DNA of 64,000 nucleotides, from contig NZ_LT703001.1 in the NCBI RefSeq assembly GCF_900149705.1, forward strand, positions 2,418,001 to 2,482,000. The letters run 5' to 3'. Each line of letters starts with the position of its first letter. The first letter of the stretch is position 1. Below are positions 1 to 64,000 of this stretch, piece by piece. The position numbers and the translations under genes are program-made. Below the pieces are notes generated by a model, which was given only the letters and a program-made list of their open reading frames with translations, did no database searches and was not told where the DNA came from. Origin of the DNA: Sphingorhabdus sp. Alg231-15. GTDB taxonomy: Bacteria; Pseudomonadota; Alphaproteobacteria; Sphingomonadales; Sphingomonadaceae.

Positions 1-574
1 GATCGTGATCCTTATCTTCATCCACTGTCAGGATGTGCACAGCGCTCGCCAGATGCAGCAATGGCACTGCAGCACGCAGGGCGTTCCCGGCTTCAAAGCT
101 GCCATTCCAGGCTACCACGGCAACGCCTGCGGCATCGAATTTCTTGACGCTATCGGGCTGCACTAGTGCCGGGACATTTGTGTTGAACAGGACATCGCCC
201 AATATGCCCATGGGCAAAACATTATCCTTGTCGCCGCTTGCGGAACTCAAAACCATAATATCGGCCAGCGCCGAGTTGCGGGCCAGGCCGCGCGCCGGAC
301 TGGCATTGACCTCCTGATAGTCCCAGGGGACATCTTCATCCGCCATGCGGCTCTCAATTTCGGCGCGCAGTTTTTCGTCGGCATCCCGTGTCAGCTTCGC
401 AACATCATAAACCACCGACATGCCGGTTACACCATCAAAGGCCATCTGCGGATTGTAGGGATTGGCGCGCAAGCAATGGAGATGACCATGAGTTGCGCGA
501 GTGACATCCAGCGCCGCCTGCAGTCTCGCCTCCAAACCAGTGTCATCATTGACGTAGAGCAGCACGGATTTCAT
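1..574 (-). CDS. Universal stress protein (UspA family), cut by window edge
   Basis: Only the N-terminal 191 residues lie in the window; the frame stays open to base 1. The translation starts MKSVLLYVNDD, the usual beta-1 strand of a Usp domain. After about 140 residues a second beta strand (AAGVAVVAWNGS) begins, so the full protein is probably a tandem Usp protein of about 270-280 residues. The start at 574 is preceded by AGGAGA at good spacing. Usp proteins are cytoplasmic and bind nucleotide or act in stress survival; the exact role here cannot be told. It is the last visible member of a minus-strand group with the oxidoreductase at 688-1275, 113 bp upstream. Confidence 0.82.
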   Translation of the reverse strand, partial: MKSVLLYVNDDTGLEARLQAALDVTRATHGHLHCLRANPYNPQMAFDGVTGMSVVYDVAKLTRDADEKLRAEIESRMADEDVPWDYQEVNASPARGLARNSALADIMVLSSASGDKDNVLPMGILGDVLFNTNVPALVQPDSVKKFDAAGVAVVAWNGSFEAGNALRAAVPLLHLASAVHILTVDEDKDHD

Positions 575-687
575 GATTTTTCTCCTATTTTTGATGACCT
601 TCTGCTTGGAAAGCATCAGTTGAAGAAGTGTATCCCCATCGTTTTTGGCTCTGTATAAGGGATAATACGGAGCCGCAGACGGCGGTC

Positions 688-1275
688 TCAATCGCCATTG
701 GCGCCATGATCGATCATCTTTTTCAGCCAGCGTTCGCGATGCTTGGCGCTGCCATCGACATTACCGATCAAGGAGGTCGCAACCGGGTCGACACCGGTCA
801 GAGCGAGAATATTGCGTTTGAAACTCCGCACGCTATGCGAAGCAAAATAGGCTCGATAAAAAATCGCCGGCATCCCCATGGTGACAACCAGGCGAGCGGA
901 TCTTCCGGTAAGCAGTTTTTTGGGCATTTTTCGATCGCCCTCCTCGCCATAATCGAGCGCGAAGCCCGGGCGATAGGCCTGTTCAATAAAGGCTTTCAGC
1001 AGGGCCGGCATATCACCCATCCAAAGCGGGTAGAAAAATACGATATGCTGTGCCCATTTTATCGCGTCCTGCCCTGGTTTGACGCTGGCTGGCAGGTCTT
1101 CTTCCATCCATTGTCTGCGGCTTTGCAATATCGGAATATCCTGTCCAGCGAGGCGGATTTCGCGGACCTGGTGACCTGCCTCTTTGGCTCCATGGGCATA
1201 AGCGGAGACAAGGGCATGGCCGAACCGGGCCGGATCGGGGTCAGGATGACCGTCAATAATCGCGATGCGTTTCAT
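688..1275 (-). CDS. NAD(P)H-dependent oxidoreductase, flavodoxin-like fold
   Basis: 195 residues beginning MKRIAIIDGHPDPD, the FMN-binding first loop of the flavodoxin_2 family (NAD(P)H:quinone oxidoreductase, KefF/MdaB type). The segment IVFFYPLWMGDMPALLKAFIEQAYRPGFA (about residues 78-106) is the second FMN-binding region plus the substrate loop found in quinone reductases. The likely reaction is two-electron reduction of quinones or azo compounds with NAD(P)H in the cytoplasm; the true substrate is unknown. The length is normal for the family. The gene for a secreted protein ends 12 bp upstream, so the two may be co-transcribed. Confidence 0.85.
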   Translation of the reverse strand: MKRIAIIDGHPDPDPARFGHALVSAYAHGAKEAGHQVREIRLAGQDIPILQSRRQWMEEDLPASVKPGQDAIKWAQHIVFFYPLWMGDMPALLKAFIEQAYRPGFALDYGEEGDRKMPKKLLTGRSARLVVTMGMPAIFYRAYFASHSVRSFKRNILALTGVDPVATSLIGNVDGSAKHRERWLKKMIDHGANGD

Positions 1276-1287
1276 GGTGTTTCTCCG

Positions 1288-1920
1288 CTATTCGTCTGCG
1301 TCCTTCTCTTGATCGGCGGGGCTTTGCCATTGGAAGGCCGCGACCAGCTCCATCAGCGCTTCTTGTGCGGGCACATCAAGTTGGTGCGGATAGGATGCGA
1401 TCAGACGCGCGTCCCAATAGCCATAGTCAATCGCGGTTAGACTGACATGCCAAGGAACCTTATCTCTTTGCCCGTCAAATATGCCTTGATAGGCGGACAG
1501 GTCTTCCCGTCCTGAAACGAAATAGTCGCCTTCTGACTCAATGGACGCGCTGGCATAGTGCGACATAACCGTGGGCTTGATAATCTGATAGTGATCGCGC
1601 GCGGTCAGGTCTTCGAGATGGACGACCGCGATATCGACGGCCACCAGCTGCTCGCCAAACACGCGCTCATAGCGGATCTGGAAATTGTCGCCGGAAAAAT
1701 CGGTGGTCATTTCACACAGCCGTCTGAACCCAGCTGATTCGGCCGGGAACACAAAACCGCTGTCTTTATGGACGATGGCAGAGCCGCCCTTATAAGGCGC
1801 AAACGGATCGAACAGCGGCTCTGAACCGATCACACATTCGGCTGCGGCGGGTGTGCCGACGAGGCAGAGCAGCGCTGCGCCAACCAGAAGGCTGCGCGAA
1901 TATCGTGCACGATAAATCAT
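1288..1920 (-). CDS. Secreted protein of unknown function
   Basis: 210 residues with a clear Sec signal peptide: basic MIYRARYSR, hydrophobic core LLVGAALLCLVG and a cleavage site near PAAA-EC (about residue 27). The mature part has three cysteines (in CVIGSE, RRLCEMTT and nowhere near a metal motif), an acidic surface and no repeat. I do not recognise a family. The start is preceded by GGAGTCACC, a good ribosome binding site. It is presumably periplasmic. It lies between a small conserved protein and the flavodoxin-fold oxidoreductase, all on the minus strand. Confidence 0.7.
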   Translation of the reverse strand: MIYRARYSRSLLVGAALLCLVGTPAAAECVIGSEPLFDPFAPYKGGSAIVHKDSGFVFPAESAGFRRLCEMTTDFSGDNFQIRYERVFGEQLVAVDIAVVHLEDLTARDHYQIIKPTVMSHYASASIESEGDYFVSGREDLSAYQGIFDGQRDKVPWHVSLTAIDYGYWDARLIASYPHQLDVPAQEALMELVAAFQWQSPADQEKDADE

Positions 1921-1959
1921 GGTGACTCCTCCATTTTAACCCCCTTTATCGATCCGCTC

Positions 1960-2319
1960 TTATTCGTGGCTGCGGATCACTCTGAATGGCAGTTCGCTGC
2001 CATCGGCTTCGGTGATCGTCAGATATTCGCCGACCTTGATCGGATGATTTTGCAGTCCGAATATCACTTCATCGTCATCATCGCCGACCTTGTAAGAAAA
2101 CGCCCAACCCTTGTCGCTGGATATGACAACACCATTCTGATCCTGCTCGCCCGGCCAGAAGCGCCGGACCACTGGCCGTTTTTCCGCTTCACGAAGCGCC
2201 ACTGGATCAATCAATCCTTCGTTATCAAGCGGTACACGAAATACATAAGCGTGAGCCGACGATCCATTGGGATGATCGGCAGTTCGGGCCAATTCAAGGC
2301 GTATTGTTTTCCAAGTCAT
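1960..2319 (-). CDS. Small conserved hypothetical protein (119 aa)
   Basis: The start chosen is the ATG at 2319 (MTWKTIRLELAR); the frame runs 38 codons further upstream but that part has no protein-like composition. The 119 residues contain an acidic stretch KVGDDDDEVIFGL and end in a beta-rich segment (GEYLTITEADGSELPFRVI). There is no signal peptide or membrane segment, so it is probably cytosolic. I recognise the sort of small protein common in sphingomonads but cannot give a function. It is followed 39 bp later by the secreted-protein gene. The upstream ribosome site is weak. Confidence 0.6.
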   Translation of the reverse strand: MTWKTIRLELARTADHPNGSSAHAYVFRVPLDNEGLIDPVALREAEKRPVVRRFWPGEQDQNGVVISSDKGWAFSYKVGDDDDEVIFGLQNHPIKVGEYLTITEADGSELPFRVIRSHE

Positions 2320-2464
2320 GCTCGATATCTGGCGCGTGATCGAGCGCAGCGCGATACGCAATATTGCGTAGTTCAGAATAGCCGTATCAAACGACAGCCC
2401 CCCAGCCGGATTCCAGAAACGAACCGGGTGCATGCCTGAAAGCAGTATGATTGAGAAGAGAGAC

Positions 2465-2553
2465 TGGTGCGGTCGAGAAGACTCGAACTTCCACGGGGTA
2501 TTAACCCCACAGCGACCTCAACGCTGCGCGTCTACCAATTCCGCCACGACCGC
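2465..2553 (-). tRNA. tRNA-Leu (anticodon GAG)
   Basis: Read on the minus strand, the sequence starts GCGGTCGTGGCGGAATTGG and ends in the complementary CGACCGC, discriminator A and an encoded CCA (2467-2465). The anticodon arm CAGCG-TTGAGGT-CGCTG presents GAG. A long variable arm (TGTGGGGTTAATACCCCG, a GGGG/CCCC stem) makes this a class II tRNA, as expected for leucine. The T arm GAAGTTCGAGTCTTC is intact. 89 nt including CCA. Confidence 0.96.
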
Positions 2554-2802
2554 ACTGTCATCCGAACCGGGCCATGAGACCCTGGTAGGCGCGTGCCCTT
2601 AGCAAAGGGTGGATAGGCCCGCAACAGATATTGTTGATGCTGATCAAACGCGCTGAGCGCATTAAGAGCGCCGCGAAATATGTCCCCATCTCATACAGTC
2701 TGGCTCGTTTCGTCCGTTTTTTGGGTGCAAAGAACGGAATATTATCGCGTTAACCTTCTATTTACCTTGTCAGGCAGCGGTTTTGCGGGCTTTTCTTGGC
2801 TT

Positions 2803-3093
2803 ATGCAGTGCAGCTTGTTCTCTTTGACCCTGTTGGCCGCGACCATGATGGCGGCCACGCCGGCAGTCGCGAAACCGGCAACTTTAGCTGGATCATCGGT
2901 GCAATCAGGCTCGCGGGTGCAGGTTACCGTCTCGGCGCGCATTGTGAGCGGAGAAGTCATATATTTTGGCAGCGCGGAGCAGCGTGATGCTGCCAAACCG
3001 CGATCAAAAAACCATGTTGCGCCAATGGTTCGGACGCGCGGGCAAATCACTCTGGATGATCAGCAGCGCGTTGGGCTTACCGAATTTCACTAA
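2803..3093 (+). CDS. Small secreted protein, unknown function
   Basis: The chosen ATG at 2803 gives 96 residues starting MQCSLFSLTLLAATMMAATPAVAKPATL, a good Sec signal peptide with an AVA-K cleavage site at about residue 23. An in-frame ATG at 2680 would add 41 residues that look like translated leader. The mature part is short (about 73 residues), with VQVTVSARIVSGEVIYF suggesting a beta-sheet segment, and has no cysteines. No family recognised. There is no strong ribosome binding site in front of the chosen start, which keeps confidence moderate. It converges on the zinc-ribbon gene. Confidence 0.45.
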   Translation: MQCSLFSLTLLAATMMAATPAVAKPATLAGSSVQSGSRVQVTVSARIVSGEVIYFGSAEQRDAAKPRSKNHVAPMVRTRGQITLDDQQRVGLTEFH

Positions 3094-3116
3094 TCGCAAG
3101 ACGGTCTATATAATAG

Positions 3117-3875
3117 TTACTGGCGGCTGGTGTCGGCCCAACCCACTTCCAGCTGACTCGCGGAACGCGGCACGTCGAGCTTGGCTTCGTTGAAGTTGAC
3201 CCTGCCACCGGGGGCCAGCTCTTTGGTTGGAGCCTTCATCTTCCAGCTATAGACAATCCGTCCGCTGGCATCGCGCAGGATGACCAGCATTGGTGGTACC
3301 GATTGCTCGGCATCGGTCGGGTTGATAATCGTTCCGCTGGCAGCGAAATATTCGGTGCCGTCCTGCAGCGTCCGGCGATCCTGTTTCTGGCTCAGTTCGA
3401 TCAGAAGCGGGGTTTCGTCGACTGAGGCCATTTGATAGCCTTGAAACCAGTTTGGCGTGCCGAAAGCATAGAGCGCGCCGCCGGCCAGAATGACCAGACT
3501 GGCGAAGGCCACGGCAGCGATAGTCCATAATTTGGCAGGATTGCGGCGCGGTTTGAACGGCGGCTCGTGCGCGAAACTGCTGGTTTCCGACACAAAAGGC
3601 GGTGTGACTGGTTCGGTTGGCGGCGCTGGCGTTGTCGCCCGGGTTTCTGGCGACGCTGTCGGATCTTGTGGAGACGCTGTTTTGACGGGCGGCGCCGGCG
3701 GCGCACCCGCAGGCGCCTGAACGGCTGGTTCCGCTGTTTTAACCGGCTCTGGCGGGGCCGGTTCCTGAAACCAGCTATGACGACATGAGGCGCAGCGAAC
3801 CGACCGGCCGGTAGGACCGATTGCACTGTCGGGCACGAGATAGCGTGTTTTGCAGGCCGGGCAATTCAATATCAT
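3117..3875 (-). CDS. MJ0042-type zinc-ribbon membrane protein (DUF3426-like C-terminus)
   Basis: 252 residues. The N-terminus [35 protein letters not shown] is an MJ0042 zinc ribbon with two CxxC pairs (residues 5-8 and 28-31). A long Pro/Ala/Thr-rich linker (about 38-105) follows, then one transmembrane segment ([24 protein letters not shown], about 117-140) and a periplasmic beta-rich domain of about 110 residues that resembles DUF3426. The gene faces ftsE across a 200-bp gap, an arrangement frequent in sphingomonads, so a link with envelope or division is possible but is inference. The metal and ligand of the ribbon are not proven. Confidence 0.85.
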
Positions 3876-4075
3876 GACGTCCTTCTAAACACGCCAATCC
3901 ATGAAACTGCAAGTCTGGGGTTCATGCTTTTGAGACAAGTGCCTTTTTTTCCACGTTTTCATGTCCCTATGGCAGGTGAATAGGCACGCGGCAGTTGATT
4001 TTTCCGCAGGTAAGGTCCTAATGGAAACAGAAATTTAGTGCGTCCCAACCCGATCAGGCGATATAACCAAACCCG

Positions 4076-4789
4076 ATGAATGAAATTGTTCAATTTGAAA
4101 ATGTCGGTCTGCGCTATGGAGCGGGTGTCGAGACGCTGTCGGACCTTACCTTCACCCTATATCCCGGCAGTTTCTACTTCCTGACGGGCGCTTCCGGTGC
4201 GGGTAAAACCTCACTGTTGAAATTGCTTTATCTGGCACAGCGGCCCAGCCGCGGTTTGATTCGGCTGTTTGGCGAAGATGCGGTGACCATGTCGCGGGAA
4301 CGCCTGCCCGGTTTCCGGCGGCGCATCGGCGTGGTGTTTCAGGATTTCCGGCTGGTTCCGCATCTTTCCGCTTTTGACAATATTGCGCTGCCTCTGCGGG
4401 TTGCAGGGGTAAAAGAGAAGGATTTGGTTACACCGGTGGCTGAGATGCTCGACTGGGTTGGACTCGGCGACCGGGCCGAAGCCCGGCCAGCAACCTTGTC
4501 GGGCGGAGAGCAGCAGCGTGTTGCCATTGCCCGTGCGGTCATCGGCCGTCCGGAGATTCTGGTTGCCGACGAACCAACCGGCAATGTTGATCCGGATATG
4601 GCGGTGCGTTTGTTGCAGCTGTTTGAAGCCTTGAACACACTGGGCACCACCATTGTTGTAGCGACCCATGACATTCACTTGCTCAGCAAGGTGCCGGGTG
4701 CTCAGATGATGAAGCTCGAAAAGGGCGGCCTTTCCGACCCCACTGGTTCCTTGCGCAACCCGCCCCTGCCCCGTGACAGAGCGCAATAG
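4076..4789 (+). CDS. ftsE: Cell division ATP-binding protein FtsE
   Basis: 237 residues of an ABC ATPase: Walker A GASGAGKT (residues 38-45), Q-loop FQDF (88-91), signature LSGGEQQRVA (141-150), Walker B ILVADEP (161-167) followed by TGNVD, and a switch histidine in ATHD (about 196). TGNVDP is typical of FtsE. FtsE pairs with FtsX (next gene, 8 bp downstream); the complex at the septum drives activation of peptidoglycan hydrolases during division. The length matches the family (about 220-240). The ATG at 4076 gives the expected N-terminus. Confidence 0.97.
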   Translation: MNEIVQFENVGLRYGAGVETLSDLTFTLYPGSFYFLTGASGAGKTSLLKLLYLAQRPSRGLIRLFGEDAVTMSRERLPGFRRRIGVVFQDFRLVPHLSAFDNIALPLRVAGVKEKDLVTPVAEMLDWVGLGDRAEARPATLSGGEQQRVAIARAVIGRPEILVADEPTGNVDPDMAVRLLQLFEALNTLGTTIVVATHDIHLLSKVPGAQMMKLEKGGLSDPTGSLRNPPLPRDRAQ

Positions 4790-4797
4790 GTCGCATT

Positions 4798-5724
4798 ATG
4801 CTTAGCCTTTTCGTCATACCCGGTCATGATCGGAGGCTGATACCCGAAGGGCGCCTGTCGGGTCCCATGCCGTGGGTTATCGCGATCATGATCTTTCTGA
4901 CGGTTTTGGCGACAGCAATGGGTCTTGCTTTTGCCGAGGCCGGGCAAAAGGTTTCGGATCAGCTGTCGAGCCGCGCTACGGTTCAGATTATTGAGGCCAA
5001 TCCCGTTTCCAAAGCACAACAGGCCAAAGACGCGGCGGCCCGGCTGCGCGGAATGGATTTGGTCGACGAGGTCCGGGTCTTGCCTCCCGAAGAGATTGAA
5101 GAACTGATCGCCCCATGGTTGGGCCAGACAGGCTCAGCGCAGGCCGGTTCACAAGCTGGCAGCCTGCTGGAAGACATCCCACTGCCGGCTTTGATTGACC
5201 TGAAACTGGTGCGCGCGGCGGGTACGAGCGAATTGGAGGCTTTGCGAGGTGCCATTGGCCCGCTCGCTCCCAGCGCTCTTATAGAACCCAGCAGCGGTCT
5301 GATCGCGCCTGTTATTGCATTGGTCCGCTCACTCCAATGGATTGCGTTCGGTCTGGTGATATTGCTCGCTATGGCCACAGCGGCTGCGGTGATCATCTCG
5401 GCTCGGGCGGCTCTGAATACCCACAAGGAAACTATCGGGGTCATTCACTTGCTGGGCGGAACAGACCGCCAGATCAGCCGTCTTTTTCAGCGGCGGATTG
5501 CGCTTGATGCTTTGCTTGGCGGGATATTGGGTTTGATCTGCGGGGCCGCCATCATCCTGCTGCTCGGGATGCAGCTTTCGGCATTGGGGTCGGGGCTGGT
5601 ACAATCCTTGGAGCTATCATGGTATAGCTGGTTGATTATCGGGTTCGTTCCGATATTGGGAATGATACTTGCGATGGTGACTGCGCGAATGACAGTCATG
5701 GGCGCGCTGAAAAAAATATTGTAG
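4798..5724 (+). CDS. ftsX: Cell division protein FtsX
   Basis: 308 residues. The topology fits FtsX: one membrane segment near residues 24-44 (WVIAIMIFLTVLATAMGLAFA), a periplasmic domain of about 125 residues, then three membrane segments (about 177-198, 237-258 and 276-298). The cytoplasmic loop NTHKETIGVIHLLGGTDRQISRLFQRR is the characteristic FtsX coupling region that contacts FtsE. The gene lies 8 bp after ftsE. The periplasmic domain is the part that engages the hydrolase partner in characterised species; the partner here is not visible in the window. Confidence 0.95.
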   Translation: MLSLFVIPGHDRRLIPEGRLSGPMPWVIAIMIFLTVLATAMGLAFAEAGQKVSDQLSSRATVQIIEANPVSKAQQAKDAAARLRGMDLVDEVRVLPPEEIEELIAPWLGQTGSAQAGSQAGSLLEDIPLPALIDLKLVRAAGTSELEALRGAIGPLAPSALIEPSSGLIAPVIALVRSLQWIAFGLVILLAMATAAAVIISARAALNTHKETIGVIHLLGGTDRQISRLFQRRIALDALLGGILGLICGAAIILLLGMQLSALGSGLVQSLELSWYSWLIIGFVPILGMILAMVTARMTVMGALKKIL

Positions 5725-5733
5725 TCACATCAT

Positions 5734-6267
5734 ATGATCTTGCGTTTCTTCTGTTTTCTGTTGCTTTTCTGGATGATCGGTTTCGCCTGGTTTGCGATTG
5801 ATTTGCCGCGCGCTGCGGGGGATGACGTGCGCACAGACTCTATTGTTGTCCTGACCGGCGGACCCCAGCGCATCGAACATGCCTTGCAGTTGATCGAAGC
5901 AGACAAAGCGCAATATTTGCTGATTTCGGGTGTGGACCGGGATGTCAAACCCGGGGAACTGGCTGCCGCATATGATCGTTCCGAGGAGCTTTTTGAATGT
6001 TGCATTGACCTGGGCTTCCAGGCGGTTGACACGCGGTCCAATGCTCTGGAAACAGCGCGCTGGGCTGCGGGACGGGATGACAGTTCACTGCGCCTGGTGA
6101 CATCCGACTGGCACATGCGACGCGCGCAGCTGGAACTGGAACGCGCAGTACCGACGGATATTGTGATCATTTCCGATGCCGTGGCTACCGCGCCTTCGCT
6201 GGGCACCCTGTTCAAGGAATATAATAAATATCTGATGCGCCGTCTCGCGTCATTGGCAGGGGTTTAA
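5734..6267 (+). CDS. YdcF/DUF218 family membrane-anchored protein
   Basis: 177 residues. An N-terminal membrane anchor (LRFFCFLLLFWMIGFAWFAI) is followed by a DUF218 fold: DSIVVLTGGPQRIEHALQLIE, SNALETARWAA and LVTSDWHMRRAQLELERA. These carry the TGG and TSDWHMRRA motifs of the YdcF/SanA/ElyC family, linked elsewhere to envelope maintenance. The gene starts 9 bp after ftsX and ends 2 bp before the acyltransferase, so it belongs to the ftsEX operon. The catalytic activity of the family is unproven. Confidence 0.88.
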   Translation: MILRFFCFLLLFWMIGFAWFAIDLPRAAGDDVRTDSIVVLTGGPQRIEHALQLIEADKAQYLLISGVDRDVKPGELAAAYDRSEELFECCIDLGFQAVDTRSNALETARWAAGRDDSSLRLVTSDWHMRRAQLELERAVPTDIVIISDAVATAPSLGTLFKEYNKYLMRRLASLAGV

Positions 6268-6269
6268 CA

Positions 6270-6959
6270 ATGCTGGCAGCCATTCGCTCATTGATGTTCA
6301 TTCCGATCTTTTATGGCGGCTCGACACCGATCATCATCTTGTCTTTTCTGGTTGCGTTATTTTCGGAACCCGGCACCCATTATATGGCGCAGTTATGGAG
6401 CCGTTATCACTATTTCTGTGCGCGATATATTCTGGGCATAACGGTGCAGATCAAAGGTGAAATCCGTAACGAGCCGCTTCTCTACGTTTTCAAGCATGAA
6501 AGCATGTTCGAGACGATCGATCTGTTGCGCATATTCGACAAGCCGGTTGTGATTGCCAAAAAGGAACTGCTGGTAATTCCTTTGTGGGGCTGGATTGCGA
6601 AGAAACACGGGCTGCTGGGAATCGACCGCAATGGCGGCGGGGCGGCGATGCGCCAGATTATCAAACAGGCGAAGAAAGCAGTTGCCGAGGGTCGCCCGAT
6701 TGTGATTTTTGCCGAAGGCAGCCGCGCGCATCATGGCGAACGTCCTGAGTTACAGACCGGTTTTGCCGGTATCTACAAGCTAATGGGCCTACCGCTCGTA
6801 CCGGTGGCACTGGATAGTGGCATCATCTCGCCGCGCGATACTTTTGTGCAGAATAGTGGTGTGATCACCTATGCAGTGCAAAGCGAGATTGAACCCGGGC
6901 TCGACCGCGAGGATATTCGCAACCGGGTCCATAACGCGATCAACATGCTGAATGACTGA
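6270..6959 (+). CDS. plsC: 1-acyl-sn-glycerol-3-phosphate acyltransferase (PlsC-like)
   Basis: 229 residues. The acyltransferase motif I appears as KHESMFET (about residues 74-81), a variant of H-x4-D with glutamate in the acidic position; motif III is FAEGSRAHHGE (about 148-158) and motif IV is GLPLVPVALDSG. An N-terminal hydrophobic segment (residues 9-32) anchors it in the membrane. It would add the second acyl chain to lysophosphatidate in phospholipid synthesis. It follows the DUF218 gene by 2 bp and closes the ftsE operon. The Asp-to-Glu change in motif I is seen in alphaproteobacterial homologues, so I still expect activity. Confidence 0.88.
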   Translation: MLAAIRSLMFIPIFYGGSTPIIILSFLVALFSEPGTHYMAQLWSRYHYFCARYILGITVQIKGEIRNEPLLYVFKHESMFETIDLLRIFDKPVVIAKKELLVIPLWGWIAKKHGLLGIDRNGGGAAMRQIIKQAKKAVAEGRPIVIFAEGSRAHHGERPELQTGFAGIYKLMGLPLVPVALDSGIISPRDTFVQNSGVITYAVQSEIEPGLDREDIRNRVHNAINMLND

Positions 6960-6968
6960 TTGGCCACT

Positions 6969-8006
6969 CTAGCCAAAGCCAATGCCGGTGACTTTCAACG
7001 CTATTCTTGCCAACCGGTCGCTGGTTGTCAGGTACAGCATTTTTCCGTCATTACCAAAGGCACAATTGGCAGTCGCTTTTTCCGCCAATATGCGGCCCAG
7101 CAATGTTCCGGAAGGTGATAAAATCAATATGCCACCGGGACCGGTAGCAAAGATATGCCCTGTCCGGGCAACGCACATTCCATCAGGCAAACCCGGCGCG
7201 TCAGCGCCTGCCAGATGTTGGGCATCGAAGAAGAGGCCCCTGTCAGATATCGTTCCGTCAGCGGCGATGGCATAGTTTTTCAACAGCTGTTTCTGCGGGT
7301 CCGATTGCGCAACGTAGAGCGTATGTTCATCCGGTGACAAGGCAATGCCATTGGGTCGGGTCAGGCTGTCATCGATCAGCGATAGGCTTCCATCCGGGCT
7401 GCGCCGGTACACGCCATTGTGCGCCAGTTCCTTAAGCGGCGACTGATCGCCACCTTTCAACCCGTAAGGCGGATCGGTAAAATATATGGTCCCGTCTTTT
7501 GCTTCGACCAGATCATTGGGGCTATTGAACTTCTTGCCTTCAAATCTGTCCGCTATGATGCGGTCCTCTCTGCTTTCAATGTCAAAAGCGGTCAGGGCCC
7601 GTTTGCCATGATTGGCGGTTAGCAGCTCACCATTTTTGCCCATAAGCAAGCCGTTAGTGCCATCGCCTTCGGCTAGCCCGGAAGGTTTGCGAAATATCGT
7701 CAGACCTTCCGCTTCCGACCAGACATAAGCGGTGTTTTGCGGAACATCGGAAAAGTAAAGCCGCTCGCGCTTGCTGTCCCATGCTGGTCCTTCGGACCAC
7801 TGAAAGCCGCTGGCAAGTTGCTCCAGCTGCAGGCTGCTATCGATCACTTCATCAAGTGCGGAATCGAGTCGTTCGACCTTTCCGAACATAGGCCGCTTTC
7901 GCCGGGTCTCTGGTTGAGCGGTGACAGCGCCGGTGCAGGCGGCCAGTGCGGTCGCGGTCGAAGCGGCGATAAATATTCTGCGGTTCAATTGCATGCTGTC
8001 GGTCAT
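6969..8006 (-). CDS. SMP-30/gluconolactonase family protein, exported
   Basis: 345 residues. The N-terminus NRRIFIAASTATALAACTG combines a twin-arginine motif with a lipobox (LAAC), so the protein is probably Tat-exported and lipidated. The rest is an SMP-30/LRE six-bladed propeller: FQWSEGPAWDSKRERLYFSDVP, KFNSPNDLVEAKDGTIYFTDPPYGL and RPNGIALSPDEHTLYVAQSD carry the E, N and D metal ligands. The expected reaction is hydrolysis of an aldonolactone (for example gluconolactone) to the acid. Its ATG overlaps the TGA of the GH3 gene by 4 bp (ATGA), so translation is likely coupled. With gluconokinase and gluconate permease nearby, a sugar-to-gluconate route is plausible. Confidence 0.92.
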   Translation of the reverse strand: MTDSMQLNRRIFIAASTATALAACTGAVTAQPETRRKRPMFGKVERLDSALDEVIDSSLQLEQLASGFQWSEGPAWDSKRERLYFSDVPQNTAYVWSEAEGLTIFRKPSGLAEGDGTNGLLMGKNGELLTANHGKRALTAFDIESREDRIIADRFEGKKFNSPNDLVEAKDGTIYFTDPPYGLKGGDQSPLKELAHNGVYRRSPDGSLSLIDDSLTRPNGIALSPDEHTLYVAQSDPQKQLLKNYAIAADGTISDRGLFFDAQHLAGADAPGLPDGMCVARTGHIFATGPGGILILSPSGTLLGRILAEKATANCAFGNDGKMLYLTTSDRLARIALKVTGIGFG

Positions 8007-10369
8007 TTAACCTCCGTTTTCGTGGCAATGGCGGCGGCAGGAACGGCGCTTTCGACTCCCTCACTTAAGGTAAAACTACCACGCTGTCTTATGTCTTCGG
8101 CTGACGCTCCGACCATGATGTCGAAACGCCCGGCTTCTGCTCGCCATTTACCGTCTTTGGCATAGTAAGTCAGCTGCTCAGGTGTCAGGGTGAATTTCAC
8201 CATACGACTTTCCCCGGGCTGCAGGGTCACACGCTTGAACCCGCGTAACATCATCTTGGGTTGGGCCTGCCGCGACACGACATCCCGCAGATAGAGCTGC
8301 GCTGTTTCATCTCCGGGACGATTGTCCCGGTTGGTTAGCTTAACCGAAATATCGATGCTGCCACCTGGCGAAAGGGTTGTGCTGCTCAGCGACAGATCGC
8401 TGATCATGATGTCAGCATAAGATAACCCGTGGCCAAAAGGATAAAGCTGCGTGATCGGCAGGTCCTTGAACCGGTTGCTGTCTTTGACCGGATCCGGATT
8501 GGCTGGACGACCAGCGGGATATTCGCTGTAGCTATAAGGCACGGCTCCGGTGGTCCGCGGAAAGGCAATGGGCAGTTTGCCGCCAGGCGCAACCTTGCCA
8601 AAAACGATATTGGCGATGGCAGGGCCGGCTTCATTGCCCAGCAACCATGTCATCACAATGGCGTCTGCATTCTTGTCGATCTCTGGAATGGCAAGAGGAC
8701 GGCCACCGGTCAGCAACACGATTACCGGCTTTCCTGTGGCAAATATAGCCTCGGCAAGCGCCAGCTGTGATGGCGGCAGAGCGAGCGATGACCGGCTGCG
8801 CGCTTCCCCTGACAGGTCATAATCCTCGCCGATGGTTAGCAGCACAATGTCACTGTCCTTCGCTACAGTTACTGCCGCAGGGATGCCGCTTTCGTCCGGG
8901 CTTTGCGGTGCGGCCCCGGCTGAAAATGCGACCACGGAACCTTCAGGTGCAGCAGCCTTGATACCCTCCAATATGCTGATGACCTCAGTCTTGTCGCCGC
9001 GTGCACGCCAGCTTCCTAGTTGGCTCTGGACGTCGGTTGCCATGGCGCCGATAATCGCAATTTTTTGCGCATTGGCCGCGAGAGGTAGTATATTATCGCT
9101 GTTTTTCAGCAAAACTATCGAACGCTCGGCCACCTCGCGAGCCGCGACGATATGGGCGGCGGCGCGGATATTGGCTGTTTCGGCTGCAAGATCATGATAG
9201 GCCATCGGATCATCAAACAGACCAAGCCGTTCCTTGGCAGTCAGTACATTGCGCACGGCATTGTCGACATGCGCCATAAGCCTGGGATTGGCCGCAACAG
9301 CCTTGGTCAGATCATTGGCATAAACGAGGCTCATCATGTCCATATCAACACCCGCGGATATGGCGAGTGTGCCTGCGTCGGCGCGGCTGCCCGCGATGCC
9401 GTGATTGATCAGTTCGGCGACAGCATTCCAGTCGCTGACCAGCATACCGTCAAAACCCCATCGGGCACGTAGCATGCCGTTGATAAGATCGGCATTACCG
9501 GTTGTCGGCTGCCCCCCAATATCATTGAACGCGGTCATGTAGCTGCCCGTGCCAGCCTGCATCGCAGCGTAAAATGGTGGTAGATAAATCTCGTGGAGCG
9601 CCCGCTCGCTAATCTCTGCTGTGCCATAATCCCGCCCGCCCAGCGGTGCACCATAGGCACCGAAATGCTTGGTCGTCGCCATCATTGTGCCGGCACCGCT
9701 TAGCGATTGTCCCTGATAACCACGCACCTGCGCGGCGGTCATGATGCTGCCGAGATAAGCATCCTCGCCGGCGCCTTCGACGACCCGGCCCCAACGAGGA
9801 TCGCGGGTGACATCCACCATCGGCGCAAACGTCCAGTGCAACCCTGAATTGCTTGCTTCGACGGCCGAGATGCTGGCGGTATGGTGCCACTGCTCGGGTT
9901 CCCAACTGGCTGCTATAGCGATCGGTACAGGGAAGATGGTGCGATAGCCATGCACGACATCCATTGCAAAGAGCAGCGGAATCCTGAGGCGGCTTTCCTC
10001 AACCGCTACTTTCTGTAATGCGCGCAAAGGTTCGGCGCCGGCAACATGCAAATAGGATCCGACTTTACCAGTCCTTACGCGGTCGAGTTCGCTTGGGGTC
10101 AGCTTGGAGTTGAGCGTCTTTGACCGTCCTCCCGCTGCTTGAGTTAGTTGGCCGACTTTTTCCTGAAGGGTCATCCGGCGGAGCAAGGCTTCGATCCGGG
10201 GGCTGGCCTTGGTGGGTATGGCCGCTGGAATATCCATGACGCTGGCCGTGTCGGTGACATGTGTGGGCAAGGGACCGGGATCCTGATCCTGCGCGTGTAC
10301 CGCTGGTGCTGATCCCGACATGATCATAGCCAGAATTACTGCCGGCATCGCTATCCGCGTGAATTTCAT
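8003..10369 (-). CDS. bglX: Glycoside hydrolase family 3 beta-glucosidase, periplasmic
   Basis: 788 residues from the ATG at 10369, which has GGGAGAG eight bases upstream; a longer frame to 10405 lacks this. The signal peptide is MKFTRIAMPAVILAMIMSGSAPAVHA-QD. GH3 domain A includes KHFGAYGAPLGGRDYGTAEIS and the nucleophile in MLVSDWNAV (Asp near residue 313). Domain B (LLKNSDNILPLAA, LTIGEDYDLSGEA) and a C-terminal fibronectin-III-like domain (GDETAQLYLRDVV) complete the BglX layout. It should release glucose from beta-glucosides in the periplasm. Downstream lies the lactonase with a 4-bp overlap. The promoter region holds a perfect TGACAA-N2-TTGTCA site shared with the divergent gntK. Confidence 0.94.
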   Translation of the reverse strand: MKFTRIAMPAVILAMIMSGSAPAVHAQDQDPGPLPTHVTDTASVMDIPAAIPTKASPRIEALLRRMTLQEKVGQLTQAAGGRSKTLNSKLTPSELDRVRTGKVGSYLHVAGAEPLRALQKVAVEESRLRIPLLFAMDVVHGYRTIFPVPIAIAASWEPEQWHHTASISAVEASNSGLHWTFAPMVDVTRDPRWGRVVEGAGEDAYLGSIMTAAQVRGYQGQSLSGAGTMMATTKHFGAYGAPLGGRDYGTAEISERALHEIYLPPFYAAMQAGTGSYMTAFNDIGGQPTTGNADLINGMLRARWGFDGMLVSDWNAVAELINHGIAGSRADAGTLAISAGVDMDMMSLVYANDLTKAVAANPRLMAHVDNAVRNVLTAKERLGLFDDPMAYHDLAAETANIRAAAHIVAAREVAERSIVLLKNSDNILPLAANAQKIAIIGAMATDVQSQLGSWRARGDKTEVISILEGIKAAAPEGSVVAFSAGAAPQSPDESGIPAAVTVAKDSDIVLLTIGEDYDLSGEARSRSSLALPPSQLALAEAIFATGKPVIVLLTGGRPLAIPEIDKNADAIVMTWLLGNEAGPAIANIVFGKVAPGGKLPIAFPRTTGAVPYSYSEYPAGRPANPDPVKDSNRFKDLPITQLYPFGHGLSYADIMISDLSLSSTTLSPGGSIDISVKLTNRDNRPGDETAQLYLRDVVSRQAQPKMMLRGFKRVTLQPGESRMVKFTLTPEQLTYYAKDGKWRAEAGRFDIMVGASAEDIRQRGSFTLSEGVESAVPAAAIATKTEVK

Positions 10370-10418
10370 TGATCTCTCCCTTAGTCTTTTTGCCACTCTA
10401 CTCATAAACTCACGTCAA

Positions 10419-10432
10419 TGACAAGGTTGTCA
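10419..10432. promoter_or_regulatory. Operator palindrome between bglX and gntK
   Basis: TGACAAGGTTGTCA, a perfect 6-2-6 inverted repeat. It sits 50 bp upstream of bglX and about 51 bp upstream of the likely gntK start, within the divergent promoter region. A 13/14 match (TGACAACGTTGTAA) lies at 12365-12378 before the gluconate permease. The form resembles operators of LacI-family sugar regulators. No LacI-type gene is in the window, so the regulator must be elsewhere. Confidence 0.65.
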
Positions 10433-10482
10433 ATCATCGCCGCGAAATGATAGGCACCGGATCGGGAGAGGAGGCAGATCAA

Positions 10483-10989
10483 TTGAAACAGATGCATGTG
10501 CTGCTGGTCATCATGGGTGTATCCGGCTGCGGTAAATCAACCGTATCACTATCGCTTTCCCGACATACAGGATGGCCCTTTCTTGAAGGTGATGTGTTCC
10601 ATCCACCCGAAAATCTGCAAAAAATGGCTGCGGTTGAATCGCTCAACCAAGAGGATCGCATCCCGTGGATTGATGCAATGGCTAAGGCGGTGAATGATAC
10701 AGGCGATGGCCCCGTGATCCTGGCCTGCTCTGCGTTGAACGACGCTGTACGCCTTCGGCTATCCTGTGCGGTCGAACGGCCCTGTCACTGGATATATCTC
10801 AATGTACCGGATGAGATATTGCAGCAACGCATGGAAGATCGCACCGGACATTTCATGCCCCCGACCCTGCTACAGTCGCAATTGCAAGCACTCGAATTGC
10901 CGCTCAGCCGGTTGACCGTCGACGGTATGCAGACACCTGAAGCAATTTGCGATGTGATATTATCCGCTCTAGACAAACGGATAGAGTAA
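10483..10989 (+). CDS. gntK: Gluconokinase
   Basis: 168 residues from a TTG at 10483 that lies 8-9 bases after GGAGAGGAGG; the ATG at 10492 (MHVLLVIMG) is the alternative and an ATG at 10447 overlaps the promoter. The P-loop MGVSGCGKST, the substrate segment FLEGDVFHPPENLQKM and CSALNDAVRLRL match the FGGY-unrelated GntK/IdnK family, with RTGHFMPPTLLQSQLQALELP near the C-terminus. It phosphorylates gluconate to 6-phosphogluconate, feeding the Entner-Doudoroff or pentose phosphate route. It converges on the gluconate permease; their 3' ends overlap by 21 bp. Confidence 0.93.
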   Translation: MKQMHVLLVIMGVSGCGKSTVSLSLSRHTGWPFLEGDVFHPPENLQKMAAVESLNQEDRIPWIDAMAKAVNDTGDGPVILACSALNDAVRLRLSCAVERPCHWIYLNVPDEILQQRMEDRTGHFMPPTLLQSQLQALELPLSRLTVDGMQTPEAICDVILSALDKRIE

Positions 10990-12327
10990 AAGCGCAGTGA
11001 TAAATCCGGTTATGCCGGTGAGCGTGGAACTCACGCTCCAGCTTTTCAACGTCTCCGTAGTTGTCAGTCCGAAATAGCGGTTGATTAGCCAGAAGCCACT
11101 GTCGTTGACATGGCTACATGCGGTTGCGCCACCTGCAATTGCCACCGCGACCAGAGCCAGTTGAGGCTGAGTCAGTGCAGCGGCGGAGGCAATCGGAAAA
11201 GTTAGGCTGGCCGCAGTGATCATCGCTGCCGTGGCCGAGCCTTGCGCAATGCGCAGCAACAGGGCGATAAGGAAGCCGCAGACAATCGGTGCAATGCCGA
11301 GCATCAAGGTTGCATTGGCCAAGGACTGGCCCGCGCCGGTATCGACCAGCACTTGCTTGAACGCTCCGCCGGCACCGGTTACGAGCAAGACAACACCGAC
11401 GGGCTCCAGTGACTTTTCAATCGCCTGACGCAATGCTGCGCGACTATCTGCATCGCTCGGGCGCATTGCGAGGAACGCCATGCCGCAGGCTATCAGCAAA
11501 GCAATAACCGGCATGCCCGCGGTCTCCAAGATGCTGCGTAGCGCGCCTTCAGCTAAGCCCAGCGGCCCAGCCACTGCTCCGGTTATAATCAGCACCAGAG
11601 GCATTAGGACCAGTCCCAGAGCAATCTTTGCAATGTGCGGATCAAAATCCTGCTGTACCGGTTTGCTGCCAGCCAGTGGCAAAGGATGTCCCGCCGCAAG
11701 CCAACCTTTGCGCAAAGCTATGCTGGTGTAAATAGGTCCGCCAACGAGAGCTGCGGGAATACAGGCGATCAGGCCAAATAGCATGACCCAACCCAGATCA
11801 ACCTGTAATTGCTGCGCCACCGCGATCGGCCCGGGCGTTGGCGGGATGAACGCATGGGCACCTGCTAGCCCGGCCAATAGCGGCAAAGCAAAGGCCAGCG
11901 GTACCATCGAAAACCGGCGAGAAAAAGCCATGATCAAAGGGAAGAGAATGATGAAGGCGACGTCGAAAAAAACCGGGATGGCAATGATGATACCGACCAG
12001 CCCGAGCATCCAACGGGTCAGTTTCGATCCGCTGCCTCGGGTCACATAATGCGCCAGAGCGGTCACGCCGCCGCCATGTTCGACCAGCACGCCAAACATC
12101 GCCCCAAGCCCGATGACCGCCGCGATTCCGCCAAGCGTCCCGCCCATGCCCTTGGCGACAGCGGCAATGGCCTCTGCCGGTGCCAGGCCCGCACCCAGTG
12201 CTGCGGCAATCCCGGCCATCAGCAACGCCGGAAAAGGGTGCATTTTTGCACGCATGATCAATATCAAAAGCGCCAACATGCTCAGCAGCATCGCCAACAA
12301 GGCCCGGTTTTCAATGATCCAGTCGAT
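10969..12327 (-). CDS. gntP: Gluconate:H+ symporter (GntP family), probable ATC start
   Basis: About 452 residues of a GntP-family permease with 12-14 membrane segments; ARAK-MHPFPALLMAG, HAFIPPTPGPIAVA and HVNDSGFWLINRYFG are family signatures. The frame is open to 12411, but that extension contains the operator at 12365-12378. The best ribosome site, GGGGAGG (12339-12333), stands 5 bases before an ATC codon at 12327, giving an N-terminus (I/M)DWIIENRALLAML that looks like other GntP proteins. A TTG at 12354 is the alternative but has no ribosome site. It imports gluconate for the adjacent gluconokinase. A TTG or ATC start would limit expression. Confidence 0.85.
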   Translation of the reverse strand: MDWIIENRALLAMLLSMLALLILIMRAKMHPFPALLMAGIAAALGAGLAPAEAIAAVAKGMGGTLGGIAAVIGLGAMFGVLVEHGGGVTALAHYVTRGSGSKLTRWMLGLVGIIIAIPVFFDVAFIILFPLIMAFSRRFSMVPLAFALPLLAGLAGAHAFIPPTPGPIAVAQQLQVDLGWVMLFGLIACIPAALVGGPIYTSIALRKGWLAAGHPLPLAGSKPVQQDFDPHIAKIALGLVLMPLVLIITGAVAGPLGLAEGALRSILETAGMPVIALLIACGMAFLAMRPSDADSRAALRQAIEKSLEPVGVVLLVTGAGGAFKQVLVDTGAGQSLANATLMLGIAPIVCGFLIALLLRIAQGSATAAMITAASLTFPIASAAALTQPQLALVAVAIAGGATACSHVNDSGFWLINRYFGLTTTETLKSWSVSSTLTGITGFITALLLYPFV

Positions 12328-12364
12328 TGTTTCCTCCCCTGAACTTGTTTTCAATCTACAAATA

Positions 12365-12378
12365 TGACAACGTTGTAA
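12365..12378. promoter_or_regulatory. Operator upstream of gntP and the Kelch-glycosidase gene
   Basis: TGACAACGTTGTAA, differing at one base from the 6-2-6 palindrome TGACAA-N2-TTGTCA seen at 10419-10432. It lies 38-51 bp upstream of the proposed gntP start and about 82 bp upstream of the divergent Kelch-glycosidase start. Its central CG is the usual form of LacI-family sites. Confidence 0.6.
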
Positions 12379-12459
12379 TAGTGTCATAAGCACTGGGGCA
12401 ATAGCTGGCAATATGGTTGTCTAAAGGCGCCAGCGGGCCAAAATAAAGGAGGAATGGAT

Positions 12460-15276
12460 ATGCTGGCGATATCTGAAATTTGGAAACCTATCCTCTTTCT
12501 GTGCCTTACATTTCTGACCGCCTGTATGCCATCGTCAGCGAACAGCGTTGCGGCTGTCGGTACAGCGCCAGAATGGGAGACTATATCGGCGCGCGGAGCG
12601 CCGACCGCCCGTCACGAAGCCGGTCTCGTGGCTTTCAAGGGCAAGCTATACTTAATCGGTGGGCGGCGGATCAATCCAGTCGATGTCTATGATCCGGCCA
12701 CCAACCGCTGGACTGAAAAATCCCGGCCTCCGGTTGAGATACATCATTTCCAGGCGGTTACCCATGGCGATGCGATCTATTTGATGGGGGCAATGACCGG
12801 CGGCTGGCCGAATGAGCAACCACTGGACCGGATCATCATCTATTATCCAGAGCAGGACCGGTTTGAATATGGTCCGTTCATTCCGGTCAGTCGTCGTCGC
12901 GGCGGGGCCGGGGTAATTATCCGGGATGGGAAATTCTATATGATCGGCGGGATAACCAATGGGCATATGAATGGTTATGTGCCGTGGTTTGACGAATTTG
13001 ATCCGGCAACCGGTGTCTGGCGTGTCCTGCCCGACGCTCCGCAAGCGCGGGACCACTTTCAGGCGGTTTACTGGGATGGCAAGCTTTATGCCTTCGCAGG
13101 CCGCCGGACGGAGCAGGCGAAGCAGCTGGGGTTCGAACAGACAACAACCATCGGTGATGTCTTTGATTTTGCCACCAGTCGCTGGCAGGCGATGAACAGC
13201 GTCCATTCCATTCCCACCGAGCGGGCGGGCAATATGGCAGTGGCGTGGAACGGTCATGTCGTTATCGGTGGGGGCGAAAGCGGTGCGCAAAAACAGGCAC
13301 ATAACGAGGTGCAGGCTTTTCGTTCTGACACCGGCACATGGCACAAATGGCCGTCCCTCGGGCGGGGGCGTCACGGATCGGGTTTTGCGATGATCGGTGA
13401 CTATTTGTATACCGCGTCCGGTTCCGGCAATCGGGGTGGCGAGCCGGAATTGACCAGCATTGAACGGCTCAAGCTGTCACCTGCTCTCAACCAGATGCCT
13501 GTAGTCAGAAACGCTGCTGAGGCGCAGCCCGTTGCAATGCAATGGCACAAGATGCAATTGTCCTTCGCCGGTCCCGCCCGTTCGGAACTGTCGGCTGACA
13601 ATCCCTTCACCGATTATCGATTGACCGTGACCTTCACCCATGAGGGCAAAAGCCGCACGATCCGCGGGTTTTATGCTGCCGACGGCAATGCGGCGGAAAC
13701 CGGGGCTGAGAAAGGGAATATCTGGCAAGTCCGGTTCGCACCCGATGAACCGGGGAAGTGGCAATGGCAGGCTCGGCTGGCCCGGGGCAGGAACATTGCG
13801 ATAAATCCCGATCCGATGGCTGGCGAAACCATAATGCTGGCAGAAACTAGCGGCAGCTTTCTGGTCACCGGATCGGACAAGGCCGGACCCGACTTCCGTC
13901 ACCAGGATCGCGGCCTGCTGGTTGCCGATTCAGGTTATTTTCGATTTTCCCAATCGGGGCAATATTGGCTGAAGGGCGGAACCAACAGCCCGGAAAACTT
14001 GCTTGCCTATGTGGATTTTGATGGCACCTATCGTATGGCAGATAACGCCCGTGACGGTGAATCTGACGCTGGTGGAAGCATCCACAGATTCGCACCGCAT
14101 CTCAAAGACTGGCGACCGGGCGATCCCAGCTGGCGTGACGGTAAGGGCAAGGCAATTATCGGCGCGATCAACTATCTCGCGGCACAACGGATGAACAGTG
14201 CTTATTTCCTGACTCTTAATATCCTGGGCGATGGAAAGGACATCTGGCCTTATCGGGACCCGGATGATTTTAGCCGGTTTGATGCGAGCAAGCTCGACCA
14301 GTGGGAAATCCTGTTCAGCCACATGCAGGCCAAGGGTATTTTGCTTCACATTGTGACGCAGGAGACCGAAAATGAACTGATGCTCGACGGTGGCGAAACG
14401 GCCTTGCATCGCAAACTGTATCTGTCCGAACTCATTGCCCGCTTTGGCCATCATAATGGCCTGGTCTGGAACTTGGGCGAAGAAAATGGGCCGGTCCACT
14501 GGCGTCCCGAAGGGCAGAATGATGACCAGCGGCGGCAAATGATCGCCTATCTGAAAGCCGCCGATCCCTATCAACATCCTGTCTTGCTTCATACGCACAG
14601 CGAGCCTGCAGACAAAGATACAATAGCCGGGCCATTACTCGGAAACCCCGGACTGGACGGGCTTTCTTTTCAGGTGTCAGAGCGCACCACCGTCAACAGC
14701 GAAGTCCAGAAATGGCGCAACTTGGCAGCGAAAACGGGCCGAGACTGGCTGATAACCATGGATGAAATCGGCAAGTGGGACACGGGCGCCTTGCCCGATT
14801 CACTCGATCCGACCGATCATGAAAGCTTGCGCCGTCATGCCTTATGGGGCCATTTGCTGGGCGGTGGGGCTGGCGTTGAATGGTATTTTGGCGCGAAATA
14901 TCCCGCCAATGATCTGGCGTCTGAAGATTGGCGCCTGCGGGCGAGTCTTTGGCGCCAGACCGCCAACGCGCTTGATTTCTTCAACGAACATCTGCCCTAT
15001 TGGGATATGCAGCCCTGCAATGATGCGGTTGATCGCAAGGATGCCTATTGCCTGGGTCAGGCTGGCCAGCTTTATGCTGTTTATCTACCGGATGGCGGTA
15101 CGGCGCGTGTCGATGTCGGTAGACCGGGCGCTTTTGATATTCTCTATCATGATCCGGTCACTGGTCGCCGGGTCGCAGGCGAGGCTACCGAAGCACAAGC
15201 CAACGGAAAGCTATTGGTGTCGCCACCTTCAGCGAAAATCGGTACGGACTGGGTCGCGCTCCTTCAATCGCAGTGA
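12460..15276 (+). CDS. Lipoprotein with Kelch propeller, DUF5060 and glycosidase-like TIM barrel
   Basis: 938 residues from the ATG at 12460, which has AAAGGAGG at ideal spacing; the ATG at 12454 is too close to it. The N-terminus ends in a lipobox (FLTAC, Cys 22). Residues about 48-340 form Kelch-type blades with repeated motifs (LYLIGGRR, FYMIGGITN, LYAFAGRR, VVIGGGES). Residues about 365-470 look like DUF5060, an immunoglobulin-like domain. Residues about 490-840 resemble the DUF4038 TIM barrel, with candidate acids in WNLGEENGP (Glu 674/675) and ITMDEIGKW (Glu 769). The C-terminus resembles the small sandwich that follows DUF4038. It is probably a cell-surface or periplasmic glycosidase; the substrate is unknown. 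It faces gntP across a shared operator. Confidence 0.85.
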   Translation: MLAISEIWKPILFLCLTFLTACMPSSANSVAAVGTAPEWETISARGAPTARHEAGLVAFKGKLYLIGGRRINPVDVYDPATNRWTEKSRPPVEIHHFQAVTHGDAIYLMGAMTGGWPNEQPLDRIIIYYPEQDRFEYGPFIPVSRRRGGAGVIIRDGKFYMIGGITNGHMNGYVPWFDEFDPATGVWRVLPDAPQARDHFQAVYWDGKLYAFAGRRTEQAKQLGFEQTTTIGDVFDFATSRWQAMNSVHSIPTERAGNMAVAWNGHVVIGGGESGAQKQAHNEVQAFRSDTGTWHKWPSLGRGRHGSGFAMIGDYLYTASGSGNRGGEPELTSIERLKLSPALNQMPVVRNAAEAQPVAMQWHKMQLSFAGPARSELSADNPFTDYRLTVTFTHEGKSRTIRGFYAADGNAAETGAEKGNIWQVRFAPDEPGKWQWQARLARGRNIAINPDPMAGETIMLAETSGSFLVTGSDKAGPDFRHQDRGLLVADSGYFRFSQSGQYWLKGGTNSPENLLAYVDFDGTYRMADNARDGESDAGGSIHRFAPHLKDWRPGDPSWRDGKGKAIIGAINYLAAQRMNSAYFLTLNILGDGKDIWPYRDPDDFSRFDASKLDQWEILFSHMQAKGILLHIVTQETENELMLDGGETALHRKLYLSELIARFGHHNGLVWNLGEENGPVHWRPEGQNDDQRRQMIAYLKAADPYQHPVLLHTHSEPADKDTIAGPLLGNPGLDGLSFQVSERTTVNSEVQKWRNLAAKTGRDWLITMDEIGKWDTGALPDSLDPTDHESLRRHALWGHLLGGGAGVEWYFGAKYPANDLASEDWRLRASLWRQTANALDFFNEHLPYWDMQPCNDAVDRKDAYCLGQAGQLYAVYLPDGGTARVDVGRPGAFDILYHDPVTGRRVAGEATEAQANGKLLVSPPSAKIGTDWVALLQSQ

Positions 15277-15297
15277 GGCGGCCAACAGATTGCCTAA

Positions 15298-15612
15298 TCA
15301 GCGCTCTGGAATCGGATGTAGCATGGTCAGGAATTTCAGCTCCGTTCCGGCCCGGCGGTGTTCCGACAGGGCCTGATAGTCAGGATCATTATACCAGGCG
15401 GTGGCCGCTTTCGCGCTCGGAAATTTGAACAGGACCACACGGCCTTCGGGCGGCGCGCTGCCTTCGAAAGTGGTGCTGTTGTCATCGAAGGTGATGAACG
15501 TTCCGCCATGCTTCTTCAGGATCGGGAAAAAGCCTTTTTCGTATACGCGATATTTTTCCGCATCATGTACGGTGAAATTGGCCATGACGTGAACTGGTGC
15601 TGTGTCGCTCAT
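15298..15612 (-). CDS. DUF1330 family protein
   Basis: 104 residues: HVMANFTVHDAEKYRVYEKGFFPILKKHGGTFI and RVVLFKFPSAKAATAWYNDPDYQALSEHR match the DUF1330 ferredoxin-like fold (dimeric alpha-beta barrel). The start ATG overlaps the stop of the CoA-transferase gene by 4 bp (15609-15612), implying coupled translation. Function of the family is unknown; linkage to acyl-CoA metabolism here is by position only. Cytosolic. Confidence 0.88.
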   Translation of the reverse strand: MSDTAPVHVMANFTVHDAEKYRVYEKGFFPILKKHGGTFITFDDNSTTFEGSAPPEGRVVLFKFPSAKAATAWYNDPDYQALSEHRRAGTELKFLTMLHPIPER

Positions 15613-16826
15613 GATGCGTCCTCCGCTTTCGGCAATCCGATCGCTTCCCGGACTTCATCATTGTCCGCGCCCAAGGTTGGCGGGTCAGCATAGACATTGG
15701 CGGGGCTGGCCGAATAGTGGACAGGATGCTTGATGGATCGGTATTTTCCCATTTTCTCACCTTCGCGCTCGTTCCAGAAACCGACTTGCTGGAGATGCGG
15801 ATCTTCGAGAACATCGGCAATCTGGTTGTAGCGCATCGCCGGAATATTATTCTCGTCAAGCAGCTCCAGCCATTCATCGGTGGTCTTGGTCGAGGCGATT
15901 TCCTCGATCAATGCATAGAGCGCAGTTATATTTTTGGTGCGCTCGGAATAGGTTGCAAAGCGCGGTTCCTCGAACACCCCGGGCTTGCCGCCAAGCTCAA
16001 AAAACTTTTCCCATTGCCCGTCGCTATAGGGGACCAGGCCGATATAGCCGTCCTTGGTCGGATAAGGCTTGCGGTTGGGGTTAACGGAGCGGGTGTAGGC
16101 GAGGCGGCCATTGCCGGGGATGAAGGTCTCGCCCCACAGGTTTTCAACCATGTTGAACCAGGTAAACGCCTCGAACATCGGCACTTGAACAAATTGCCCT
16201 TCGCCGGTTTTTTCCTTGTGATACATGGCTGCGAGCGTCGCATTGACTGCGAACAGCCCGATGGTCTTGTCGGCCACCAGCGACGGCATATAGAGCGGCC
16301 GCCCGCTGTCACCGCGCATTTCAAACAGCGAGGCAAAGCCGGACGAGCACTGGATCAGGTCATCATAAGCCTGGCGATGCGAATAGTCGCCGCCTTGGCC
16401 AAAACCCGCGCAATGGACATAGACAATGCCGGGGTTAATTGCCTTCACCGCCTCATAATCCAGTCCCAGCCGCTCCATTCCGGCCATCCGGACATTATGG
16501 AAAAATACATCAGCATGTTTGAGCAATTCGACAATCACCGCCTTGTCGGCTTCCTCTTTTGCATTGATTGTGATCGACTTCTTATTGCGGTTCAGGGAAG
16601 CAAAGATCGGGCCCAGGTCGCCGGTGGGGCTGTCCCCGGCATGGCGCATCATGTCGCCCGGAAACTTGCCCTGATCATTTTCAACCTTGATGACATCGGC
16701 CCCCATGTCGGCGAAATTCACGGTGGCAAACGGGCCAAGAACAACCGTGGACATGTCGACTATTTTTAGACCCTTTAGAGGCCCGGTTGGTTCGACATCC
16801 CATTTCAGTTCCGGCCATCCGCTCAT
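15609..16826 (-). CDS. CaiB/BaiF family CoA-transferase
   Basis: 405 residues. GLKIVDMSTVVLGPFATVNFADMGADVIKVEN is the typical N-terminus, with the catalytic aspartate expected in ...RQAYDDLIQCSSGFASL (YDDL, about residue 153). Class III CoA-transferases move CoA between carboxylic acids through an aspartyl-CoA thioester. Length (about 400) is normal. It is divergent from the thiolase-like gene at 16921 across 94 bp and overlaps the DUF1330 gene. Together these suggest breakdown of an unidentified carboxylic acid. Confidence 0.92.
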   Translation of the reverse strand: MSGWPELKWDVEPTGPLKGLKIVDMSTVVLGPFATVNFADMGADVIKVENDQGKFPGDMMRHAGDSPTGDLGPIFASLNRNKKSITINAKEEADKAVIVELLKHADVFFHNVRMAGMERLGLDYEAVKAINPGIVYVHCAGFGQGGDYSHRQAYDDLIQCSSGFASLFEMRGDSGRPLYMPSLVADKTIGLFAVNATLAAMYHKEKTGEGQFVQVPMFEAFTWFNMVENLWGETFIPGNGRLAYTRSVNPNRKPYPTKDGYIGLVPYSDGQWEKFFELGGKPGVFEEPRFATYSERTKNITALYALIEEIASTKTTDEWLELLDENNIPAMRYNQIADVLEDPHLQQVGFWNEREGEKMGKYRSIKHPVHYSASPANVYADPPTLGADNDEVREAIGLPKAEDAS

Positions 16827-16920
16827 CTGTCTATCCTTAAATTATTAGGTGCATGAATATGCCCGTCTGTTATCAGCTTTAATCGATCGATGAACTGTTT
16901 ATTTTGAGGGACTTTCACAC

Positions 16921-18438
16921 ATGACAATTTCGGACCGCCAAGCACCGGTATTAATTGGTGTAGGGGAAGCAAGCGGGCATTCCCTGAAGCAGGCACTGGG
17001 ATTGGAATGGCCGTCTCCGGTTGATCTTGCCTCGGCTGCTGCGAAAGCAGCGCTGGCCGACAGCGGTGTGGCGGAAAAGCTCAGTGCATCGATTGACTGT
17101 CTGCTCGCGACCCGCCTGTTCCATGATAGCGGTGTGCAGCATGCCTATGGATCTCCTGACAATTTCCCGGATGCAATCGCGCAGGCCGCGGGCCTCAAAC
17201 CGGCGCAACTCATTTATGGCGATGTTGGTGGTCAAAGCCCGCAAAAGCATATTAACGAGCTGGCGATCCAGCTCCATCAAGGCACAATCAAGGCCGCTCT
17301 CCTATGTGGCGCAGAATCCATAGGAACGGTCAAGCGGGCCAAGAAGGCTGGCCATGAGATGGACTGGAACCAGTCGTCTGATCGCGACTTTGTCGACAAG
17401 CGCACCGAATTTCCGGTCCTTACCATGTATGAATTTCGGCACGGAATCATATCCATGCCGATGGCTTATGGGTTGCTTGAAAATGCCCGGCGCAGCCGGC
17501 TCAATATGGACCGCGACAGCTATGCAGTGGACATGGCGGAATTGTGGTCGGCATTCTCCTCGGTTGCGGCTTCGCGTGAACATGCGCAATTTGCCAAAGA
17601 CTGGAGCGTGGAAGAATTGCTGCAGGATGGCGGCGGCAACTATCAGCTTAATGATCCCTATCGCCGCTGGATGGTGGCACAGGATGCGGTTGCTCTGGGC
17701 GGGGCTGTCGTGATGACGACAGCTGGCCATGCCGAGGATCTCGGTATTGCCGAAGACAAGATGATCTATCTGCACAGCGGTGCGGATGCGAGCGTACCCA
17801 TCATAAGCCAGCAAATGGACCTGTCGCGATCGCCCGCCGTCGAATGGGCTGTTGGCAAAGCGCTCGATCTTGCAGAGCAACAAGCAAGCGATATCGGTCC
17901 GATAGATATTTACAGCTGTTTTCCGGTCGCGGTCTCTCTGGTGATGGAGGCATTGAACCAGCCACATCGAACGCTGTCGAGCTATACCCTGACTGGTGGG
18001 CTGAGTTTCTTTGGCGGTCCGGGCAACAGTTACAGCACTCACGCGATTGTCGCTTTGGTACAGGCGCTACGCCAGGACGGCAGCAAGCCCGGCATGATTT
18101 CCGCCAATGGTGGCGCGATCAACAAGGAATCAGTTGGAATTTACGCTGCACAGCCCTTGGAAGGCGGTTGGACGCCGGATCGTATTGCAAAGCCTAATGC
18201 ATTACCAGCGGATGAAGGGACGAAGCCTGACCATTTCGCGTCTGGTAAAGGCGTGATCAGAAGCTATGCCTTGCCCTATGTGAAGGGTGTCCCCGGGGCG
18301 GCTACGCTTTGGCTCGCAGATGAAAATGGTGTGCCGTGTATCGGACTGCTTGAAAATCCGCCGGAAGGCACGGATTTGATTGGCGAGGCGGTCACCATCA
18401 CCACTGATGGCAAACGCAATCATGTGGTGCTGGGATAA
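16921..18438 (+). CDS. Thiolase-like protein type 1 (acetyl-CoA acetyltransferase family) lacking the nucleophilic Cys
   Basis: 505 residues. The thiolase fold is evident (PVDLASAAAKAALADSG, ALLCGAESIGTVKRAKKAGH, MISANGGAINKESVGIY). At the position of the acylated cysteine the chain reads DVGGQSPQKHINELA (residues 101-115), with glycine/glutamine instead of Cys. The C-terminal 85 or so residues (KGVIRSYALPYVKGVPGAATLWLADENG) look like the extra OB-like domain of TLP1 proteins. Such proteins are annotated as acetyltransferases but are not expected to run the classical ping-pong thiolase reaction. It is divergent from a CaiB/BaiF transferase. Confidence 0.85.
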   Translation: MTISDRQAPVLIGVGEASGHSLKQALGLEWPSPVDLASAAAKAALADSGVAEKLSASIDCLLATRLFHDSGVQHAYGSPDNFPDAIAQAAGLKPAQLIYGDVGGQSPQKHINELAIQLHQGTIKAALLCGAESIGTVKRAKKAGHEMDWNQSSDRDFVDKRTEFPVLTMYEFRHGIISMPMAYGLLENARRSRLNMDRDSYAVDMAELWSAFSSVAASREHAQFAKDWSVEELLQDGGGNYQLNDPYRRWMVAQDAVALGGAVVMTTAGHAEDLGIAEDKMIYLHSGADASVPIISQQMDLSRSPAVEWAVGKALDLAEQQASDIGPIDIYSCFPVAVSLVMEALNQPHRTLSSYTLTGGLSFFGGPGNSYSTHAIVALVQALRQDGSKPGMISANGGAINKESVGIYAAQPLEGGWTPDRIAKPNALPADEGTKPDHFASGKGVIRSYALPYVKGVPGAATLWLADENGVPCIGLLENPPEGTDLIGEAVTITTDGKRNHVVLG

Positions 18439-18518
18439 ACCAGACGAGAGTTGCGCTTCGTATGTGATCACGACCGAAAGGTGGCGATCATTTTTTAATT
18501 TCAACCCGCAATATATAT

Positions 18519-20882
18519 TTATGCGCGTTTGCGTTCTTTGTCTTTGTCATTATGTAAATTGACGGGCTTCGGGAGACTGGTGTCCCCAATTGGAAGCACG
18601 GTGTCAGTGGATCGTAAGTCAGTGTACCAATTGAGATTTTCTGCCTTACCGTAGAGAAATCCCTGTACTTGATCGCAACCTTCCAGACGCAGTTGCTCCA
18701 CCTGATCCTGGCGTTCAACACCTTCCGCTGTAGTTGTCATGCCCAGATTTTTTGCCAGTCCTATGATCGAACGGATAATCGCTCGGCAATCTTCACGAGA
18801 ATCGATTTCATTCACAAAGCACCGATCGATTTTGATTTTGTCGAAAGGAAAGCTGCGGAGATAATTTAGGGAACTATATCCGGTGCCAAAGTCATCCAGT
18901 GATATTTTAATGCCAAGGTCACGCAATTGATGCAGCAACCGGATATTGTCTTCGCTATCCTGCATCAATACGCTCTCGGTGATTTCAAGTTCCAACCGGC
19001 CTGGATTCAGACCCGTTTGGGCCAGAGCATTGACAATTGTTGATATAAGACTGGGGCTCCGCATTTGTGACGGTGACAGATTGACCGCAACAGTGAGGTC
19101 ATCCTTCCACGAAGCCGCATCTTCTATGGCTTTGCGGATTATCCATTCCCCCAATTGTATGATCATTCCGGTCTCTTCTGCCACCGAAATGAAATCATCT
19201 GGCATCACCGTACCGCGTTCAGGATGTTCCCACCGCAACAAAGCCTCATAACCTGTTTTGTTCAGTGTATTAATGTCTACCAGTGGTTGATAATGCAGAT
19301 GCATTTCATGGAGACCCAATGAAGCGCGCAGGTCCAGTTCCAAAGCGCGGCGCTTTTCAGCCGCTATGTCCATGCCTTCCTCGAATATAGTTACCCGGTT
19401 ACGGCCAGCGCGTTTGGCCGAGTAAAGGGCAAGGTCAGCATATTTCAGGAGCTTGTCAGGATCATCAATCTCCGGCTTCCATTGGGCAACGCCTATGCTG
19501 ACCCCGGTGACAATATTATGGCCATCAATAACAAATGGCACGCCCACTTCCTCTACGACTACATTCGCAATTTCCTCAGCTTTGACGGCTTGCTCGCCGG
19601 TCAATAGAAATGCAAACTCGTCGCCACCCATCCGGGCCAGCAGGTCTCCCGATTGCGCCAGCGTTTCCAGCCTTCTTGATATTTTCTGGAGCAGTTTATC
19701 TCCGATGGGATGACCCAAAGTGTCATTAATAGCTTTAAAGTGGTCGAGGTCGAAAAAGGCCAAGGCAATATTATCACCTTCTTTCGCTCGGTGAATTGTC
19801 CGATTGAGTGTGTCATTGAAAAGCCGCCGGTTCGGGAGGTCGGTCAGGCCATCAAAATGCGCCATGTAGCTGACTTTTTCCTCGGCAGCTTTTTGGGCTG
19901 TGATATCCGCTATAACCCCGCGCATGGCTATATTTTTACCAAGCGGCGTGGAGTTGGTGGCGCGCGCACTGATTGTCCACCAGCGTCTTTCTCCGCGGAC
20001 ATTGACCGCAACCGATATGTCCCGGAATGAACGTGTTTTGGTAATCTGGTTGGTAAGATGCCAACGGTCTTCTTTATCGTCTAGAAGATTGATCAATTGA
20101 TGACCTTCAAGTTCTTCCCTTGGCCGGCCAGCAGCTTGCGTAAAGCGATCGCACACATCGATCAGGAAGCCCTCTTGATCCAGTGAAAACAGCCAGTCGG
20201 CTGATTGTTCTTCAAAGTCATTTAACAGCAGTTTCACAGTCTCTGCCGATTGGCTGCTTTCCTGGCGCGTCAGCAACTGATTGACGAAGGCGTTAAAGAT
20301 ATCGACGCTGTTCTTGTAGAGGACAATGGCAAACATTGTCAGCAAGACCAGTGCTGCATAGCTGTCTATCCCACCGCGGGCGATCAAGCCTACGGCAAGG
20401 CAGGTGCAGATGATCAAAATCCAAGCTCGTGATGCTTCCGAAAGGTGACGATAGGTGAGAGTGCCAGCGCTCAATTGACCCGCGCCAATGACCGCCAACA
20501 ATCCAAATTGAGTGCCGCCAGCTAGTGTCAGCAGACAGGCAATAGCAATGCCCCATATCGAAGCATAAACTGCGGCGTTGAACGTCAACCGCTTTTTTAG
20601 ACGAAGCGCTTTGCCACGTGAAATGGTCGGTTTTTGTGTCTGTTTTCCCAATTGCAACCGATGGATTGACGCGCCTGCCAAAACCAGGTTCCAACATATC
20701 AGTACCGCTATATGGAGCTGGTTAAAAAACAATGCAGATACAACAAGAGCCGTGACCGCATTAGACAAAATCGCGACCTTTATGGACTTACCATGTTCGC
20801 CCAGTTGCTCCCGTGAAACGAGATCGCGGTCCGATTGCTCCAGATAGCGCAGGTTGTTCTTTTGATCGGCGAGCTTCTTCAT
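18519..20882 (-). CDS. Membrane PAS-GGDEF-EAL cyclic-di-GMP protein
   Basis: 787 residues. Six or so membrane helices (about 33-190) are followed by a PAS domain with PAC end (about 215-335, ending GVIADITAQKAAEE), a GGDEF domain with intact GGDEF (419-423) and an EAL domain with EALLRW (546-551). The EAL metal and catalytic residues are all present: NLSPSQ, LEITES, DDFGTGYSS, KIDR, TAEGVE and the Q in CDQVQGFLYG. The inhibitory RxxD site before GGDEF reads QSGD, so product inhibition is probably lost. Both synthesis and hydrolysis of c-di-GMP are possible. It stands alone with no obvious partner. Confidence 0.94.
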   Translation of the reverse strand: MKKLADQKNNLRYLEQSDRDLVSREQLGEHGKSIKVAILSNAVTALVVSALFFNQLHIAVLICWNLVLAGASIHRLQLGKQTQKPTISRGKALRLKKRLTFNAAVYASIWGIAIACLLTLAGGTQFGLLAVIGAGQLSAGTLTYRHLSEASRAWILIICTCLAVGLIARGGIDSYAALVLLTMFAIVLYKNSVDIFNAFVNQLLTRQESSQSAETVKLLLNDFEEQSADWLFSLDQEGFLIDVCDRFTQAAGRPREELEGHQLINLLDDKEDRWHLTNQITKTRSFRDISVAVNVRGERRWWTISARATNSTPLGKNIAMRGVIADITAQKAAEEKVSYMAHFDGLTDLPNRRLFNDTLNRTIHRAKEGDNIALAFFDLDHFKAINDTLGHPIGDKLLQKISRRLETLAQSGDLLARMGGDEFAFLLTGEQAVKAEEIANVVVEEVGVPFVIDGHNIVTGVSIGVAQWKPEIDDPDKLLKYADLALYSAKRAGRNRVTIFEEGMDIAAEKRRALELDLRASLGLHEMHLHYQPLVDINTLNKTGYEALLRWEHPERGTVMPDDFISVAEETGMIIQLGEWIIRKAIEDAASWKDDLTVAVNLSPSQMRSPSLISTIVNALAQTGLNPGRLELEITESVLMQDSEDNIRLLHQLRDLGIKISLDDFGTGYSSLNYLRSFPFDKIKIDRCFVNEIDSREDCRAIIRSIIGLAKNLGMTTTAEGVERQDQVEQLRLEGCDQVQGFLYGKAENLNWYTDLRSTDTVLPIGDTSLPKPVNLHNDKDKERKRA

Positions 20883-21101
20883 CGCCTGTATTTGGCAGGA
20901 AGAGGTTTATAAACCATTATTCTGCATGGCTTTGTCAACTTGGACGCAAACTCATGCATGCCCAATATTTATTCGACTTTCACGTAGGTTAGCTTCCAGA
21001 AAAAGGCCCTCAATCCCTATGTGGGATCCCATTTCAATATCATCTTTCCGTGCGATGATAATTTTCTTGGAATGGACAAAAAATGCGGTAATGTTTTTAC
21101 C

Positions 21102-21572
21102 ATGAGTACAAATTTTAAAAAAATTGATGAGAATGATCGCAATATCCTGAAGGCACTACAGCAGGATGCCAGCCTTTCTCTGGAAAGCCTGGCGGCGAAG
21201 CTTAGTCTGTCGACCAATGCTTGCTGGCGGCGGGTCAAGCGGTTGGAAGCCGAGGGCATTATTGCGCGGCGCGTTGCCATTGTGGAGCCGGAGGCCGTCG
21301 GTCTGAGTATGACCGCTTTTGTGGCCGTGCGTACCAATGATCATAGTGACAAATGGCTGGAGAAATTCGCTGCAGCCGCGTCTTCGATAGAAGAGGTGGT
21401 GGAGTTCTACCGTATGGCCGGGGAAGTCGATTATCTGCTGAAGCTGCTCGTGCGCGATGTCGCGGATTATGACCGGGTGTACAAGAAACTGATCAAGGCC
21501 GTGCCCTTATCAGACGTATCGGCGACCTTTGCTATGGAGCGGATAAAATATGAGACTGCGGTGCCGTTATAA
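21102..21572 (+). CDS. Lrp/AsnC family transcriptional regulator
   Basis: 156 residues from the ATG at 21102 (MSTNFKKIDENDRNILKAL); a longer frame starts at 21021. An N-terminal winged helix (LEKS-like LSLSTNACWRRVKRLEAEGII, about 32-52) is followed by the AsnC/RAM effector domain (FVAVRTNDHSDKWLEKF to AMERIKYETAVPL). The gene ends exactly where the convergent tyrosine-catabolism operon ends (21572/21573), so it is a good candidate regulator of hpd-fah. A small inverted repeat GGTAA-N5-TTACC (21087-21101) abuts the start codon and could serve autoregulation. Confidence 0.92.
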   Translation: MSTNFKKIDENDRNILKALQQDASLSLESLAAKLSLSTNACWRRVKRLEAEGIIARRVAIVEPEAVGLSMTAFVAVRTNDHSDKWLEKFAAAASSIEEVVEFYRMAGEVDYLLKLLVRDVADYDRVYKKLIKAVPLSDVSATFAMERIKYETAVPL

Positions 21573-22583
21573 CTAAACCTCAACCACATCCTGACGGATC
21601 GCGCCAAAGATGGAATGCCCATCCTCGTCCAGCATCTGGACTTTGACCGTATCACCGGCGCTCATGAACGGTGTTTTAGCCTCGCCATCAGCAATTGTTT
21701 CGATCATCCGGATCTCGGCAATGCAGCTATAGCCGAGACCGCCTTCTGACACCGGCTTGCCCGCGCCGCCATCGCCATCCTGATTGGAAACAGTGCCCGA
21801 GCCGATAATCGTCCCAGCACATAGGGGTCGTGTTTTCGCCGCATGGGCAACCAGTTGTGCCAGGCTGAATGTCGCATCGACACCGGCGTTGGCACGGCCA
21901 AATGGCTCGCGATTATAATCGACCTGCAAAGGCAGGTGGATCACCGATCCCTTCCACGCTTCCCCCAATTCATCGGGTGTAACACAGACTGGCGAGAAAG
22001 CACTTGGCGGCTTGGACTGGAAAAACCCGAAGCCCTTGGCAAGCTCTCCAGGAATCAGGCCGCGCAGGGACACGTCATTGCACAGCATGACCAGTTTGAT
22101 GTGATCCGCAGCCGCTTCTGCACTAACGCCCACCGGGACGTCGTCGGTGATTACGGCAACTTCGCCTTCCATGTCGCATCCCCATTTAGGATCGCCTAAC
22201 GGGATATCATCACGCGGCCCAAGAAACGCATCGGAGCCGCCCTGATACATGAGCGGGTCGCTGTAAAAACTCTCTGGCACTTCGGCACCGCGCGCTTTGC
22301 GGACCAGTTCGACATGGTTGATATAGGCGCTGCCATCGGCCCATTGATAGGCGCGCGGCAAAGGCGAATGGGCGTCATTCTCATGGAAGCGCTCACATGG
22401 GACAACCTGATGCTCGACATCGCGGTACAAGGCTTCCAGCTTGGGCGCGCAGTCTTCCCAATTATCAAGGGCTGCTTGTAAGGTCGGGGCTATGTTATTC
22501 GCTTCGCAGCAACGGGTCAGATCTTTCGAGACAACGACCAGTCGGCCATCGCGTGTGTCATTTTTCAGCGTCGCGAGTTTCAT
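21573..22583 (-). CDS. Fumarylacetoacetate hydrolase family protein
   Basis: 336 residues. The FAH fold with metal ligands is visible: DPLMYQGGSDAFLGPRDDIPLGDPKWGCDMEGEVAVITDDVP includes the E-x-E like acidic pair, followed by LCNDVSLRGLI and the GTIIGSGTVSNQ segment. It splits fumarylacetoacetate to fumarate and acetoacetate, the last step of tyrosine breakdown, or a related acylpyruvate. It is the third gene of a minus-strand operon after HPPD and a VOC protein. Homogentisate dioxygenase and maleylacetoacetate isomerase are not in the window. Confidence 0.92.
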   Translation of the reverse strand: MKLATLKNDTRDGRLVVVSKDLTRCCEANNIAPTLQAALDNWEDCAPKLEALYRDVEHQVVPCERFHENDAHSPLPRAYQWADGSAYINHVELVRKARGAEVPESFYSDPLMYQGGSDAFLGPRDDIPLGDPKWGCDMEGEVAVITDDVPVGVSAEAAADHIKLVMLCNDVSLRGLIPGELAKGFGFFQSKPPSAFSPVCVTPDELGEAWKGSVIHLPLQVDYNREPFGRANAGVDATFSLAQLVAHAAKTRPLCAGTIIGSGTVSNQDGDGGAGKPVSEGGLGYSCIAEIRMIETIADGEAKTPFMSAGDTVKVQMLDEDGHSIFGAIRQDVVEV

Positions 22584-22648
22584 AGGGTTCCCATCTTTTG
22601 TTGAAAACGGATAGTGCGCCGGAACGCCTCAACAATCAACATGCGCGT

Positions 22649-23200
22649 TTAATGTTCGTCGCGCGCTTTTTCGTGCAGCCATGCGGCATGTTGCGGTGCC
22701 TTTTTGGTGCGGCTCCATTCTTCGAGCATCTCAGGTGCTACGCGGCGTAGCTCCTTCATCTCTTCGTCTGTGCCGATATCGCAGGCAATTTCCAGCCGAT
22801 GACCATTGGGATCGAAGAAATAGATGGACTTGAAAATACCATGATGGGTGGGGCCCAGAACCTCGAGCCCCTCGGCCTCCGCATTCGTCTTGGCAGCCAG
22901 CAGTTCATCAAGCGTATTCACCTTGAACGCAATATGCTGCACCCATGTCGGTGTGTTCGGGTCCTTGCCCATATCCGGCTGCTCCGGCAGCTCGAAGAAT
23001 GCCAGTATATTCCCGCCCCCGGCATCCAGAAAAATATGCATATAAGGATCATATTCACCGGTCGACGGAACTTCGTTCTCCGCAAAAGCAAGGTCAAAGT
23101 CCATGCCCATGACGCGCTGATAAAATTCGGTGGTCTCCTTCGCATCCTTGCAGCGATAGGCGACATGATGAATGCCGGAGAGATTGGGTGGGGATGTCAT
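22649..23200 (-). CDS. VOC family (glyoxalase/dioxygenase-fold) protein
   Basis: 183 residues with two beta-alpha-beta modules. The metal ligands appear as His in [15 protein letters not shown], His in [14 protein letters not shown] and Glu in [11 protein letters not shown]. The extended C-terminal helix ([24 protein letters not shown]) is unusual. Its start overlaps the HPPD stop by 4 bp. Position suggests a role in tyrosine or homogentisate breakdown, but the reaction is unknown. Confidence 0.9.
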
Positions 23201-24300
23201 TCTGCGGGTTCTTCCACATTAAGCACGCCGCGCGCAACCTGATCACGTTCGATGCTTTCGAACAGCGCCTTGAAATTGCCTTCGCCAAAGCCGTCATCGC
23301 CTTTGCGCTGAATAAACTCGAAAAATACCGGGCCGACTTGCGGCTCTGCAAATATCTGTAGCAGAAGTCGAGGCTGGCCACCTTCGGTTGTACCATCGAG
23401 CAATATCCCACGACTTTGTAGCGCACTGGCATCCTCGCCATGGCCTGGCAAGCGCTCACCGAGCATCTCGTAATAGGTATTGGGAGGGGCGGTCATGAAC
23501 GGAACGCCGAGCTTTTTAAGCCGGTCCCAACAGGCGATCAAATCGTCACAGATGAGGGCGATATGCTGAATGCCTTCGCCATTAAACTCGCGCAGGAATT
23601 CCTCAATCTGGCCTTTGCCGCCTTCACCCTCTTCATTGAGTGGAATGCGAATTTTGCCATCGGGAGCGGTCAGTGCTTTCGACGTCAGGCCGGTATATTC
23701 GCCTTTGATGTCAAAGAAACGGATCTCACGAAAATTGAACAGCGTCTCGTAATAATCCGCCCAATAAGCCATCCGCCCGCCATAAACATTGTGGGTCAGG
23801 TGATCGATAATGTCGAACCCTGCACCAACCGGGTTGCGGTCAACATCGGGCAGATATTCAAAGTCGATGTCATAGATGGAAAGCGCATCGCCCCGCTCTT
23901 CATCGGCATAGCGATCGACCAAGTAGAGGATGGCCCCGCCAATGCCGCGGATGGCTGGGATATGCAGTTCCATTGGACCGGTTTCGACGGCCACTGGTTC
24001 GGCGCCTTTTTCCAGCAGGTGGGCATAAGCTTCTCGCGCATCCCGGACCCGGAAGGCCATTCCGCAGGCTGAAGGACCATGTTCGCGGGCGAAATACCAG
24101 GCTGCCGATTTTGGCTCATAGTTGATAATCAGGTTGATCTGGCCCTGCCGCCACAAATGCACATCCTTGGAACGATGCTGTGCAATGCGGGTAAAGCCCA
24201 TGACTTCAAAAACAGGTTCGAGCACGCCTTTTTCCGGCGCACAAAATTCCACAAACTCAAAGCCATCAAGGCCAGCCGGGTTTTCAAAAAGATCAGCCAT
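23197..24300 (-). CDS. hpd: 4-hydroxyphenylpyruvate dioxygenase
   Basis: 367 residues from the ATG at 24300 ([19 protein letters not shown]), preceded by GGAA; an in-frame extension upstream is not needed. The iron ligands are present: His in [10 protein letters not shown], His in [11 protein letters not shown] and Glu in [22 protein letters not shown]. It converts 4-hydroxyphenylpyruvate to homogentisate, step two of tyrosine degradation. It heads the operon hpd - VOC - fah. A 7-bp-arm inverted repeat lies in the promoter at 24328-24349, a possible site for the Lrp-type regulator. Confidence 0.96.
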
Positions 24301-24327
24301 GGATGCATTCCTTACAAATAAGAGCAA

Positions 24328-24349
24328 TATAGTTACAAATGAAACTATA
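24328..24349. promoter_or_regulatory. Inverted repeat in the hpd promoter
   Basis: TATAGTT, 8 bases, then AACTATA: a 22-bp inverted repeat with perfect 7-bp arms, centred about 38 bp upstream of the hpd start. AT-rich dyads of this size suit Lrp/AsnC dimers, and an Lrp-type gene closes the same locus. Binding is inference. Confidence 0.4.
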
Positions 24350-24457
24350 GCGGAGCCGCCGGCAGAAGGCAAGAGCGGCAAAGCGGTCAATCGTTACTTG
24401 ATCCGCCGATGGTAAATCGCCAAATGGCAGAAATCAAAGTCAAAAAAGGTACGAGTA

Positions 24458-25228
24458 GTGATCCAGAAGATCAAAGTCTTGATCGAATCCTCCCTGTTTC
24501 AAAATGCGATCATGGCGGTGATTGTCATCAATGCCATCGTTATTGGGCTAGAAACATCTGCTGGAATGATGGCTTCTTTTGGACAAGTTCTGATTGCCTT
24601 GGACCAGATTGCCATCACTATTTTTGTGATTGAGATTCTTCTCAAGCTGCTGGTTTATCGATTGCAGTTTTTCCGCAGCGGCTGGAACAATTTCGACTTT
24701 GTCATAGTCTCCGCTGCTCTGTTGCCACTAGGTGGAAATTTCGCAATCCTCCGTGCGCTGCGCATTGTCCGGGCTTTTCGATTGGTTTCCGCTATGCCCA
24801 AGATGCGCCAAGTGGTGCAGGGATTGCTTTCTGCCATTCCGTCTATGGGATCGGTTATCTTGCTGCTGAGCCTGATTTTCTACGTGGCTGCCGTGATGGC
24901 GACCAAATTGTTCGGTGGCTCCTTTCCGCAATGGTTCGGTTCGGTCGGCGCGTCGCTATATTCCTTATTCCAGATCATGACGCTGGAAAGCTGGTCCATG
25001 GGCATCGTCCGCCCGATCATGGAAGTCTATCCCTGGGCCTGGGCATTTTTCGTACCCTTTGTGCTGGTGACCTCCTTTGTTGTGCTCAACCTCTTCATCG
25101 CTATCATCGTCAATGCAATGCATGAGGAAGCGGATGAAGAACAAAGCGCACAGCGTGATATCATATTGGATGAGATTCGCGGCTTGCGGCAGGAAGTCGC
25201 AGCATTGCGCAGTGACAAAAGCGTCTGA
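24458..25228 (+). CDS. Bacterial voltage-gated sodium channel (NaChBac/NavBac family)
   Basis: 256 residues, GTG start at 24458. Six membrane segments in one subunit. S4 carries arginines at every third position (Arg 99, 102, 105, 108; RALRIVRAFR). The pore filter is TLESWSM (residues 175-181), the sodium-selective filter of NavAb/NavMs type. S6 (VTSFVVLNLFIAIIVNAM) runs into a C-terminal coiled coil (EEADEEQSAQ to EVAALRS) that tetramerises the channel. In marine bacteria these channels admit sodium and affect motility. It stands alone and converges on the NO operon. Confidence 0.95.
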   Translation: MIQKIKVLIESSLFQNAIMAVIVINAIVIGLETSAGMMASFGQVLIALDQIAITIFVIEILLKLLVYRLQFFRSGWNNFDFVIVSAALLPLGGNFAILRALRIVRAFRLVSAMPKMRQVVQGLLSAIPSMGSVILLLSLIFYVAAVMATKLFGGSFPQWFGSVGASLYSLFQIMTLESWSMGIVRPIMEVYPWAWAFFVPFVLVTSFVVLNLFIAIIVNAMHEEADEEQSAQRDIILDEIRGLRQEVAALRSDKSV

Positions 25229-25534
25229 TCAACCGGCGTTGAGGTCTGGGTCGATATCCGGCTTCTCGCGATAGAAATGCACCTGCATCTGCATAGGACC
25301 AACCAAGGTGACATGATGCAATTGCTCTGGCTCGATCAATTGTCGATCGCCGGTTGCCATCGGGCGTGTTTCCTGACTCTCCTCAATCACATAGTGAAGG
25401 CTACCGCTTACTATCTCCAATATGCCCCAGGTACCCGCCTTGGTGCTGTGGGCAGCTTGCAGGGCCGCAGGCAAGCTGGTTTCATCGAAGACGGGTGTTG
25501 AGCGATAGGGCGCCGGTTCCGTCATTTCGGTCAC
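25229..25534 (-). CDS. DUF1971 (TehB-like cupin) protein
   Basis: 101 residues: PVFDETSLPAALQAAHSTKAGTWGILEIVSGSLHYVIEE and LIEPEQLHHVTLVGPMQMQVHFYR form the small cupin of the DUF1971 family. The GTG at 25534 overlaps the stop of the preceding gene; the ATG at 25525 is an alternative. DUF1971 genes commonly sit beside truncated haemoglobins, as here. It is the last gene of the NO-responsive operon. Its chemistry is unknown. Confidence 0.85.
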   Translation of the reverse strand: MTEMTEPAPYRSTPVFDETSLPAALQAAHSTKAGTWGILEIVSGSLHYVIEESQETRPMATGDRQLIEPEQLHHVTLVGPMQMQVHFYREKPDIDPDLNAG

Positions 25535-25977
25535 ATCACCACCGAGCGAATGATAGCAATACTGATTCCAAAGAAAGCGAACATCATGGGTACCACCAGC
25601 ATCTGTCCATAAACAGCGCCAAAGCTCATTTGGCCGGTAAAAGTATCAAACTTGCCTTTGATCCACTGGCTTTTCTCGTTCCGCCCTGACCCGCTCAAAC
25701 TGTTCAGAGCAAAAGCGGTCCCAAAAAACATAAGGGTATAGAGCATGCTGATAGCGATCATGAACATAGCGCGTCCATCATGACCCGTGCCGAGGATCAA
25801 ACCGAAAAAGAACAACGCATAACTTGCGACCATGCTGCCCCAGATAATCGCAGGAATGCCGAAGGTGCGGGCTTCGGGTTGAACAAGAGCGGTGAGCGCA
25901 GCCCGCTTATAAGGCGCAGGCTCATGGTAATAGTCCTCACTTAAGACGGCCAATTCATTCTCATCAAGCAACATCAT
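25531..25977 (-). CDS. Small membrane protein in the NO operon
   Basis: 148 residues from ATG 25977 (a second ATG follows at 25974; AGGAGA lies just upstream). Three predicted membrane segments: IPAIIWGSMVASYALFFFGLIL, AMFMIAISMLYTLMFFGTAFAL and MLVVPMMFAFFGISIAII. The N-terminal 40 residues are acidic and cytosolic. Family not recognised. The gene overlaps the haemoglobin gene by about 14 bp and DUF1971 by 4 bp, so all three are co-translated, pointing to a nitrosative-stress role by context. Confidence 0.8.
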   Translation of the reverse strand: MMLLDENELAVLSEDYYHEPAPYKRAALTALVQPEARTFGIPAIIWGSMVASYALFFFGLILGTGHDGRAMFMIAISMLYTLMFFGTAFALNSLSGSGRNEKSQWIKGKFDTFTGQMSFGAVYGQMLVVPMMFAFFGISIAIIRSVVM

Positions 25978-26431
25978 TAATCTCCTTTTTCTGAGATATT
26001 TTGGGAAAGCCATCGCGGTGGATGGAAATGCCGGTCATCAGGCTGTCGGCAATTCGAGCCGCACGTTCGGACAGAAATTGGCAGGCAGCGGCGTTGGGCA
26101 TTACCTCAGGCAATGTCTGGTCAAACAGCGCAAGCCAGTGGTCAAAATGGGTGCGTTCGATATTCGGGATCGCCAGATGCTTGACCATGGGATTGCCTCG
26201 AAACCGGCCTGATTCAATTGCGATGGACGTCCAGAAATCTTTCATGCGTGCAAGATGGGGTGGCCAGTTGGTTATGTGTTTGTCGAAAATCGGCCCCAGC
26301 AAAGCATCGCTGCGGATCTTTCCATAGAAGCCTTCGACAAGGTCCGAAATCCGTTCTTCGGTAATTCCAAGAGCTTCCGCGTGAGCGGCTTTTTCTTCTC
26401 TGGCAGCAATAGTGTGAGCGTGCGGCATCAT
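25964..26431 (-). CDS. Group III truncated haemoglobin
   Basis: 155 residues. ISDLVEGFYGKIRSDALLGPIF, HLARMKDFWTSIAIESGRFRGNPMVKHLAIPNIERTHFDHWLALF match trHbIII, with proximal haem histidine in VKHLAIP (about residue 83). Such globins bind O2 and NO and can detoxify NO. Two adjacent ATG codons (26431, 26428) are possible starts. It heads a three-gene operon divergent from nsrR with an NsrR-type operator in between. Confidence 0.93.
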   Translation of the reverse strand: MMPHAHTIAAREEKAAHAEALGITEERISDLVEGFYGKIRSDALLGPIFDKHITNWPPHLARMKDFWTSIAIESGRFRGNPMVKHLAIPNIERTHFDHWLALFDQTLPEVMPNAAACQFLSERAARIADSLMTGISIHRDGFPKISQKKEINDVA

Positions 26432-26443
26432 GCGACTCGTTTA

Positions 26444-26466
26444 AAGAGGTATATTATATGCCTCTT
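26444..26466. promoter_or_regulatory. NsrR operator (primary)
   Basis: Arms AAGAGGTATAT and ATATGCCTCTT flank a single T: an 11-1-11 near-perfect palindrome. It closely follows the known NsrR consensus, two AAGATGCATTT-like 11-bp halves with one base between. It sits 13-35 bp upstream of the haemoglobin start and 45-67 bp upstream of nsrR. Confidence 0.8.
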
Positions 26467-26485
26467 ATATCGCCCTTGAGTTTAA

Positions 26486-26508
26486 AAGCAATATATAATA
26501 TACATGTT
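26486..26508. promoter_or_regulatory. Second, weaker NsrR-like site
   Basis: AAGCAATATAT, A, ATATACATGTT: the same 11-1-11 geometry with 7 of 11 positions symmetric, ending 2 bp before the nsrR start codon. Centre-to-centre distance to the primary site is 42 bp, four helical turns. It could give autorepression. Confidence 0.45.
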
Positions 26509-26510
26509 TA

Positions 26511-26948
26511 ATGAGATTGACCACACAAACCGACTATGCGTTGCGGACATTGATGTTTTTGGCATCACAAGAAGGTAGCCAGACAATTGACGATATTGCC
26601 TCCGCCTACGACATTTCAAAAAACCACCTGATGAAAGTGGTGCAGCGTTTGGTCAGTGCCGGGTTCATCATCAGCCAGCGCGGGCGTGGTGGCGGGTTAA
26701 CGCTAGCCCGTGATCCCGCGGAGATTAATATTGGCGCCGTCGTTCGCGCGCTTGAAGAGGTCAGCCAGTTTGTTGAATGCAGCACCGGCTCGACCAATAA
26801 TTGTATTGTGACGCCCGTTTGCGGTCTTTCCCATATGCTGGCCGACGCAGTGGAAGCGTTTCTCAGCCATCTTGATCAGTTCACCCTATCCGACGCGATG
26901 GGTAAGAAGAAAAAATTCGCTGATATATTTGAGGTCGCTTTGGCTTGA
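26511..26948 (+). CDS. nsrR: Rrf2-family nitric-oxide-sensing repressor NsrR
   Basis: 145 residues. MRLTTQTDYALRTLMFLASQ is the Rrf2 N-terminus; the recognition helix is in ISKNHLMKVVQRLVSAGFI. Three cysteines at 90, 98 and 104 (VEC, NNC, PVC) match the iron-sulphur ligands of NsrR. NO destroys the cluster and releases the DNA. The gene is divergent from the haemoglobin operon with an NsrR-type palindrome between them, which supports this specificity over IscR or other Rrf2 members. Confidence 0.92.
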   Translation: MRLTTQTDYALRTLMFLASQEGSQTIDDIASAYDISKNHLMKVVQRLVSAGFIISQRGRGGGLTLARDPAEINIGAVVRALEEVSQFVECSTGSTNNCIVTPVCGLSHMLADAVEAFLSHLDQFTLSDAMGKKKKFADIFEVALA

Positions 26949-26959
26949 TCCTTGGGATC

Positions 26960-27379
26960 TCAAGCAAATTTCTGTCCAAGCTCATACATGGCAACAGCCG
27001 CCTTTGCCGCTTCTCCGCCTTTGTCCTTCTGACCTTTGTCTGCACGGGCAAGGGCTTGCGCTTCATTCTCGACCGTAATGATCCCGTTTCCAATCGCAGC
27101 GCCATCCAAAGTCAGCGCCATGATGCCGCGCGCGCTTTCATTGGAGACAATTTCGAAATGATAGGTCTCGCCGCGCAGCACGACACCGAGCGCGACAAAG
27201 CCATCATATTCTCCACTGTCAATCGCTAGGGAAATGGCTCCGGGTATTTCGAGTGCGCCGGGGACTGTCAGGGTCTCTTGGTCATGACCAGCCGCTTTCA
27301 GAGCCGCCTTTGCGCCATCCAGAAGCATGTCATTCAGATGGTCGTAAAAACGCGCTTCGACGATGAGAAATTTTGCCAT
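26960..27379 (-). CDS. ribH: 6,7-dimethyl-8-ribityllumazine synthase
   Basis: 139 residues. [66 protein letters not shown] contain the substrate-binding PGALEIP and the catalytic histidine in TYHFE. It condenses 5-amino-6-ribitylaminouracil with 3,4-dihydroxybutanone phosphate in riboflavin synthesis. The ATG shares one base with the ribB stop (TGATG). It converges with nsrR. Confidence 0.96.
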
Positions 27380-28686
27380 CAGACGGTCTCCAGTTCTTTG
27401 GCCGCATCAGCGGTGGGTATCGCTCGTTGTCCGACAATGCGCAGGCCATAGGCATCCAGCCCAACCAGGTCATGGCTGGTATTGGACAATAGCTCCATAT
27501 CACTTACGCCCAGCTCGGTCAGGATCTGTGCGCCGACGCCATAGTCGCGCAGCTGATCCATATCGGCCGGCTTCTCGCCTTTCAGCCGGGCCACCTGGCG
27601 GGAATAGAAATCCGGTATCCGCGGACTGATGAACACGATAATGCCGGAGCCCGCTTCGCCGATAATCTTCATGGATTCGGCGAGCGTGCCGCTATGGGCC
27701 CCGGTCTTGCCAAATACGTCGCTAAAAATGGCGGTGGCATGCATGCGGACCAAAGTTGGACTTTCGGGATCGACATGGCCTTTTTGCAGGACAATCTGCT
27801 CCGACTCGGTTGCTGTGTTGAAGAAAGTAATCGCTTTCCATTCCCCACCCCAACGGCTTTCAAATGTTGCTTCTGCCCGTTTCTGGGCGAGATGATCATG
27901 GCGGAGGCGATAGGCAATCAGATCGCGTATGGTTCCAATCTTCAAACTGTGATGCTGGGCAAATTCAATGAGATCATCAAGCCGTGCCATCTCGCCATCA
28001 TCCTTCATGATCTCGCAGATAACACCGGAGGGGTTGAGGCCGGCAAGACGGGACACATCGACCGCCGCCTCGGTATGACCAGCGCGCACCAGCACGCCGC
28101 CATTGCGCGCTTGCAACGGGAAGACATGGCCGGGTGTCACAATCTCTTCCTTGCCCTTGGACCGGTCAATCGCCACGGCCACGGTGCGAGCCCGGTCTGC
28201 CGCCGATATGCCCGTCGTCACACCATCCCGTGCCTCGATAGAGATGGTGAAAGCCGTCTCGTGCGCGGTTCGGTTATTTTGACTCATCATGTCGAGGCCG
28301 AGTTCCTCAACCCGGTCCTTCGCCATCGCCAGACAGATCAGTCCGCGGCCATATTTCGCCATAAAGTTGATCGCGTCCGGTGTCGCCATTTGCGCCGGAA
28401 TGATGAGGTCTCCCTCATTTTCGCGATCCTCGTCATCGACCAGGATATACATGCGGCCATTGCGTGCCTCGTTGATAATCTCTTCTGCGGTCGCCATCAC
28501 ACCGCTACCGCCGCGCGCAAGATAGGTTTCAAGCTTGCCGAGCGTTTCAGCTGTCGGGTTCCAATCTGGCTGTCCCAAAGCACGCAGGCTGTTCGCGTGA
28601 AGACCAGCCGCACGCGCCAGACCAGCCCGTGTTTCCTTGCCCGAATCGATCAGTTCGATCAGTTGCTCTATCAATATTTTGCTCAT
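27379..28686 (-). CDS. ribB: 3,4-dihydroxy-2-butanone 4-phosphate synthase with N-terminal HTH and degenerate RibA domain (RibBX type)
   Basis: 435 residues in three parts. Residues 1-58 ([32 protein letters not shown]) resemble an XRE-like helix-turn-helix. Residues about 64-280 are Rib[45 protein letters not shown]. Residues about 285-435 resemble GTP cyclohydrolase II, but the zinc cysteines are gone: the region that should read as C-x10-C-x-C is [19 protein letters not shown] (315-333). Such RibBX proteins with inactive RibA are known in proteobacteria, so GTP cyclohydrolase II must be encoded elsewhere. Paired palindromes lie upstream (28722-28772). Confidence 0.93.
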
Positions 28687-28721
28687 ATCCGGGCCCTTAT
28701 CTGCTAAACATAAGAGCGCTC

Positions 28722-28740
28722 TATCACACTGTAATGTGAC
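28722..28740. promoter_or_regulatory. Palindrome 1 upstream of ribB
   Basis: TCACA, 6 bases, TGTGA: an imperfect dyad about 36 bp upstream of the ribB start. It shares its half-sites with palindrome 2, about 32 bp (three helical turns) further upstream. Confidence 0.45.
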
Positions 28741-28753
28741 GAGTCCAGAGTTA

Positions 28754-28772
28754 TATCACATCAAATGTGATA
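28754..28772. promoter_or_regulatory. Palindrome 2 upstream of ribB
   Basis: TATCACAT-CAA-ATGTGATA, a perfect 8-3-8 inverted repeat 68-86 bp upstream of the ribB start. Together with palindrome 1 it makes a tandem operator, perhaps bound by the HTH domain of RibB itself (inference). No FMN riboswitch is visible in this leader. Confidence 0.55.
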
Positions 28773-28853
28773 GGATGGGATTTGCCTTTCCGGAATCAAT
28801 GAACAGCACTCAGGATGAGTGCCGTGAAGGCATATCTGGTCCTCGATTACGTC

Positions 28854-29726
28854 CTATAAAAATGCCCTCAACTCGCCAACAAACTGGTCAAACTGGTCAT
28901 GATGCAGCCAGTGGCCGGCATCGGCAAATTCCTTCACCGATACATTGTCGCCGAAATACTGGATACGTCCGTCTTTCTCGGGATTGCTCGCCCAGCTGTC
29001 CGCGCCATAATGCAATTGTGTAGGGCAGCTGATATTGCGCCATAGCTCGTGAATATTATCCTGCGACAGATCAATCGAATCCCAATGTTGCACATAAGGA
29101 TCAAACTTCCAGCTGTAGCTGCCATCCTCGTTGCGGATGACCGCATGGGTTGTCAGATGGCGGGCCTGCTCATCGGAAAGATGGCCATTGGCATCCTGCA
29201 TCCGTTTGAGCGCATCTTCGAATGTCGGATAGCGCTTCACTTGCCGTCCGGCTGCTTTGCGCTTTTCCTCGATGCTGCTTCGCACCCGTTGCAGTTGGCC
29301 AATTTTTTCCCGCTCGGCGAGCATTTCCGGCCCAGGACCAAGCCCTTCGATAGCGACCAGCTTGCGGACGGTATCGGGATATAGCCCCGTGTAGCGCAGC
29401 GCTATATTCCCGCCCATGCTATGCGCGACAATCGTTACTGGGGACAGATCGAGCTGATGGATCAGCTGCGCCAGATCGGTGACCATCGCCATGGTCGTGT
29501 AATTGCCGTCTGTACTCCACTGGCTGTCGCCATGGCCGCGGACATCGGGGGCGATGATATGCCAGTCGTCGCGCAGCTCCTGCGCCACCCAGTCCCAGTT
29601 GCGGCAATGATCCTTGCCGCCGTGGAGCAGGATTAGGGGCGGTTTTTCCGCATTGCCCCAATCGGCATAATGCAGCCGCAGCCGCTGAGAAAAATAACTA
29701 TGTGCCGCGGGGCCGACCAAATCCAT
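28854..29726 (-). CDS. Alpha/beta hydrolase
   Basis: 290 residues. LILLHGGKDHCRNWDWVAQEL carries the oxyanion HG motif; the nucleophile elbow is VAHSMGGN (Ser about 102); the catalytic His is in DAGHWLHHDQFDQF near the C-terminus. A lid of about 80 charged residues lies between. Typical of small-ester or dehalogenase/epoxide-like hydrolases; the substrate cannot be inferred. It stands 162 bp downstream of the SDR operon on the same strand. Confidence 0.9.
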   Translation of the reverse strand: MDLVGPAAHSYFSQRLRLHYADWGNAEKPPLILLHGGKDHCRNWDWVAQELRDDWHIIAPDVRGHGDSQWSTDGNYTTMAMVTDLAQLIHQLDLSPVTIVAHSMGGNIALRYTGLYPDTVRKLVAIEGLGPGPEMLAEREKIGQLQRVRSSIEEKRKAAGRQVKRYPTFEDALKRMQDANGHLSDEQARHLTTHAVIRNEDGSYSWKFDPYVQHWDSIDLSQDNIHELWRNISCPTQLHYGADSWASNPEKDGRIQYFGDNVSVKEFADAGHWLHHDQFDQFVGELRAFL

Positions 29727-29887
29727 CTTTGTTCCTCGAAATACAATATGTCTTGCGGCTCTATAAACCGCCGGCCGCGCATTTGTCGAAGGGTGTTTGT
29801 GGGGAAATGGGCACTCCCCCGCCTGTTGCCTGCTTCATTCCGGAAGCGGGCGTCAGAAATATCTACCGATACTATCTTCTCATTGCT

Positions 29888-30592
29888 TCACCACCCTTCT
29901 CCAAATGGGCGGATAATGGTATCGAAAGACCATGCCGAACGCTTTTGTGAGGCAATACGAAATACCTCCTCTGCAATATCATCGGGCAGGCAAAAAAATT
30001 CATCTGGCTTGTCAGGTGCCATTTTGCGCGTCCATTCCAGATCAATCACGGCATCAATCGCAACATATGCGCAATGGACCCCCTGCGGCCCCACCGTACG
30101 GGCAATGCTTTCCAACAATATGCGCTGTGCAGCTTTCGTCGGCGCAAAACCGGCAAAGTTCGGCTTTCCGCGATAGGCAGAACTATTCCCAGTAGCCAGG
30201 AACGCACCTTTGCCCCGGTCCACCATATGCGGAATGATACCCCGAGCTAGAGCCAGCATTGCTTCTACGTTAACGGAAAAGTTACGCGCAAGATCATCAG
30301 GATCAATTTCAAGATATGTGCCGAACGTCCCCCCTACGGCATTGTTAACAACAACCTCCGGCACGCCATATTGAAACAGGTCATCAAGCATGTCCTGCCG
30401 GGCCTTTGGTTCCGAGATATCAGCAGCAAGCACGATGCTGTCATCAAATTCCTGTGCTAGCTTTGTCAATCTATCTGCGTCGCGGGCATTAAGCGCGAGG
30501 CGATAGCCGGCTTTGGCGAATCGGCGAGCGATGGCAGTTCCCGTTCCAGGGCCGACACCGGTTATGAAGCAGATGGGTTTACGAGAATTCAT
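29888..30592 (-). CDS. SDR-family protein with Phe in place of the catalytic Tyr
   Basis: 234 residues. The Rossmann motif TGVGPGTGTAIARRFAKAG (TGxxxGxG) and the NNAVGG motif are intact, and a serine is present in TGNSSAYRG, but the active-site Y-x3-K reads FAPTK (about residue 153). Reduction by the usual mechanism is therefore doubtful. It is the third gene of an operon (tautomerase-like, DsbA-like, SDR) with a 4-bp overlap with the gene before it, probably under HxlR control. Confidence 0.88.
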   Translation of the reverse strand: MNSRKPICFITGVGPGTGTAIARRFAKAGYRLALNARDADRLTKLAQEFDDSIVLAADISEPKARQDMLDDLFQYGVPEVVVNNAVGGTFGTYLEIDPDDLARNFSVNVEAMLALARGIIPHMVDRGKGAFLATGNSSAYRGKPNFAGFAPTKAAQRILLESIARTVGPQGVHCAYVAIDAVIDLEWTRKMAPDKPDEFFCLPDDIAEEVFRIASQKRSAWSFDTIIRPFGEGW

Positions 30593-31182
30593 GAAGCAAT
30601 CGCTTCGTATAGGAAATCAAGCCGGTCGTTGCCGAAGAAATCACCAGAATCCGTGTGAAAATAGGGAACACCGAAGACACCATCATCAACCGCCATGTTA
30701 TTGTTCTTTTCCAAAGCATCCTTCATCAGATCATTTTCAGCCCAATAGGCAGCAAAACGTTCTTCCTTCCCAGCAAAATATGCATGCATAGCGCTGTTAT
30801 CTGTCACCGGCGCTTGCTCCGCCCAAACCGCTTGAAAGGCGGCTTCCGAAAAGGCTTCTACATCCTCCCCAGCACGAAGTGCTGCCTGAACCAGCGGTTC
30901 AGTAGAAAATGTGCCAAATTGTGGATGGATTGCAAATGGTATCTGCAACTTTTCAACCCAGCGCATCACATCCTGCCCTTGATAAGCACGTTTAGTTTTG
31001 CACGTAATGGAGGTCGGAACGTTGCCAACCATCTCCATGATTTTTCCAACAGTAACAGGCAGAAGCTGTAGTTCCCGTCCTGTTCGTTCGCGAATTTGAT
31101 CACGCTGTGAAAACGCGAAATACGAATAGGGACTGACGAAATCATAGTAAAAGCAGATTGGCTTTCTCATCGTCTGCTCCAT
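30589..31182 (-). CDS. DsbA-family / 2-hydroxychromene-2-carboxylate isomerase-like protein
   Basis: 197 residues. KPICFYYDFVSPYSYFAFSQRDQI is the kappa-class GST/HCCA isomerase N-terminus with a serine (SPYS) where glutathione binds. FGVPYFHTDSGDFFGNDRLDFLYEAI is the matching C-terminus (GVPxF). This family isomerises aromatic catabolic intermediates using glutathione. It overlaps the tautomerase-like gene by one base and the SDR by four. Context suggests a xenobiotic or aromatic response, unproven. Confidence 0.88.
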   Translation of the reverse strand: MEQTMRKPICFYYDFVSPYSYFAFSQRDQIRERTGRELQLLPVTVGKIMEMVGNVPTSITCKTKRAYQGQDVMRWVEKLQIPFAIHPQFGTFSTEPLVQAALRAGEDVEAFSEAAFQAVWAEQAPVTDNSAMHAYFAGKEERFAAYWAENDLMKDALEKNNNMAVDDGVFGVPYFHTDSGDFFGNDRLDFLYEAIAS

Positions 31183-31739
31183 CAGTACCGCACCAAGGCG
31201 CGACCGGCCGTTTTGTCAGGGAATTGTGCCTGATCATACAGCCGATCTTTGGCATCAAAATAGGCGCGCGGAAATTCAAGCAAAGGATCGTCGGGCGCAA
31301 TCCCAGCAATCTGCGCTATGCCCAACAGGCTAGAAGTACGACCGCTCGTGGCAAGATGACCTTCGGGCCATTCAACAAGTTGTATCCAGATCGAGCGCGA
31401 GGCCCCTTCGACGCCTTGCTTGTCAGTCATCTTCAAGATCGCGTCAGTAATGGCCTTGTGGCAGCCTGACTTGCGCACCTGGTCCATAGACCCTTCGGGT
31501 ACGTTCAGCTCAACCAACCATCGTCCAGCAGCTGCCTCAAATACGCTGTCATTACGGCCACCCAGATACCAATCCCATTTTTCGATGGGCTGAAATCTGA
31601 CCCAGGCTATCGAGCGGCCGGCCGGCGTATCGGCTCCTCCTTCAATCTCCAGGATCACTTGGGTTAGATCCTCCGCAAGAGTATCTTTTTGCTTCTGGGT
31701 CAAAGCTTCGGGCGGGTGTTGAACGGTAATCATCGGCAT
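31182..31739 (-). CDS. Tautomerase-superfamily-like protein
   Basis: 185 residues starting MPMITVQHPPEALTQKQKDTLAEDLTQVIL. A proline directly follows the initiator, the catalytic base of 4-oxalocrotonate tautomerase relatives. A second similar unit (MITV-like ELNVPEGSMDQVRKSGCHKAITDAILK) begins near residue 77, so the chain looks like a fused pair of short tautomerase units plus a C-terminal extension. GGAGAACCCC precedes the start. It heads the operon facing the HxlR gene. Confidence 0.75.
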   Translation of the reverse strand: MPMITVQHPPEALTQKQKDTLAEDLTQVILEIEGGADTPAGRSIAWVRFQPIEKWDWYLGGRNDSVFEAAAGRWLVELNVPEGSMDQVRKSGCHKAITDAILKMTDKQGVEGASRSIWIQLVEWPEGHLATSGRTSSLLGIAQIAGIAPDDPLLEFPRAYFDAKDRLYDQAQFPDKTAGRALVRY

Positions 31740-31748
31740 AGGGGTTCT

Positions 31749-31807
31749 CCATGTTTGGTATGTTTAAAATACTGATTCGTTTAGTATTGTCAACATACCA
31801 AACATGG
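31749..31807. promoter_or_regulatory. Large inverted-repeat operator between hxlR-type gene and its operon
   Basis: Perfect 16-bp arms CCATGTTTGGTATGTT (31749-31764) and its complement AACATACCAAACATGG (31792-31807), with an inner pair AATACT / AGTATT (31768-31773, 31783-31788). The half-sites GTATGTT and AGTATT resemble each other, giving four arranged half-sites for two HxlR dimers. It spans the region between the divergent genes. Confidence 0.75.
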
Positions 31808-31821
31808 ATTATATTGATTTC

Positions 31822-32304
31822 ATGACCCGCACTTCCCTTGATCACCACAATTGTAGTTTTGCACGAACAGTAGATATTATCGGAGACCGATGGACTTTGA
31901 TGATATTGAGAGACGCGTTCTACGGCGTACGCCGTTTTTCCCAGTTCAAGGAACGGCTCGGGATTACGCAGGCCGTGCTGTCAGCGCGCCTCGCTCATCT
32001 TGTAGACTATGATATGCTTACCAAGGAGCCTATTGAAGAGGGCGCAACGCGAGAAGACTACCGATTGACCGAAAAAGGAATGAGCTTGTTTCCGGTCATT
32101 ATAGGGTTGATGCAGTGGGGCGATGCCTGGATCCATGAAAAGACGGGGGCTCCGATCCTGGTCTGTGATAAGGAAAACGGTACTCCCGTTGACCCGCTTA
32201 AAGTCTCGGTCAAAGATGAGAGCCGAGAACCGCGCAGCCTTGCATTTCGCCTTGGGCCAGGCGCGAATGCAGCGACCAAAGACGCGTTTGCGCGTTTGAA
32301 GTGA
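31822..32304 (+). CDS. HxlR-family transcriptional regulator
   Basis: 160 residues from ATG 31822 (MTRTSLDHHNCSFARTVDIIGDRWTLMILRDAFYG); an ATG at 31804 lies inside the operator arm. The winged helix FSQFKERLGITQAVLSARLAHLVDYDML is typical, with the conserved N-terminal cysteine of redox- or aldehyde-sensing HxlR proteins (NCSFAR, residue 11). The C-terminal 50 residues extend past the usual HxlR length. It probably controls the divergent three-gene operon and itself through the repeat at 31749-31807. Confidence 0.92.
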   Translation: MTRTSLDHHNCSFARTVDIIGDRWTLMILRDAFYGVRRFSQFKERLGITQAVLSARLAHLVDYDMLTKEPIEEGATREDYRLTEKGMSLFPVIIGLMQWGDAWIHEKTGAPILVCDKENGTPVDPLKVSVKDESREPRSLAFRLGPGANAATKDAFARLK

Positions 32305-32372
32305 TCATAGTTTCGGACTATTGGCCGAGATTCACCGCAAGTCAGTAAATGCAAAAAACCGGTCAGGCTTGA

Positions 32373-33050
32373 CTAAGTTTCAAAGCCGACAAATGTAGCA
32401 GCGTCGTCAATCGACTTGCGTGTCGAAACCACTTCATTTGCTGGGAAACTTTCATCCGGCCAGCCGAGCGCGATGCTCTTCATTATCACTTGATCATCCG
32501 CGATACCGGCATGCTCTCGCACCACTGGTGATTGCATAATGCCTTGGCTGTTAATGACAGTACCAAGCCCGCGTGACCAAGCCGCATTGACGAGCGCAGT
32601 CGCCACTGCGCCGCAGTCAAAAGGTGTATCGTCGCTTCCATCGAGAACGCGGTCATAGGTAATGATCACACAAACCGGCGCGTCAAATTGGCGGAAGCCC
32701 CGCATCACCCAGTCCTGCCTTGCGTCCTTGTCATCGCGTTCAATTTTCATGGCCGAAAAGAGTTGCTTGGCAACGCCGATTTGCCGGTCGCGATGGTGGC
32801 CAGCAAAGGCCTCGCCCGTCCGGAACTCGCGGGATTGCGGAACGCCGGCCAGCATTCGTTCGGTGTTGCCGTTGCGAATCTTTTCCAACGGCTCGCCAGT
32901 GATGACGTAGAAATTCCACGGTTGTGTATTCATTGATGATGGCGCGCGCATCGCCAATCTGATAATTTCCTCGATCAACTTTCGTGGAACCGGATCGGGC
33001 TTATAACCGCGTATGCTGCGGCGTCCCAGGACAACTTCATCAAACTTCAT
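32373..33050 (-). CDS. Nitroreductase family protein
   Basis: 225 residues. VVLGRRSIRGYKPDPVPRKLIEEIIRLAMRAPSSMNTQPWNFYVITGEP contains the FMN-binding RRSIRxY and the PSSMNTQPW motif. ALGWPDESFPANEVVSTRKSID near the end is typical. FMN-dependent reduction of nitro or quinone compounds with NAD(P)H is expected. It is a single gene on the minus strand, convergent with the HxlR gene. Confidence 0.93.
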   Translation of the reverse strand: MKFDEVVLGRRSIRGYKPDPVPRKLIEEIIRLAMRAPSSMNTQPWNFYVITGEPLEKIRNGNTERMLAGVPQSREFRTGEAFAGHHRDRQIGVAKQLFSAMKIERDDKDARQDWVMRGFRQFDAPVCVIITYDRVLDGSDDTPFDCGAVATALVNAAWSRGLGTVINSQGIMQSPVVREHAGIADDQVIMKSIALGWPDESFPANEVVSTRKSIDDAATFVGFET

Positions 33051-33144
33051 TCATCGCTCCGTCACAAGTTAAGCGCCGTTGGCTAGAGTATAAACATGCT
33101 TATGAAAACCCCGCTCCCAAAGCATCGTGGGGCTAGGGCTAGTT

Positions 33145-33972
33145 TCAGTTAAGCGGTACCCCTGTCACGGTGATGCGGTTTAAATATCGCCGGTGACCTT
33201 GATAGTCGTTGAGGGCATAGTGCCAGGTCGAGCGATTGTCCCACATTGCCAGCATGCCTTCTTCCCATTGCAGACGGAAATGAAATTCTGGTTGGGAGAT
33301 ATGCGCATAAAGCTCGATCAATAGGGCCTTGCTCTCTTCCTCAGGCATATCGACAATATTCAACGTGAAGCCCGGATTGACGTAGAGTCCTTTCGCGCCT
33401 GTCTCAGGATGGCTGAGCACGACCGGGTGGACTGCCTCTTGCACGGCGGATTCGGTGTTGCCGAAACGGCCACCAAATTTCTTTTGATAATCGCTTTCTT
33501 TACCGAATATATGGGCATTGCCATGCCGGGCCTTTAGCCCTTCGAGCCGTGCTTTCATATCGTCATCAAGCGCTTCGTACGCCGCATGCATCCCGGCGAA
33601 CAGGGTATCACCGCCACTCGGAGGGATTTCCAGCGCATAGAGAATAGAGCCCATGGCGGGTATTTCGTCATAGCTGTGATCGGTGTGCCAGCCGCCGCCA
33701 ATATTCACTTCCTGATCCGGTTCTTTCAGGACCTTGGCGATTTGGGGGTAGCCTTCCACGGGGGTGAAAAAGCGATTGATGTCGATGTCGTTCCAGCGCT
33801 CGGCAAAGGCGATATGGTCTTCCGGAGTTAACTGTTGATCACGGAAAAATAGCGCGCCATGGTCGAAAAATGCCCTGCGCATTTCGGCAAATTGGTCGTC
33901 GCTCAGCTCGGTGAGATCGATATTTTCGACAATCGCACCGACCGCTTCGCTTGCTTTCGATATTTGCATCAT
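33145..33972 (-). CDS. TauD/TfdA-family Fe(II)/2-oxoglutarate dioxygenase
   Basis: 275 residues. The facial triad is His/Asp in GGWHTDHSYDE (H-x-D) and the distal His in RSTWHYALNDY; 2-oxoglutarate binds the Arg in HRRYLNRITV. NPGFTLNIVDMPEEES is the family mid-region. Substrates of the family are sulphonates, aryloxyalkanoates and similar acids; none can be assigned here. It is divergent from a Tat-exported SDR across 85 bp. Confidence 0.93.
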   Translation of the reverse strand: MMQISKASEAVGAIVENIDLTELSDDQFAEMRRAFFDHGALFFRDQQLTPEDHIAFAERWNDIDINRFFTPVEGYPQIAKVLKEPDQEVNIGGGWHTDHSYDEIPAMGSILYALEIPPSGGDTLFAGMHAAYEALDDDMKARLEGLKARHGNAHIFGKESDYQKKFGGRFGNTESAVQEAVHPVVLSHPETGAKGLYVNPGFTLNIVDMPEEESKALLIELYAHISQPEFHFRLQWEEGMLAMWDNRSTWHYALNDYQGHRRYLNRITVTGVPLN

Positions 33973-34057
33973 GCTCCCCTAATTATCATTATGCGATAGC
34001 TGTATAGCCCATTATTATGATATTAGTATGCGCAATTCAAATAAGGAGCCAACCTCG

Positions 34058-35041
34058 ATGACCGACACAAAGCTTAATCGCCGCCAAATGCTCGCCGCAG
34101 GGGCTGCAACAGGAATCGCGCTCACTGCTTGCCAGTCAGTCGCGGCACAGGGGGACGCTGACCTGACTGGCAAATCCGTGCTGATCACCGGTTGTTCTTC
34201 CGGCTTCGGCTATCTGGGTGCGCTGCACTATGCTGAGCTGGGCGCAAAAGTCTTTGCTACCATGCGCAACATGCCTCGTGCGGAAGCCGACAAGCTGAAA
34301 GCCGCGGCAAAAGACGGCGCTGATCTGACGGTGCTGGAACTCGACGTGTTGTCGGACGAATCCGTTGCCAGTGCGGTGGCCGAAGCTGAACGACTCAATG
34401 GCGGTGCTCTGGATGTTGTCGTAAATAATGCCGGCGTTGGCACGGGCGCGCCGGTTGAGCTGCAGGATGTCGAGGCAACACGGCTGTTGTTCGATACCAA
34501 TACCGTTGGGCCGCACCGGGTGGCACGTGCTGCATTGCCAAAGATGCGGGCCAAAAAAGCCGGGCTGATCATCAATGTTTCGTCTCAGCTGGGGCGGGTG
34601 ATGGTGCCGGGCATGGGGCTCTACTCATCGACCAAATTTGCGCTGGAATCGATGAGTGAGCAGATGGCTTATGAGTTGGTCCCGCACGGCGTTGACGTGA
34701 CCGTGGTGCAGCCGGGTGGCTATCCGACCAAGATCTGGGAGAATGGCAACAAACTCACCGCGCCGATGCTGGAGCGGGCGACGGATGAACGCAAGGAAGC
34801 CTATCCTGAGTTGGTCGCAGGCGCGCTGCGCGATGGTGGTGGGTCAACCGATCCGATGGATGTGCCGCGCGCGATTGCGGGCTTGATCGCCATGGGGCAG
34901 GGCAAACGGCCACTGCGCGTTCCTGTCCATCCGGGGCGCAAACCGCAGACGGCGATTAACGAGGTCAGCGCCAAGACTCAGGTTGCCATGCTCGGCAATT
35001 CGCCTTTTGGCCCCTGGATCAAAGACGTCCACGAACGCTAA
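34058..35041 (+). CDS. Exported SDR-family oxidoreductase
   Basis: 327 residues from ATG 34058, preceded by AAGGAG. The N-terminus NRRQMLAAGAATGIALTACQSV is a twin-arginine signal ending in a lipobox-like LTAC. The SDR core has TGCSSGFGYLGA, NNAGVGTG, NVSSQLG and YSSTKFALE (Tyr and Lys present), so catalysis is likely. Export of a folded, cofactor-loaded SDR by Tat makes sense. A terminator-like hairpin follows the stop. Confidence 0.9.
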   Translation: MTDTKLNRRQMLAAGAATGIALTACQSVAAQGDADLTGKSVLITGCSSGFGYLGALHYAELGAKVFATMRNMPRAEADKLKAAAKDGADLTVLELDVLSDESVASAVAEAERLNGGALDVVVNNAGVGTGAPVELQDVEATRLLFDTNTVGPHRVARAALPKMRAKKAGLIINVSSQLGRVMVPGMGLYSSTKFALESMSEQMAYELVPHGVDVTVVQPGGYPTKIWENGNKLTAPMLERATDERKEAYPELVAGALRDGGGSTDPMDVPRAIAGLIAMGQGKRPLRVPVHPGRKPQTAINEVSAKTQVAMLGNSPFGPWIKDVHER

Positions 35042-35067
35042 CCAAAAGGCATTAGCTGGCCTTTTGG
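35042..35067. terminator. Bidirectional terminator-like hairpin
   Basis: CCAAAAGGC (35042-35050), 8-base loop, GCCTTTTGG (35059-35067): perfect 9-bp arms with a T-rich 3' arm on either strand. It sits between the convergent SDR and membrane-protein genes and overlaps the last codons of the latter. Confidence 0.5.
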
Positions 35068-35432
35068 CGTCCGATTATTGCGGCGCAGGTCATGAATAAC
35101 GCAACGCCGAACAACAGCCATGCCGCACCGTTGGCAAGATGATCGCCGGTTCCGCCATAGAGCTGCGGTAGCCAGGTGATCGCCACGCCATCAAGAAACA
35201 TCGCCGTTACTGCGCCGACACAAGTTGCCGAAAAGATATGCTCGCGCTGCAGGCCCGTCACTTTCATCATCAGATAAACGGTAATCCAGGTTCCCGGAAT
35301 AGAAATCAGGAACAAAATCATTCCCGTAGTGCCGCCCAGAAACATATCCGGGAAGAACTGGATGATCATCGCGGCGATAAACCACAATATCGCACCAATC
35401 AGAGCGAAGGCGAAGAAATAACCTTTAGACAT
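35052..35432 (-). CDS. Four-helix membrane protein (DUF5367-like)
   Basis: 126 residues with four membrane segments (FAFALIGAILWFIAAMII, GMILFLISIPGTWITVYLMM, FSATCVGAVTAMFLDGVAI, GAAWLLFGVALFMTCAAII). The pattern resembles the DUF5367 family; function unknown. It starts 12 bp after the end of the neighbouring membrane protein and both lie divergent from the XRE/MmyB regulator with tandem operators. Confidence 0.75.
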   Translation of the reverse strand: MSKGYFFAFALIGAILWFIAAMIIQFFPDMFLGGTTGMILFLISIPGTWITVYLMMKVTGLQREHIFSATCVGAVTAMFLDGVAITWLPQLYGGTGDHLANGAAWLLFGVALFMTCAAIIGRQKAS

Positions 35433-35444
35433 GTTGGTCTCCCT

Positions 35445-35879
35445 TTATGCTGCAACGGCTTCGGGTGATTTGACCCAGACCAGCGGCAGCAAATATAATA
35501 TCAGAAGGATGCTGTTCGATAGGGCATTTAAGGCGACGCCGCCTGCGATTGATGCAGCGCTATCGACAATGAACCATGCTAAAAAGGCATAAATGCTCGC
35601 ACGCTTAATGGCCGCATTGCCTTGTTCAATTGCCGGCACAGTGATCAGCAGAACCATGACCATGAAGCCGGCAAAAACCCCGCCCGCGATTGCTAAGCCG
35701 ACCTTGGCTTCCGGGGTAGCAATGCCGCCAACACCCTCTGATCCCGGAATGATGATCGCAAGAAACCGGCTTAAACTGCCGGTTGGATCGCCAATAGCGC
35801 CCAGTGCAAATATAACGGCGGATAGCAAGGATATGATCGCAACGAAGCGCATGAAATTAGCTGCGGCTTTAGGTGACAT
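35445..35879 (-). CDS. Four-helix membrane protein, unknown function
   Basis: 144 residues from ATG 35879, with GGAGA at correct spacing (a TTG two codons upstream is too close). Four predicted membrane segments: FVAIISLLSAVIFALGAIG, VGLAIAGGVFAGFMVMVLLITVP, IYAFLAWFIVDSAASIAGGVAL and LLILYLLPLVW. The end carries no retention motif. Family not recognised. Probably co-transcribed with the gene at 35052 and regulated by the divergent XRE protein. Confidence 0.8.
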   Translation of the reverse strand: MSPKAAANFMRFVAIISLLSAVIFALGAIGDPTGSLSRFLAIIIPGSEGVGGIATPEAKVGLAIAGGVFAGFMVMVLLITVPAIEQGNAAIKRASIYAFLAWFIVDSAASIAGGVALNALSNSILLILYLLPLVWVKSPEAVAA

Positions 35880-35916
35880 AGTCAATCTCCTTTTTCAGTT
35901 GGGGAGAATGAAAGCC

Positions 35917-35951
35917 GATCCCGATAGGGAAAACAATTACCTGATAGGTAA
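35917..35951. promoter_or_regulatory. Tandem operators for the XRE/MmyB regulator
   Basis: TTACCT-GAT-AGGTAA at 35937-35951 is a perfect 6-3-6 palindrome. A degenerate copy GATCCC-GAT-AGGGAA lies at 35917-35931, exactly 20 bp away (about two helical turns). The pair sits in the divergent promoter between the membrane-protein genes and the regulator at 36009. Confidence 0.6.
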
Positions 35952-36008
35952 GTGCGCGGCTTGTGCTGTGCTGGCATGATGCCATAATCCAGAAAAAGGG
36001 AGCAGCTG

Positions 36009-36797
36009 ATGGCATCGGAATTGGCACGGGAAACGGTACACACGGAATTTGGCAGCATTTTGAAGGAATGGCGCAAGGTTCGCCGGTTCAGCCAATTGGA
36101 CCTTTCGCTTGAGGCTGACATGTCGGCACGGCATCTCAGCTTTCTTGAATCCGGACGCTCCAAACCAAGTCGCGCGATGGTATTGCGCTTGTCAGATGCT
36201 TTGCAGCTCCCGCGGCCGATGGCCAATCAGGCCCTGCATGCGGCCGGTTTTGCCGCCGTCTACCCTAGCTTGCCGGACGATGCACCCGAACTGGCGCCAG
36301 TGCATCAGGCCATTGCAACGATGCTCGACCACCATGACCCCTATCCCGGCATTGCGGTTGACCGGTACTGGAATGTGGTCCGCTCCAACAAGGGTGCCGA
36401 GATGTTGTTGGCGGTCGCCAATCCCGGTGACGGGGTGAACATGATGGACATATTGATCAATAGCGCCGGCCTGGGTCTCATCGAAAACTGGGACGAAGTC
36501 GCGATGCTGTCCCTGACCCGGTTGCGCACCGAGATATTGGAGTTGGGCGGCGATGAAAAGCTGTCCGCCCTGATGCGACGCCTGTCTGATCTGGAGCAAG
36601 TCAAGAATGCCGATCTTACGGCGATCAATCTCAATCAAGCGGTGATTCCGACGATCTTGCGCGTTGGTGAAAACCGTCTGTCCTTATTCTCTACTATCGC
36701 ACAATTCGGATCCGTACAGGATACCCAGGCGGGCGAAACTCGGATTGAATTGATGTTCCCGATGGACGATGAAACGGTTCAGTTTTTTGAAAGCTAG
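36009..36797 (+). CDS. XRE-family regulator with MmyB-like ligand-binding domain
   Basis: 262 residues. The HTH (LKEWRKVRRFSQLDLSLEADMSARHLSFLESGRSKPSRAMVLRLSDAL, about 16-63) is followed by the MmyB-like PAS-type domain (YPGIAVDRYWNVVRSNKGAEMLL, about 116 onward), which in relatives binds fatty acids. GGGAGCAGCTG precedes the ATG. It probably controls the divergent membrane genes and itself through the operators at 35917-35951. It is 49 bp upstream of a metallo-beta-lactamase gene on the same strand. Confidence 0.92.
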   Translation: MASELARETVHTEFGSILKEWRKVRRFSQLDLSLEADMSARHLSFLESGRSKPSRAMVLRLSDALQLPRPMANQALHAAGFAAVYPSLPDDAPELAPVHQAIATMLDHHDPYPGIAVDRYWNVVRSNKGAEMLLAVANPGDGVNMMDILINSAGLGLIENWDEVAMLSLTRLRTEILELGGDEKLSALMRRLSDLEQVKNADLTAINLNQAVIPTILRVGENRLSLFSTIAQFGSVQDTQAGETRIELMFPMDDETVQFFES

Positions 36798-36846
36798 CCT
36801 CTGCCATCAGCGCGTTCAGAGTTTGTCTGGGAGTGGAGCTATAAAT

Positions 36847-37815
36847 ATGAGTGCATTGCGTTTTTCGATCCTGTCTTTTCTATTGCTTGCCGCTTGTGCG
36901 CCGGGTTCTGAAATCGCAGACACGACTAGTGTAGAGAGCGATAAGGCCCAATCCGACCTCTTAGCCGCAAGCCGGGTCACAAAGGAAAATCTGGCCAAAT
37001 GGCGCAAAGATAATCCAAGCTGGTATGCCGCTGTTGAACCGTACCGGGTGATCGGTGAGGACGGTGCGGGAATCTACTATGTTGGTACCGAAGGCCTTGG
37101 CATGTTTCTCATACCGACCAGCGATGGTCATATAGTCATTGACGGCGGTATGCCCGATCAGGGTCCGATGGTCGCCGAGGCCATTACCAAACTCGGCTAT
37201 GATCCCAAGGATATCAAAATCTTGCTTAACAGCCACGCACATCTCGATCATTCGGGCGGACTGGCCGACCTGAAAGCGATGAGTGGTGCCGAGATGATTG
37301 CCAGCGAAGGCGATCGCTCCGCATTGGAAGGCGGCTTTTATCTTGGGTCGGAAGATGAGGACTTCCTGTTTGCACCGCCAGTGAAGGTTGATCGCATCAT
37401 TGCCGACAGAGAGACGGTAAGTCATGGCGGTGTTACGCTGACAGCCCATATCACGCCTGGTCATTCGCGCGGTTGTACATCCTGGACAATGGATGTCGAG
37501 CAGGGCGGGAAAGCCTATGAAGTATTGGTCTTCTGCTCGGCTACAGTGGCTGCGAACCGGCTGGTGGATCCGCCACAATATGAAGGCATTGTCGAGGATT
37601 ATCGAAGCACGTTTGACAAGACGCGCGAGTGGACACCCGATGTGTTTCTTGCCAATCATCCTGGATTTTTCAGCATGGCAAAAAAACGCGAACGGCAACA
37701 GGCAGGAGATGCTCTCGCCTTTGTCGATGATCAGCATTTTGGAAAATTCATTGCCCGGGTGGAAGGTTGGTTCAAGGATGCGCTCCAAAAACAATCAACC
37801 AAATCAGCGCCCTAG
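36847..37815 (+). CDS. Subclass B3 metallo-beta-lactamase
   Basis: 322 residues from ATG 36847; frame open upstream into the XRE gene but the lipobox-bearing signal MSALRFSILSFLLLAACAPG fixes the start. Zinc ligands are in place: His 130, His 132, Asp 134, His 135 (NSHAHLDHSGG), His 206 (TPGHSRGCTSWT) and His 271 (ANHPGFF). This is the B3 pattern (H-x-H-x-D-H without Cys). It may hydrolyse beta-lactams in the periplasm as a lipoprotein; chromosomal B3 enzymes in sphingomonads vary widely in activity. Confidence 0.9.
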   Translation: MSALRFSILSFLLLAACAPGSEIADTTSVESDKAQSDLLAASRVTKENLAKWRKDNPSWYAAVEPYRVIGEDGAGIYYVGTEGLGMFLIPTSDGHIVIDGGMPDQGPMVAEAITKLGYDPKDIKILLNSHAHLDHSGGLADLKAMSGAEMIASEGDRSALEGGFYLGSEDEDFLFAPPVKVDRIIADRETVSHGGVTLTAHITPGHSRGCTSWTMDVEQGGKAYEVLVFCSATVAANRLVDPPQYEGIVEDYRSTFDKTREWTPDVFLANHPGFFSMAKKRERQQAGDALAFVDDQHFGKFIARVEGWFKDALQKQSTKSAP

Positions 37816-37892
37816 GCTAGTCAAAAGAGGACTTGCTGCCGAACGGACTTCGTGCCTATTCCTTCGGGATTAGCCGATCAAAGGAGCAGGAT

Positions 37893-38240
37893 ATGACAAC
37901 CGCCAAACAGGTCATCGAGAAATTCTGGGAAATCCAGAGCGGGCATGATTATACTAAGCTCAGTCCCCTATTTGCCAACAATGCCGTATTTGAAGATCCA
38001 GCCATCGGTCGTGTCGAGGGCAAGCCGGCTATCGAAAAATTGCTGGCTGGATTGACCAAGGAGCTGGCCGACAAGAGAATGCATTTCGAAGTGCTGGAGA
38101 TCGCAGGCGATGACCATGTCGCCTGGTCGCGCTGGCTCTGGAAAAGGCCCGAAGGCGATATAGAGGGGGTCGGACTATATAAGGTCGCGGATGGCCAGTT
38201 GATTTCATACCGCGACTTTTATGCGGTGCCTAAAGGCTAA
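37893..38240 (+). CDS. Nuclear transport factor 2-like (SnoaL/ketosteroid-isomerase fold) protein
   Basis: 115 residues from ATG 37893 after AAGGAGCAGG. VIEKFWEIQSGHDYTKLSPLFANNAVFEDPAIGRVEGKPAIEKLLAGL and YKVADGQLISYRDFYAV follow the NTF2-like cone fold. The catalytic dyad of ketosteroid isomerases is not clear. Substrate unknown. It follows the metallo-beta-lactamase by 77 bp. Confidence 0.85.
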   Translation: MTTAKQVIEKFWEIQSGHDYTKLSPLFANNAVFEDPAIGRVEGKPAIEKLLAGLTKELADKRMHFEVLEIAGDDHVAWSRWLWKRPEGDIEGVGLYKVADGQLISYRDFYAVPKG

Positions 38241-38256
38241 CCTGCCAGAGAGCGTT

Positions 38257-38586
38257 TCAATCCTTCGGCTGAATATCTTCCGGATAGGGATTGCGCGAAA
38301 TCAGACCCCATGAGCTATTGTTCGACAGGCTTTGGCGTGCATCAATCTCGATCAACAATTCCTTGGTCTTGATGATATCCGCACCGACAGCAGAGGATAA
38401 TGTCTCAATATTGCGCCACTTATATTTTTCGCCGCGCAGCAATAATATCAACCGCTCTTTACGCTTGTCATCCAGTCGATATTCGCGCCGTTTGGCCAGC
38501 CAATGGGTAAGAAACACGGTTGCAAGCGACGCTGTCGCACCGACCACAGCGCCGATTAGAACGGCGATTTCTGCACTAACGGTCAT
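38257..38586 (-). CDS. Small single-pass membrane protein
   Basis: 109 residues. One N-terminal membrane helix (IAVLIGAVVGATASLATVFLTHWL) followed by a basic cytosolic domain (AKRREYRLDDKRKERLILLLRGEKYKWRNIETLSSAVGADIIKTKELLIEI) that looks like a short winged helix. Family not recognised; no enzymatic motif. It ends 17 bp from the convergent NTF2 gene. Confidence 0.65.
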   Translation of the reverse strand: MTVSAEIAVLIGAVVGATASLATVFLTHWLAKRREYRLDDKRKERLILLLRGEKYKWRNIETLSSAVGADIIKTKELLIEIDARQSLSNNSSWGLISRNPYPEDIQPKD

Positions 38587-38607
38587 TCCGGTTCCTCCAA
38601 GTTTCGA

Positions 38608-39606
38608 TCAAGGATTAAGCTGTTTCAGAGCGCTTTTCATTTCTGATTCAATGTCACCAATCAAGGTTGCCGCATCCGGTACGTTGGATATCATGCCAGC
38701 AGATTCGCCGATACCAATATGTGCTCTGTTAAAATCCGCCTGACGCACGCCGTCATCATAGGCGGCGCGGCCTTCCTGCGGATTATTTCTCAACACATCT
38801 ATGCGATCTTCCCATTGCCGGTACAGATCATTCCGGATGGCTCGAAAGTCAAAAGACTCAGGCCAGTTTTTGCGCCGCAAAATATCAAAGACCGAACTGC
38901 GCGCCGTATTATCGCCGTCTGTCTGGGTCGCAATTACCTTGGCTTGGGGGTTGGCGAGACATTCCTTGGTGGCCCAAAAGCGTGATCCCATCATCACGCC
39001 GTCTGCGCCCAGCACCAACGCAGCGGCCAGACCGCGGCCATCAGCAATGCCTCCGGCACCGAGCAAACAGGTTTCAGGCGCATGGGTGGCAAGCCAATCT
39101 GCCGTTTCCGAAATGAACGAAAATGTCCCCCGGCCGAGATTTTGGGTGGCGCCATGTCCGCCCGCTTCGGTGCCCTGAGCGACGATTATTTTTGCGCCCG
39201 CTTCGATTGCCGGTGGCAGATCTTTCAGCGAATGGATTTGGCATATCAGCGTGGCACCAGATTCTATAATCTGTTTGGAAAAGGGCCGCGGATCGCCAAA
39301 GGATAGCATGATCGCAGCAGGCTGATGATTGTCGATCAGCCAATTGAGGGCGTTAGAATCTTCTGCCAGCTTCCAGCTTATAAACCCGCAGCCAAGGCGC
39401 TTCATTGCCGCAGCGTCATCTCCGATGGCTTCTACAGCAATCAGATATTCCCGGCTTGTCCAGTCCAGATCGCCATAGCCGCCGCCGACCAGTCCCAGAG
39501 TTCCGGCCTGTGCGCAAGCCGATGCCAGATCGCCGCCAGATGCCAGTGCCATCGGCGCGAGGGCCAAGGGGAGCGTCAAATCGAAATGATCAGTAAAACG
39601 GGTCAT
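38608..39606 (-). CDS. NAD(P)H-dependent flavin oxidoreductase (nitronate monooxygenase family)
   Basis: 332 residues. FMN-dependent TIM barrel: PLALAPMALASGGDLASACAQAGTLGLVGGG, QGTEAGGHGATQNLGRG (active-site GGHG), LGAGGIADGRGLAAALVLGADGVMMGSRFWATKE (phosphate-binding). Nitronate oxidation or enoyl reduction is possible; the family is broad. The start overlaps the stop of a small hydrolase-like gene by 4 bp. Confidence 0.9.
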   Translation of the reverse strand: MTRFTDHFDLTLPLALAPMALASGGDLASACAQAGTLGLVGGGYGDLDWTSREYLIAVEAIGDDAAAMKRLGCGFISWKLAEDSNALNWLIDNHQPAAIMLSFGDPRPFSKQIIESGATLICQIHSLKDLPPAIEAGAKIIVAQGTEAGGHGATQNLGRGTFSFISETADWLATHAPETCLLGAGGIADGRGLAAALVLGADGVMMGSRFWATKECLANPQAKVIATQTDGDNTARSSVFDILRRKNWPESFDFRAIRNDLYRQWEDRIDVLRNNPQEGRAAYDDGVRQADFNRAHIGIGESAGMISNVPDAATLIGDIESEMKSALKQLNP

Positions 39607-39815
39607 TGCTGTTCCTGCAAAAACGCGATGATCGCGCCGGCTATTTGATCGGGTTGCTCGGGCAGCAAGGCATGGCCTGCGTTCAGTTCATGATCTATCG
39701 ATTTCTGCTGACCCACGGCTTCGCGGGCTGGGGAATCAGGCAAGGGCATCCAGAAGCTGTAGAATATACCGCCAGCAATGGCGACAAGCGCCAAGACGCC
39801 AAGGAAATATTTCAT
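39603..39815 (-). CDS. Short protein resembling an internally deleted alpha/beta hydrolase
   Basis: 70 residues. N-terminal membrane or signal segment MKYFLGVLALVAIAGGIFYSFW, then a short linker, and a C-terminus GHALLPEQPDQIAGAIIAFLQEQ that reads like the catalytic-His end of an alpha/beta hydrolase (GH...PEQ...I..FL). The core with the nucleophile is absent. GAGGGGACAAG precedes the ATG, so it may be translated. It is either a deletion remnant or a small anchored protein. Confidence 0.5.
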   Translation of the reverse strand: MKYFLGVLALVAIAGGIFYSFWMPLPDSPAREAVGQQKSIDHELNAGHALLPEQPDQIAGAIIAFLQEQQ

Positions 39816-39839
39816 CTTGTCCCCTCGAAATGACGTGCG

Positions 39840-40037
39840 TCAAAAATCGATTGCAAGCCCTTTATGCTCCCAATCTCCATAGCGCGTGGGGCCGTCTTTT
39901 TCCAAAATCGCGTCGGCTTTGTCGAGCGAATCAGGTTCCGGTATCGGTGGGCTTTTGGACAGATGGGCTGGCGGTTTTACATGATCAGGACGCACGCCGG
40001 GTTTTCGCACGCCGGATTTTCTATCTTGTTTGGCCAT
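39840..40037 (-). CDS. DUF1674 / SDHAF4-like succinate dehydrogenase assembly factor
   Basis: 65 residues from ATG 40037 (MAKQDRKSGVRKPG); the frame continues upstream but without a good start. The C-terminus DGPTRYGDWEHKGLAIDF is the DUF1674 signature (PTRYGDWExKGR..DF). Homologues help flavinated SdhA mature. A Pro/Lys-rich disordered N-terminus is normal. It is a lone minus-strand gene before htpX. Confidence 0.85.
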   Translation of the reverse strand: MAKQDRKSGVRKPGVRPDHVKPPAHLSKSPPIPEPDSLDKADAILEKDGPTRYGDWEHKGLAIDF

Positions 40038-40121
40038 ATTTTCTATTTCCTGCACGTTTGAAAAAGCCCGCCTCAATCCCTATATTGAAGGAGAAATGAC
40101 GATAATCAAGCGAGTAGACGG

Positions 40122-41021
40122 ATGAATTTTCTAAAGACGACTATGTTGCTGGCGGCGCTGACCGCCTTGTTCATGGTTATGGGTTTCTCGCTGGGCGGAC
40201 CGCGCGGCGCGATTTTGGCATTGCTGGTAGCAGCAGGGATGAACCTGTTCACTTACTGGAATGCCGATAAAATCGTGCTGAAAATGCACAAGGCGGTAGA
40301 GGTGGATGGCAGCAGCCATCCGGAATTCTATACCATGGTACAGCAATTGGCGCAGCGCGCGCAGTTGCCCATGCCGAAAGTCTATATTGTCGATCAACCA
40401 CAGCCAAATGCCTTTGCAACCGGCCGCGATCCCGAACATTCGGCAGTCGCGGCGACGACAGGCCTGCTTAACATGCTGAGCTATGACGAAATTGAAGGCG
40501 TGATGGCGCATGAGCTTGGTCATGTGAAAAACCGCGATACGTTAATCATGACAATGGTTGCGACCATTGCTGGTGCCGTGTCGATGCTCGCCAATTTCGG
40601 ACTGTTCTTTCGCGATAACCGTGGGCTGGCCGGTATATTGGCGGTGTTTATTGCACCCTTTGCGGCGATGATCGTACAAATGGCGATCAGTCGAACCCGC
40701 GAATATGGCGCTGACCGATCGGCAGCTGAGATTAGCGGAAAGCCATTGGCGCTCGCATCCGCTCTGCACAAGATTTCCGGACAGGCGCAGCGCATTGCCA
40801 ATCCGGTGGCCCAGCGCAATCCAGCGGCAGCGCAACTTTATATCGTACCCTCTGGCGTTAAACAGATGTTCTCGACTCATCCCGCGACCGAAGATCGTAT
40901 CGCGGCGCTACAGGATATGGCCAGTGGCGGCGGGTCCGACGGATGGTCGAATAATGCCGATGAGATTGGCGATATGGGCAGACTCAAACCCAAGCGCAGC
41001 GCGCTCGATCCGACCCGGTGA
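40122..41021 (+). CDS. htpX: Membrane zinc metalloprotease HtpX
   Basis: 299 residues. Two N-terminal membrane helices, then the M48 motif HELGH (130-134) in [13 protein letters not shown], two more helices and the third ligand in [10 protein letters not shown] (about 199). HtpX degrades misfolded membrane proteins from the inner membrane. Length normal. It opens the plus-strand run toward rsmB. Confidence 0.95.
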
Positions 41022-41039
41022 AATAATCCGCTACGGGCT

Positions 41040-41054
41040 CCGGACTTGATCCGG
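41040..41054. repeat. CCGGA-CTTGA-TCCGG palindromic repeat
   Basis: A 15-bp inverted repeat (CCGGACTTGATCCGG) in the htpX-rsmB gap. The CCGGATCAAGTCCGG motif is a very common intergenic repeat in alphaproteobacteria; only one copy was seen in this window. Confidence 0.5.
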
Positions 41055-41151
41055 GGGCGTAGGCGTCTATGGGGGAGCTTTGCGAGAGCCACCCTGGACC
41101 AACTTTACGGTCGAACTGGTGTTTCCGCATCACGTGCGGAATGTAAGATAT

Positions 41152-42432
41152 ATGAACACCCAAAGCCCTTCTAAAATTCCTGGTCTTCCCGCCCGTGTGG
41201 CAGCATTGCGTTTGCTCGATGCGGTTTGTCGGCGTGGCGAAACACTGGATCAGGCCATGGCAGCAGCCACTGCAAAACTGGGCAATCCATCCGATCGGTC
41301 GCTGGCTCATAATATTGCAGCCAATGCGCTGCGCTGGATGACCGCGCTTGATGCAATGATCGATAGTGCGACCAAGAAACGCCTGCCTGATGATGCCAAG
41401 GCACGGATGGCGCTGCGGATCGCGCTGGTGCAGGTGCTGATACTGGAAACACCTCAGCATGCGGCCATCGCCACTGCTTTGCCGCTGGTCCACGGCGGGC
41501 CGCGTCGGCTTGTGCACGGTGTCTTCTCGACCGTGATGCGCGGTCTGGAATCGGGAAAGCTCGCGCTTCCGGACTATCCTGAAATTCCAGGTGAAACGCT
41601 GGATCGCTGGACCCATATTTGGGGCGAGGATATCGCGGCTGCCGCAGGACAAGCCTGGGCGCAAAGTCCTCCGCTGGATCTCAGCTTCAAGACCGATGAC
41701 GTCGGCGAATTGGGGGGCGACAAGCTGGCACCCAGACATGTTCGTTTGCAGCCGGGTGTCTCCGTCACTGAACTGGAGGGCTTTGCCGATGGCGCCCTTT
41801 GGGTTCAGGATTTGGCCGCCTCTTTGCCGGCCCGATTGCTGGGCGAAGGTGGCGGCAAAACCGTGCTCGATCTTTGCGCTGCACCCGGTGGGAAAACCAT
41901 GCAGCTTGCTGCTGCAGGTTGGAAAACCCTATCCGTTGACAATAGCGAAAGGCGGATGGAGCGGTTCAAGGATAATCTCGATCGAACAAAGCTCGATGCG
42001 GATATTGTCATTGCCGACTTGATGAAGTGGCAACCATCCGGGCCAGCGGATGCGATCCTGCTGGATGCACCGTGTAGTGCAACCGGGATCTTCCGGCGTC
42101 ATCCCGATGTTCTCCATTGTATTGGTTCACGTCAGATAACCGAGCGTGCGGAAATGCAGAAAGCTTTGCTTGATCGGATAGCGCCCTGGGTCAAACCGGG
42201 CGGTATGTTAGTCTATGCAGTTTGTTCGCTGGAACCGGAAGAGGGCGAAGACCAGATCGAGCAGTTTCTGGAAAGCCATGGCGATTTCGCGCTGGCCGCG
42301 GTGAAACCCGATGAGCTTCCCGAGGGCATTGAACCGACCGAAAATGGCAGCGTCCGGACGCTGCCCAATATGCTTGCCGAGAAAGGGTATCTCGACGGCT
42401 TTTTCATTGCGCGACTGCGGCGGAAAGCCTGA
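41152..42432 (+). CDS. rsmB: 16S rRNA (cytosine-967-C5)-methyltransferase
   Basis: 426 residues from ATG 41152 (MNTQSPSKIPGLPARVAALRLLDAV); a frame upstream to 41080 crosses a repeat. An NusB-like N-terminal domain (about 12-140) precedes the Rossmann methyltransferase with SAM motif VLDLCAAPGGKTMQLAA, the catalytic DAPCSATGIFRRHPD and VYAVCSLEPEEGEDQ (both cysteines present). It methylates C967 in 16S rRNA. rpe follows 118 bp later. Confidence 0.93.
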   Translation: MNTQSPSKIPGLPARVAALRLLDAVCRRGETLDQAMAAATAKLGNPSDRSLAHNIAANALRWMTALDAMIDSATKKRLPDDAKARMALRIALVQVLILETPQHAAIATALPLVHGGPRRLVHGVFSTVMRGLESGKLALPDYPEIPGETLDRWTHIWGEDIAAAAGQAWAQSPPLDLSFKTDDVGELGGDKLAPRHVRLQPGVSVTELEGFADGALWVQDLAASLPARLLGEGGGKTVLDLCAAPGGKTMQLAAAGWKTLSVDNSERRMERFKDNLDRTKLDADIVIADLMKWQPSGPADAILLDAPCSATGIFRRHPDVLHCIGSRQITERAEMQKALLDRIAPWVKPGGMLVYAVCSLEPEEGEDQIEQFLESHGDFALAAVKPDELPEGIEPTENGSVRTLPNMLAEKGYLDGFFIARLRRKA

Positions 42433-42550
42433 CCGGACGAGAAAATTCAGCCTGTCCCCAAATTGTCCACAGGCCATTCGAAAATCCGCTGATTCGCGCC
42501 TTGCAGGTGCAAAATAAAAATCCTAGACGCAGGATGTTAAAGGAACCGTC

Positions 42551-43213
42551 ATGACCAGCCCGATCCGTATCGCTCCCTCTATCCTTTCCGCCGATTTTGC
42601 ACGTCTGGGCGAGGAAGTGCGGGCGATTGACGAAGCGGGATGCGACTGGGTTCATGTTGATGTGATGGATGGTCATTTTGTTCCGAATATCACCATTGGC
42701 CCGGCTGTCGTCAAAGCGCTCCGCCCGCACAGTGAAAAGCCCTTTGATGTGCATTTGATGATTTCACCGGTTGATCAATATCTTGAGGATTTTGCGGCGG
42801 CTGGTGCGGATATCATCTCCTTCCATCCCGAAGCTGGCGCCCATCCTCACCGCACGGTGCAAACTATCCATTCGCTGGGCAAAAAGGCCGGAGTGGTACT
42901 GAATCCCGCTACGCCATTGGATGTGCTCGATTATCTGATCGATGACCTGGACCTCATATTGGTGATGAGCGTCAATCCCGGATTTGGAGGCCAGAGCTTT
43001 ATCGATACGCAATTGCGCAAGATTGAGGCTATCCGCCAGCGTATCGATGCGACTGGCAAGGATATCCGTCTGGAAGTGGATGGCGGTATTGATCGTGCCA
43101 CTGCCCCCAAGGCAATAGCGGCCGGCGCCGATACGCTGGTCGCCGGCACGGCAACTTTCAAGGGCGGGCCTGATCACTATGCCGCGAATATCAGCGCTTT
43201 GAGGGGTGAATGA
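42551..43213 (+). CDS. rpe: Ribulose-phosphate 3-epimerase
   Basis: 220 residues. IAPSILSADFARLGEEV, VHVDVMDGHFVPNITIGP, VNPGFGGQSFI and EVDGGIDRATAP are all present with the metal His/Asp residues. Interconverts ribulose- and xylulose-5-phosphate in the pentose phosphate pathway. The stop overlaps the next start by 4 bp. Confidence 0.97.
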   Translation: MTSPIRIAPSILSADFARLGEEVRAIDEAGCDWVHVDVMDGHFVPNITIGPAVVKALRPHSEKPFDVHLMISPVDQYLEDFAAAGADIISFHPEAGAHPHRTVQTIHSLGKKAGVVLNPATPLDVLDYLIDDLDLILVMSVNPGFGGQSFIDTQLRKIEAIRQRIDATGKDIRLEVDGGIDRATAPKAIAAGADTLVAGTATFKGGPDHYAANISALRGE

Positions 43214-45000
43214 GCGCAAACCGTCCCGAGACTGATGATCCAGCCAGTGATCCGGGCAGCGGCGTAGAGCGCTATAGCGGCGAGGAAAGCGAGGCACCGG
43301 AAGGCCGCAGTCTGACCTTACGCGCGGCCGGCGATCGCGGGCAGTCGCTCGCCGAGCAAACCGCGCTGCTTTACTATCGTATGACCTGGCGGATGCCGCT
43401 GCACCGTTTGCGCCTGTCGGGCAAGTTGCCGCTGCGACTGCTTGCCGTTCCAGTCGATCCGGTTGAAGGCAGCCGGGTGCAGGGCATGGCCGTGCGGGCC
43501 GGTCATTTTCTGTTTCGCGGTTTGAAGAAAAAGCTCGAAGGGGTCGACTTTGCCGAGTTGAAACTGCCACCTGCTTTTGAGGATTATATCCACCGTTTCG
43601 TCTGGTTGCGCGATCTCGATACGGCGGCGTCACGGGATCAGGCTCTGCCGGTGGCCGAAAAGCTCATGGAAGAGTGGCTCGATGCCAACGGCAAGAAAAT
43701 CAGGCAGCCGGCCTGGCGGCCTGATAACTGCGGCTGGCGGCTGCTAATCTGGGCCAGCCATGCGCCGTTGATCCTGTCGTCGAGTGATCTGATCTACCGT
43801 TCGAAGGTACTCAATAACATCGCTCGGACTGCACGCCATCTCGACCGCACGGCCGACAAAGCCACCTCGAGCCTTGGCCGGTTGGTCGCGTGGAGCGGTG
43901 TCGTCGCGGCCTCGCTGCTGATCCCTGAGGGCCGGGTACGCCGGATCGTTGGCGAAGCGGGGCTGGAAAAGGCAATGGGCGAGTTTTTCTATGCCGATGG
44001 TGGATCTGTATCCCGATCTCCGCTTAATCAGATGGACGCTGTCATCCTGCTGTCGATGCTCAAGCAGGTCTATCTTGCACGCGATGAAGATGCTCCTGAA
44101 TTCCTTGAAAACGCACTGGCACAGGCGGTCCCGCCACTGACCGGCCTCACCCATTTCGATGGTAGCATGGGCAATTGGCAAGGCGGCGGCGCAACGCCGG
44201 GAGATCAGGTAGAGCAAGTCATCGAAGCCAGTGGTGTCCGGGCTCGCCCGCTACGCCAGGCGCGTGACTGGGGCTACCAGCGTGTGTCCTCTGGCCGTTC
44301 CGTGCTGATTCTTGATGCGGCCCCTCCGCCGATTGCGCGGATGGCGGTGGCTGGTTGCGCATCCACGCTGGCGTTTGAGTTTTCCAACGGTGACAGCCGG
44401 ATCATTGCCAATTGCGGCGGCGCTGGTCTGGTCGGCGCGACCATTCCTGCGTCACTGGCACGCGGATTGCGAACCACGGCGGCGCATAGCACCTTGTGCA
44501 TCGACAATAGCAACAGCACCTCGATCCTGCCCGATGGCAAGCTTGGCCGCGGGGTCAATGAGGTGGAGCTGTTCCGCCGGGATGTTGAAAACGCAACCCG
44601 GCTGGAGGCCAGTCATGATGGCTATGCCAAGCGTTTCGGGCTGGTCCACAAGCGACTCTTGTTGCTGCGTTCTGACGGGCTGGAATTGCGCGGTGAGGAT
44701 ATGCTGATCCCCGATGGTCGCAAACGCCGTCGCAAGAAAAAAGACATCGAATATGCGCTGCGTTTCCACCTCGGCCCTGATATTGAGAGCGATCTGATAT
44801 CGGACGGCAAGGGGGTTTTGCTGCGTCTCAAAGACGGTAATCTGTGGCAATTCCGCTCGACTGGTGGAAAGATCATGCTTGAAGATAGCGTCTGGGTCGA
44901 CGGCATGGGCATCCCCCATAGCGTCATGCAGATGGTGATAACGGATCAAGTGGGTAGCGGTGGCGGTGCGACCGGCTGGCTGCTCAAACATATGGGATAG
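43210..45000 (+). CDS. Heparinase II/III family protein
   Basis: 596 residues. An (alpha/alpha) barrel half (to about residue 330: [52 protein letters not shown]) and a beta-sandwich half ([38 protein letters not shown]) match PF07940-type proteins of alphaproteobacteria. Candidate catalytic residues (Asn/Tyr/His) lie in these motifs. Possibly a polysaccharide lyase, though this chromosomal member between rpe and purH is conserved and not in a degradation locus. ATG overlaps rpe. Confidence 0.88.
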
Positions 45001-45007
45001 ACCAATC

Positions 45008-46600
45008 ATGACCGAGAATATTAAAATCAAACGGGCGCTGCTTTCGGTTTCCGACAAAAGCGGCTTGGCAGAGCTGGGCCAGCAACTCGCTGCCATGGAT
45101 GTGGCTTTGATCTCTACCGGCGGCACGGCAAAGGCCTTGCGCGATGCCGGGCTTGAGGTTTCCGACATTTCCGATGTCACCCAATTTCCCGAAATGATGG
45201 ATGGCCGCGTGAAGACGCTGCATCCCAAAGTCCATGGCGGCCTGCTCGCACGGCGCGATGATGCAGGCCATGTTGCGTCGATGGAGGAGCATGACATTGC
45301 CGGAATCGATCTGGTGATCGTCAATCTCTATCCCTTTGCCCAGACCGTCGCCAAAGGCGCCGAGCGCGACGAGATTATCGAGAATATCGACATTGGTGGA
45401 CCGAGCATGGTGCGCAGTGCCGCGAAAAATCATGATTTCGTGACGATTGTCACCGACCCGTCGGATTATGATATGTTGCTTGCAGAACTCAAAGAAAGCG
45501 ATGGTGCAACGAGCCTCAACTTCCGCAAGAAAATGGCCGCCAAAGCCTTTGCTGCCACCGCCAGCTATGACGGCATGATCGCACAATGGTTTGGCTTTGC
45601 CGATCAGCAACAGATGTTCCCGCCGACCCTGCCGCTGACCATGAGCCAGCCAACCGAACTGCGCTATGGCGAAAATCCGCACCAGATGGCGGCGCTCTAT
45701 CTGCCTGACGGTCCGTCCGCGAAAGGCATTGCGCAGGCTGAACAATTGCAGGGCAAGGCGCTGAGCTATAACAATTATAATGACGCCGATGCCGCGCTGG
45801 AACTGGTCAGCGAATTTCGCGATGGCCCACCGACGGTGGTGATCGTCAAACATGCCAATCCTTGCGGCGTGGCGAGCGGTGACAGCATCCTGGAGGCCTA
45901 TAAAGCCGCTTTGGCCTGCGACAGCGTCTCGGCCTTTGGCGGGATCATCGCGGTTAACCGGCCCCTGGATGGTGCGGCGGCCGAAGCCATGACCGGGATC
46001 TTCACCGAAGTCGTTTGCGCGCCTGATGCCGATGCGGATGCCCGCGCGATTTTTGCGAAGAAGAAAAACCTACGCTTGCTGTTGACCGGAGACCTGCCGG
46101 ATCCGGCCCGCGGCGGCATCGGTCTGAAGACGATCGCGGGCGGCTATCTGCTGCAATCGCGCGACAATGGCCAGATTGCGGAAAGCGACCTCAAATGTGT
46201 GACCAAGCGTGAACCAAGCGCCCAGGAAAAGGCGGATTGCCTGTTTGCCTGGACCGTCGCGAAACATGTGAAGTCCAATGCGATTGTCTATGCCAAAGGC
46301 GGCTCCACTGCCGGTGTCGGTGCGGGGCAGATGAACCGGCTCGAATCCGCGCGCATTGCGGCCTGGAAGGCGAAAGACGCGGCGGAGAAAGCGGGTTGGA
46401 GTGAAGCGCAGACCATCGGGTCGGCCGTGGCATCTGACGCCTTCTTCCCCTTTGCCGATGGTTTGATGGCAGCGGTTGAAGCGGGCGCAACGGCGGTGAT
46501 TCAACCCGGCGGTTCGATCCGCGATGATGAGGTTATTGCGGCGGCGGACGAAGCCGGATTGGCGATGCTGTTTACCGGGATGCGCCATTTCCGGCATTGA
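45008..46600 (+). CDS. purH: Bifunctional AICAR formyltransferase/IMP cyclohydrolase
   Basis: 530 residues from ATG 45008 ([19 protein letters not shown]). IMP cyclohydrolase: [44 protein letters not shown]. Transformylase: [26 protein letters not shown] (KHxNPCG), GVGAGQMNR and [10 protein letters not shown]. The last two steps of IMP synthesis. The length fits the family. The 3' region has a degenerate hairpin repeat. Confidence 0.97.
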
Positions 46601-46628
46601 TGAGAGATAGATTCGCGGTTTGACGAGG

Positions 46629-46654
46629 GTCCGCTTTGGGCGCGAAAGTGAAAC
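46629..46654. repeat. GTCCGCTTT-type hairpin repeat, copy 1 (degenerate)
   Basis: GTCCGCTTT, 6 bases, AAAGTGAAAC: a decayed copy of the hairpin seen intact at 48655-48682. Confidence 0.4.
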
Positions 46655-46716
46655 GTTAGAATGGTATTACTGAAATAGCTATATGGTCAGTTCGGGAGAC
46701 GCATATTCTTGGACTT

Positions 46717-46836
46717 CTATGCCGCAATCGAAGCTGCATTGATTGCGGGACCAAGGCTGAGACTGGCCAGGATCAGCGCCGACGAAACAGCTGCCGTTGC
46801 ATTCATAATTTTGGTGCGGATTTTCAGATAGGACAT
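46717..46836 (-). CDS. 39-residue hydrophobic peptide, downstream tandem paralogue
   Basis: A 39-residue open frame from ATG 46836 to TAG 46717. It begins MSYLKIRTKIMN; residues 13-39 are hydrophobic and small (SSALILASLSLGPAINAAS). AGGAAC sits 8 bases before the start. The next frame upstream (46869-46988) is exactly as long and aligns without a gap: MS at the start, SA at 19-20, PAIN at 30-33, A at 35. It could be a small membrane peptide or a secreted one; the PAINA end looks like a cleavage or processing site. No family recognised. See also the LysR gene at 47095. Confidence 0.65.
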   Translation of the reverse strand: MSYLKIRTKIMNATAAVSSALILASLSLGPAINAASIAA

Positions 46837-46868
46837 AATCGAAGTTCCTTTCACATGTGAATTATCAG

Positions 46869-46988
46869 TTAAATCATCGGTGCGGCGGAGTTGATAGCAG
46901 GGACTATGCTGGCGCTAATGACCAGAATCGCAGAAAAAATTGCGGCAAATGCGGATAGGGTGTTGGCTTGGATATTGTGATCAGACAT
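46869..46988 (-). CDS. 39-residue hydrophobic peptide, upstream tandem paralogue
   Basis: A 39-residue frame from ATG 46988 to TAA 46869 (MSDHNIQANTLSAFAAIF... ending PAINSAAPMI). AAAGGAAC stands 7 bases before the start, and the leader ATGAAAGGAAC nearly repeats that of the copy 32 bp downstream. The N-terminal 10 residues are polar, the rest hydrophobic. The pair probably forms an operon, divergent from the LysR regulator (106-bp gap). Function unknown. Confidence 0.65.
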   Translation of the reverse strand: MSDHNIQANTLSAFAAIFSAILVISASIVPAINSAAPMI

Positions 46989-47094
46989 AATTTGGTTCCT
47001 TTCATTCTGTGTTGATGGGTCCCATATATCTAACCATATTTGATTTGATAATTCCAAAAATTTGACTAAGCTTATTCATTTATGGATAGGTCGC

Positions 47095-47982
47095 ATGATC
47101 AAAGCGCTTGATTGGAATCTCCTGCAATCCTTTATTGCGGTAAGTGAGCATGGTTCGTTTTCGGAAGCCGCGCGCGCAACCCATGGGAGCCAGGCGACGC
47201 TGAGCCGGCATATCTCGTTGCTCGAAGGCCAGCTCGATACCCATCTATTTGATCGCGCCGTTGGTGGAACGGAACTGACCTCCCGTGGGATGGAAGTCTT
47301 GCAACATGCGCTGGCCATGGCAGATGCCGCCGGCAGGTTGTCTCTGGACATAGAGGGCCATGAAACCAACCTTTCAGGCACTGTGCGCATTACGGCTACC
47401 ACGGTCACATCGACATTCATCTTGCCGTCGATACTTGCCGAACTCAGGCGTGAAGAGCCTGAAATTGATGTTGAACTGATAGCTTCGAACAAAACCGATA
47501 ATCTCCTCAGGAGAGAAGCCGATATAGCGGTCCGAATGTACCAGCCCACGCAAGCGGATCTATTCGCCCGCAAAGTCGGTGAAACAGGGTTTGGTCTGTT
47601 TGCTGCCAATTCTTATTTGGAGCGGAACGCGACCGTTACGGCTCCAGACGATCTTCTGAATCATGATTTTATCGGATTCGACAAAAACGACCTTATCATC
47701 GAGGCTCTCAAACGGTTTGGCCTGGATGTCGATCGCGAGTTTTTCGCATTCCGATGTGATGATCAGGTGGTCTGCTGGAATATGGTTTTGCAGGGTTACG
47801 GGATCGGGTTCAATCAGCTGGAAATTGGTGAAAGGGAACCAAAGGTTTCTCGGATCAATGTATCGGTTGAGCCCAATCCGGTGCCCGTTTGGCTCGCTGC
47901 GCATTCAGAGCTGAAAACAAATCCCCGTGTCAGAAGGGTCTTTGATTTCCTTGCGAACAGACTGTCGGGCATGGGCCGTTAG
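47095..47982 (+). CDS. LysR-family transcriptional regulator
   Basis: 295 residues from ATG 47095 (MIKALDWNLLQSFIAVSEHGSFSEAARATHGSQATLSRHISLLEGQL), with GGATAGG upstream. The winged HTH is followed by the LysR substrate domain (LSGTVRITATTVTSTFILPSILAELRREEPEIDVELI). It is divergent from the pair of 39-residue peptide genes, so it may control them (inference). The effector is unknown. Confidence 0.93.
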   Translation: MIKALDWNLLQSFIAVSEHGSFSEAARATHGSQATLSRHISLLEGQLDTHLFDRAVGGTELTSRGMEVLQHALAMADAAGRLSLDIEGHETNLSGTVRITATTVTSTFILPSILAELRREEPEIDVELIASNKTDNLLRREADIAVRMYQPTQADLFARKVGETGFGLFAANSYLERNATVTAPDDLLNHDFIGFDKNDLIIEALKRFGLDVDREFFAFRCDDQVVCWNMVLQGYGIGFNQLEIGEREPKVSRINVSVEPNPVPVWLAAHSELKTNPRVRRVFDFLANRLSGMGR

Positions 47983-48111
47983 ACTGCGTTTAAAACCAAA
48001 TGGATTGCGCCATGGATGAAAGAGGCGGCCGGTGGTGGACTTGCCAGCGACGGCGACACCCTTGTGCGCAGTAGCCAGGATCGCCTAGGTTGATCCCGGG
48101 AGGGCCTTTCG

Positions 48112-48612
48112 ATGAATGAACGCAAATTTGATCCGATCGCAAATATTCAGATGATGATCGACGCCACAGCTGAAGCTGACGGCCAGGAGCCAGATATGTC
48201 CATGGCTCCCCCTTTTGTCAGAGGCATGGATTTGAGCGGCCTGAAGTTCACACGTGTGTCTCAGGGAGAGTTTGACATGGAATGGACCGTTGGACAGCAT
48301 CTCACCCATTATGACGGAATGGTTCAGGGCGGCATCGTCAATGTGATCGCCGATACCGGTCAGTCCTTTGCCTATTCGACAACGAGCCAGGAACCGGAGA
48401 CCTTTTCAACCGCGGATTTTGCGACGCGCTTTTTCCGCCCAATGAAGGCTGGTGAAATTATCGACGTAAAGAGTCAGCTCGTGAACCGCTCACGCCGCCT
48501 TGGCGTTGTGGAGACGCAGTTCATCAACCAGCAGACCGGGAAACTATGTGCACTGGTTGTCGGTTCATGGATGATCGCTAATCGAGACTTCGGACCAGAT
48601 CCGTCGAAATGA
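48112..48612 (+). CDS. PaaI-family thioesterase (hotdog fold)
   Basis: 166 residues. WTVGQHLTHYDGMVQGGIVNVIADTGQSFAYST is the hotdog helix with the HGG-like MVQGGIV; DFATRFFRPMKAGEIIDVKSQLVNRSRRLGVVETQFINQQTGKLCALVVGSWMI completes the sheet. The acyl-CoA substrate is unknown. GGGAGGG precedes the ATG. Lone gene. Confidence 0.87.
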   Translation: MNERKFDPIANIQMMIDATAEADGQEPDMSMAPPFVRGMDLSGLKFTRVSQGEFDMEWTVGQHLTHYDGMVQGGIVNVIADTGQSFAYSTTSQEPETFSTADFATRFFRPMKAGEIIDVKSQLVNRSRRLGVVETQFINQQTGKLCALVVGSWMIANRDFGPDPSK

Positions 48613-48654
48613 TTTTGTTGCGGTCTTGAAGGCGGTATTCGAGCGGCTGGTTAA

Positions 48655-48682
48655 TGTCCGCTTTCGGGGGCAAAAGCGGACA
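48655..48682. repeat. GTCCGCTTT-type hairpin repeat, copy 2 (intact)
   Basis: TGTCCGCTTT (48655-48664), 8 bases, AAAGCGGACA (48673-48682): perfect 10-bp arms. Related copies at 46629-46654 and 51095-51116. This hairpin motif is widespread between genes in sphingomonads. Confidence 0.65.
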
Positions 48683-48768
48683 CTAGATTACAACGAGCTA
48701 TTATGGACGAGACCTGCAACGCCGTGGGTTCGCACTGCAGGTCTGCCAAGATTCCAGTTGAAGACTTG

Positions 48769-49179
48769 TTATAGAACGACTTGAGCGCCGATCATCAAGA
48801 TTGCTGCCCATGAAATCAGATATACGGGCGTTCTAAGGCCCGGAATGCCAAGTGTGTAAACAATGGCGTGGGCGACGCGAGCGAAGAAAAATACCTTTGC
48901 CCAAGTGCCAACGGATTCAGCAATAGACGCATCACCGAGTAAGCCTGCCGCCGCAACGACTGCTACAAATGCTGGCATAGTCTCTACCATGTTCAAATGC
49001 GCCCGTTTTGCGCGGTCCATCCACAATGGTGTTTCCGGTTCTTCCTTTGGGAAGTTCTCGGGATAGCCGGTCAAGAATGTGGGTAGGCCCCAAACGAATA
49101 GGCGGCCAACGATATAGGGTGTCCACAAAAGGACGGTGAGGATGCCGCTTAGGGCAAGATAGGTAAATGCAATTTCCAT
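48769..49179 (-). CDS. MAPEG family membrane protein
   Basis: 136 residues with four membrane helices. RAKRAHLNMVETMPAFVAVVAAAGL is the MAPEG signature (helix 2 with Glu and Arg for glutathione). The family includes microsomal glutathione transferases and bacterial relatives. It ends the first half of a minus-strand pair with the YHS protein. Confidence 0.9.
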   Translation of the reverse strand: MEIAFTYLALSGILTVLLWTPYIVGRLFVWGLPTFLTGYPENFPKEEPETPLWMDRAKRAHLNMVETMPAFVAVVAAAGLLGDASIAESVGTWAKVFFFARVAHAIVYTLGIPGLRTPVYLISWAAILMIGAQVVL

Positions 49180-49238
49180 GATGATACTCCTAATGCCAGG
49201 CGGGATGAGCAGATTGCCTGCTCACCCCGTCGTAATTT

Positions 49239-49721
49239 TTAAAGGTCGGTTGCCGCTGTGTGACGGATGGTTTTCCAGTTGGCTTCAGCTTTGGCGATCG
49301 CGCCTTCTGGATCTTTCTGGTAAGCTTTGAAAATGTCTTCACTCAGGAAAACATAGAGTTTGCCATCACGAACATCAGCCCAGCGTGGATCGCCATCAAA
49401 CTTTTTGCCGACCGAAACACCAAAGGTACAGAAGCCGCCATTTTGAGGTAGGAAGCGACCTGGATTTGATTTGAACGTATCAAGATTAGCCTGGCTAGCG
49501 AAATAATATGCAACGCCGTCATGGACAGCTGCAAAATTTGCTGACCCTTCGATCCGGTTGCCGGTGTTGATGAATGCGACTGTATCAACACCATGCAGCG
49601 CAAGAGGAGCTGCTGCTGCGGTTAGGCCGGATGATACATTATATTCGTCAGCCGCCATTGCAGGCGCTACGACGAAGGTTGCCAATGCGATTGCGGTGGC
49701 GAGAGTTACTTTTTTAAACAT
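49239..49721 (-). CDS. YHS-domain secreted protein
   Basis: 160 residues: signal peptide MFKKVTLATAIALATFVVAPAMA-AD, then DTVAFINTGNRIEGSANFAAVHDGVAYYFASQANLDTFKSNPGRFLPQNGGFCTFGVSVGKKFDGDP, the YHS domain found in metal-related and oxidoreductase proteins. In this family the Cys in GFC and nearby His may bind metal. Periplasmic. 59 bp upstream of the MAPEG gene. Confidence 0.88.
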   Translation of the reverse strand: MFKKVTLATAIALATFVVAPAMAADEYNVSSGLTAAAAPLALHGVDTVAFINTGNRIEGSANFAAVHDGVAYYFASQANLDTFKSNPGRFLPQNGGFCTFGVSVGKKFDGDPRWADVRDGKLYVFLSEDIFKAYQKDPEGAIAKAEANWKTIRHTAATDL

Positions 49722-50024
49722 AGATATTTCCTTTTCATCTAGTCATGTTCTGGGGGAATTTGCCCCGGTTATTTTGCAACCAAAATGGTCACGTGAGTTG
49801 ACGACAAGGAATTTGCCTCAGACGAAATTGTGTGACGGTGGGGGAAAGAAGATATGTCCAGCAGAGGGTGCTGAAAGTCTCCGATAATGTTTGTCACATG
49901 TCCCGTTTGATGATTCGCTCCTTCAATGTCGTTGGAGCGTCTTTCTCTGGAAAAGGACGATGAGGCAATATCTGCGGAATAGTTAGCGACTAATTATCAA
50001 ATCACTGGGACGATATGCAAAATA
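49722..50024. other. Intergenic stretch with no gene
   Basis: About 300 bp between the YHS gene (its leader and ribosome site AAAAGGAAAT lie at the left end) and the end of the AraC gene. No frame of more than 40 codons has a ribosome site. No repeat or tRNA seen. Confidence 0.6.
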
Positions 50025-50948
50025 CTATAGCATTTGACGATATATTGTTGGTGCAACACCAAATTTTCCGGCGAAGGCGCGGGTGAATGCTGCCGGTGAT
50101 TGATAGCCGGTTTGTACGGCCACTTGCTGTACAGAGCAGTTGCTATGATCCAATATGGAGAGCGCCTTTTGCAGCCGCCAATCCGACAGATAAGACATCG
50201 GGCCTTGTCCAACCAGATCACCAAACCGTTCGGCAAAGCGGCTTCTCGACATGCCCACTTGCCGAGCGAGAGATTCCACTGTCCATGATCCGGTCGGTTC
50301 CCGGTGCATCAGTTCTAAAGCATGTCCAATTTGTGGATCCTGAAAACCTTTTAGCAAAGCGCCAATCTCATCCTGATCTTCAATCCCAGCGCGCAGCAAT
50401 TCAATGAACATGATTTCCGACAATCGACGTACCGAAGCATCTGATCCAACATTTTCCGAGAACATCTGACGATTTATCAATCGCAATATTTCGTCGAGCC
50501 ATGGGTTTTGAGCGCGCATCGATGCTGTGGTTAGCAGATAATCGGGGAGCGATCTTAAAATCGGATGATCTGCATTTTTCCGGAATGTGAAATGGCCGCA
50601 GATAAGTTGTGTCGAAGCGGTATCATTGCCTTCCCCCACAACCAACACGCCATCACCATCATATTGAACTGCTTCCAACACATGCTCCAGTGGCGGCGCG
50701 TCTTCGACTGGACTGTCCGATAATATATGGGTTTGTCCCTTTGGTATCAGGACCAAATCGCCGGGACCAAGTATAACGGCTTCTTCGCCCGGAAGTTTTA
50801 CATGGCATTGACCTTGAATAACCAGATGAAAGCGCGCCGCGTGCTCCAGCACAGGTACAGTGACCGACCACGGTCCCGAAAAATCAGTACGAAAATAAAG
50901 CGCGCCCTTTAAGTCAAGCGTGTCCAATATGTCATTGAGTATATCCAT
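50025..50948 (-). CDS. AraC-family regulator with cupin domain
   Basis: 307 residues from ATG 50948 (MDILNDILDTLDLKG). The N-terminal cupin (ARFHLVIQGQCHVKLPGEEAVILGPGDLVLIPKGQTHILSD) is the AraC_N/cupin_6 type; the C-terminal HTH pair is in WTVESLARQVGMSRSRFAERFGDLVGQGPMSYLSDWRLQKALSIL and VAVQTGYQSPAAFTRAFAGKFGVAP. The inducer is unknown. A lone gene; target perhaps the YHS-MAPEG pair, by position only. Confidence 0.92.
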   Translation of the reverse strand: MDILNDILDTLDLKGALYFRTDFSGPWSVTVPVLEHAARFHLVIQGQCHVKLPGEEAVILGPGDLVLIPKGQTHILSDSPVEDAPPLEHVLEAVQYDGDGVLVVGEGNDTASTQLICGHFTFRKNADHPILRSLPDYLLTTASMRAQNPWLDEILRLINRQMFSENVGSDASVRRLSEIMFIELLRAGIEDQDEIGALLKGFQDPQIGHALELMHREPTGSWTVESLARQVGMSRSRFAERFGDLVGQGPMSYLSDWRLQKALSILDHSNCSVQQVAVQTGYQSPAAFTRAFAGKFGVAPTIYRQML

Positions 50949-51094
50949 AACCAAAATGATACGATCATACTAACTGTCTCACAATAGGCAATGATCGGCC
51001 CATTTCTCCTGACTATGATGCAGATCGTCCAGGTTAAAACTTTTTGTTCACTCCCTTAACAAGGCGGACTGTCATCAAACTGGTTTGATCTTTA

Positions 51095-51116
51095 GGTCCG
51101 CTTTCGGGATAAAGCC
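51095..51116. repeat. GTCCGCTTT-type hairpin repeat, copy 3 (partial)
   Basis: GGTCCGCTTTCGGG followed by ATAAAGCCAA: the left arm matches copy 2; the right arm is decayed. Confidence 0.4.
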
Positions 51117-51150
51117 AACTCCACCCAAACAGACCCTCTCTGTTCTGCGC

Positions 51151-51558
51151 TTATTCCGGCGTAGCGGCTTGCGCAGCCTGTCCATCACCTTCCGGTGCGG
51201 CGATAATGTCGCGGGTTACGCTGCCCTTGTCGACGGTGAAGGTTTCCTTGTCGCCGACGGAGGAACGAATGCCGGGATCTGCGTCACCGGCTTGGCCGAC
51301 AATGGCTGACTCGGTCACGCTGCGCGCTTGCGCGCCGCCGAACATGGCTTCCAAAGTCTGTTGCTGGACACCACCGGTTTGCGGGCGCGGTTGGCCGGGC
51401 TGAGGTGGATTAAGACCAAAATCGGGTGGAATCACCAGAGGTGGCTGGCGCGAAACAGCAAATTCGTCAGGACGGTCACGGTCAAACAGACCGCTCGATC
51501 CGCAAGCGGACAGTCCGACCAGCGATACCAGGCTGATGCCGATGATAGATTTACGCAT
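51151..51558 (-). CDS. DUF3035 lipoprotein
   Basis: 135 residues from ATG 51558, with GGGAAG upstream. Signal MRKSIIGISLVSLVGLSACG ends in a lipobox (LSAC). The mature chain, FDRDRPDEFAVSRQPPLVIPPDFGLNPPQPGQPRPQ, is the DUF3035 hallmark (proline-rich, PPDFxLPxP). Outer-membrane lipoprotein of unknown role, always after lspA in this group. It ends the ileS operon. Confidence 0.88.
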   Translation of the reverse strand: MRKSIIGISLVSLVGLSACGSSGLFDRDRPDEFAVSRQPPLVIPPDFGLNPPQPGQPRPQTGGVQQQTLEAMFGGAQARSVTESAIVGQAGDADPGIRSSVGDKETFTVDKGSVTRDIIAAPEGDGQAAQAATPE

Positions 51559-51623
51559 ATTCACTTCCCTCAAAATAACTTGCCCTGCACGCCTGTTGGC
51601 TTTGCGAGGCCCTTTGCCATGGG

Positions 51624-52148
51624 TCAACTGTCGCCAAGCTGAACATTTTTATCTTCATCCGGCTTCTCGCGCAATAACAGCGCGCGTGCAAGCAGGATTA
51701 CGACTCCGATCGAAATGCAGGCGTCGGCGACGTTGAAAATAAGAAACGGGCGGAAACCACCGATATGCAAATCTGCAAAATCGGCAACATAACCGAGCCG
51801 GGCCCGATCCAGTATATTGCCCATCGCGCCGCCGAGGACGAACGAGAGCGCGATAATGTCCCATTTCGCTTTCTCTCGCCACATCCAGATCAGCACGGCC
51901 ACACCGATCAGGCCCGTAAGCGCTACTAGCGCCCAGCGCTGGAAATCGGTTGAGGCGGTCAGAAAGCCCATGGAGACGCCATAATTTTCCGCCCAGGTCA
52001 GGTTGAAAAAGGGTAGCAATTCAATCTGACCCTTGGCGCGCAAGTCGAGTGGAAACATCACCATATATTTGGTGAACTGGTCGATGATGAAGATCAGGAA
52101 CGCGACAACAAGGCCGGTAATCCGGTATTTCGAAATTGCGTCGTTCAT
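51624..52148 (-). CDS. lspA: Lipoprotein signal peptidase
   Basis: 174 residues with four membrane helices. The catalytic aspartates are in LGGAMGNILDRARLGYVADFADLHI and FLIFNVADACISIGV (the two Asp motifs of the family A8). It cleaves prolipoprotein signal peptides after lipidation. The ATG overlaps the ileS stop by 4 bp. Confidence 0.95.
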   Translation of the reverse strand: MNDAISKYRITGLVVAFLIFIIDQFTKYMVMFPLDLRAKGQIELLPFFNLTWAENYGVSMGFLTASTDFQRWALVALTGLIGVAVLIWMWREKAKWDIIALSFVLGGAMGNILDRARLGYVADFADLHIGGFRPFLIFNVADACISIGVVILLARALLLREKPDEDKNVQLGDS

Positions 52149-55135
52149 GCGCCCAGAACCCCTTCACAGCGGCCGCACAGCGCACCGTCTTCTTCTACAT
52201 CCGGCAGCAGGCGCCAGCAGCGGCCACATTTGTTGTGCCCTGTTTTGGTCACCGTGACTTCATTGCTATCCTGCACATCGGCAACAATGCACAATTCGGC
52301 GAATTCGGCTGCATCAATCGGCAAGCCAGCCATCGGATAGGTGACTTCTGCTTCCAGACTGGAGCGGATGGTTTTCTCGCGCCGTAGCGGTTCAATCGCT
52401 TCGGTGACACTCATTCTGGCGGTGCGGATATTTTCCCATTTGCCAGCAAGAGCTTCATCCGACCAATTTCCATCAACTTCCGGCCACTCTTTCAAATGAA
52501 TACTGTCATTCTCGTCGGGGAAACGGCTTTGCCAAATCTCTTCCGATGTAAAGACCAGCACCGGCGCGATATAGCGGGTCAGCGCATGGAAAAGGATATC
52601 CATGACCGTCCGGTATGCCATGCGTTTCGGATCATCCGGCGCGTCGCAATAGAGACAGTCCTTGCGGATATCAAAAAAGAAAGCACTGAGATCATCCTGC
52701 GCAAAGGCAGTCAGCTCGCGCATATAGGGCCCGAACGCAAAATCATTCACATGTTGTTTGAGCTTCGCATCGACTTCGGCCAGCCGATGGAGCACGTAGC
52801 GTTCCAGCTCCGGCATATCCGCCACGGCGACCCGCTCGCTATCCTGAAAATCGCTGAGACCGCCGAGCATATAGCGGAAGGTATTGCGCAATTTGCGATA
52901 GCTGTCGGTGACGCCTTTCAGGATCTCATCACCAATCCGGTGATCCTCGGTGAAATCGACACTGGCGGCCCACAGGCGCAGGATATCAGCGCCATTGACG
53001 TTGATAACTTTCTGCGGGTCGAGCGTATTGCCGAGCGACTTCGACATTTTTTTGCCATTCTTGTCGAGCGTCATGCCGTGGGTCAGTACGGCTTTATACG
53101 GTGCCCGCCCGCGCGTGCCGCAGGATTCGAGCAGGCTCGACTGGAACCAGCCGCGATGCTGGTCGCTGCCTTCCAGATAGAGATCGGCCGGGGTCTGGTG
53201 ATCCGGCCATTTGCCGCTTTCCAGTACAAAGGCATGGGTGCAGCCGCTGTCAAACCACACGTCGAGAATGTCGGTAATCACCTCATAATCATCGAGCACA
53301 TATGTATTGCCGAGAAATTCCTGATGGTCCGCATTGAACCACGCATCGGCACCGCCGGTCTTAAAGGCTTCGATGATGCGTTCATTGACTGCGGGATCGT
53401 TGAGATAGTCACCTGTCTTCCGATCAACATAAAGCGCAATCGGCACGCCCCAGGCGCGCTGACGGCTCAGCACCCAGTCCGGGCGGCCTTCGACCATGGA
53501 TTCGAGACGGCGGCGGCCGCGTTCTGGGACAAAGCGGACTTTGTTGCGAATTTCATCGAGAGCGACTTCGCGCAGGGTGGCATTAATGCCTTCGCCGTGG
53601 CCGACTTCAAGCCCCTCCCGCTCGCGGGAGGGGTTGGGGTGGGAAAGTTCGATAGGCTTGTCAGGCCCACCCCCGGCCCCTCCCGTAAACGGGAGGGGGG
53701 TATCCATCGGCACAAACCATTGCGGCGTGCAGCGATAGATAATCTTCGCCTTGGAGCGCCAGCTATGCGGATAGCTATGCTGAAAATCATCACTGGCCGA
53801 CAGCAGGGCACCGGCAGCGCGCAAATCTTCACAGATCGGACCAGCGCTGCTGACAAATTTCTTGTTGATCACGCCGCCTGCACGCTCGTCCCCGCGTGGC
53901 AGCCAGTCCCAATCCTCGCGGTAAACGCCATCGGCATCGACAGCGAAAACCGGGTTTATCCCGTTTTCCTTGCACAGCGCGAAATCATCCTCGCCATGGT
54001 CGGGAGACATATGGACAAGGCCGGTGCCTGCTTCGGTGGTGACAAAGTGGGAGCCGTCGAGAAACGGGCGCGGCTTGGTGTAGAAATCGCTGTCCGGGAA
54101 TTTGTCGGCCATCGGGTGTTTGGCGATGGCACCGGCGAGTTGGGAGCCCCTAAAAGAACCTTGTAACTCACTAACAGACCATTTCGCCATAATTTGAGGG
54201 GGATTCAATCGATGCAAAAACGCGGGAACGAGTGATTTTGCAATCAAGACCTTCTTGTCTTGAGATGTGTCCATCTCAGGAGGACGTTCTCCTATTTCAC
54301 TCGTAGGGATAAGCGCGAGTTTATGAAGATCGAGAACAACGTACTCAATATCCGCCCCATAGGCGAGCGCCTGATTCACCGGAATGGTCCAAGGCGTGGT
54401 CGTCCAGATCACAGCATGCGCGCCGACCAGCTCCGGTGCATTCGGCGCCTCAACAATCTCAAACGCCACATCAATCTGCGTCGATGTGATATCTTCATAT
54501 TCCACTTCGGCTTCGGCCAGCGCGGTTTTCTCGACCGGCGACCACATGACGGGCTTGGCGCCGCGATAGAGTTGTCCCGCTTCCGCAAACTTCAGCAGCT
54601 CCGCGACAATCGCCGCTTCGGCGTCAAAATCCATCGTCAGATAGGGCTTGTCCCACTGCGCCAGGATGCCGAGCCGCTTGAATTCCTCGCGCTGGACATT
54701 GACCCATTTGTCCGCATATTCGCGGCATTCGGCGCGAAACTCGCTGGCCGGGACTTCGTCCTTGTTGCGCTTTTTCTTGCGATATTGCTCCTCGATTTTC
54801 CACTCAATCGGCAGGCCATGACAGTCCCAACCCGGAACAAAAGGTGCATCCTTTCCGAGCAGACTCTGTGACCTTACAACAAGGTCTTTCAGCGTCTTGT
54901 TGAGGCTATGGCCCATATGGATATTGCCATTGGCATAAGGCGGGCCATCATGAAAAATAAACTTTTCTCGGCCGTCGCGTGCTTCCCGCAGCTTTTCATA
55001 CAGCCCAATATTCTGCCAGCGCTCCAATATGCCCGGTTCCTTGTTCGCAAGGCCGGCTTTCATGGGAAAATCGGTTTTCGGCAGGAAAACCGTATCTTTA
55101 TAATCTGGTGCTTCAGATGCTTTTGGGTCAGTCAT
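52145..55135 (-). CDS. ileS: Isoleucyl-tRNA synthetase with an inserted palindromic element
   Basis: 996 residues, longer than the usual 930-960. HMGH (73-76, the HIGH site), WTTTPWTIP editing entry, KMSKS and a C-terminal zinc site (CGRCW ... CGRC) are all present. Between MDTPL and TLREVALDEI (about residues 480-508) an extra segment, GGPDKPIELSHPNPSREREGLEVG, is encoded by two 22-bp palindromes at 53612-53633 and 53677-53698. In other synthetases these flanks are nearly adjacent. The insertion preserves the frame, and the motifs that follow (VEGRPDWVLSRQRAWG) are intact, so the enzyme is probably active. Confidence 0.94.
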   Translation of the reverse strand: MTDPKASEAPDYKDTVFLPKTDFPMKAGLANKEPGILERWQNIGLYEKLREARDGREKFIFHDGPPYANGNIHMGHSLNKTLKDLVVRSQSLLGKDAPFVPGWDCHGLPIEWKIEEQYRKKKRNKDEVPASEFRAECREYADKWVNVQREEFKRLGILAQWDKPYLTMDFDAEAAIVAELLKFAEAGQLYRGAKPVMWSPVEKTALAEAEVEYEDITSTQIDVAFEIVEAPNAPELVGAHAVIWTTTPWTIPVNQALAYGADIEYVVLDLHKLALIPTSEIGERPPEMDTSQDKKVLIAKSLVPAFLHRLNPPQIMAKWSVSELQGSFRGSQLAGAIAKHPMADKFPDSDFYTKPRPFLDGSHFVTTEAGTGLVHMSPDHGEDDFALCKENGINPVFAVDADGVYREDWDWLPRGDERAGGVINKKFVSSAGPICEDLRAAGALLSASDDFQHSYPHSWRSKAKIIYRCTPQWFVPMDTPLPFTGGAGGGPDKPIELSHPNPSREREGLEVGHGEGINATLREVALDEIRNKVRFVPERGRRRLESMVEGRPDWVLSRQRAWGVPIALYVDRKTGDYLNDPAVNERIIEAFKTGGADAWFNADHQEFLGNTYVLDDYEVITDILDVWFDSGCTHAFVLESGKWPDHQTPADLYLEGSDQHRGWFQSSLLESCGTRGRAPYKAVLTHGMTLDKNGKKMSKSLGNTLDPQKVINVNGADILRLWAASVDFTEDHRIGDEILKGVTDSYRKLRNTFRYMLGGLSDFQDSERVAVADMPELERYVLHRLAEVDAKLKQHVNDFAFGPYMRELTAFAQDDLSAFFFDIRKDCLYCDAPDDPKRMAYRTVMDILFHALTRYIAPVLVFTSEEIWQSRFPDENDSIHLKEWPEVDGNWSDEALAGKWENIRTARMSVTEAIEPLRREKTIRSSLEAEVTYPMAGLPIDAAEFAELCIVADVQDSNEVTVTKTGHNKCGRCWRLLPDVEEDGALCGRCEGVLGA
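53612..53698. repeat. Compound palindromic element inside ileS
   Basis: Two 10-2-10 palindromes: CCCCTCCCGC-TC-GCGGGAGGGG (53612-53633) and CCCCTCCCGT-AA-ACGGGAGGGG (53677-53698), separated by 43 bp. GGTTGGGGTGGG after the first and CCCACCCCCGG before the second pair as well, so the whole 87 bp forms a nested imperfect inverted repeat. It is in frame within ileS. The GGGAGGGG-TTGGGGTGGG string is a known intergenic repeat type in sphingomonads. Confidence 0.8.
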
Positions 55136-55208
55136 GATTTGCGGGGATTAGGCGAGGCGACGCGCGGGTGCAAGCGGGATTTCACGGCCGCTCATTCGCC
55201 CCGATCCG

Positions 55209-56192
55209 CTAGCGAACGAGCGCTGGTCCGACCTTCCTGATATCCTCAACCATCACATAGCCGTTGAAGCTCGCCGGGATTTTGGCCAGCTGGTTGCCAT
55301 AGGTCAGGCCGCGCGTCGATTCGCGGTCGTTCATCGGGCCGATTATCAGCGTGCGTGCACCGACCGCTTCCATCCGGGCCGTGGTGCGGTTCGGCCATCC
55401 GGCAAAAGCCCATTGATAGTCGAGCGGGATTACCAAAGTGCCGTCTTTGCAGCTATCCGGAGTGATGCCGAACCAGCCCATCCACAGATAATCCTTGGTG
55501 CAGGCTTTGACACCTGGTTTGGACCAGGCCCAGATCCCGGGCACCAGTTGCTTCATGCGCTTGACCGGGGCTTCGCCGCCGTAAAACCCGTCCCCTTCCT
55601 GCAAAGGGTCGCGGCCTGCTGCTTTCAAGATCGCATAGAGTTGATCAGCCTCGTCCGGGTTTTTGCTTTTGAAGTTGAACAGAAACGGCTTGAAGGTTTC
55701 CGAGGCCACTGCCTGTTCGACGGTCGGGATCTTACCAATGCCTTTGCCGCGCAGGGGAAATGTCTGGCCGTCATCGGATGAATAGCCATAGCCAATGTCG
55801 AGCGATTGCAGTTCCGCCAATGTCAGGTCGCGCGTATTGCCTGTCCCATCGGTCCGGCAATCGACCGTCCAGTCATGAAACAACACCATTTTCCCATCCT
55901 TGGTCGGCGCTACATCAATCTCCACCATATCCGCCTGCATGTTGACGGCCGCGCGAATGGAGTGAATCGTATTTTCAAAAATTTCCAGATCTTCCTGGCC
56001 CGGGAGCATCCGAATGGCGGTGCAGTCATCTCTGCCCACACCCGTCGGATCATAAATATGGTGGACACCGCGATGGGCGATCATTTTGAACTGGCCTTCA
56101 GGCGCCGATGCCCAACGAGACGAATTGAGCAATATCACGGTTAGAAGAGTCATCCAGATGATCCCGAATGACCATAGAATTTTCCGCTTCAT
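55209..56192 (-). CDS. Glycerophosphodiester phosphodiesterase family protein
   Basis: 327 residues with an N-terminal membrane anchor or signal (ILWSFGIIWMTLLTVILLNSS). The GDPD motifs are MIAHRGVHH, FENTIHSIRAAVNMQADMVEIDVAPTKDGKMVLFHDWTVD, giving the H-R, E-N, E-D and H-D residues. It hydrolyses glycerophosphodiesters to glycerol-3-phosphate plus alcohol, facing the periplasm. ATG overlaps the ribF stop by 4 bp. Confidence 0.92.
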   Translation of the reverse strand: MKRKILWSFGIIWMTLLTVILLNSSRWASAPEGQFKMIAHRGVHHIYDPTGVGRDDCTAIRMLPGQEDLEIFENTIHSIRAAVNMQADMVEIDVAPTKDGKMVLFHDWTVDCRTDGTGNTRDLTLAELQSLDIGYGYSSDDGQTFPLRGKGIGKIPTVEQAVASETFKPFLFNFKSKNPDEADQLYAILKAAGRDPLQEGDGFYGGEAPVKRMKQLVPGIWAWSKPGVKACTKDYLWMGWFGITPDSCKDGTLVIPLDYQWAFAGWPNRTTARMEAVGARTLIIGPMNDRESTRGLTYGNQLAKIPASFNGYVMVEDIRKVGPALVR

Positions 56193-57109
56193 GTGAGTAT
56201 TTCTCGGGCCTCGTCGCAGTCTATTGCCATTTGCGCCATCAGCGCATCGAGATCATCAAATTTCGCTTCGCCGCGCAAGAAGTGATGCAATTCGACTTCG
56301 ATCATCTGGCCATAAAGGTCTTCCGCAAAATCAAAGAAATAGGGTTCAAGCAATTCCTTGGGCGGGTCAAATGTCGGTCGAATACCCAGGTTGGCTGCAC
56401 CGTTGATTACGCGGCCATCAGGTAAGCGACCCTTGACGGCATAGATTCCATATTTTGGCCGCAGATAATGATCAATGTCGATATTGGCTGTCGGATAGCC
56501 GAGCTTGCGGCCATTTTTATCGCCGTGAATGACAGGGCCTTCAATAGCGAAGGGCCGCGTCAGCAGTTCGGTCGCCGTCTCGCAATCGCCTGCCTTTAGC
56601 GCATCGCGGATACGGCTGGAGGAGATGACTTCATCGGCGTCGCTGACCGGGCCAACCGCCTTGGTCGATAGGCCCAAAGGTGCGCCGAGCTGCTTCATGA
56701 CGCTGACATTGCCTGCGCGGCCCTTGCCAAAGGTAAAGTCTTCGCCCGTGACGATGCCTGCTGCACCAAAACGCTCGACGAGCAATTTCGTCACGAAATC
56801 CTCTGCGGTGGTTCCGGCCAGTTCGCCGCCAAATTCAAACACCAGCATCGCGTCCGCGCCGGCGGCGGTGAACAGCCGTTCGCGCTGGTCGAGAGTGGTC
56901 AGGCGAAATGGCGGCGCATCGGGCTGGAAATGGCGGACGGGGTGCGGGTCAAAGGTCGCGATGATCGCCGGGCGGCCTTCGGCCTTGGCCCAGTCGATCG
57001 CGGTTTGTGCAACCGCCTGATGGCCTTTGTGAAAACCATCAAAATTGCCCAGCGCGATAATCGCACCGCGCAGTTCATCCGAAATCCTGTTTTGCCCACT
57101 CAACCGCAT
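56189..57109 (-). CDS. ribF: Bifunctional riboflavin kinase/FAD synthetase
   Basis: 306 residues. FAD synthetase half: AIIALGNFDGFHKGHQAV (nucleotidyl-transferase GNFDGxHxGH), SSSRIRDAL. Kinase half from about residue 185: VIHGDKNGRKLGYPTANIDI, YGIYAVKGRL, NLGIRPTF. Makes FMN and FAD. It follows the dipeptidase gene by 8 bp and overlaps GDPD. Confidence 0.96.
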   Translation of the reverse strand: MRLSGQNRISDELRGAIIALGNFDGFHKGHQAVAQTAIDWAKAEGRPAIIATFDPHPVRHFQPDAPPFRLTTLDQRERLFTAAGADAMLVFEFGGELAGTTAEDFVTKLLVERFGAAGIVTGEDFTFGKGRAGNVSVMKQLGAPLGLSTKAVGPVSDADEVISSSRIRDALKAGDCETATELLTRPFAIEGPVIHGDKNGRKLGYPTANIDIDHYLRPKYGIYAVKGRLPDGRVINGAANLGIRPTFDPPKELLEPYFFDFAEDLYGQMIEVELHHFLRGEAKFDDLDALMAQMAIDCDEAREILT

Positions 57110-57117
57110 GATTTGCG

Positions 57118-58398
57118 CTATTGGCCAGTTTCGGTGGTTTGTTCAACCGCTTGTTTGGGTAAATCTTTGAAAGGGATAAGACCCTGCTTGATCACCCGCA
57201 TGGCGTTCCCGCCCATTACAGCGCGAATTTCATCTTCGGTGAAGCCTGCGTCCATCAATGCTTGGGTGATGTGGACGATGCCGCTGGTATCGAAGCGGGT
57301 TGTTACAGCACCATCAAAATCGCTGCCCAGGGCGGCATGTTCAATTCCGACCAGATCGCGGACATGTTTGACGGCTTTGGCGACGGTTTTCGGATCGGTG
57401 TCACACATGGCTCCGTCCCAATAGCCCAGTCCTACAATGCCGCCAGTGGCCGCCACCCCCTTGATTTCTTCGTCGGTGAGATTGCGATTGACGCCGCATA
57501 CTGCCTGCACACCACCATGACTGGAAACCACAGGGCGCCGGGCCATCTTCAGAATGTCGGCAACCGCCTCACGACTCGAATGCGCAATATCCACGATCAT
57601 GCCTTTATCTTCCATGTCGCGGACAATCTGCCGGCCAAATGTGGTGAGCCCACCTTTCTCCTCACCATGCATGGAGCCGGCCAGTTCATTATCGAAAAAA
57701 TGCACGAGGCCCGCCATACGCATGCCGGAATCATAGAGCTTGTCGAGATTTTCACGCTTGCCTTCCAGCGTTTGAAGACCTTCGGCTGAGAATAATGCAC
57801 CAATAATTTTTTCATTCTGCGAACGCGCCAATGTCAGACCATCGAGTTGTTGAGATGTGCTGATCGCGACCAGAGCGCGATCAGAGATGATGACTGCCTG
57901 ATCGAGCTTTTGGGCATGGTAGAGTTGTCGTTCCAGCAAGGAAAACCACGTCCGAATAGGCTGCAACTGCGCGATCGTCAGGAGGGTGATATTATCCGTA
58001 TCAGCGCTGTTACGGTCATAATTCTGATCCTTTGGCGTCTTGGTGACGCTGGAAAAGATTTGCAGGCCAACATTGCCCTTCTGCATCCGTTTGAGATCAA
58101 CATGGCCATAGTCGACCGCATCAGTAATCCGGCGTTTCCACAACAAGGTATCGGCGTGCAGATCAACAATCATAAGGCTGTCATGCAATTTCTGCGCTTC
58201 TGGTCGTATTGGAGGTAATGCCTTGTTGTCTGTTTGGTTGATTTGCGCTTCGATGGCGCTCGAATCACGGCTCATTTCTGGCAAATAACCTGCTACAACC
58301 CTGTTTGTCTGTTTTTCAAATATGGCCGGCGCAAAAATGAAAAAGGCGGTCGCACCAACAATCAGGACAAGCAGTATTCCAAGGCCAATTTTTTTCAT
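57118..58398 (-). CDS. Membrane dipeptidase (M19 family)
   Basis: 426 residues. A membrane anchor/signal (GLGILLVLIVGATAFFIFAPAIF), then VDLHADTLLW (H-x-D), FSAEGLQTLEGK (bridging Glu), VDIAHSSREAV and SSHGGVQAVCG (zinc histidines) and ALGSDFDGAVTTRF. Zinc dipeptidase of the renal dipeptidase type, probably periplasmic. ATG overlaps the folA stop by 4 bp. Confidence 0.94.
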   Translation of the reverse strand: MKKIGLGILLVLIVGATAFFIFAPAIFEKQTNRVVAGYLPEMSRDSSAIEAQINQTDNKALPPIRPEAQKLHDSLMIVDLHADTLLWKRRITDAVDYGHVDLKRMQKGNVGLQIFSSVTKTPKDQNYDRNSADTDNITLLTIAQLQPIRTWFSLLERQLYHAQKLDQAVIISDRALVAISTSQQLDGLTLARSQNEKIIGALFSAEGLQTLEGKRENLDKLYDSGMRMAGLVHFFDNELAGSMHGEEKGGLTTFGRQIVRDMEDKGMIVDIAHSSREAVADILKMARRPVVSSHGGVQAVCGVNRNLTDEEIKGVAATGGIVGLGYWDGAMCDTDPKTVAKAVKHVRDLVGIEHAALGSDFDGAVTTRFDTSGIVHITQALMDAGFTEDEIRAVMGGNAMRVIKQGLIPFKDLPKQAVEQTTETGQ

Positions 58399-58889
58399 GC
58401 CTGTTTCCGTTTCAACGTGACAAAGGAAAAGGCCGGTCTGCCATTCTCGGCATCATGGCTTTCCCGTTCGCTTTCTTGCCAGACGGCAGGATCAAAGCCA
58501 TCCATGACGGTGTCCCCATCCACATCCATATGCACTTCAGTGAGCGCAATACGATCGGCTTGCGGCAGAAAGAGCCGGTAAATTTCTGCGCCGCCGATGA
58601 CGACGATATGCGGCGCATTGGCAATTCTCAGTGCGTTCTGAATATCATGAACCACCTCCGCACCCTCGGCTTCCCATTCTGTATCACGGGTGAGAACGAT
58701 ATGCCGGCGACCGGGTAAAAGGCCGGGCAGGCTGTCAAAAGTCTTGCGTCCCATAATCATCGGTTTGCCTTGGGTCAGCGATTTGAAATGCCGCAAGTCG
58801 GCTGGTAAATGCCAGGGCATCGTACCGTCTTTACCGATGACCCCATTGTCGGAGCGCGCGAGGATCAGGATGATTTCCGGATGGTTCAT
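58395..58889 (-). CDS. folA: Dihydrofolate reductase
   Basis: 164 residues. LILARSDNGVIGKDGTMPWHLPADLRHFKSLTQGKPMIMGRKTFDSLP contains the active-site WHLPADLxxFK (Asp) and the MGRKTF NADPH site; VVIGGAEIYRLFLP is the GG motif. It makes tetrahydrofolate. Thymidylate synthase is not in the window. Lies 35 bp after purK. Confidence 0.96.
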   Translation of the reverse strand: MNHPEIILILARSDNGVIGKDGTMPWHLPADLRHFKSLTQGKPMIMGRKTFDSLPGLLPGRRHIVLTRDTEWEAEGAEVVHDIQNALRIANAPHIVVIGGAEIYRLFLPQADRIALTEVHMDVDGDTVMDGFDPAVWQESERESHDAENGRPAFSFVTLKRKQA

Positions 58890-58924
58890 GGGATTCGCCT
58901 AGCTCAGATCAAATCCTGTGCAAA

Positions 58925-59995
58925 TCAGAAAAATAATTTCGTGACATGACCCATTTTTCGTCCGGGGCGGCTTTCGCCTTTGCCATAGAGATGGAGGTGG
59001 TTGGCGGGGTCCGATAGCAACGCCTGCCACTGGTCGGCATTGCCGCTAATCAGATTCGTCATCTCAACTTTACTAGCGGCCAATCCGGTATCGCCGAGAG
59101 GCAATCCGCAGATGGCCCGGATATGATTTTCAAACTGGCTGGTGATCGCGCCCTCGATTGTCCAGTGCCCGCTATTATGCACGCGCGGGGCCATTTCATT
59201 GAAAACCGGGCCGTCAGCAGTAGCGAAAAATTCGCAAGTCAGCACGCCAACATAATCCATCGCCTCTGCCATTTTTGCTGCCAGCGCACGAGCGGCTTGT
59301 TCCTGCGCGACAATCTCGGCCGGTGCGGGAACCAGCGATTGGGCCAAAATCCCGTCTTCATGAATATTATGCGGCGTATCCCAGTAACCGATGGCACCAT
59401 CCTGTCCGCGCACCAGGATGACCGAAAATTCGTGGGAGAAAGTGACAAAGCCTTCGGCCACGCAGGGCTGATGTCCCACGGAATCCCAATGGACCGCAAG
59501 ATCATCACCCGGCTTTATTCTGGCTTGTCCTTTGCCATCATAGCCCATGCGAATGGTTTTCAAAATGGCGGTTGCGCCGATTTCCTCAATCGCTCCATCC
59601 AGAGACTCACGATCCGTCACTTCGGCAAAAGGGGCGGTCGTACCGCCATGGGTGCGAGCGAATGTCTTTTCCGTGACCCGGTTCTGCGCAACATCAAGCG
59701 CTGCTACAGGCGGATATAGCGGTGCGCGGTCTGCTATCGCGGCAAGCGGCGCGACCGGGACATTCTCAAACTCAAATGTGATGACATCGCAGCTATCGGC
59801 AAATTTGCCCAACGCCTCAATATCGTCATCTTGAGCGCAGGTAAATTCGGCTGCGACATCGGCGGCAATGCTGGCTTCATCTGGCGCGTAGATATGGCAG
59901 CGATAACCAAGCTGTGCGGCAGCGACCGCTAACATCCGGCCAAGTTGGCCGCCACCCAATATGCCAATGGTTGAACCGGGAGGAAGCGGAGTCAT
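58925..59995 (-). CDS. purK: 5-(carboxyamino)imidazole ribonucleotide synthase
   Basis: 356 residues from ATG 59995 (MTPLPPGSTIGILGGGQLGRMLAVAAAQLGY); a TTG at 60004 abuts the purE stop. ATP-grasp with TIRMGYDGKGQ (K and G-rich loop) and FNEMAPRVHNSGHWTIEG. Converts AIR to N5-CAIR with ATP and bicarbonate. Gap to purE stop 9 bp. Confidence 0.96.
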   Translation of the reverse strand: MTPLPPGSTIGILGGGQLGRMLAVAAAQLGYRCHIYAPDEASIAADVAAEFTCAQDDDIEALGKFADSCDVITFEFENVPVAPLAAIADRAPLYPPVAALDVAQNRVTEKTFARTHGGTTAPFAEVTDRESLDGAIEEIGATAILKTIRMGYDGKGQARIKPGDDLAVHWDSVGHQPCVAEGFVTFSHEFSVILVRGQDGAIGYWDTPHNIHEDGILAQSLVPAPAEIVAQEQAARALAAKMAEAMDYVGVLTCEFFATADGPVFNEMAPRVHNSGHWTIEGAITSQFENHIRAICGLPLGDTGLAASKVEMTNLISGNADQWQALLSDPANHLHLYGKGESRPGRKMGHVTKLFF

Positions 59996-60004
59996 CGCAG
60001 TCAA

Positions 60005-60505
60005 TTATTCCGGTTGCTCTGCGACGGCATTGCTTTGTGCCGCACGCCAGGCATCCAGTCGCTCAGCTAAAGCATCATCTTCGTTGGCGAGGATCGCAGC
60101 CGCGAGTAGTGCGCTATTTTTCGCACCGGCGTCTCCGATAGCCAAGGTTCCAACCGGAATGCCAGCGGGCATCTGAGCTATGGAAAGCAGGCTGTCGACC
60201 CCGTTCAGGGTTCGCGATTGAATGGGCACACCAAGAACAGGTACCCGCGTCATCGCGGCGGCCATACCGGGCAGATGCGCAGCGCCGCCAGCGCCCGCGA
60301 TAATCACTTTCAATTTCCGTTCAGTAGCGCCTTTGGCATAGTCATAGAGTCGGTCAGGCGTCCGATGAGCCGAAACAATTTTAACCTCATGGGCGATATC
60401 GAGCTGCTCTAGAATATCGGCAGCAAGGGACATGGTTGCCCAATCGGACTGACTGCCCATGATAATCCCAACTTGCGGTTCAGTTGGCGGAGTGGCTTCG
60501 GTCAT
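60005..60505 (-). CDS. purE: 5-(carboxyamino)imidazole ribonucleotide mutase
   Basis: 166 residues from ATG 60505 ([25 protein letters not shown]); an upstream ATG at 60535 is less likely. Active-site motifs [19 protein letters not shown] and [27 protein letters not shown] are intact, the class I type. Converts N5-CAIR to CAIR. Head gene of the long minus-strand run. Confidence 0.96.
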
Positions 60506-60553
60506 GCTTGCACCTGAATAGTGTCGCGGAAGCAAATTCGTTTAGCCATGAAA

Positions 60554-60574
60554 TGCCGCACGCGCAATGCGGCA
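60554..60574. promoter_or_regulatory. Hairpin in the purE leader
   Basis: TGCCGCA, 7 bases, TGCGGCA: perfect 7-bp arms 49-69 bp upstream of purE. It could be an operator or a transcript hairpin; no PurR-like site is evident. Confidence 0.35.
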
Positions 60575-60714
60575 ATGGCGATGTGCGTTCTTTTGTGTTT
60601 GTAGTTTACAATAACGGACTGCGGAACGCATTTTTTGCTATCACTATTGACTAACAAGGCTATTGCAAACTACAGGGCCGTATTGCGTAAATACTGGTAA
60701 ATAACAGTATCGCG

Positions 60715-61311
60715 GTGGGGGACAGGGCATTGTTAGACGAAGTCATCAATAGAAATGAAGATAAAGAAAGATGCAATCATTGTGCAGCTCTTCAGCTAGA
60801 GAATTTGCGACTAGGCAAAGAACTTGCTGAAATGGAGAAGCGTGCCAATCATGACGTTTTGACGGGCTTGCCCAATCGCCGCTTTTTCATTGAGAGTTTA
60901 GACAAAAGGATCATGCGTTGTCAGCGCTATGGTGACAATACTGCTTTGCTTTTCCTCGATGTGGACGATCTCAAGAGGGTCAACGATAGTCATGGTCATG
61001 CTGCCGGTGACCTGTTGCTGGTGCGTCTTGGAAAGATATTGAAAGGCAATATCCGGGCCTGTGACATGGTAGCGCGGATTGGCGGAGATGAATTTGCATT
61101 GTTGCTCGACAATCTTGATGCCGACCAGGTTGAAAACAAGATATTGGGGCTGATGGATCGATTCAAGTCGGCCAAATTGGAGCATGAGGGCCAGGCCCTG
61201 CAATTCGGTGCCGCCATTGGATATAGTTTTGTTGGACCCACAGATACGGTTTCGGCTCTGATGTCCCGGGCGGACGAGGCCATGTACAATTCAAAAGGCG
61301 ATGATAACTGA
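60715..61311 (+). CDS. Soluble diguanylate cyclase (GGDEF)
   Basis: 198 residues, GTG start at 60715 (a TTG at 60730 is an alternative). A Cys-pair at the N-terminus (KERCNHCAALQLENLRLGKELAEMEKRAN: CNHC plus a coiled coil) precedes the GGDEF domain (VLTGLPNRRFFIE, FLDVDDLKRVNDSHGHAAGD, RIGGDEFALLL). The inhibitory site RACD is present five residues before GGDEF. Makes c-di-GMP; the CxxC head may be a small sensory or metal site. Confidence 0.93.
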   Translation: MGDRALLDEVINRNEDKERCNHCAALQLENLRLGKELAEMEKRANHDVLTGLPNRRFFIESLDKRIMRCQRYGDNTALLFLDVDDLKRVNDSHGHAAGDLLLVRLGKILKGNIRACDMVARIGGDEFALLLDNLDADQVENKILGLMDRFKSAKLEHEGQALQFGAAIGYSFVGPTDTVSALMSRADEAMYNSKGDDN

Positions 61312-61348
61312 CTGGCTGAGAATTATCTGGCCGAGAACTATAAGGTCT

Positions 61349-62035
61349 TCACCGTTCAGACAGATAATAGCGTTCCTGTTCCTTTAGATCGTCATCAAGA
61401 TCGTAGATGATCGGCTGACCCGTCGGGATTTCCAGCCCGGTAATCTCATCGTCCGAAATTCCCGAGAGATGCTTGACCAATGCGCGCAGGCTATTGCCAT
61501 GGGCGGAGATCAGCACGCGCTTACCGGATTGCAATTCCGGCGCGATCCGGCTTTTCCAATAAGGCAGCACGCGGGCGATTGTGTCTTTCAAGCTCTCGGT
61601 CGCGGGCACTTCAATTCCTGCATAGCGCGGATCGGATGACATTTGATATTCGCTATCGGCAGCCATTGGCGGCGGCGGCGTATCGAAACTGCGACGCCAG
61701 ATATGCACCTGTTCGTCACCATGTTTGTCGCGGGTTTCTTGTTTGTTGAGACCGGTTAGCCCGCCATAATGGCGTTCGTTCAGCCGGTAGTTTTTCTCGA
61801 CCGGCAACCAAAGCCGATCCATTTCTTCCAGCGCGAGATTAAGTGTCTTTATCGCGCGGCTTTGTAAGCTGGTGAAGCACAAGTCTGACTCAATGCCTTT
61901 TTCCTTCATCATGCGGCCAGCTTCCTTGGCTTCTTCAATTCCTTTTTCGGTGACATCTACATCCCACCACCCGGTGAAGCGGTTTTCCAGATTCCATTGC
62001 GACTGGCCGTGACGAAGCAGAATGAGCTGAGGCAT
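61349..62035 (-). CDS. gpmA: 2,3-bisphosphoglycerate-dependent phosphoglycerate mutase
   Basis: 228 residues. LILLRHGQSQWNLENRFTGWWDVDVTEKGIEEA holds the phosphohistidine RHG; LNERHYGGLTGLNK, and SAHGNSLRALVKHLSG complete the active site. Glycolytic interconversion of 3- and 2-phosphoglycerate. Lone gene. Confidence 0.96.
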   Translation of the reverse strand: MPQLILLRHGQSQWNLENRFTGWWDVDVTEKGIEEAKEAGRMMKEKGIESDLCFTSLQSRAIKTLNLALEEMDRLWLPVEKNYRLNERHYGGLTGLNKQETRDKHGDEQVHIWRRSFDTPPPPMAADSEYQMSSDPRYAGIEVPATESLKDTIARVLPYWKSRIAPELQSGKRVLISAHGNSLRALVKHLSGISDDEITGLEIPTGQPIIYDLDDDLKEQERYYLSER

Positions 62036-62126
62036 TTAATGTCCTTATTTGATGTGTTGCCGCATCCTTAGCGGCGAAGGTGTTTCACGCCAAGCTGCAT
62101 ATTTGTTTTGCGTGCGGCCACCAACA

Positions 62127-63098
62127 CTAGAATATTCGGCTGAGGGTGTAGAATGCGCCTAGTCCACCAACCAGGTAGAGAGCCGGAGCCTCAATCCATT
62201 TGCGCTTGTCCAGAGATATTTTGCCTGCCAACCACAAGACCGCAAGAGCCAGGCAAACAAACAAAATCTGTCCGACTTCGACGCCAAGATTGAACAACAG
62301 CAATGCCCATATTTCTTCGCCCTTGGGAAGGCCAATATCCGCCAGCGCGCCGGCAAAACCAAGTCCATGAAGCAACCCAAATCCGAGTGCGATTAACCAT
62401 GGTCTGCGGATTGTGATGCTTGTCTTTCCCGCCCATTTGCGCACCACTTCGATGGCGAGGAAGAATATCGACACAGCGATCAGTAATTCAACCGGTTCGC
62501 TGGGTAGCGTAAACAAACCCAGGGCGGTGATGGCGAGAGTGATGCTGTGACCAAGGGTAAAGGCGGTGATCACCCACAAAAGCTGACGCGGGGCAGTGAG
62601 CAGCAATAGGCCGAGCACGAACAGCAAATGATCCCAGCCGAACAGCATATGTTCCGCTCCGATGCGTAGATAAGCACCGGTCGGGGAGCCAGCCGGATCG
62701 CCTAGCGCAAAAGAAGCGCTGGCAGGGCGCAAGACATAGGTGCTTTCTGTCCCATCTTTCGTGCGCAAGCGGACAAAGACATCAGTGAGCGTGCGGTCCA
62801 GTCCCGCAATGGAAACACGGCCTTTATCCAGACGACAGGGTATCTGCCAGCTTTCGACAATCGCATCGCCCGATACAACCTGATCTATCGTCTCCGGTTC
62901 CGGGCATTGATCGGGCAAGATGGGTCGCATCTTTAGCTTGCGACCAGACAGGATCGGCTGTTTCCAGACGACCGCGACGGTGCCGCCGGATTGCTCGGTC
63001 AGTTCGAGGGCAGCGGGCCGGATTTCATGGGCGCTGGCAACTATGCCGCACATCCACATAAGGATGGCCCAGGAAACGCTGAACCTTATGACCGTCAC
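62127..63098 (-). CDS. HupE/UreJ-like membrane protein
   Basis: 323 residues. A signal peptide (ILMWMCGIVASAHEI) and a periplasmic beta domain to about residue 145 precede six membrane helices with GWDHLLFVLGLLLL, FTLGHSITLAITALG, GLLHGLGFAGALADIG and FNLGVEVGQ. These His motifs are those of HupE/UreJ_2 proteins, linked to nickel or metal handling in some bacteria. ATG overlaps the isomerase stop by 4 bp. Confidence 0.9.
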   Translation of the reverse strand: MTVIRFSVSWAILMWMCGIVASAHEIRPAALELTEQSGGTVAVVWKQPILSGRKLKMRPILPDQCPEPETIDQVVSGDAIVESWQIPCRLDKGRVSIAGLDRTLTDVFVRLRTKDGTESTYVLRPASASFALGDPAGSPTGAYLRIGAEHMLFGWDHLLFVLGLLLLTAPRQLLWVITAFTLGHSITLAITALGLFTLPSEPVELLIAVSIFFLAIEVVRKWAGKTSITIRRPWLIALGFGLLHGLGFAGALADIGLPKGEEIWALLLFNLGVEVGQILFVCLALAVLWLAGKISLDKRKWIEAPALYLVGGLGAFYTLSRIF

Positions 63099-63934
63099 TT
63101 GTCAGAGCCTTCAATCACGACATCATAGTCGCGCACGAGTTTTCTCAAGGCCGCCTGCTTGGCCTTGGCGCTCTGATTTTCCTGCCAAGCTTCGGTGACT
63201 TCCGCCTTGATCGGTTCAAAACTCGCTTCAGCAGCGCCGTCAATGGTTTCTATCCGGACCAGATGCAACCCAAAGGCAGAGCCGATGGGCGAGCTCCATG
63301 ATCCGGACTTCAGCTTAAAGATCGCGCTGGCAAATTCCGAACCGAACAATCGGGTAACCTCGCTTTCAGGTATCGCGGCATAGCTACGTTTCTGAATGAA
63401 AGGGTCGCCCAGACCTTTCCAGTCCGCTCCCGATTGCACGTTCAGCAAATTGTCGTCCGCTATCCTGTCAATCGCAACACCATGTTTTTCCGGGCTAAGA
63501 TAGATATGGACAAAACTCCGCCGTTCAGGCGCGGCAAACTTATCGCGGTTTGCTTCAAACCATTGCTTCAACTCTGCATCTGTTGGATTGGTTGCTTTGC
63601 TTTCGCCGCTGACCAGAAAGTCCATTTTCTGTGCCAGGCGGCGTTTGATGATGGTGTCGTCATCGCCAAGCCCAAGCCGCTCGGCCTCGCGAACCAGAAC
63701 CTCCTGTTGCACGAATTGATCGATAATTTGTTGTTTATCCTCACCGGTGGGAAGGCGGCCGGCAGTATTCGCCCATAGCGCGCTGAGCCGATCAAGCTCA
63801 GCGGTGCTGAGGGTTATCGTGCGGCCTTGCTCACCCTGATAGCTTGACCAGTGATGATTGATGAACACCAGTATCAGCCCGATTAGAATGAAATGGTTGA
63901 TCGGATCGCGCAGAGCTTTTTTCAACATGGTCAT
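63095..63934 (-). CDS. PpiC-type peptidyl-prolyl cis-trans isomerase
   Basis: 279 residues: a membrane anchor (NHFILIGLILVFINHHW), an N-terminal helical SurA-like domain (IIDQFVQQEVLVREAERLGL) and a parvulin-like domain (FVHIYLSPEKHGVAIDRIADD ... WSSPIGSAFGLHLVRIETID). Periplasmic folding helper. Directly coupled with the HupE-type gene; the pair is common. Confidence 0.9.
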   Translation of the reverse strand: MTMLKKALRDPINHFILIGLILVFINHHWSSYQGEQGRTITLSTAELDRLSALWANTAGRLPTGEDKQQIIDQFVQQEVLVREAERLGLGDDDTIIKRRLAQKMDFLVSGESKATNPTDAELKQWFEANRDKFAAPERRSFVHIYLSPEKHGVAIDRIADDNLLNVQSGADWKGLGDPFIQKRSYAAIPESEVTRLFGSEFASAIFKLKSGSWSSPIGSAFGLHLVRIETIDGAAEASFEPIKAEVTEAWQENQSAKAKQAALRKLVRDYDVVIEGSDK

Positions 63935-63959
63935 AGATATAACGACATTTCAGAATTGC

Positions 63960-63981
63960 GCTCAGCCTGAGTTTGTCGAAG
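63960..63981. repeat. CTCAGCCTGAG-type repeat at the window end
   Basis: GCTCAGCCTGAGTTTGTCGAAG, whose first 11 bases after G form a 5-1-5 palindrome. The CTCAGCCTGAG-TTTGTCGAAG string is a common dispersed repeat in sphingomonads; only one copy seen here. Confidence 0.4.
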
Positions 63982-64000
63982 AGTCTTGAGACCAGCTTCG

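Follow-up and report, generated by a model that had tools for sequence, protein, structure and literature searches.

Introduction

The phage-shock protein (Psp) response, which protects the membrane, has been widely studied; to our knowledge its effector step is still unclear. Short hydrophobic genes, some of them in tandem, also encode the type I toxins, such as Ldr, Ibs and TisB. In Escherichia coli, the regulon of PspF and sigma-54 (pspABCDE and pspG) has small membrane products, and PspG is called an effector in the opening parts of the abstracts of PMC2763126 and PMC3068692. Passages of a survey of psp genes (PMC11237479) describe variants of pspFABC, duplicates of PspB, and an Alphaproteobacterial variant. 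A further group, the stress-induced small membrane proteins exemplified by YohP, have fewer than 50 residues and are often raised in unfavourable conditions, according to part of PMC12719787.

This study focused on two short tandem genes and the LysR-type regulator gene divergent from them in Sphingorhabdus sp. Alg231-15, within a stretch of 64,000 nucleotides that was analysed as a whole and is referred to as the window. The family to which the pair belongs is like the E. coli Psp regulon in having sigma-54 promoters and predicted small membrane products, with PspF as the putative activator, but differs in that genes for peptides of about 40 residues are arrayed in tandem at several loci and in that a peptide gene comes first, before pspA. 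The abstract openings of PMC2763126 and PMC3068692 describe no such arrays, and no pspA-leading peptide, for E. coli. The peptides are likewise unmentioned in passages of two surveys of psp genes (PMC11237479, PMC9239133), and the strings 'Sphingomon' and 'small protein' are absent from the main texts of both. The likeness to YohP-type proteins is one of size and membrane nature, with no homology claimed, and the sphingomonad genes differ in lying in tandem behind sigma-54 promoters. The evidence presented below makes it quite likely that the two peptides are single-helix inner-membrane members of a membrane-stress family governed by PspF and sigma-54, and that they represent a LysR-associated branch with neither the sigma-54 promoter nor the enhancer.

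The gene pair and its LysR-type neighbour

The features of the locus are as follows, in window coordinates.

46717-46836, minus strand: peptide B, second gene of the pair, 39 aa, MSYLKIRTKIMNATAAVSSALILASLSLGPAINAASIAA, hydrophobic; an ORF with the Shine-Dalgarno (SD) sequence GAAAGGAAC
46869-46988, minus strand: peptide A, first gene of the pair, 39 aa, MSDHNIQANTLSAFAAIFSAILVISASIVPAINSAAPMI, hydrophobic; an ORF with the SD sequence GAAAGGAAC
46989-47094, no strand: divergent intergenic region, the probable site of a LysR operator and of both promoters; conserved blocks in four aligned genomes
47095-47982, plus strand: LysR-type regulator, 295 aa, PF00126 and PF03466 (the scan began one codon downstream); putative controller of the pair

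A sequence-only reading of the window had described the geometry of this locus, and re-measurement gave the same values: exactly 39 codons in each gene, a gap of 32 bp, common residues at MS, S19-A20, P30-A31-I32-N33 and A35, a copy of GAAAGGAAC in the leader of A and of B, 5' of each start, and 106 bp between the start of A and the start codon of the LysR gene (47095). In an ungapped alignment A and B are identical at 15 of 39 positions, and none of 10,000 shuffles reached the score. The likeness is not due to chance, since the same genome carries five more copies and other genomes have the conserved pair as well. The proposal of a real duplication, in which the two genes have stayed equal in length and carry their own ribosome sites, was borne out, and judged from their sequences both ORFs are genuine genes. 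The next gene 3' of B is purH (plus strand, ending at 46600), which is convergent, so that the pair has no directly following co-directional gene.

Orthologues of the LysR protein with at least 75% identity were found in four of the 32 genomes of the genus (G000, G029, G024 and G007), each with the pair, and a scan of named genomes added a fifth, also with the pair, in an uncultured Sphingomonadaceae isolate (3-525; L247). Conserved pairs beside a LysR gene, as foreseen by the sequence-only reading, are thus present in five of five genomes, the window included, and in four different surroundings: next to purH twice, and in a different setting in each of L094, L109 and L247. At an E-value of 1e-50 the LysR protein has matches in six of the 32 genus genomes; the next-best of these (49%, in G004) has no pair upstream, and weaker matches at 39-40% occur in G004, G024 and G030. 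A protein search of plasmid records with a relative of A returned no match.

The LysR-type pair is under selection at the protein level. The low Ka/Ks ratio that had been anticipated was found wherever it could be measured (dN/dS of 0.03-0.23), that is, in comparisons with dS near 1 or below, the others having a dS above 1.2 or undefined. For peptide A the values were 0.12 (window against L100, the G029 orthologue), 0.23 (window against L094) and 0.10 (L094 against L109), and for peptide B 0.03 (window against L100) and 0.19 (L094 against L109). Mean identity among LysR-type pairs is 0.70 at position 1 and 0.68 at position 2, and 0.42 between positions.

Linkage and the conserved intergenic DNA, which includes blocks such as TTAG.CA.ATTT.TGGAAT..TCAAATCAA.TATG in the four aligned genomes, suggest that the LysR protein probably controls the window pair. 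Of the four LysR-type clusters, two are followed by a convergent called gene. The other two are followed by a called ORF in the same direction, at distances of 34 and 319 nt, and may there be part of a longer operon.

A family of short tandem genes in sphingomonads

The five further copies in the same genome lie in two other tandem clusters, a triplet (L016: 2956-3078, 3110-3229 and 3266-3385) and a pair (L017: 3006-3125 and 3157-3276), and belong to the same family as A and B. A first profile (A1, seven rows, E 0.1 or better) matched all 32 genomes of the genus, with a best E-value per genome of 2.5e-10 or lower, and 33 of 119 genomes of the bacterial family, own genus included, where many of the weaker matches may be due to chance. 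A second profile (A2, 27 rows, E 0.01) matched 61 of 296 genomes at the order level, all 61 from the same family and including some other sphingomonad genera, so that profile detection beyond the genus is patchy. At the class level A2 matched eight of 289 genomes, namely the genome of the window and seven others with weak matches (E 0.003-0.01). Class-level matches beyond the Sphingomonadaceae were rejected as chance after six of the seven were rechecked (L238 was left out): five are ORFs of 142-451 residues that lack a sigma-54 site of at least 10/12, and L235 has no in-frame start.

None of 27 family members matched a Pfam model at E 0.01 or better, and none matched an NCBIfam model at that threshold, perhaps because the peptides are so short. 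No paper on the family was found by title or abstract opening in the open-licence literature, and one may exist outside it. The family is previously unnamed.

Sixty-three clusters were read, comprising 60 regions chosen from the genus and family matches together with those of the window, L016 and L017. Represented among them are 20 of the 32 genus genomes, some incompletely, and seven genomes of other genera. At least two copies are present in 60 of the 63, and one recognised copy in L127, L130 and L134. Many of the genus clusters with sigma-54 promoters sit in recurrent places, which define three types:

Type C: in the vicinity of an SDR gene
Type D: transcribed divergently from recF (TIGR00611); a short pspC (PF04024) and the gene of a CDF cation transporter (TIGR01297) are also present
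Type E: adjoining a phosphomannomutase-like gene (PgmG, NF046027; scanned in L247)

The neighbours of each type were checked by profile in one member; over the whole study, profile scans of neighbours covered recF, the CDF transporter, the SDR, PgmG and purH, and psp genes in L185 only. Crude ORF calling placed the short pspC directly after the array in 16 of 20 type D clusters, and no psp genes were among the neighbours called in types C and E. In L247 (2626-5361) the LysR-pair cassette adjoins the phosphomannomutase-like gene, the place held elsewhere by the type E array, as if it had been swapped in.

Since pspC or pspA lies downstream in some clusters, the peptides might be leader peptides that attenuate a downstream gene and have no function of their own, and in a number of clusters the next called gene does run in the same direction (17/20 type D, 11/23 unclassified and 2/4 LysR-type). 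Such an explanation is highly improbable, because the next gene is convergent in the window (purH), in 9/9 type C and in 6/7 type E clusters (as it also is in 3/20 type D and 12/23 unclassified clusters), and because the genes are present in tandem copies and the LysR-type pair is under protein-level selection. Within type D clusters mean identity is 0.71 at position 1 and 0.68 at position 2, against 0.51 between positions; positions 1 and 2 are thus conserved separately, which suggests hetero-assembly of the two peptides.

Sigma-54 promoter, enhancer and leader

A sigma-54 site scoring 10-11 of 12 was found in 59 of the 63 clusters, 68-82 nt upstream of the first ATG (in L126, 51 nt), and in typical arrays of two to five copies the promoter has the form TGGCAC-N6-TGC. 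Over all these loci, sites scoring at least 9 occur at 0.13 per 250 nt, the true sites included. The four clusters in which the site is missing are the window, L094, L100 and L109, all of which adjoin LysR; their genomes (G000, G029, G024 and G007) are those in which LysR orthologues were found among the genus genomes, where clusters were read in 20 of 32.

Upstream of the sigma-54 site there is a double inverted repeat. A 36-bp matrix of this enhancer, trained on 49 genus clusters, has the consensus AtaCcAAAagTTgGtAaAaTTTcCCA.TaaTCgGTT and recovered the element in nine of ten clusters from other genera, 64-65 nt from TGGCAC, where 0-1 of 1000 mononucleotide shuffles scored as well. The enhancer was absent from its usual place in L126 (45 nt; 72 of 1000 shuffles as good). 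For the window pair, scans found no sigma-54 site, and the best score for a Psp-type enhancer in the intergenic region was -7.4, equalled by 65 of 1000 shuffles. With neither promoter nor enhancer, the window pair is classed as a relative of the putative Psp regulon members and not itself as a member.

Leaders were compared for 59 clusters, 15 new loci and five psp loci, with the start site placed from the promoter position. A stem of at least 5 bp beginning at +2 to +8 is present in 69 of the 79 leaders, and the median folding z-score is -2.7. The 5' stems comprise 42 different strings; the stem thus persists although its sequence varies. The psp leaders fold weakly (four of five stems are shorter than 5 bp, and all five z-scores lie between -1.0 and +0.7).

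A structured 5' leader before short, hydrophobic, tandem genes would also fit small type I toxins of the Ldr/Ibs/TisB kind, silenced by antisense RNA. The sphingomonad arrays differ from these in having one recognised sigma-54 promoter per array, before the first gene, along with strong SD sequences and linkage to psp genes, and in the genus genomes that were read their synteny is recurrent and the positions within them are distinct and conserved. A toxin role is accordingly thought quite unlikely.

Linkage to psp genes

In the genome of the window, pspF (363 aa; PF00158 from residue 20, and PF02954) is divergent from pspA (PF04012), which is followed by genes for PspB (PF06667) and PspC (PF04024). 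The interval between pspF and pspA carries a sigma-54 site and an enhancer like those of the peptide clusters, and the first gene of the pspA operon specifies a 60-residue peptide (...SVLLFSLTILISAVGPAEAQ...) with a family-like hydrophobic-GPA signature. Among the seven pspA loci examined first, five (G000, G001, G008, G088 and G125) have a sigma-54 site and a small ORF, and the other two (G082, G099) have no sigma-54 site by the pattern used. All five of these pspA promoters carry the enhancer, 64-67 nt before TGGCAC (0-1 of 1000 shuffles as good); none of them was used in training the matrix, although three of the five genomes are from the training genus.

At 28 further pspA loci of the bacterial family, pspA is preceded in 17 by a sigma-54-like site, an SD sequence and a hydrophobic ORF 39-59 residues long (a raw count, without a shuffled control); eight have no site, and three have a site with no ORF. 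The enhancer scores above 0 bits in 15 of the 17, at 43-89 nt. Of 13 pspA loci taken at the class level (one of which, L283, is in the own family), three have a hydrophobic small ORF, which by eye is unlike the family, and in those three the enhancer was not found (scores -11.6 to -20.9).

Linkage was also assessed at 23 independent loci (L210-L215 and L217-L233) from genomes outside the building of the profiles. L232 was dropped before this comparison, being a 97-residue chance ORF with no sigma-54 site. All 22 remaining loci have psp genes in the fetched flank of about 1.5 kb (tblastn, E 1e-4): eight with recF divergent and pspC following, three with pspC only, and eleven with pspA. A sigma-54 site of at least 10/12 lies within 450 nt in 15 of the 23. 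Seven independent loci have, by eye, TTGGCA(C/T) with a variant -12 element; the promoters of L221, L222, L223, L226, L228, L230 and L231 read TTGT or TTGA there, not TTGC. The peptide family therefore combines a sigma-54 promoter, an enhancer shared with pspA and linkage to psp genes, the features expected of Psp regulon members.

The shared enhancer and the linkage suggest that PspF drives the sigma-54 clusters. Another enhancer-binding protein could do so instead, the psp genes merely sharing the neighbourhood, and the genome does encode eight strong matches to sigma-54 activators, PspF included. Against this, the same 36-bp motif is found at a near-equal distance between pspF and pspA, and a family-like peptide heads the pspA operon; an activator other than PspF is considered unlikely.

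These findings also alter the status of the window pair. The view that it forms a real system with its LysR regulator held in so far as the genes are genuine and LysR-linked, but they turn out to be a single branch of a wider family with ties to psp and sigma-54, so the pair probably did not originate as an independent LysR system.

Properties of the peptides and proposed function

The 142 peptides read range from 27 to 49 residues, by the start choice of the script, with 74 of 39 residues and 42 of 40. The single 49-residue peptide is probably an error of start choice, since the L131 version has 27. Longer relatives, of up to 66 residues, lead the pspA operon and bring the overall range of the family to 27-66. 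A 19-residue window with a mean Kyte-Doolittle value above 1.6 is present in all 137 peptides of at least 30 residues, which supports the suggestion of the sequence-only reading that these are small hydrophobic membrane peptides; a membrane location is probable on these grounds. AlphaFold, given an input of five sequences, modelled peptide A as one helix (residues 2-38, mean pLDDT 79.7). Of the 137 peptides, 49 carry the higher net charge on the N side, nine carry it on the C side and 79 show no difference, a bias that gives a weak hint of an N-terminus-in orientation.

Conservation centres on the hydrophobic stretch with its S-x-GP(A/G) motif, and the tail is variable and nearly absent in the 27-residue members. 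This leaves the earlier alternative of exported peptides cut near PAIN unsupported. In that alternative, the genes would encode bacteriocins of the leaderless two-peptide kind, or signalling peptides, and the products would be secreted. This could be argued from the tandem arrangement of at least two peptides of about 40 residues, from a hydrophobic core that ends in small residues like a signal peptide, and from the psp-operon relatives, which have longer tails after an AxA-like site. The lack of conservation in the tail speaks against it, as does the convergent next gene in 9/9 type C clusters, which leaves no exporter or immunity gene in the operon. Position-wise conservation across genomes is also the opposite of bacteriocin diversification, and a secreted product is thus regarded as very unlikely. 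Among the recurrent neighbours, which include recF, the short pspC, the CDF cation transporter, the SDR gene and PgmG, no recurrent exporter was seen by eye, profile scans having covered a minority of the neighbours.

The membrane-stress reading, in which A and B belong to the PspF/sigma-54 family, can be put as follows. The family would normally be switched on by PspF and sigma-54 within the phage-shock response, a loss of membrane integrity or of proton-motive force causing PspF to release a burst of peptide. The output would be expected to be high, given the stem-loop and the strong AAGGA ribosome sites. The peptides could then insert as helices with the N-terminus in, oligomerise through an Ala/Ser-rich face, and help PspA and PspC to restore or seal the bilayer. 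This would be in keeping with one relative leading the pspA operon and another array preceding the short pspC beside recF. A role in sealing or stabilising the membrane is suggested by analogy with the known role of Psp proteins (abstract openings of PMC2763126 and PMC3068692). The window pair would come under the divergent LysR regulator, which probably controls it and would itself answer to a small molecule.

It could be speculated further, and more tentatively, that these genes constitute an unrecognised arm of the phage-shock response, in which tandem arrays at multiple loci supply position-specific, single-helix peptides that come together in the inner membrane with PspC and PspA and seal it, and that the window branch has been re-wired to LysR so as to answer a chemical signal instead of damage. 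We regard this extended scheme as possible and somewhat short of an even chance. Peptides multiplied under what seems to be the same enhancer offer a simple, deletable set of candidate effectors. Because the peptides of the LysR branch are not tied to the stress signal, what they do to the membrane could be studied apart from the other components of the response. The family is also an example of a conserved regulon of several genes that goes unmatched by Pfam and NCBIfam models.

Some minor observations concern individual loci. In G125, what seems to be the same array is found twice in one genome (L128, at G125:C1:1412926-1413292, and G125:C1:3127092-3127594), with members of 27-35 aa that end in VGPGxIV and match scores that are equal or near-equal. 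In L126 (G099) an array of three copies and another of two are separated by about 1.3 kb, and their first two peptides are near-identical, probably the result of a recent tandem duplication. In the genome of the window, 3' of pspC (L185:3452-5177), there are six small ORFs in a row, of 76-109 aa and with a membrane-like segment; most have a repeated C-terminus of the type '...E(R/K)I(V/A)TD...', and by eye they resemble repeated PspB-like genes.
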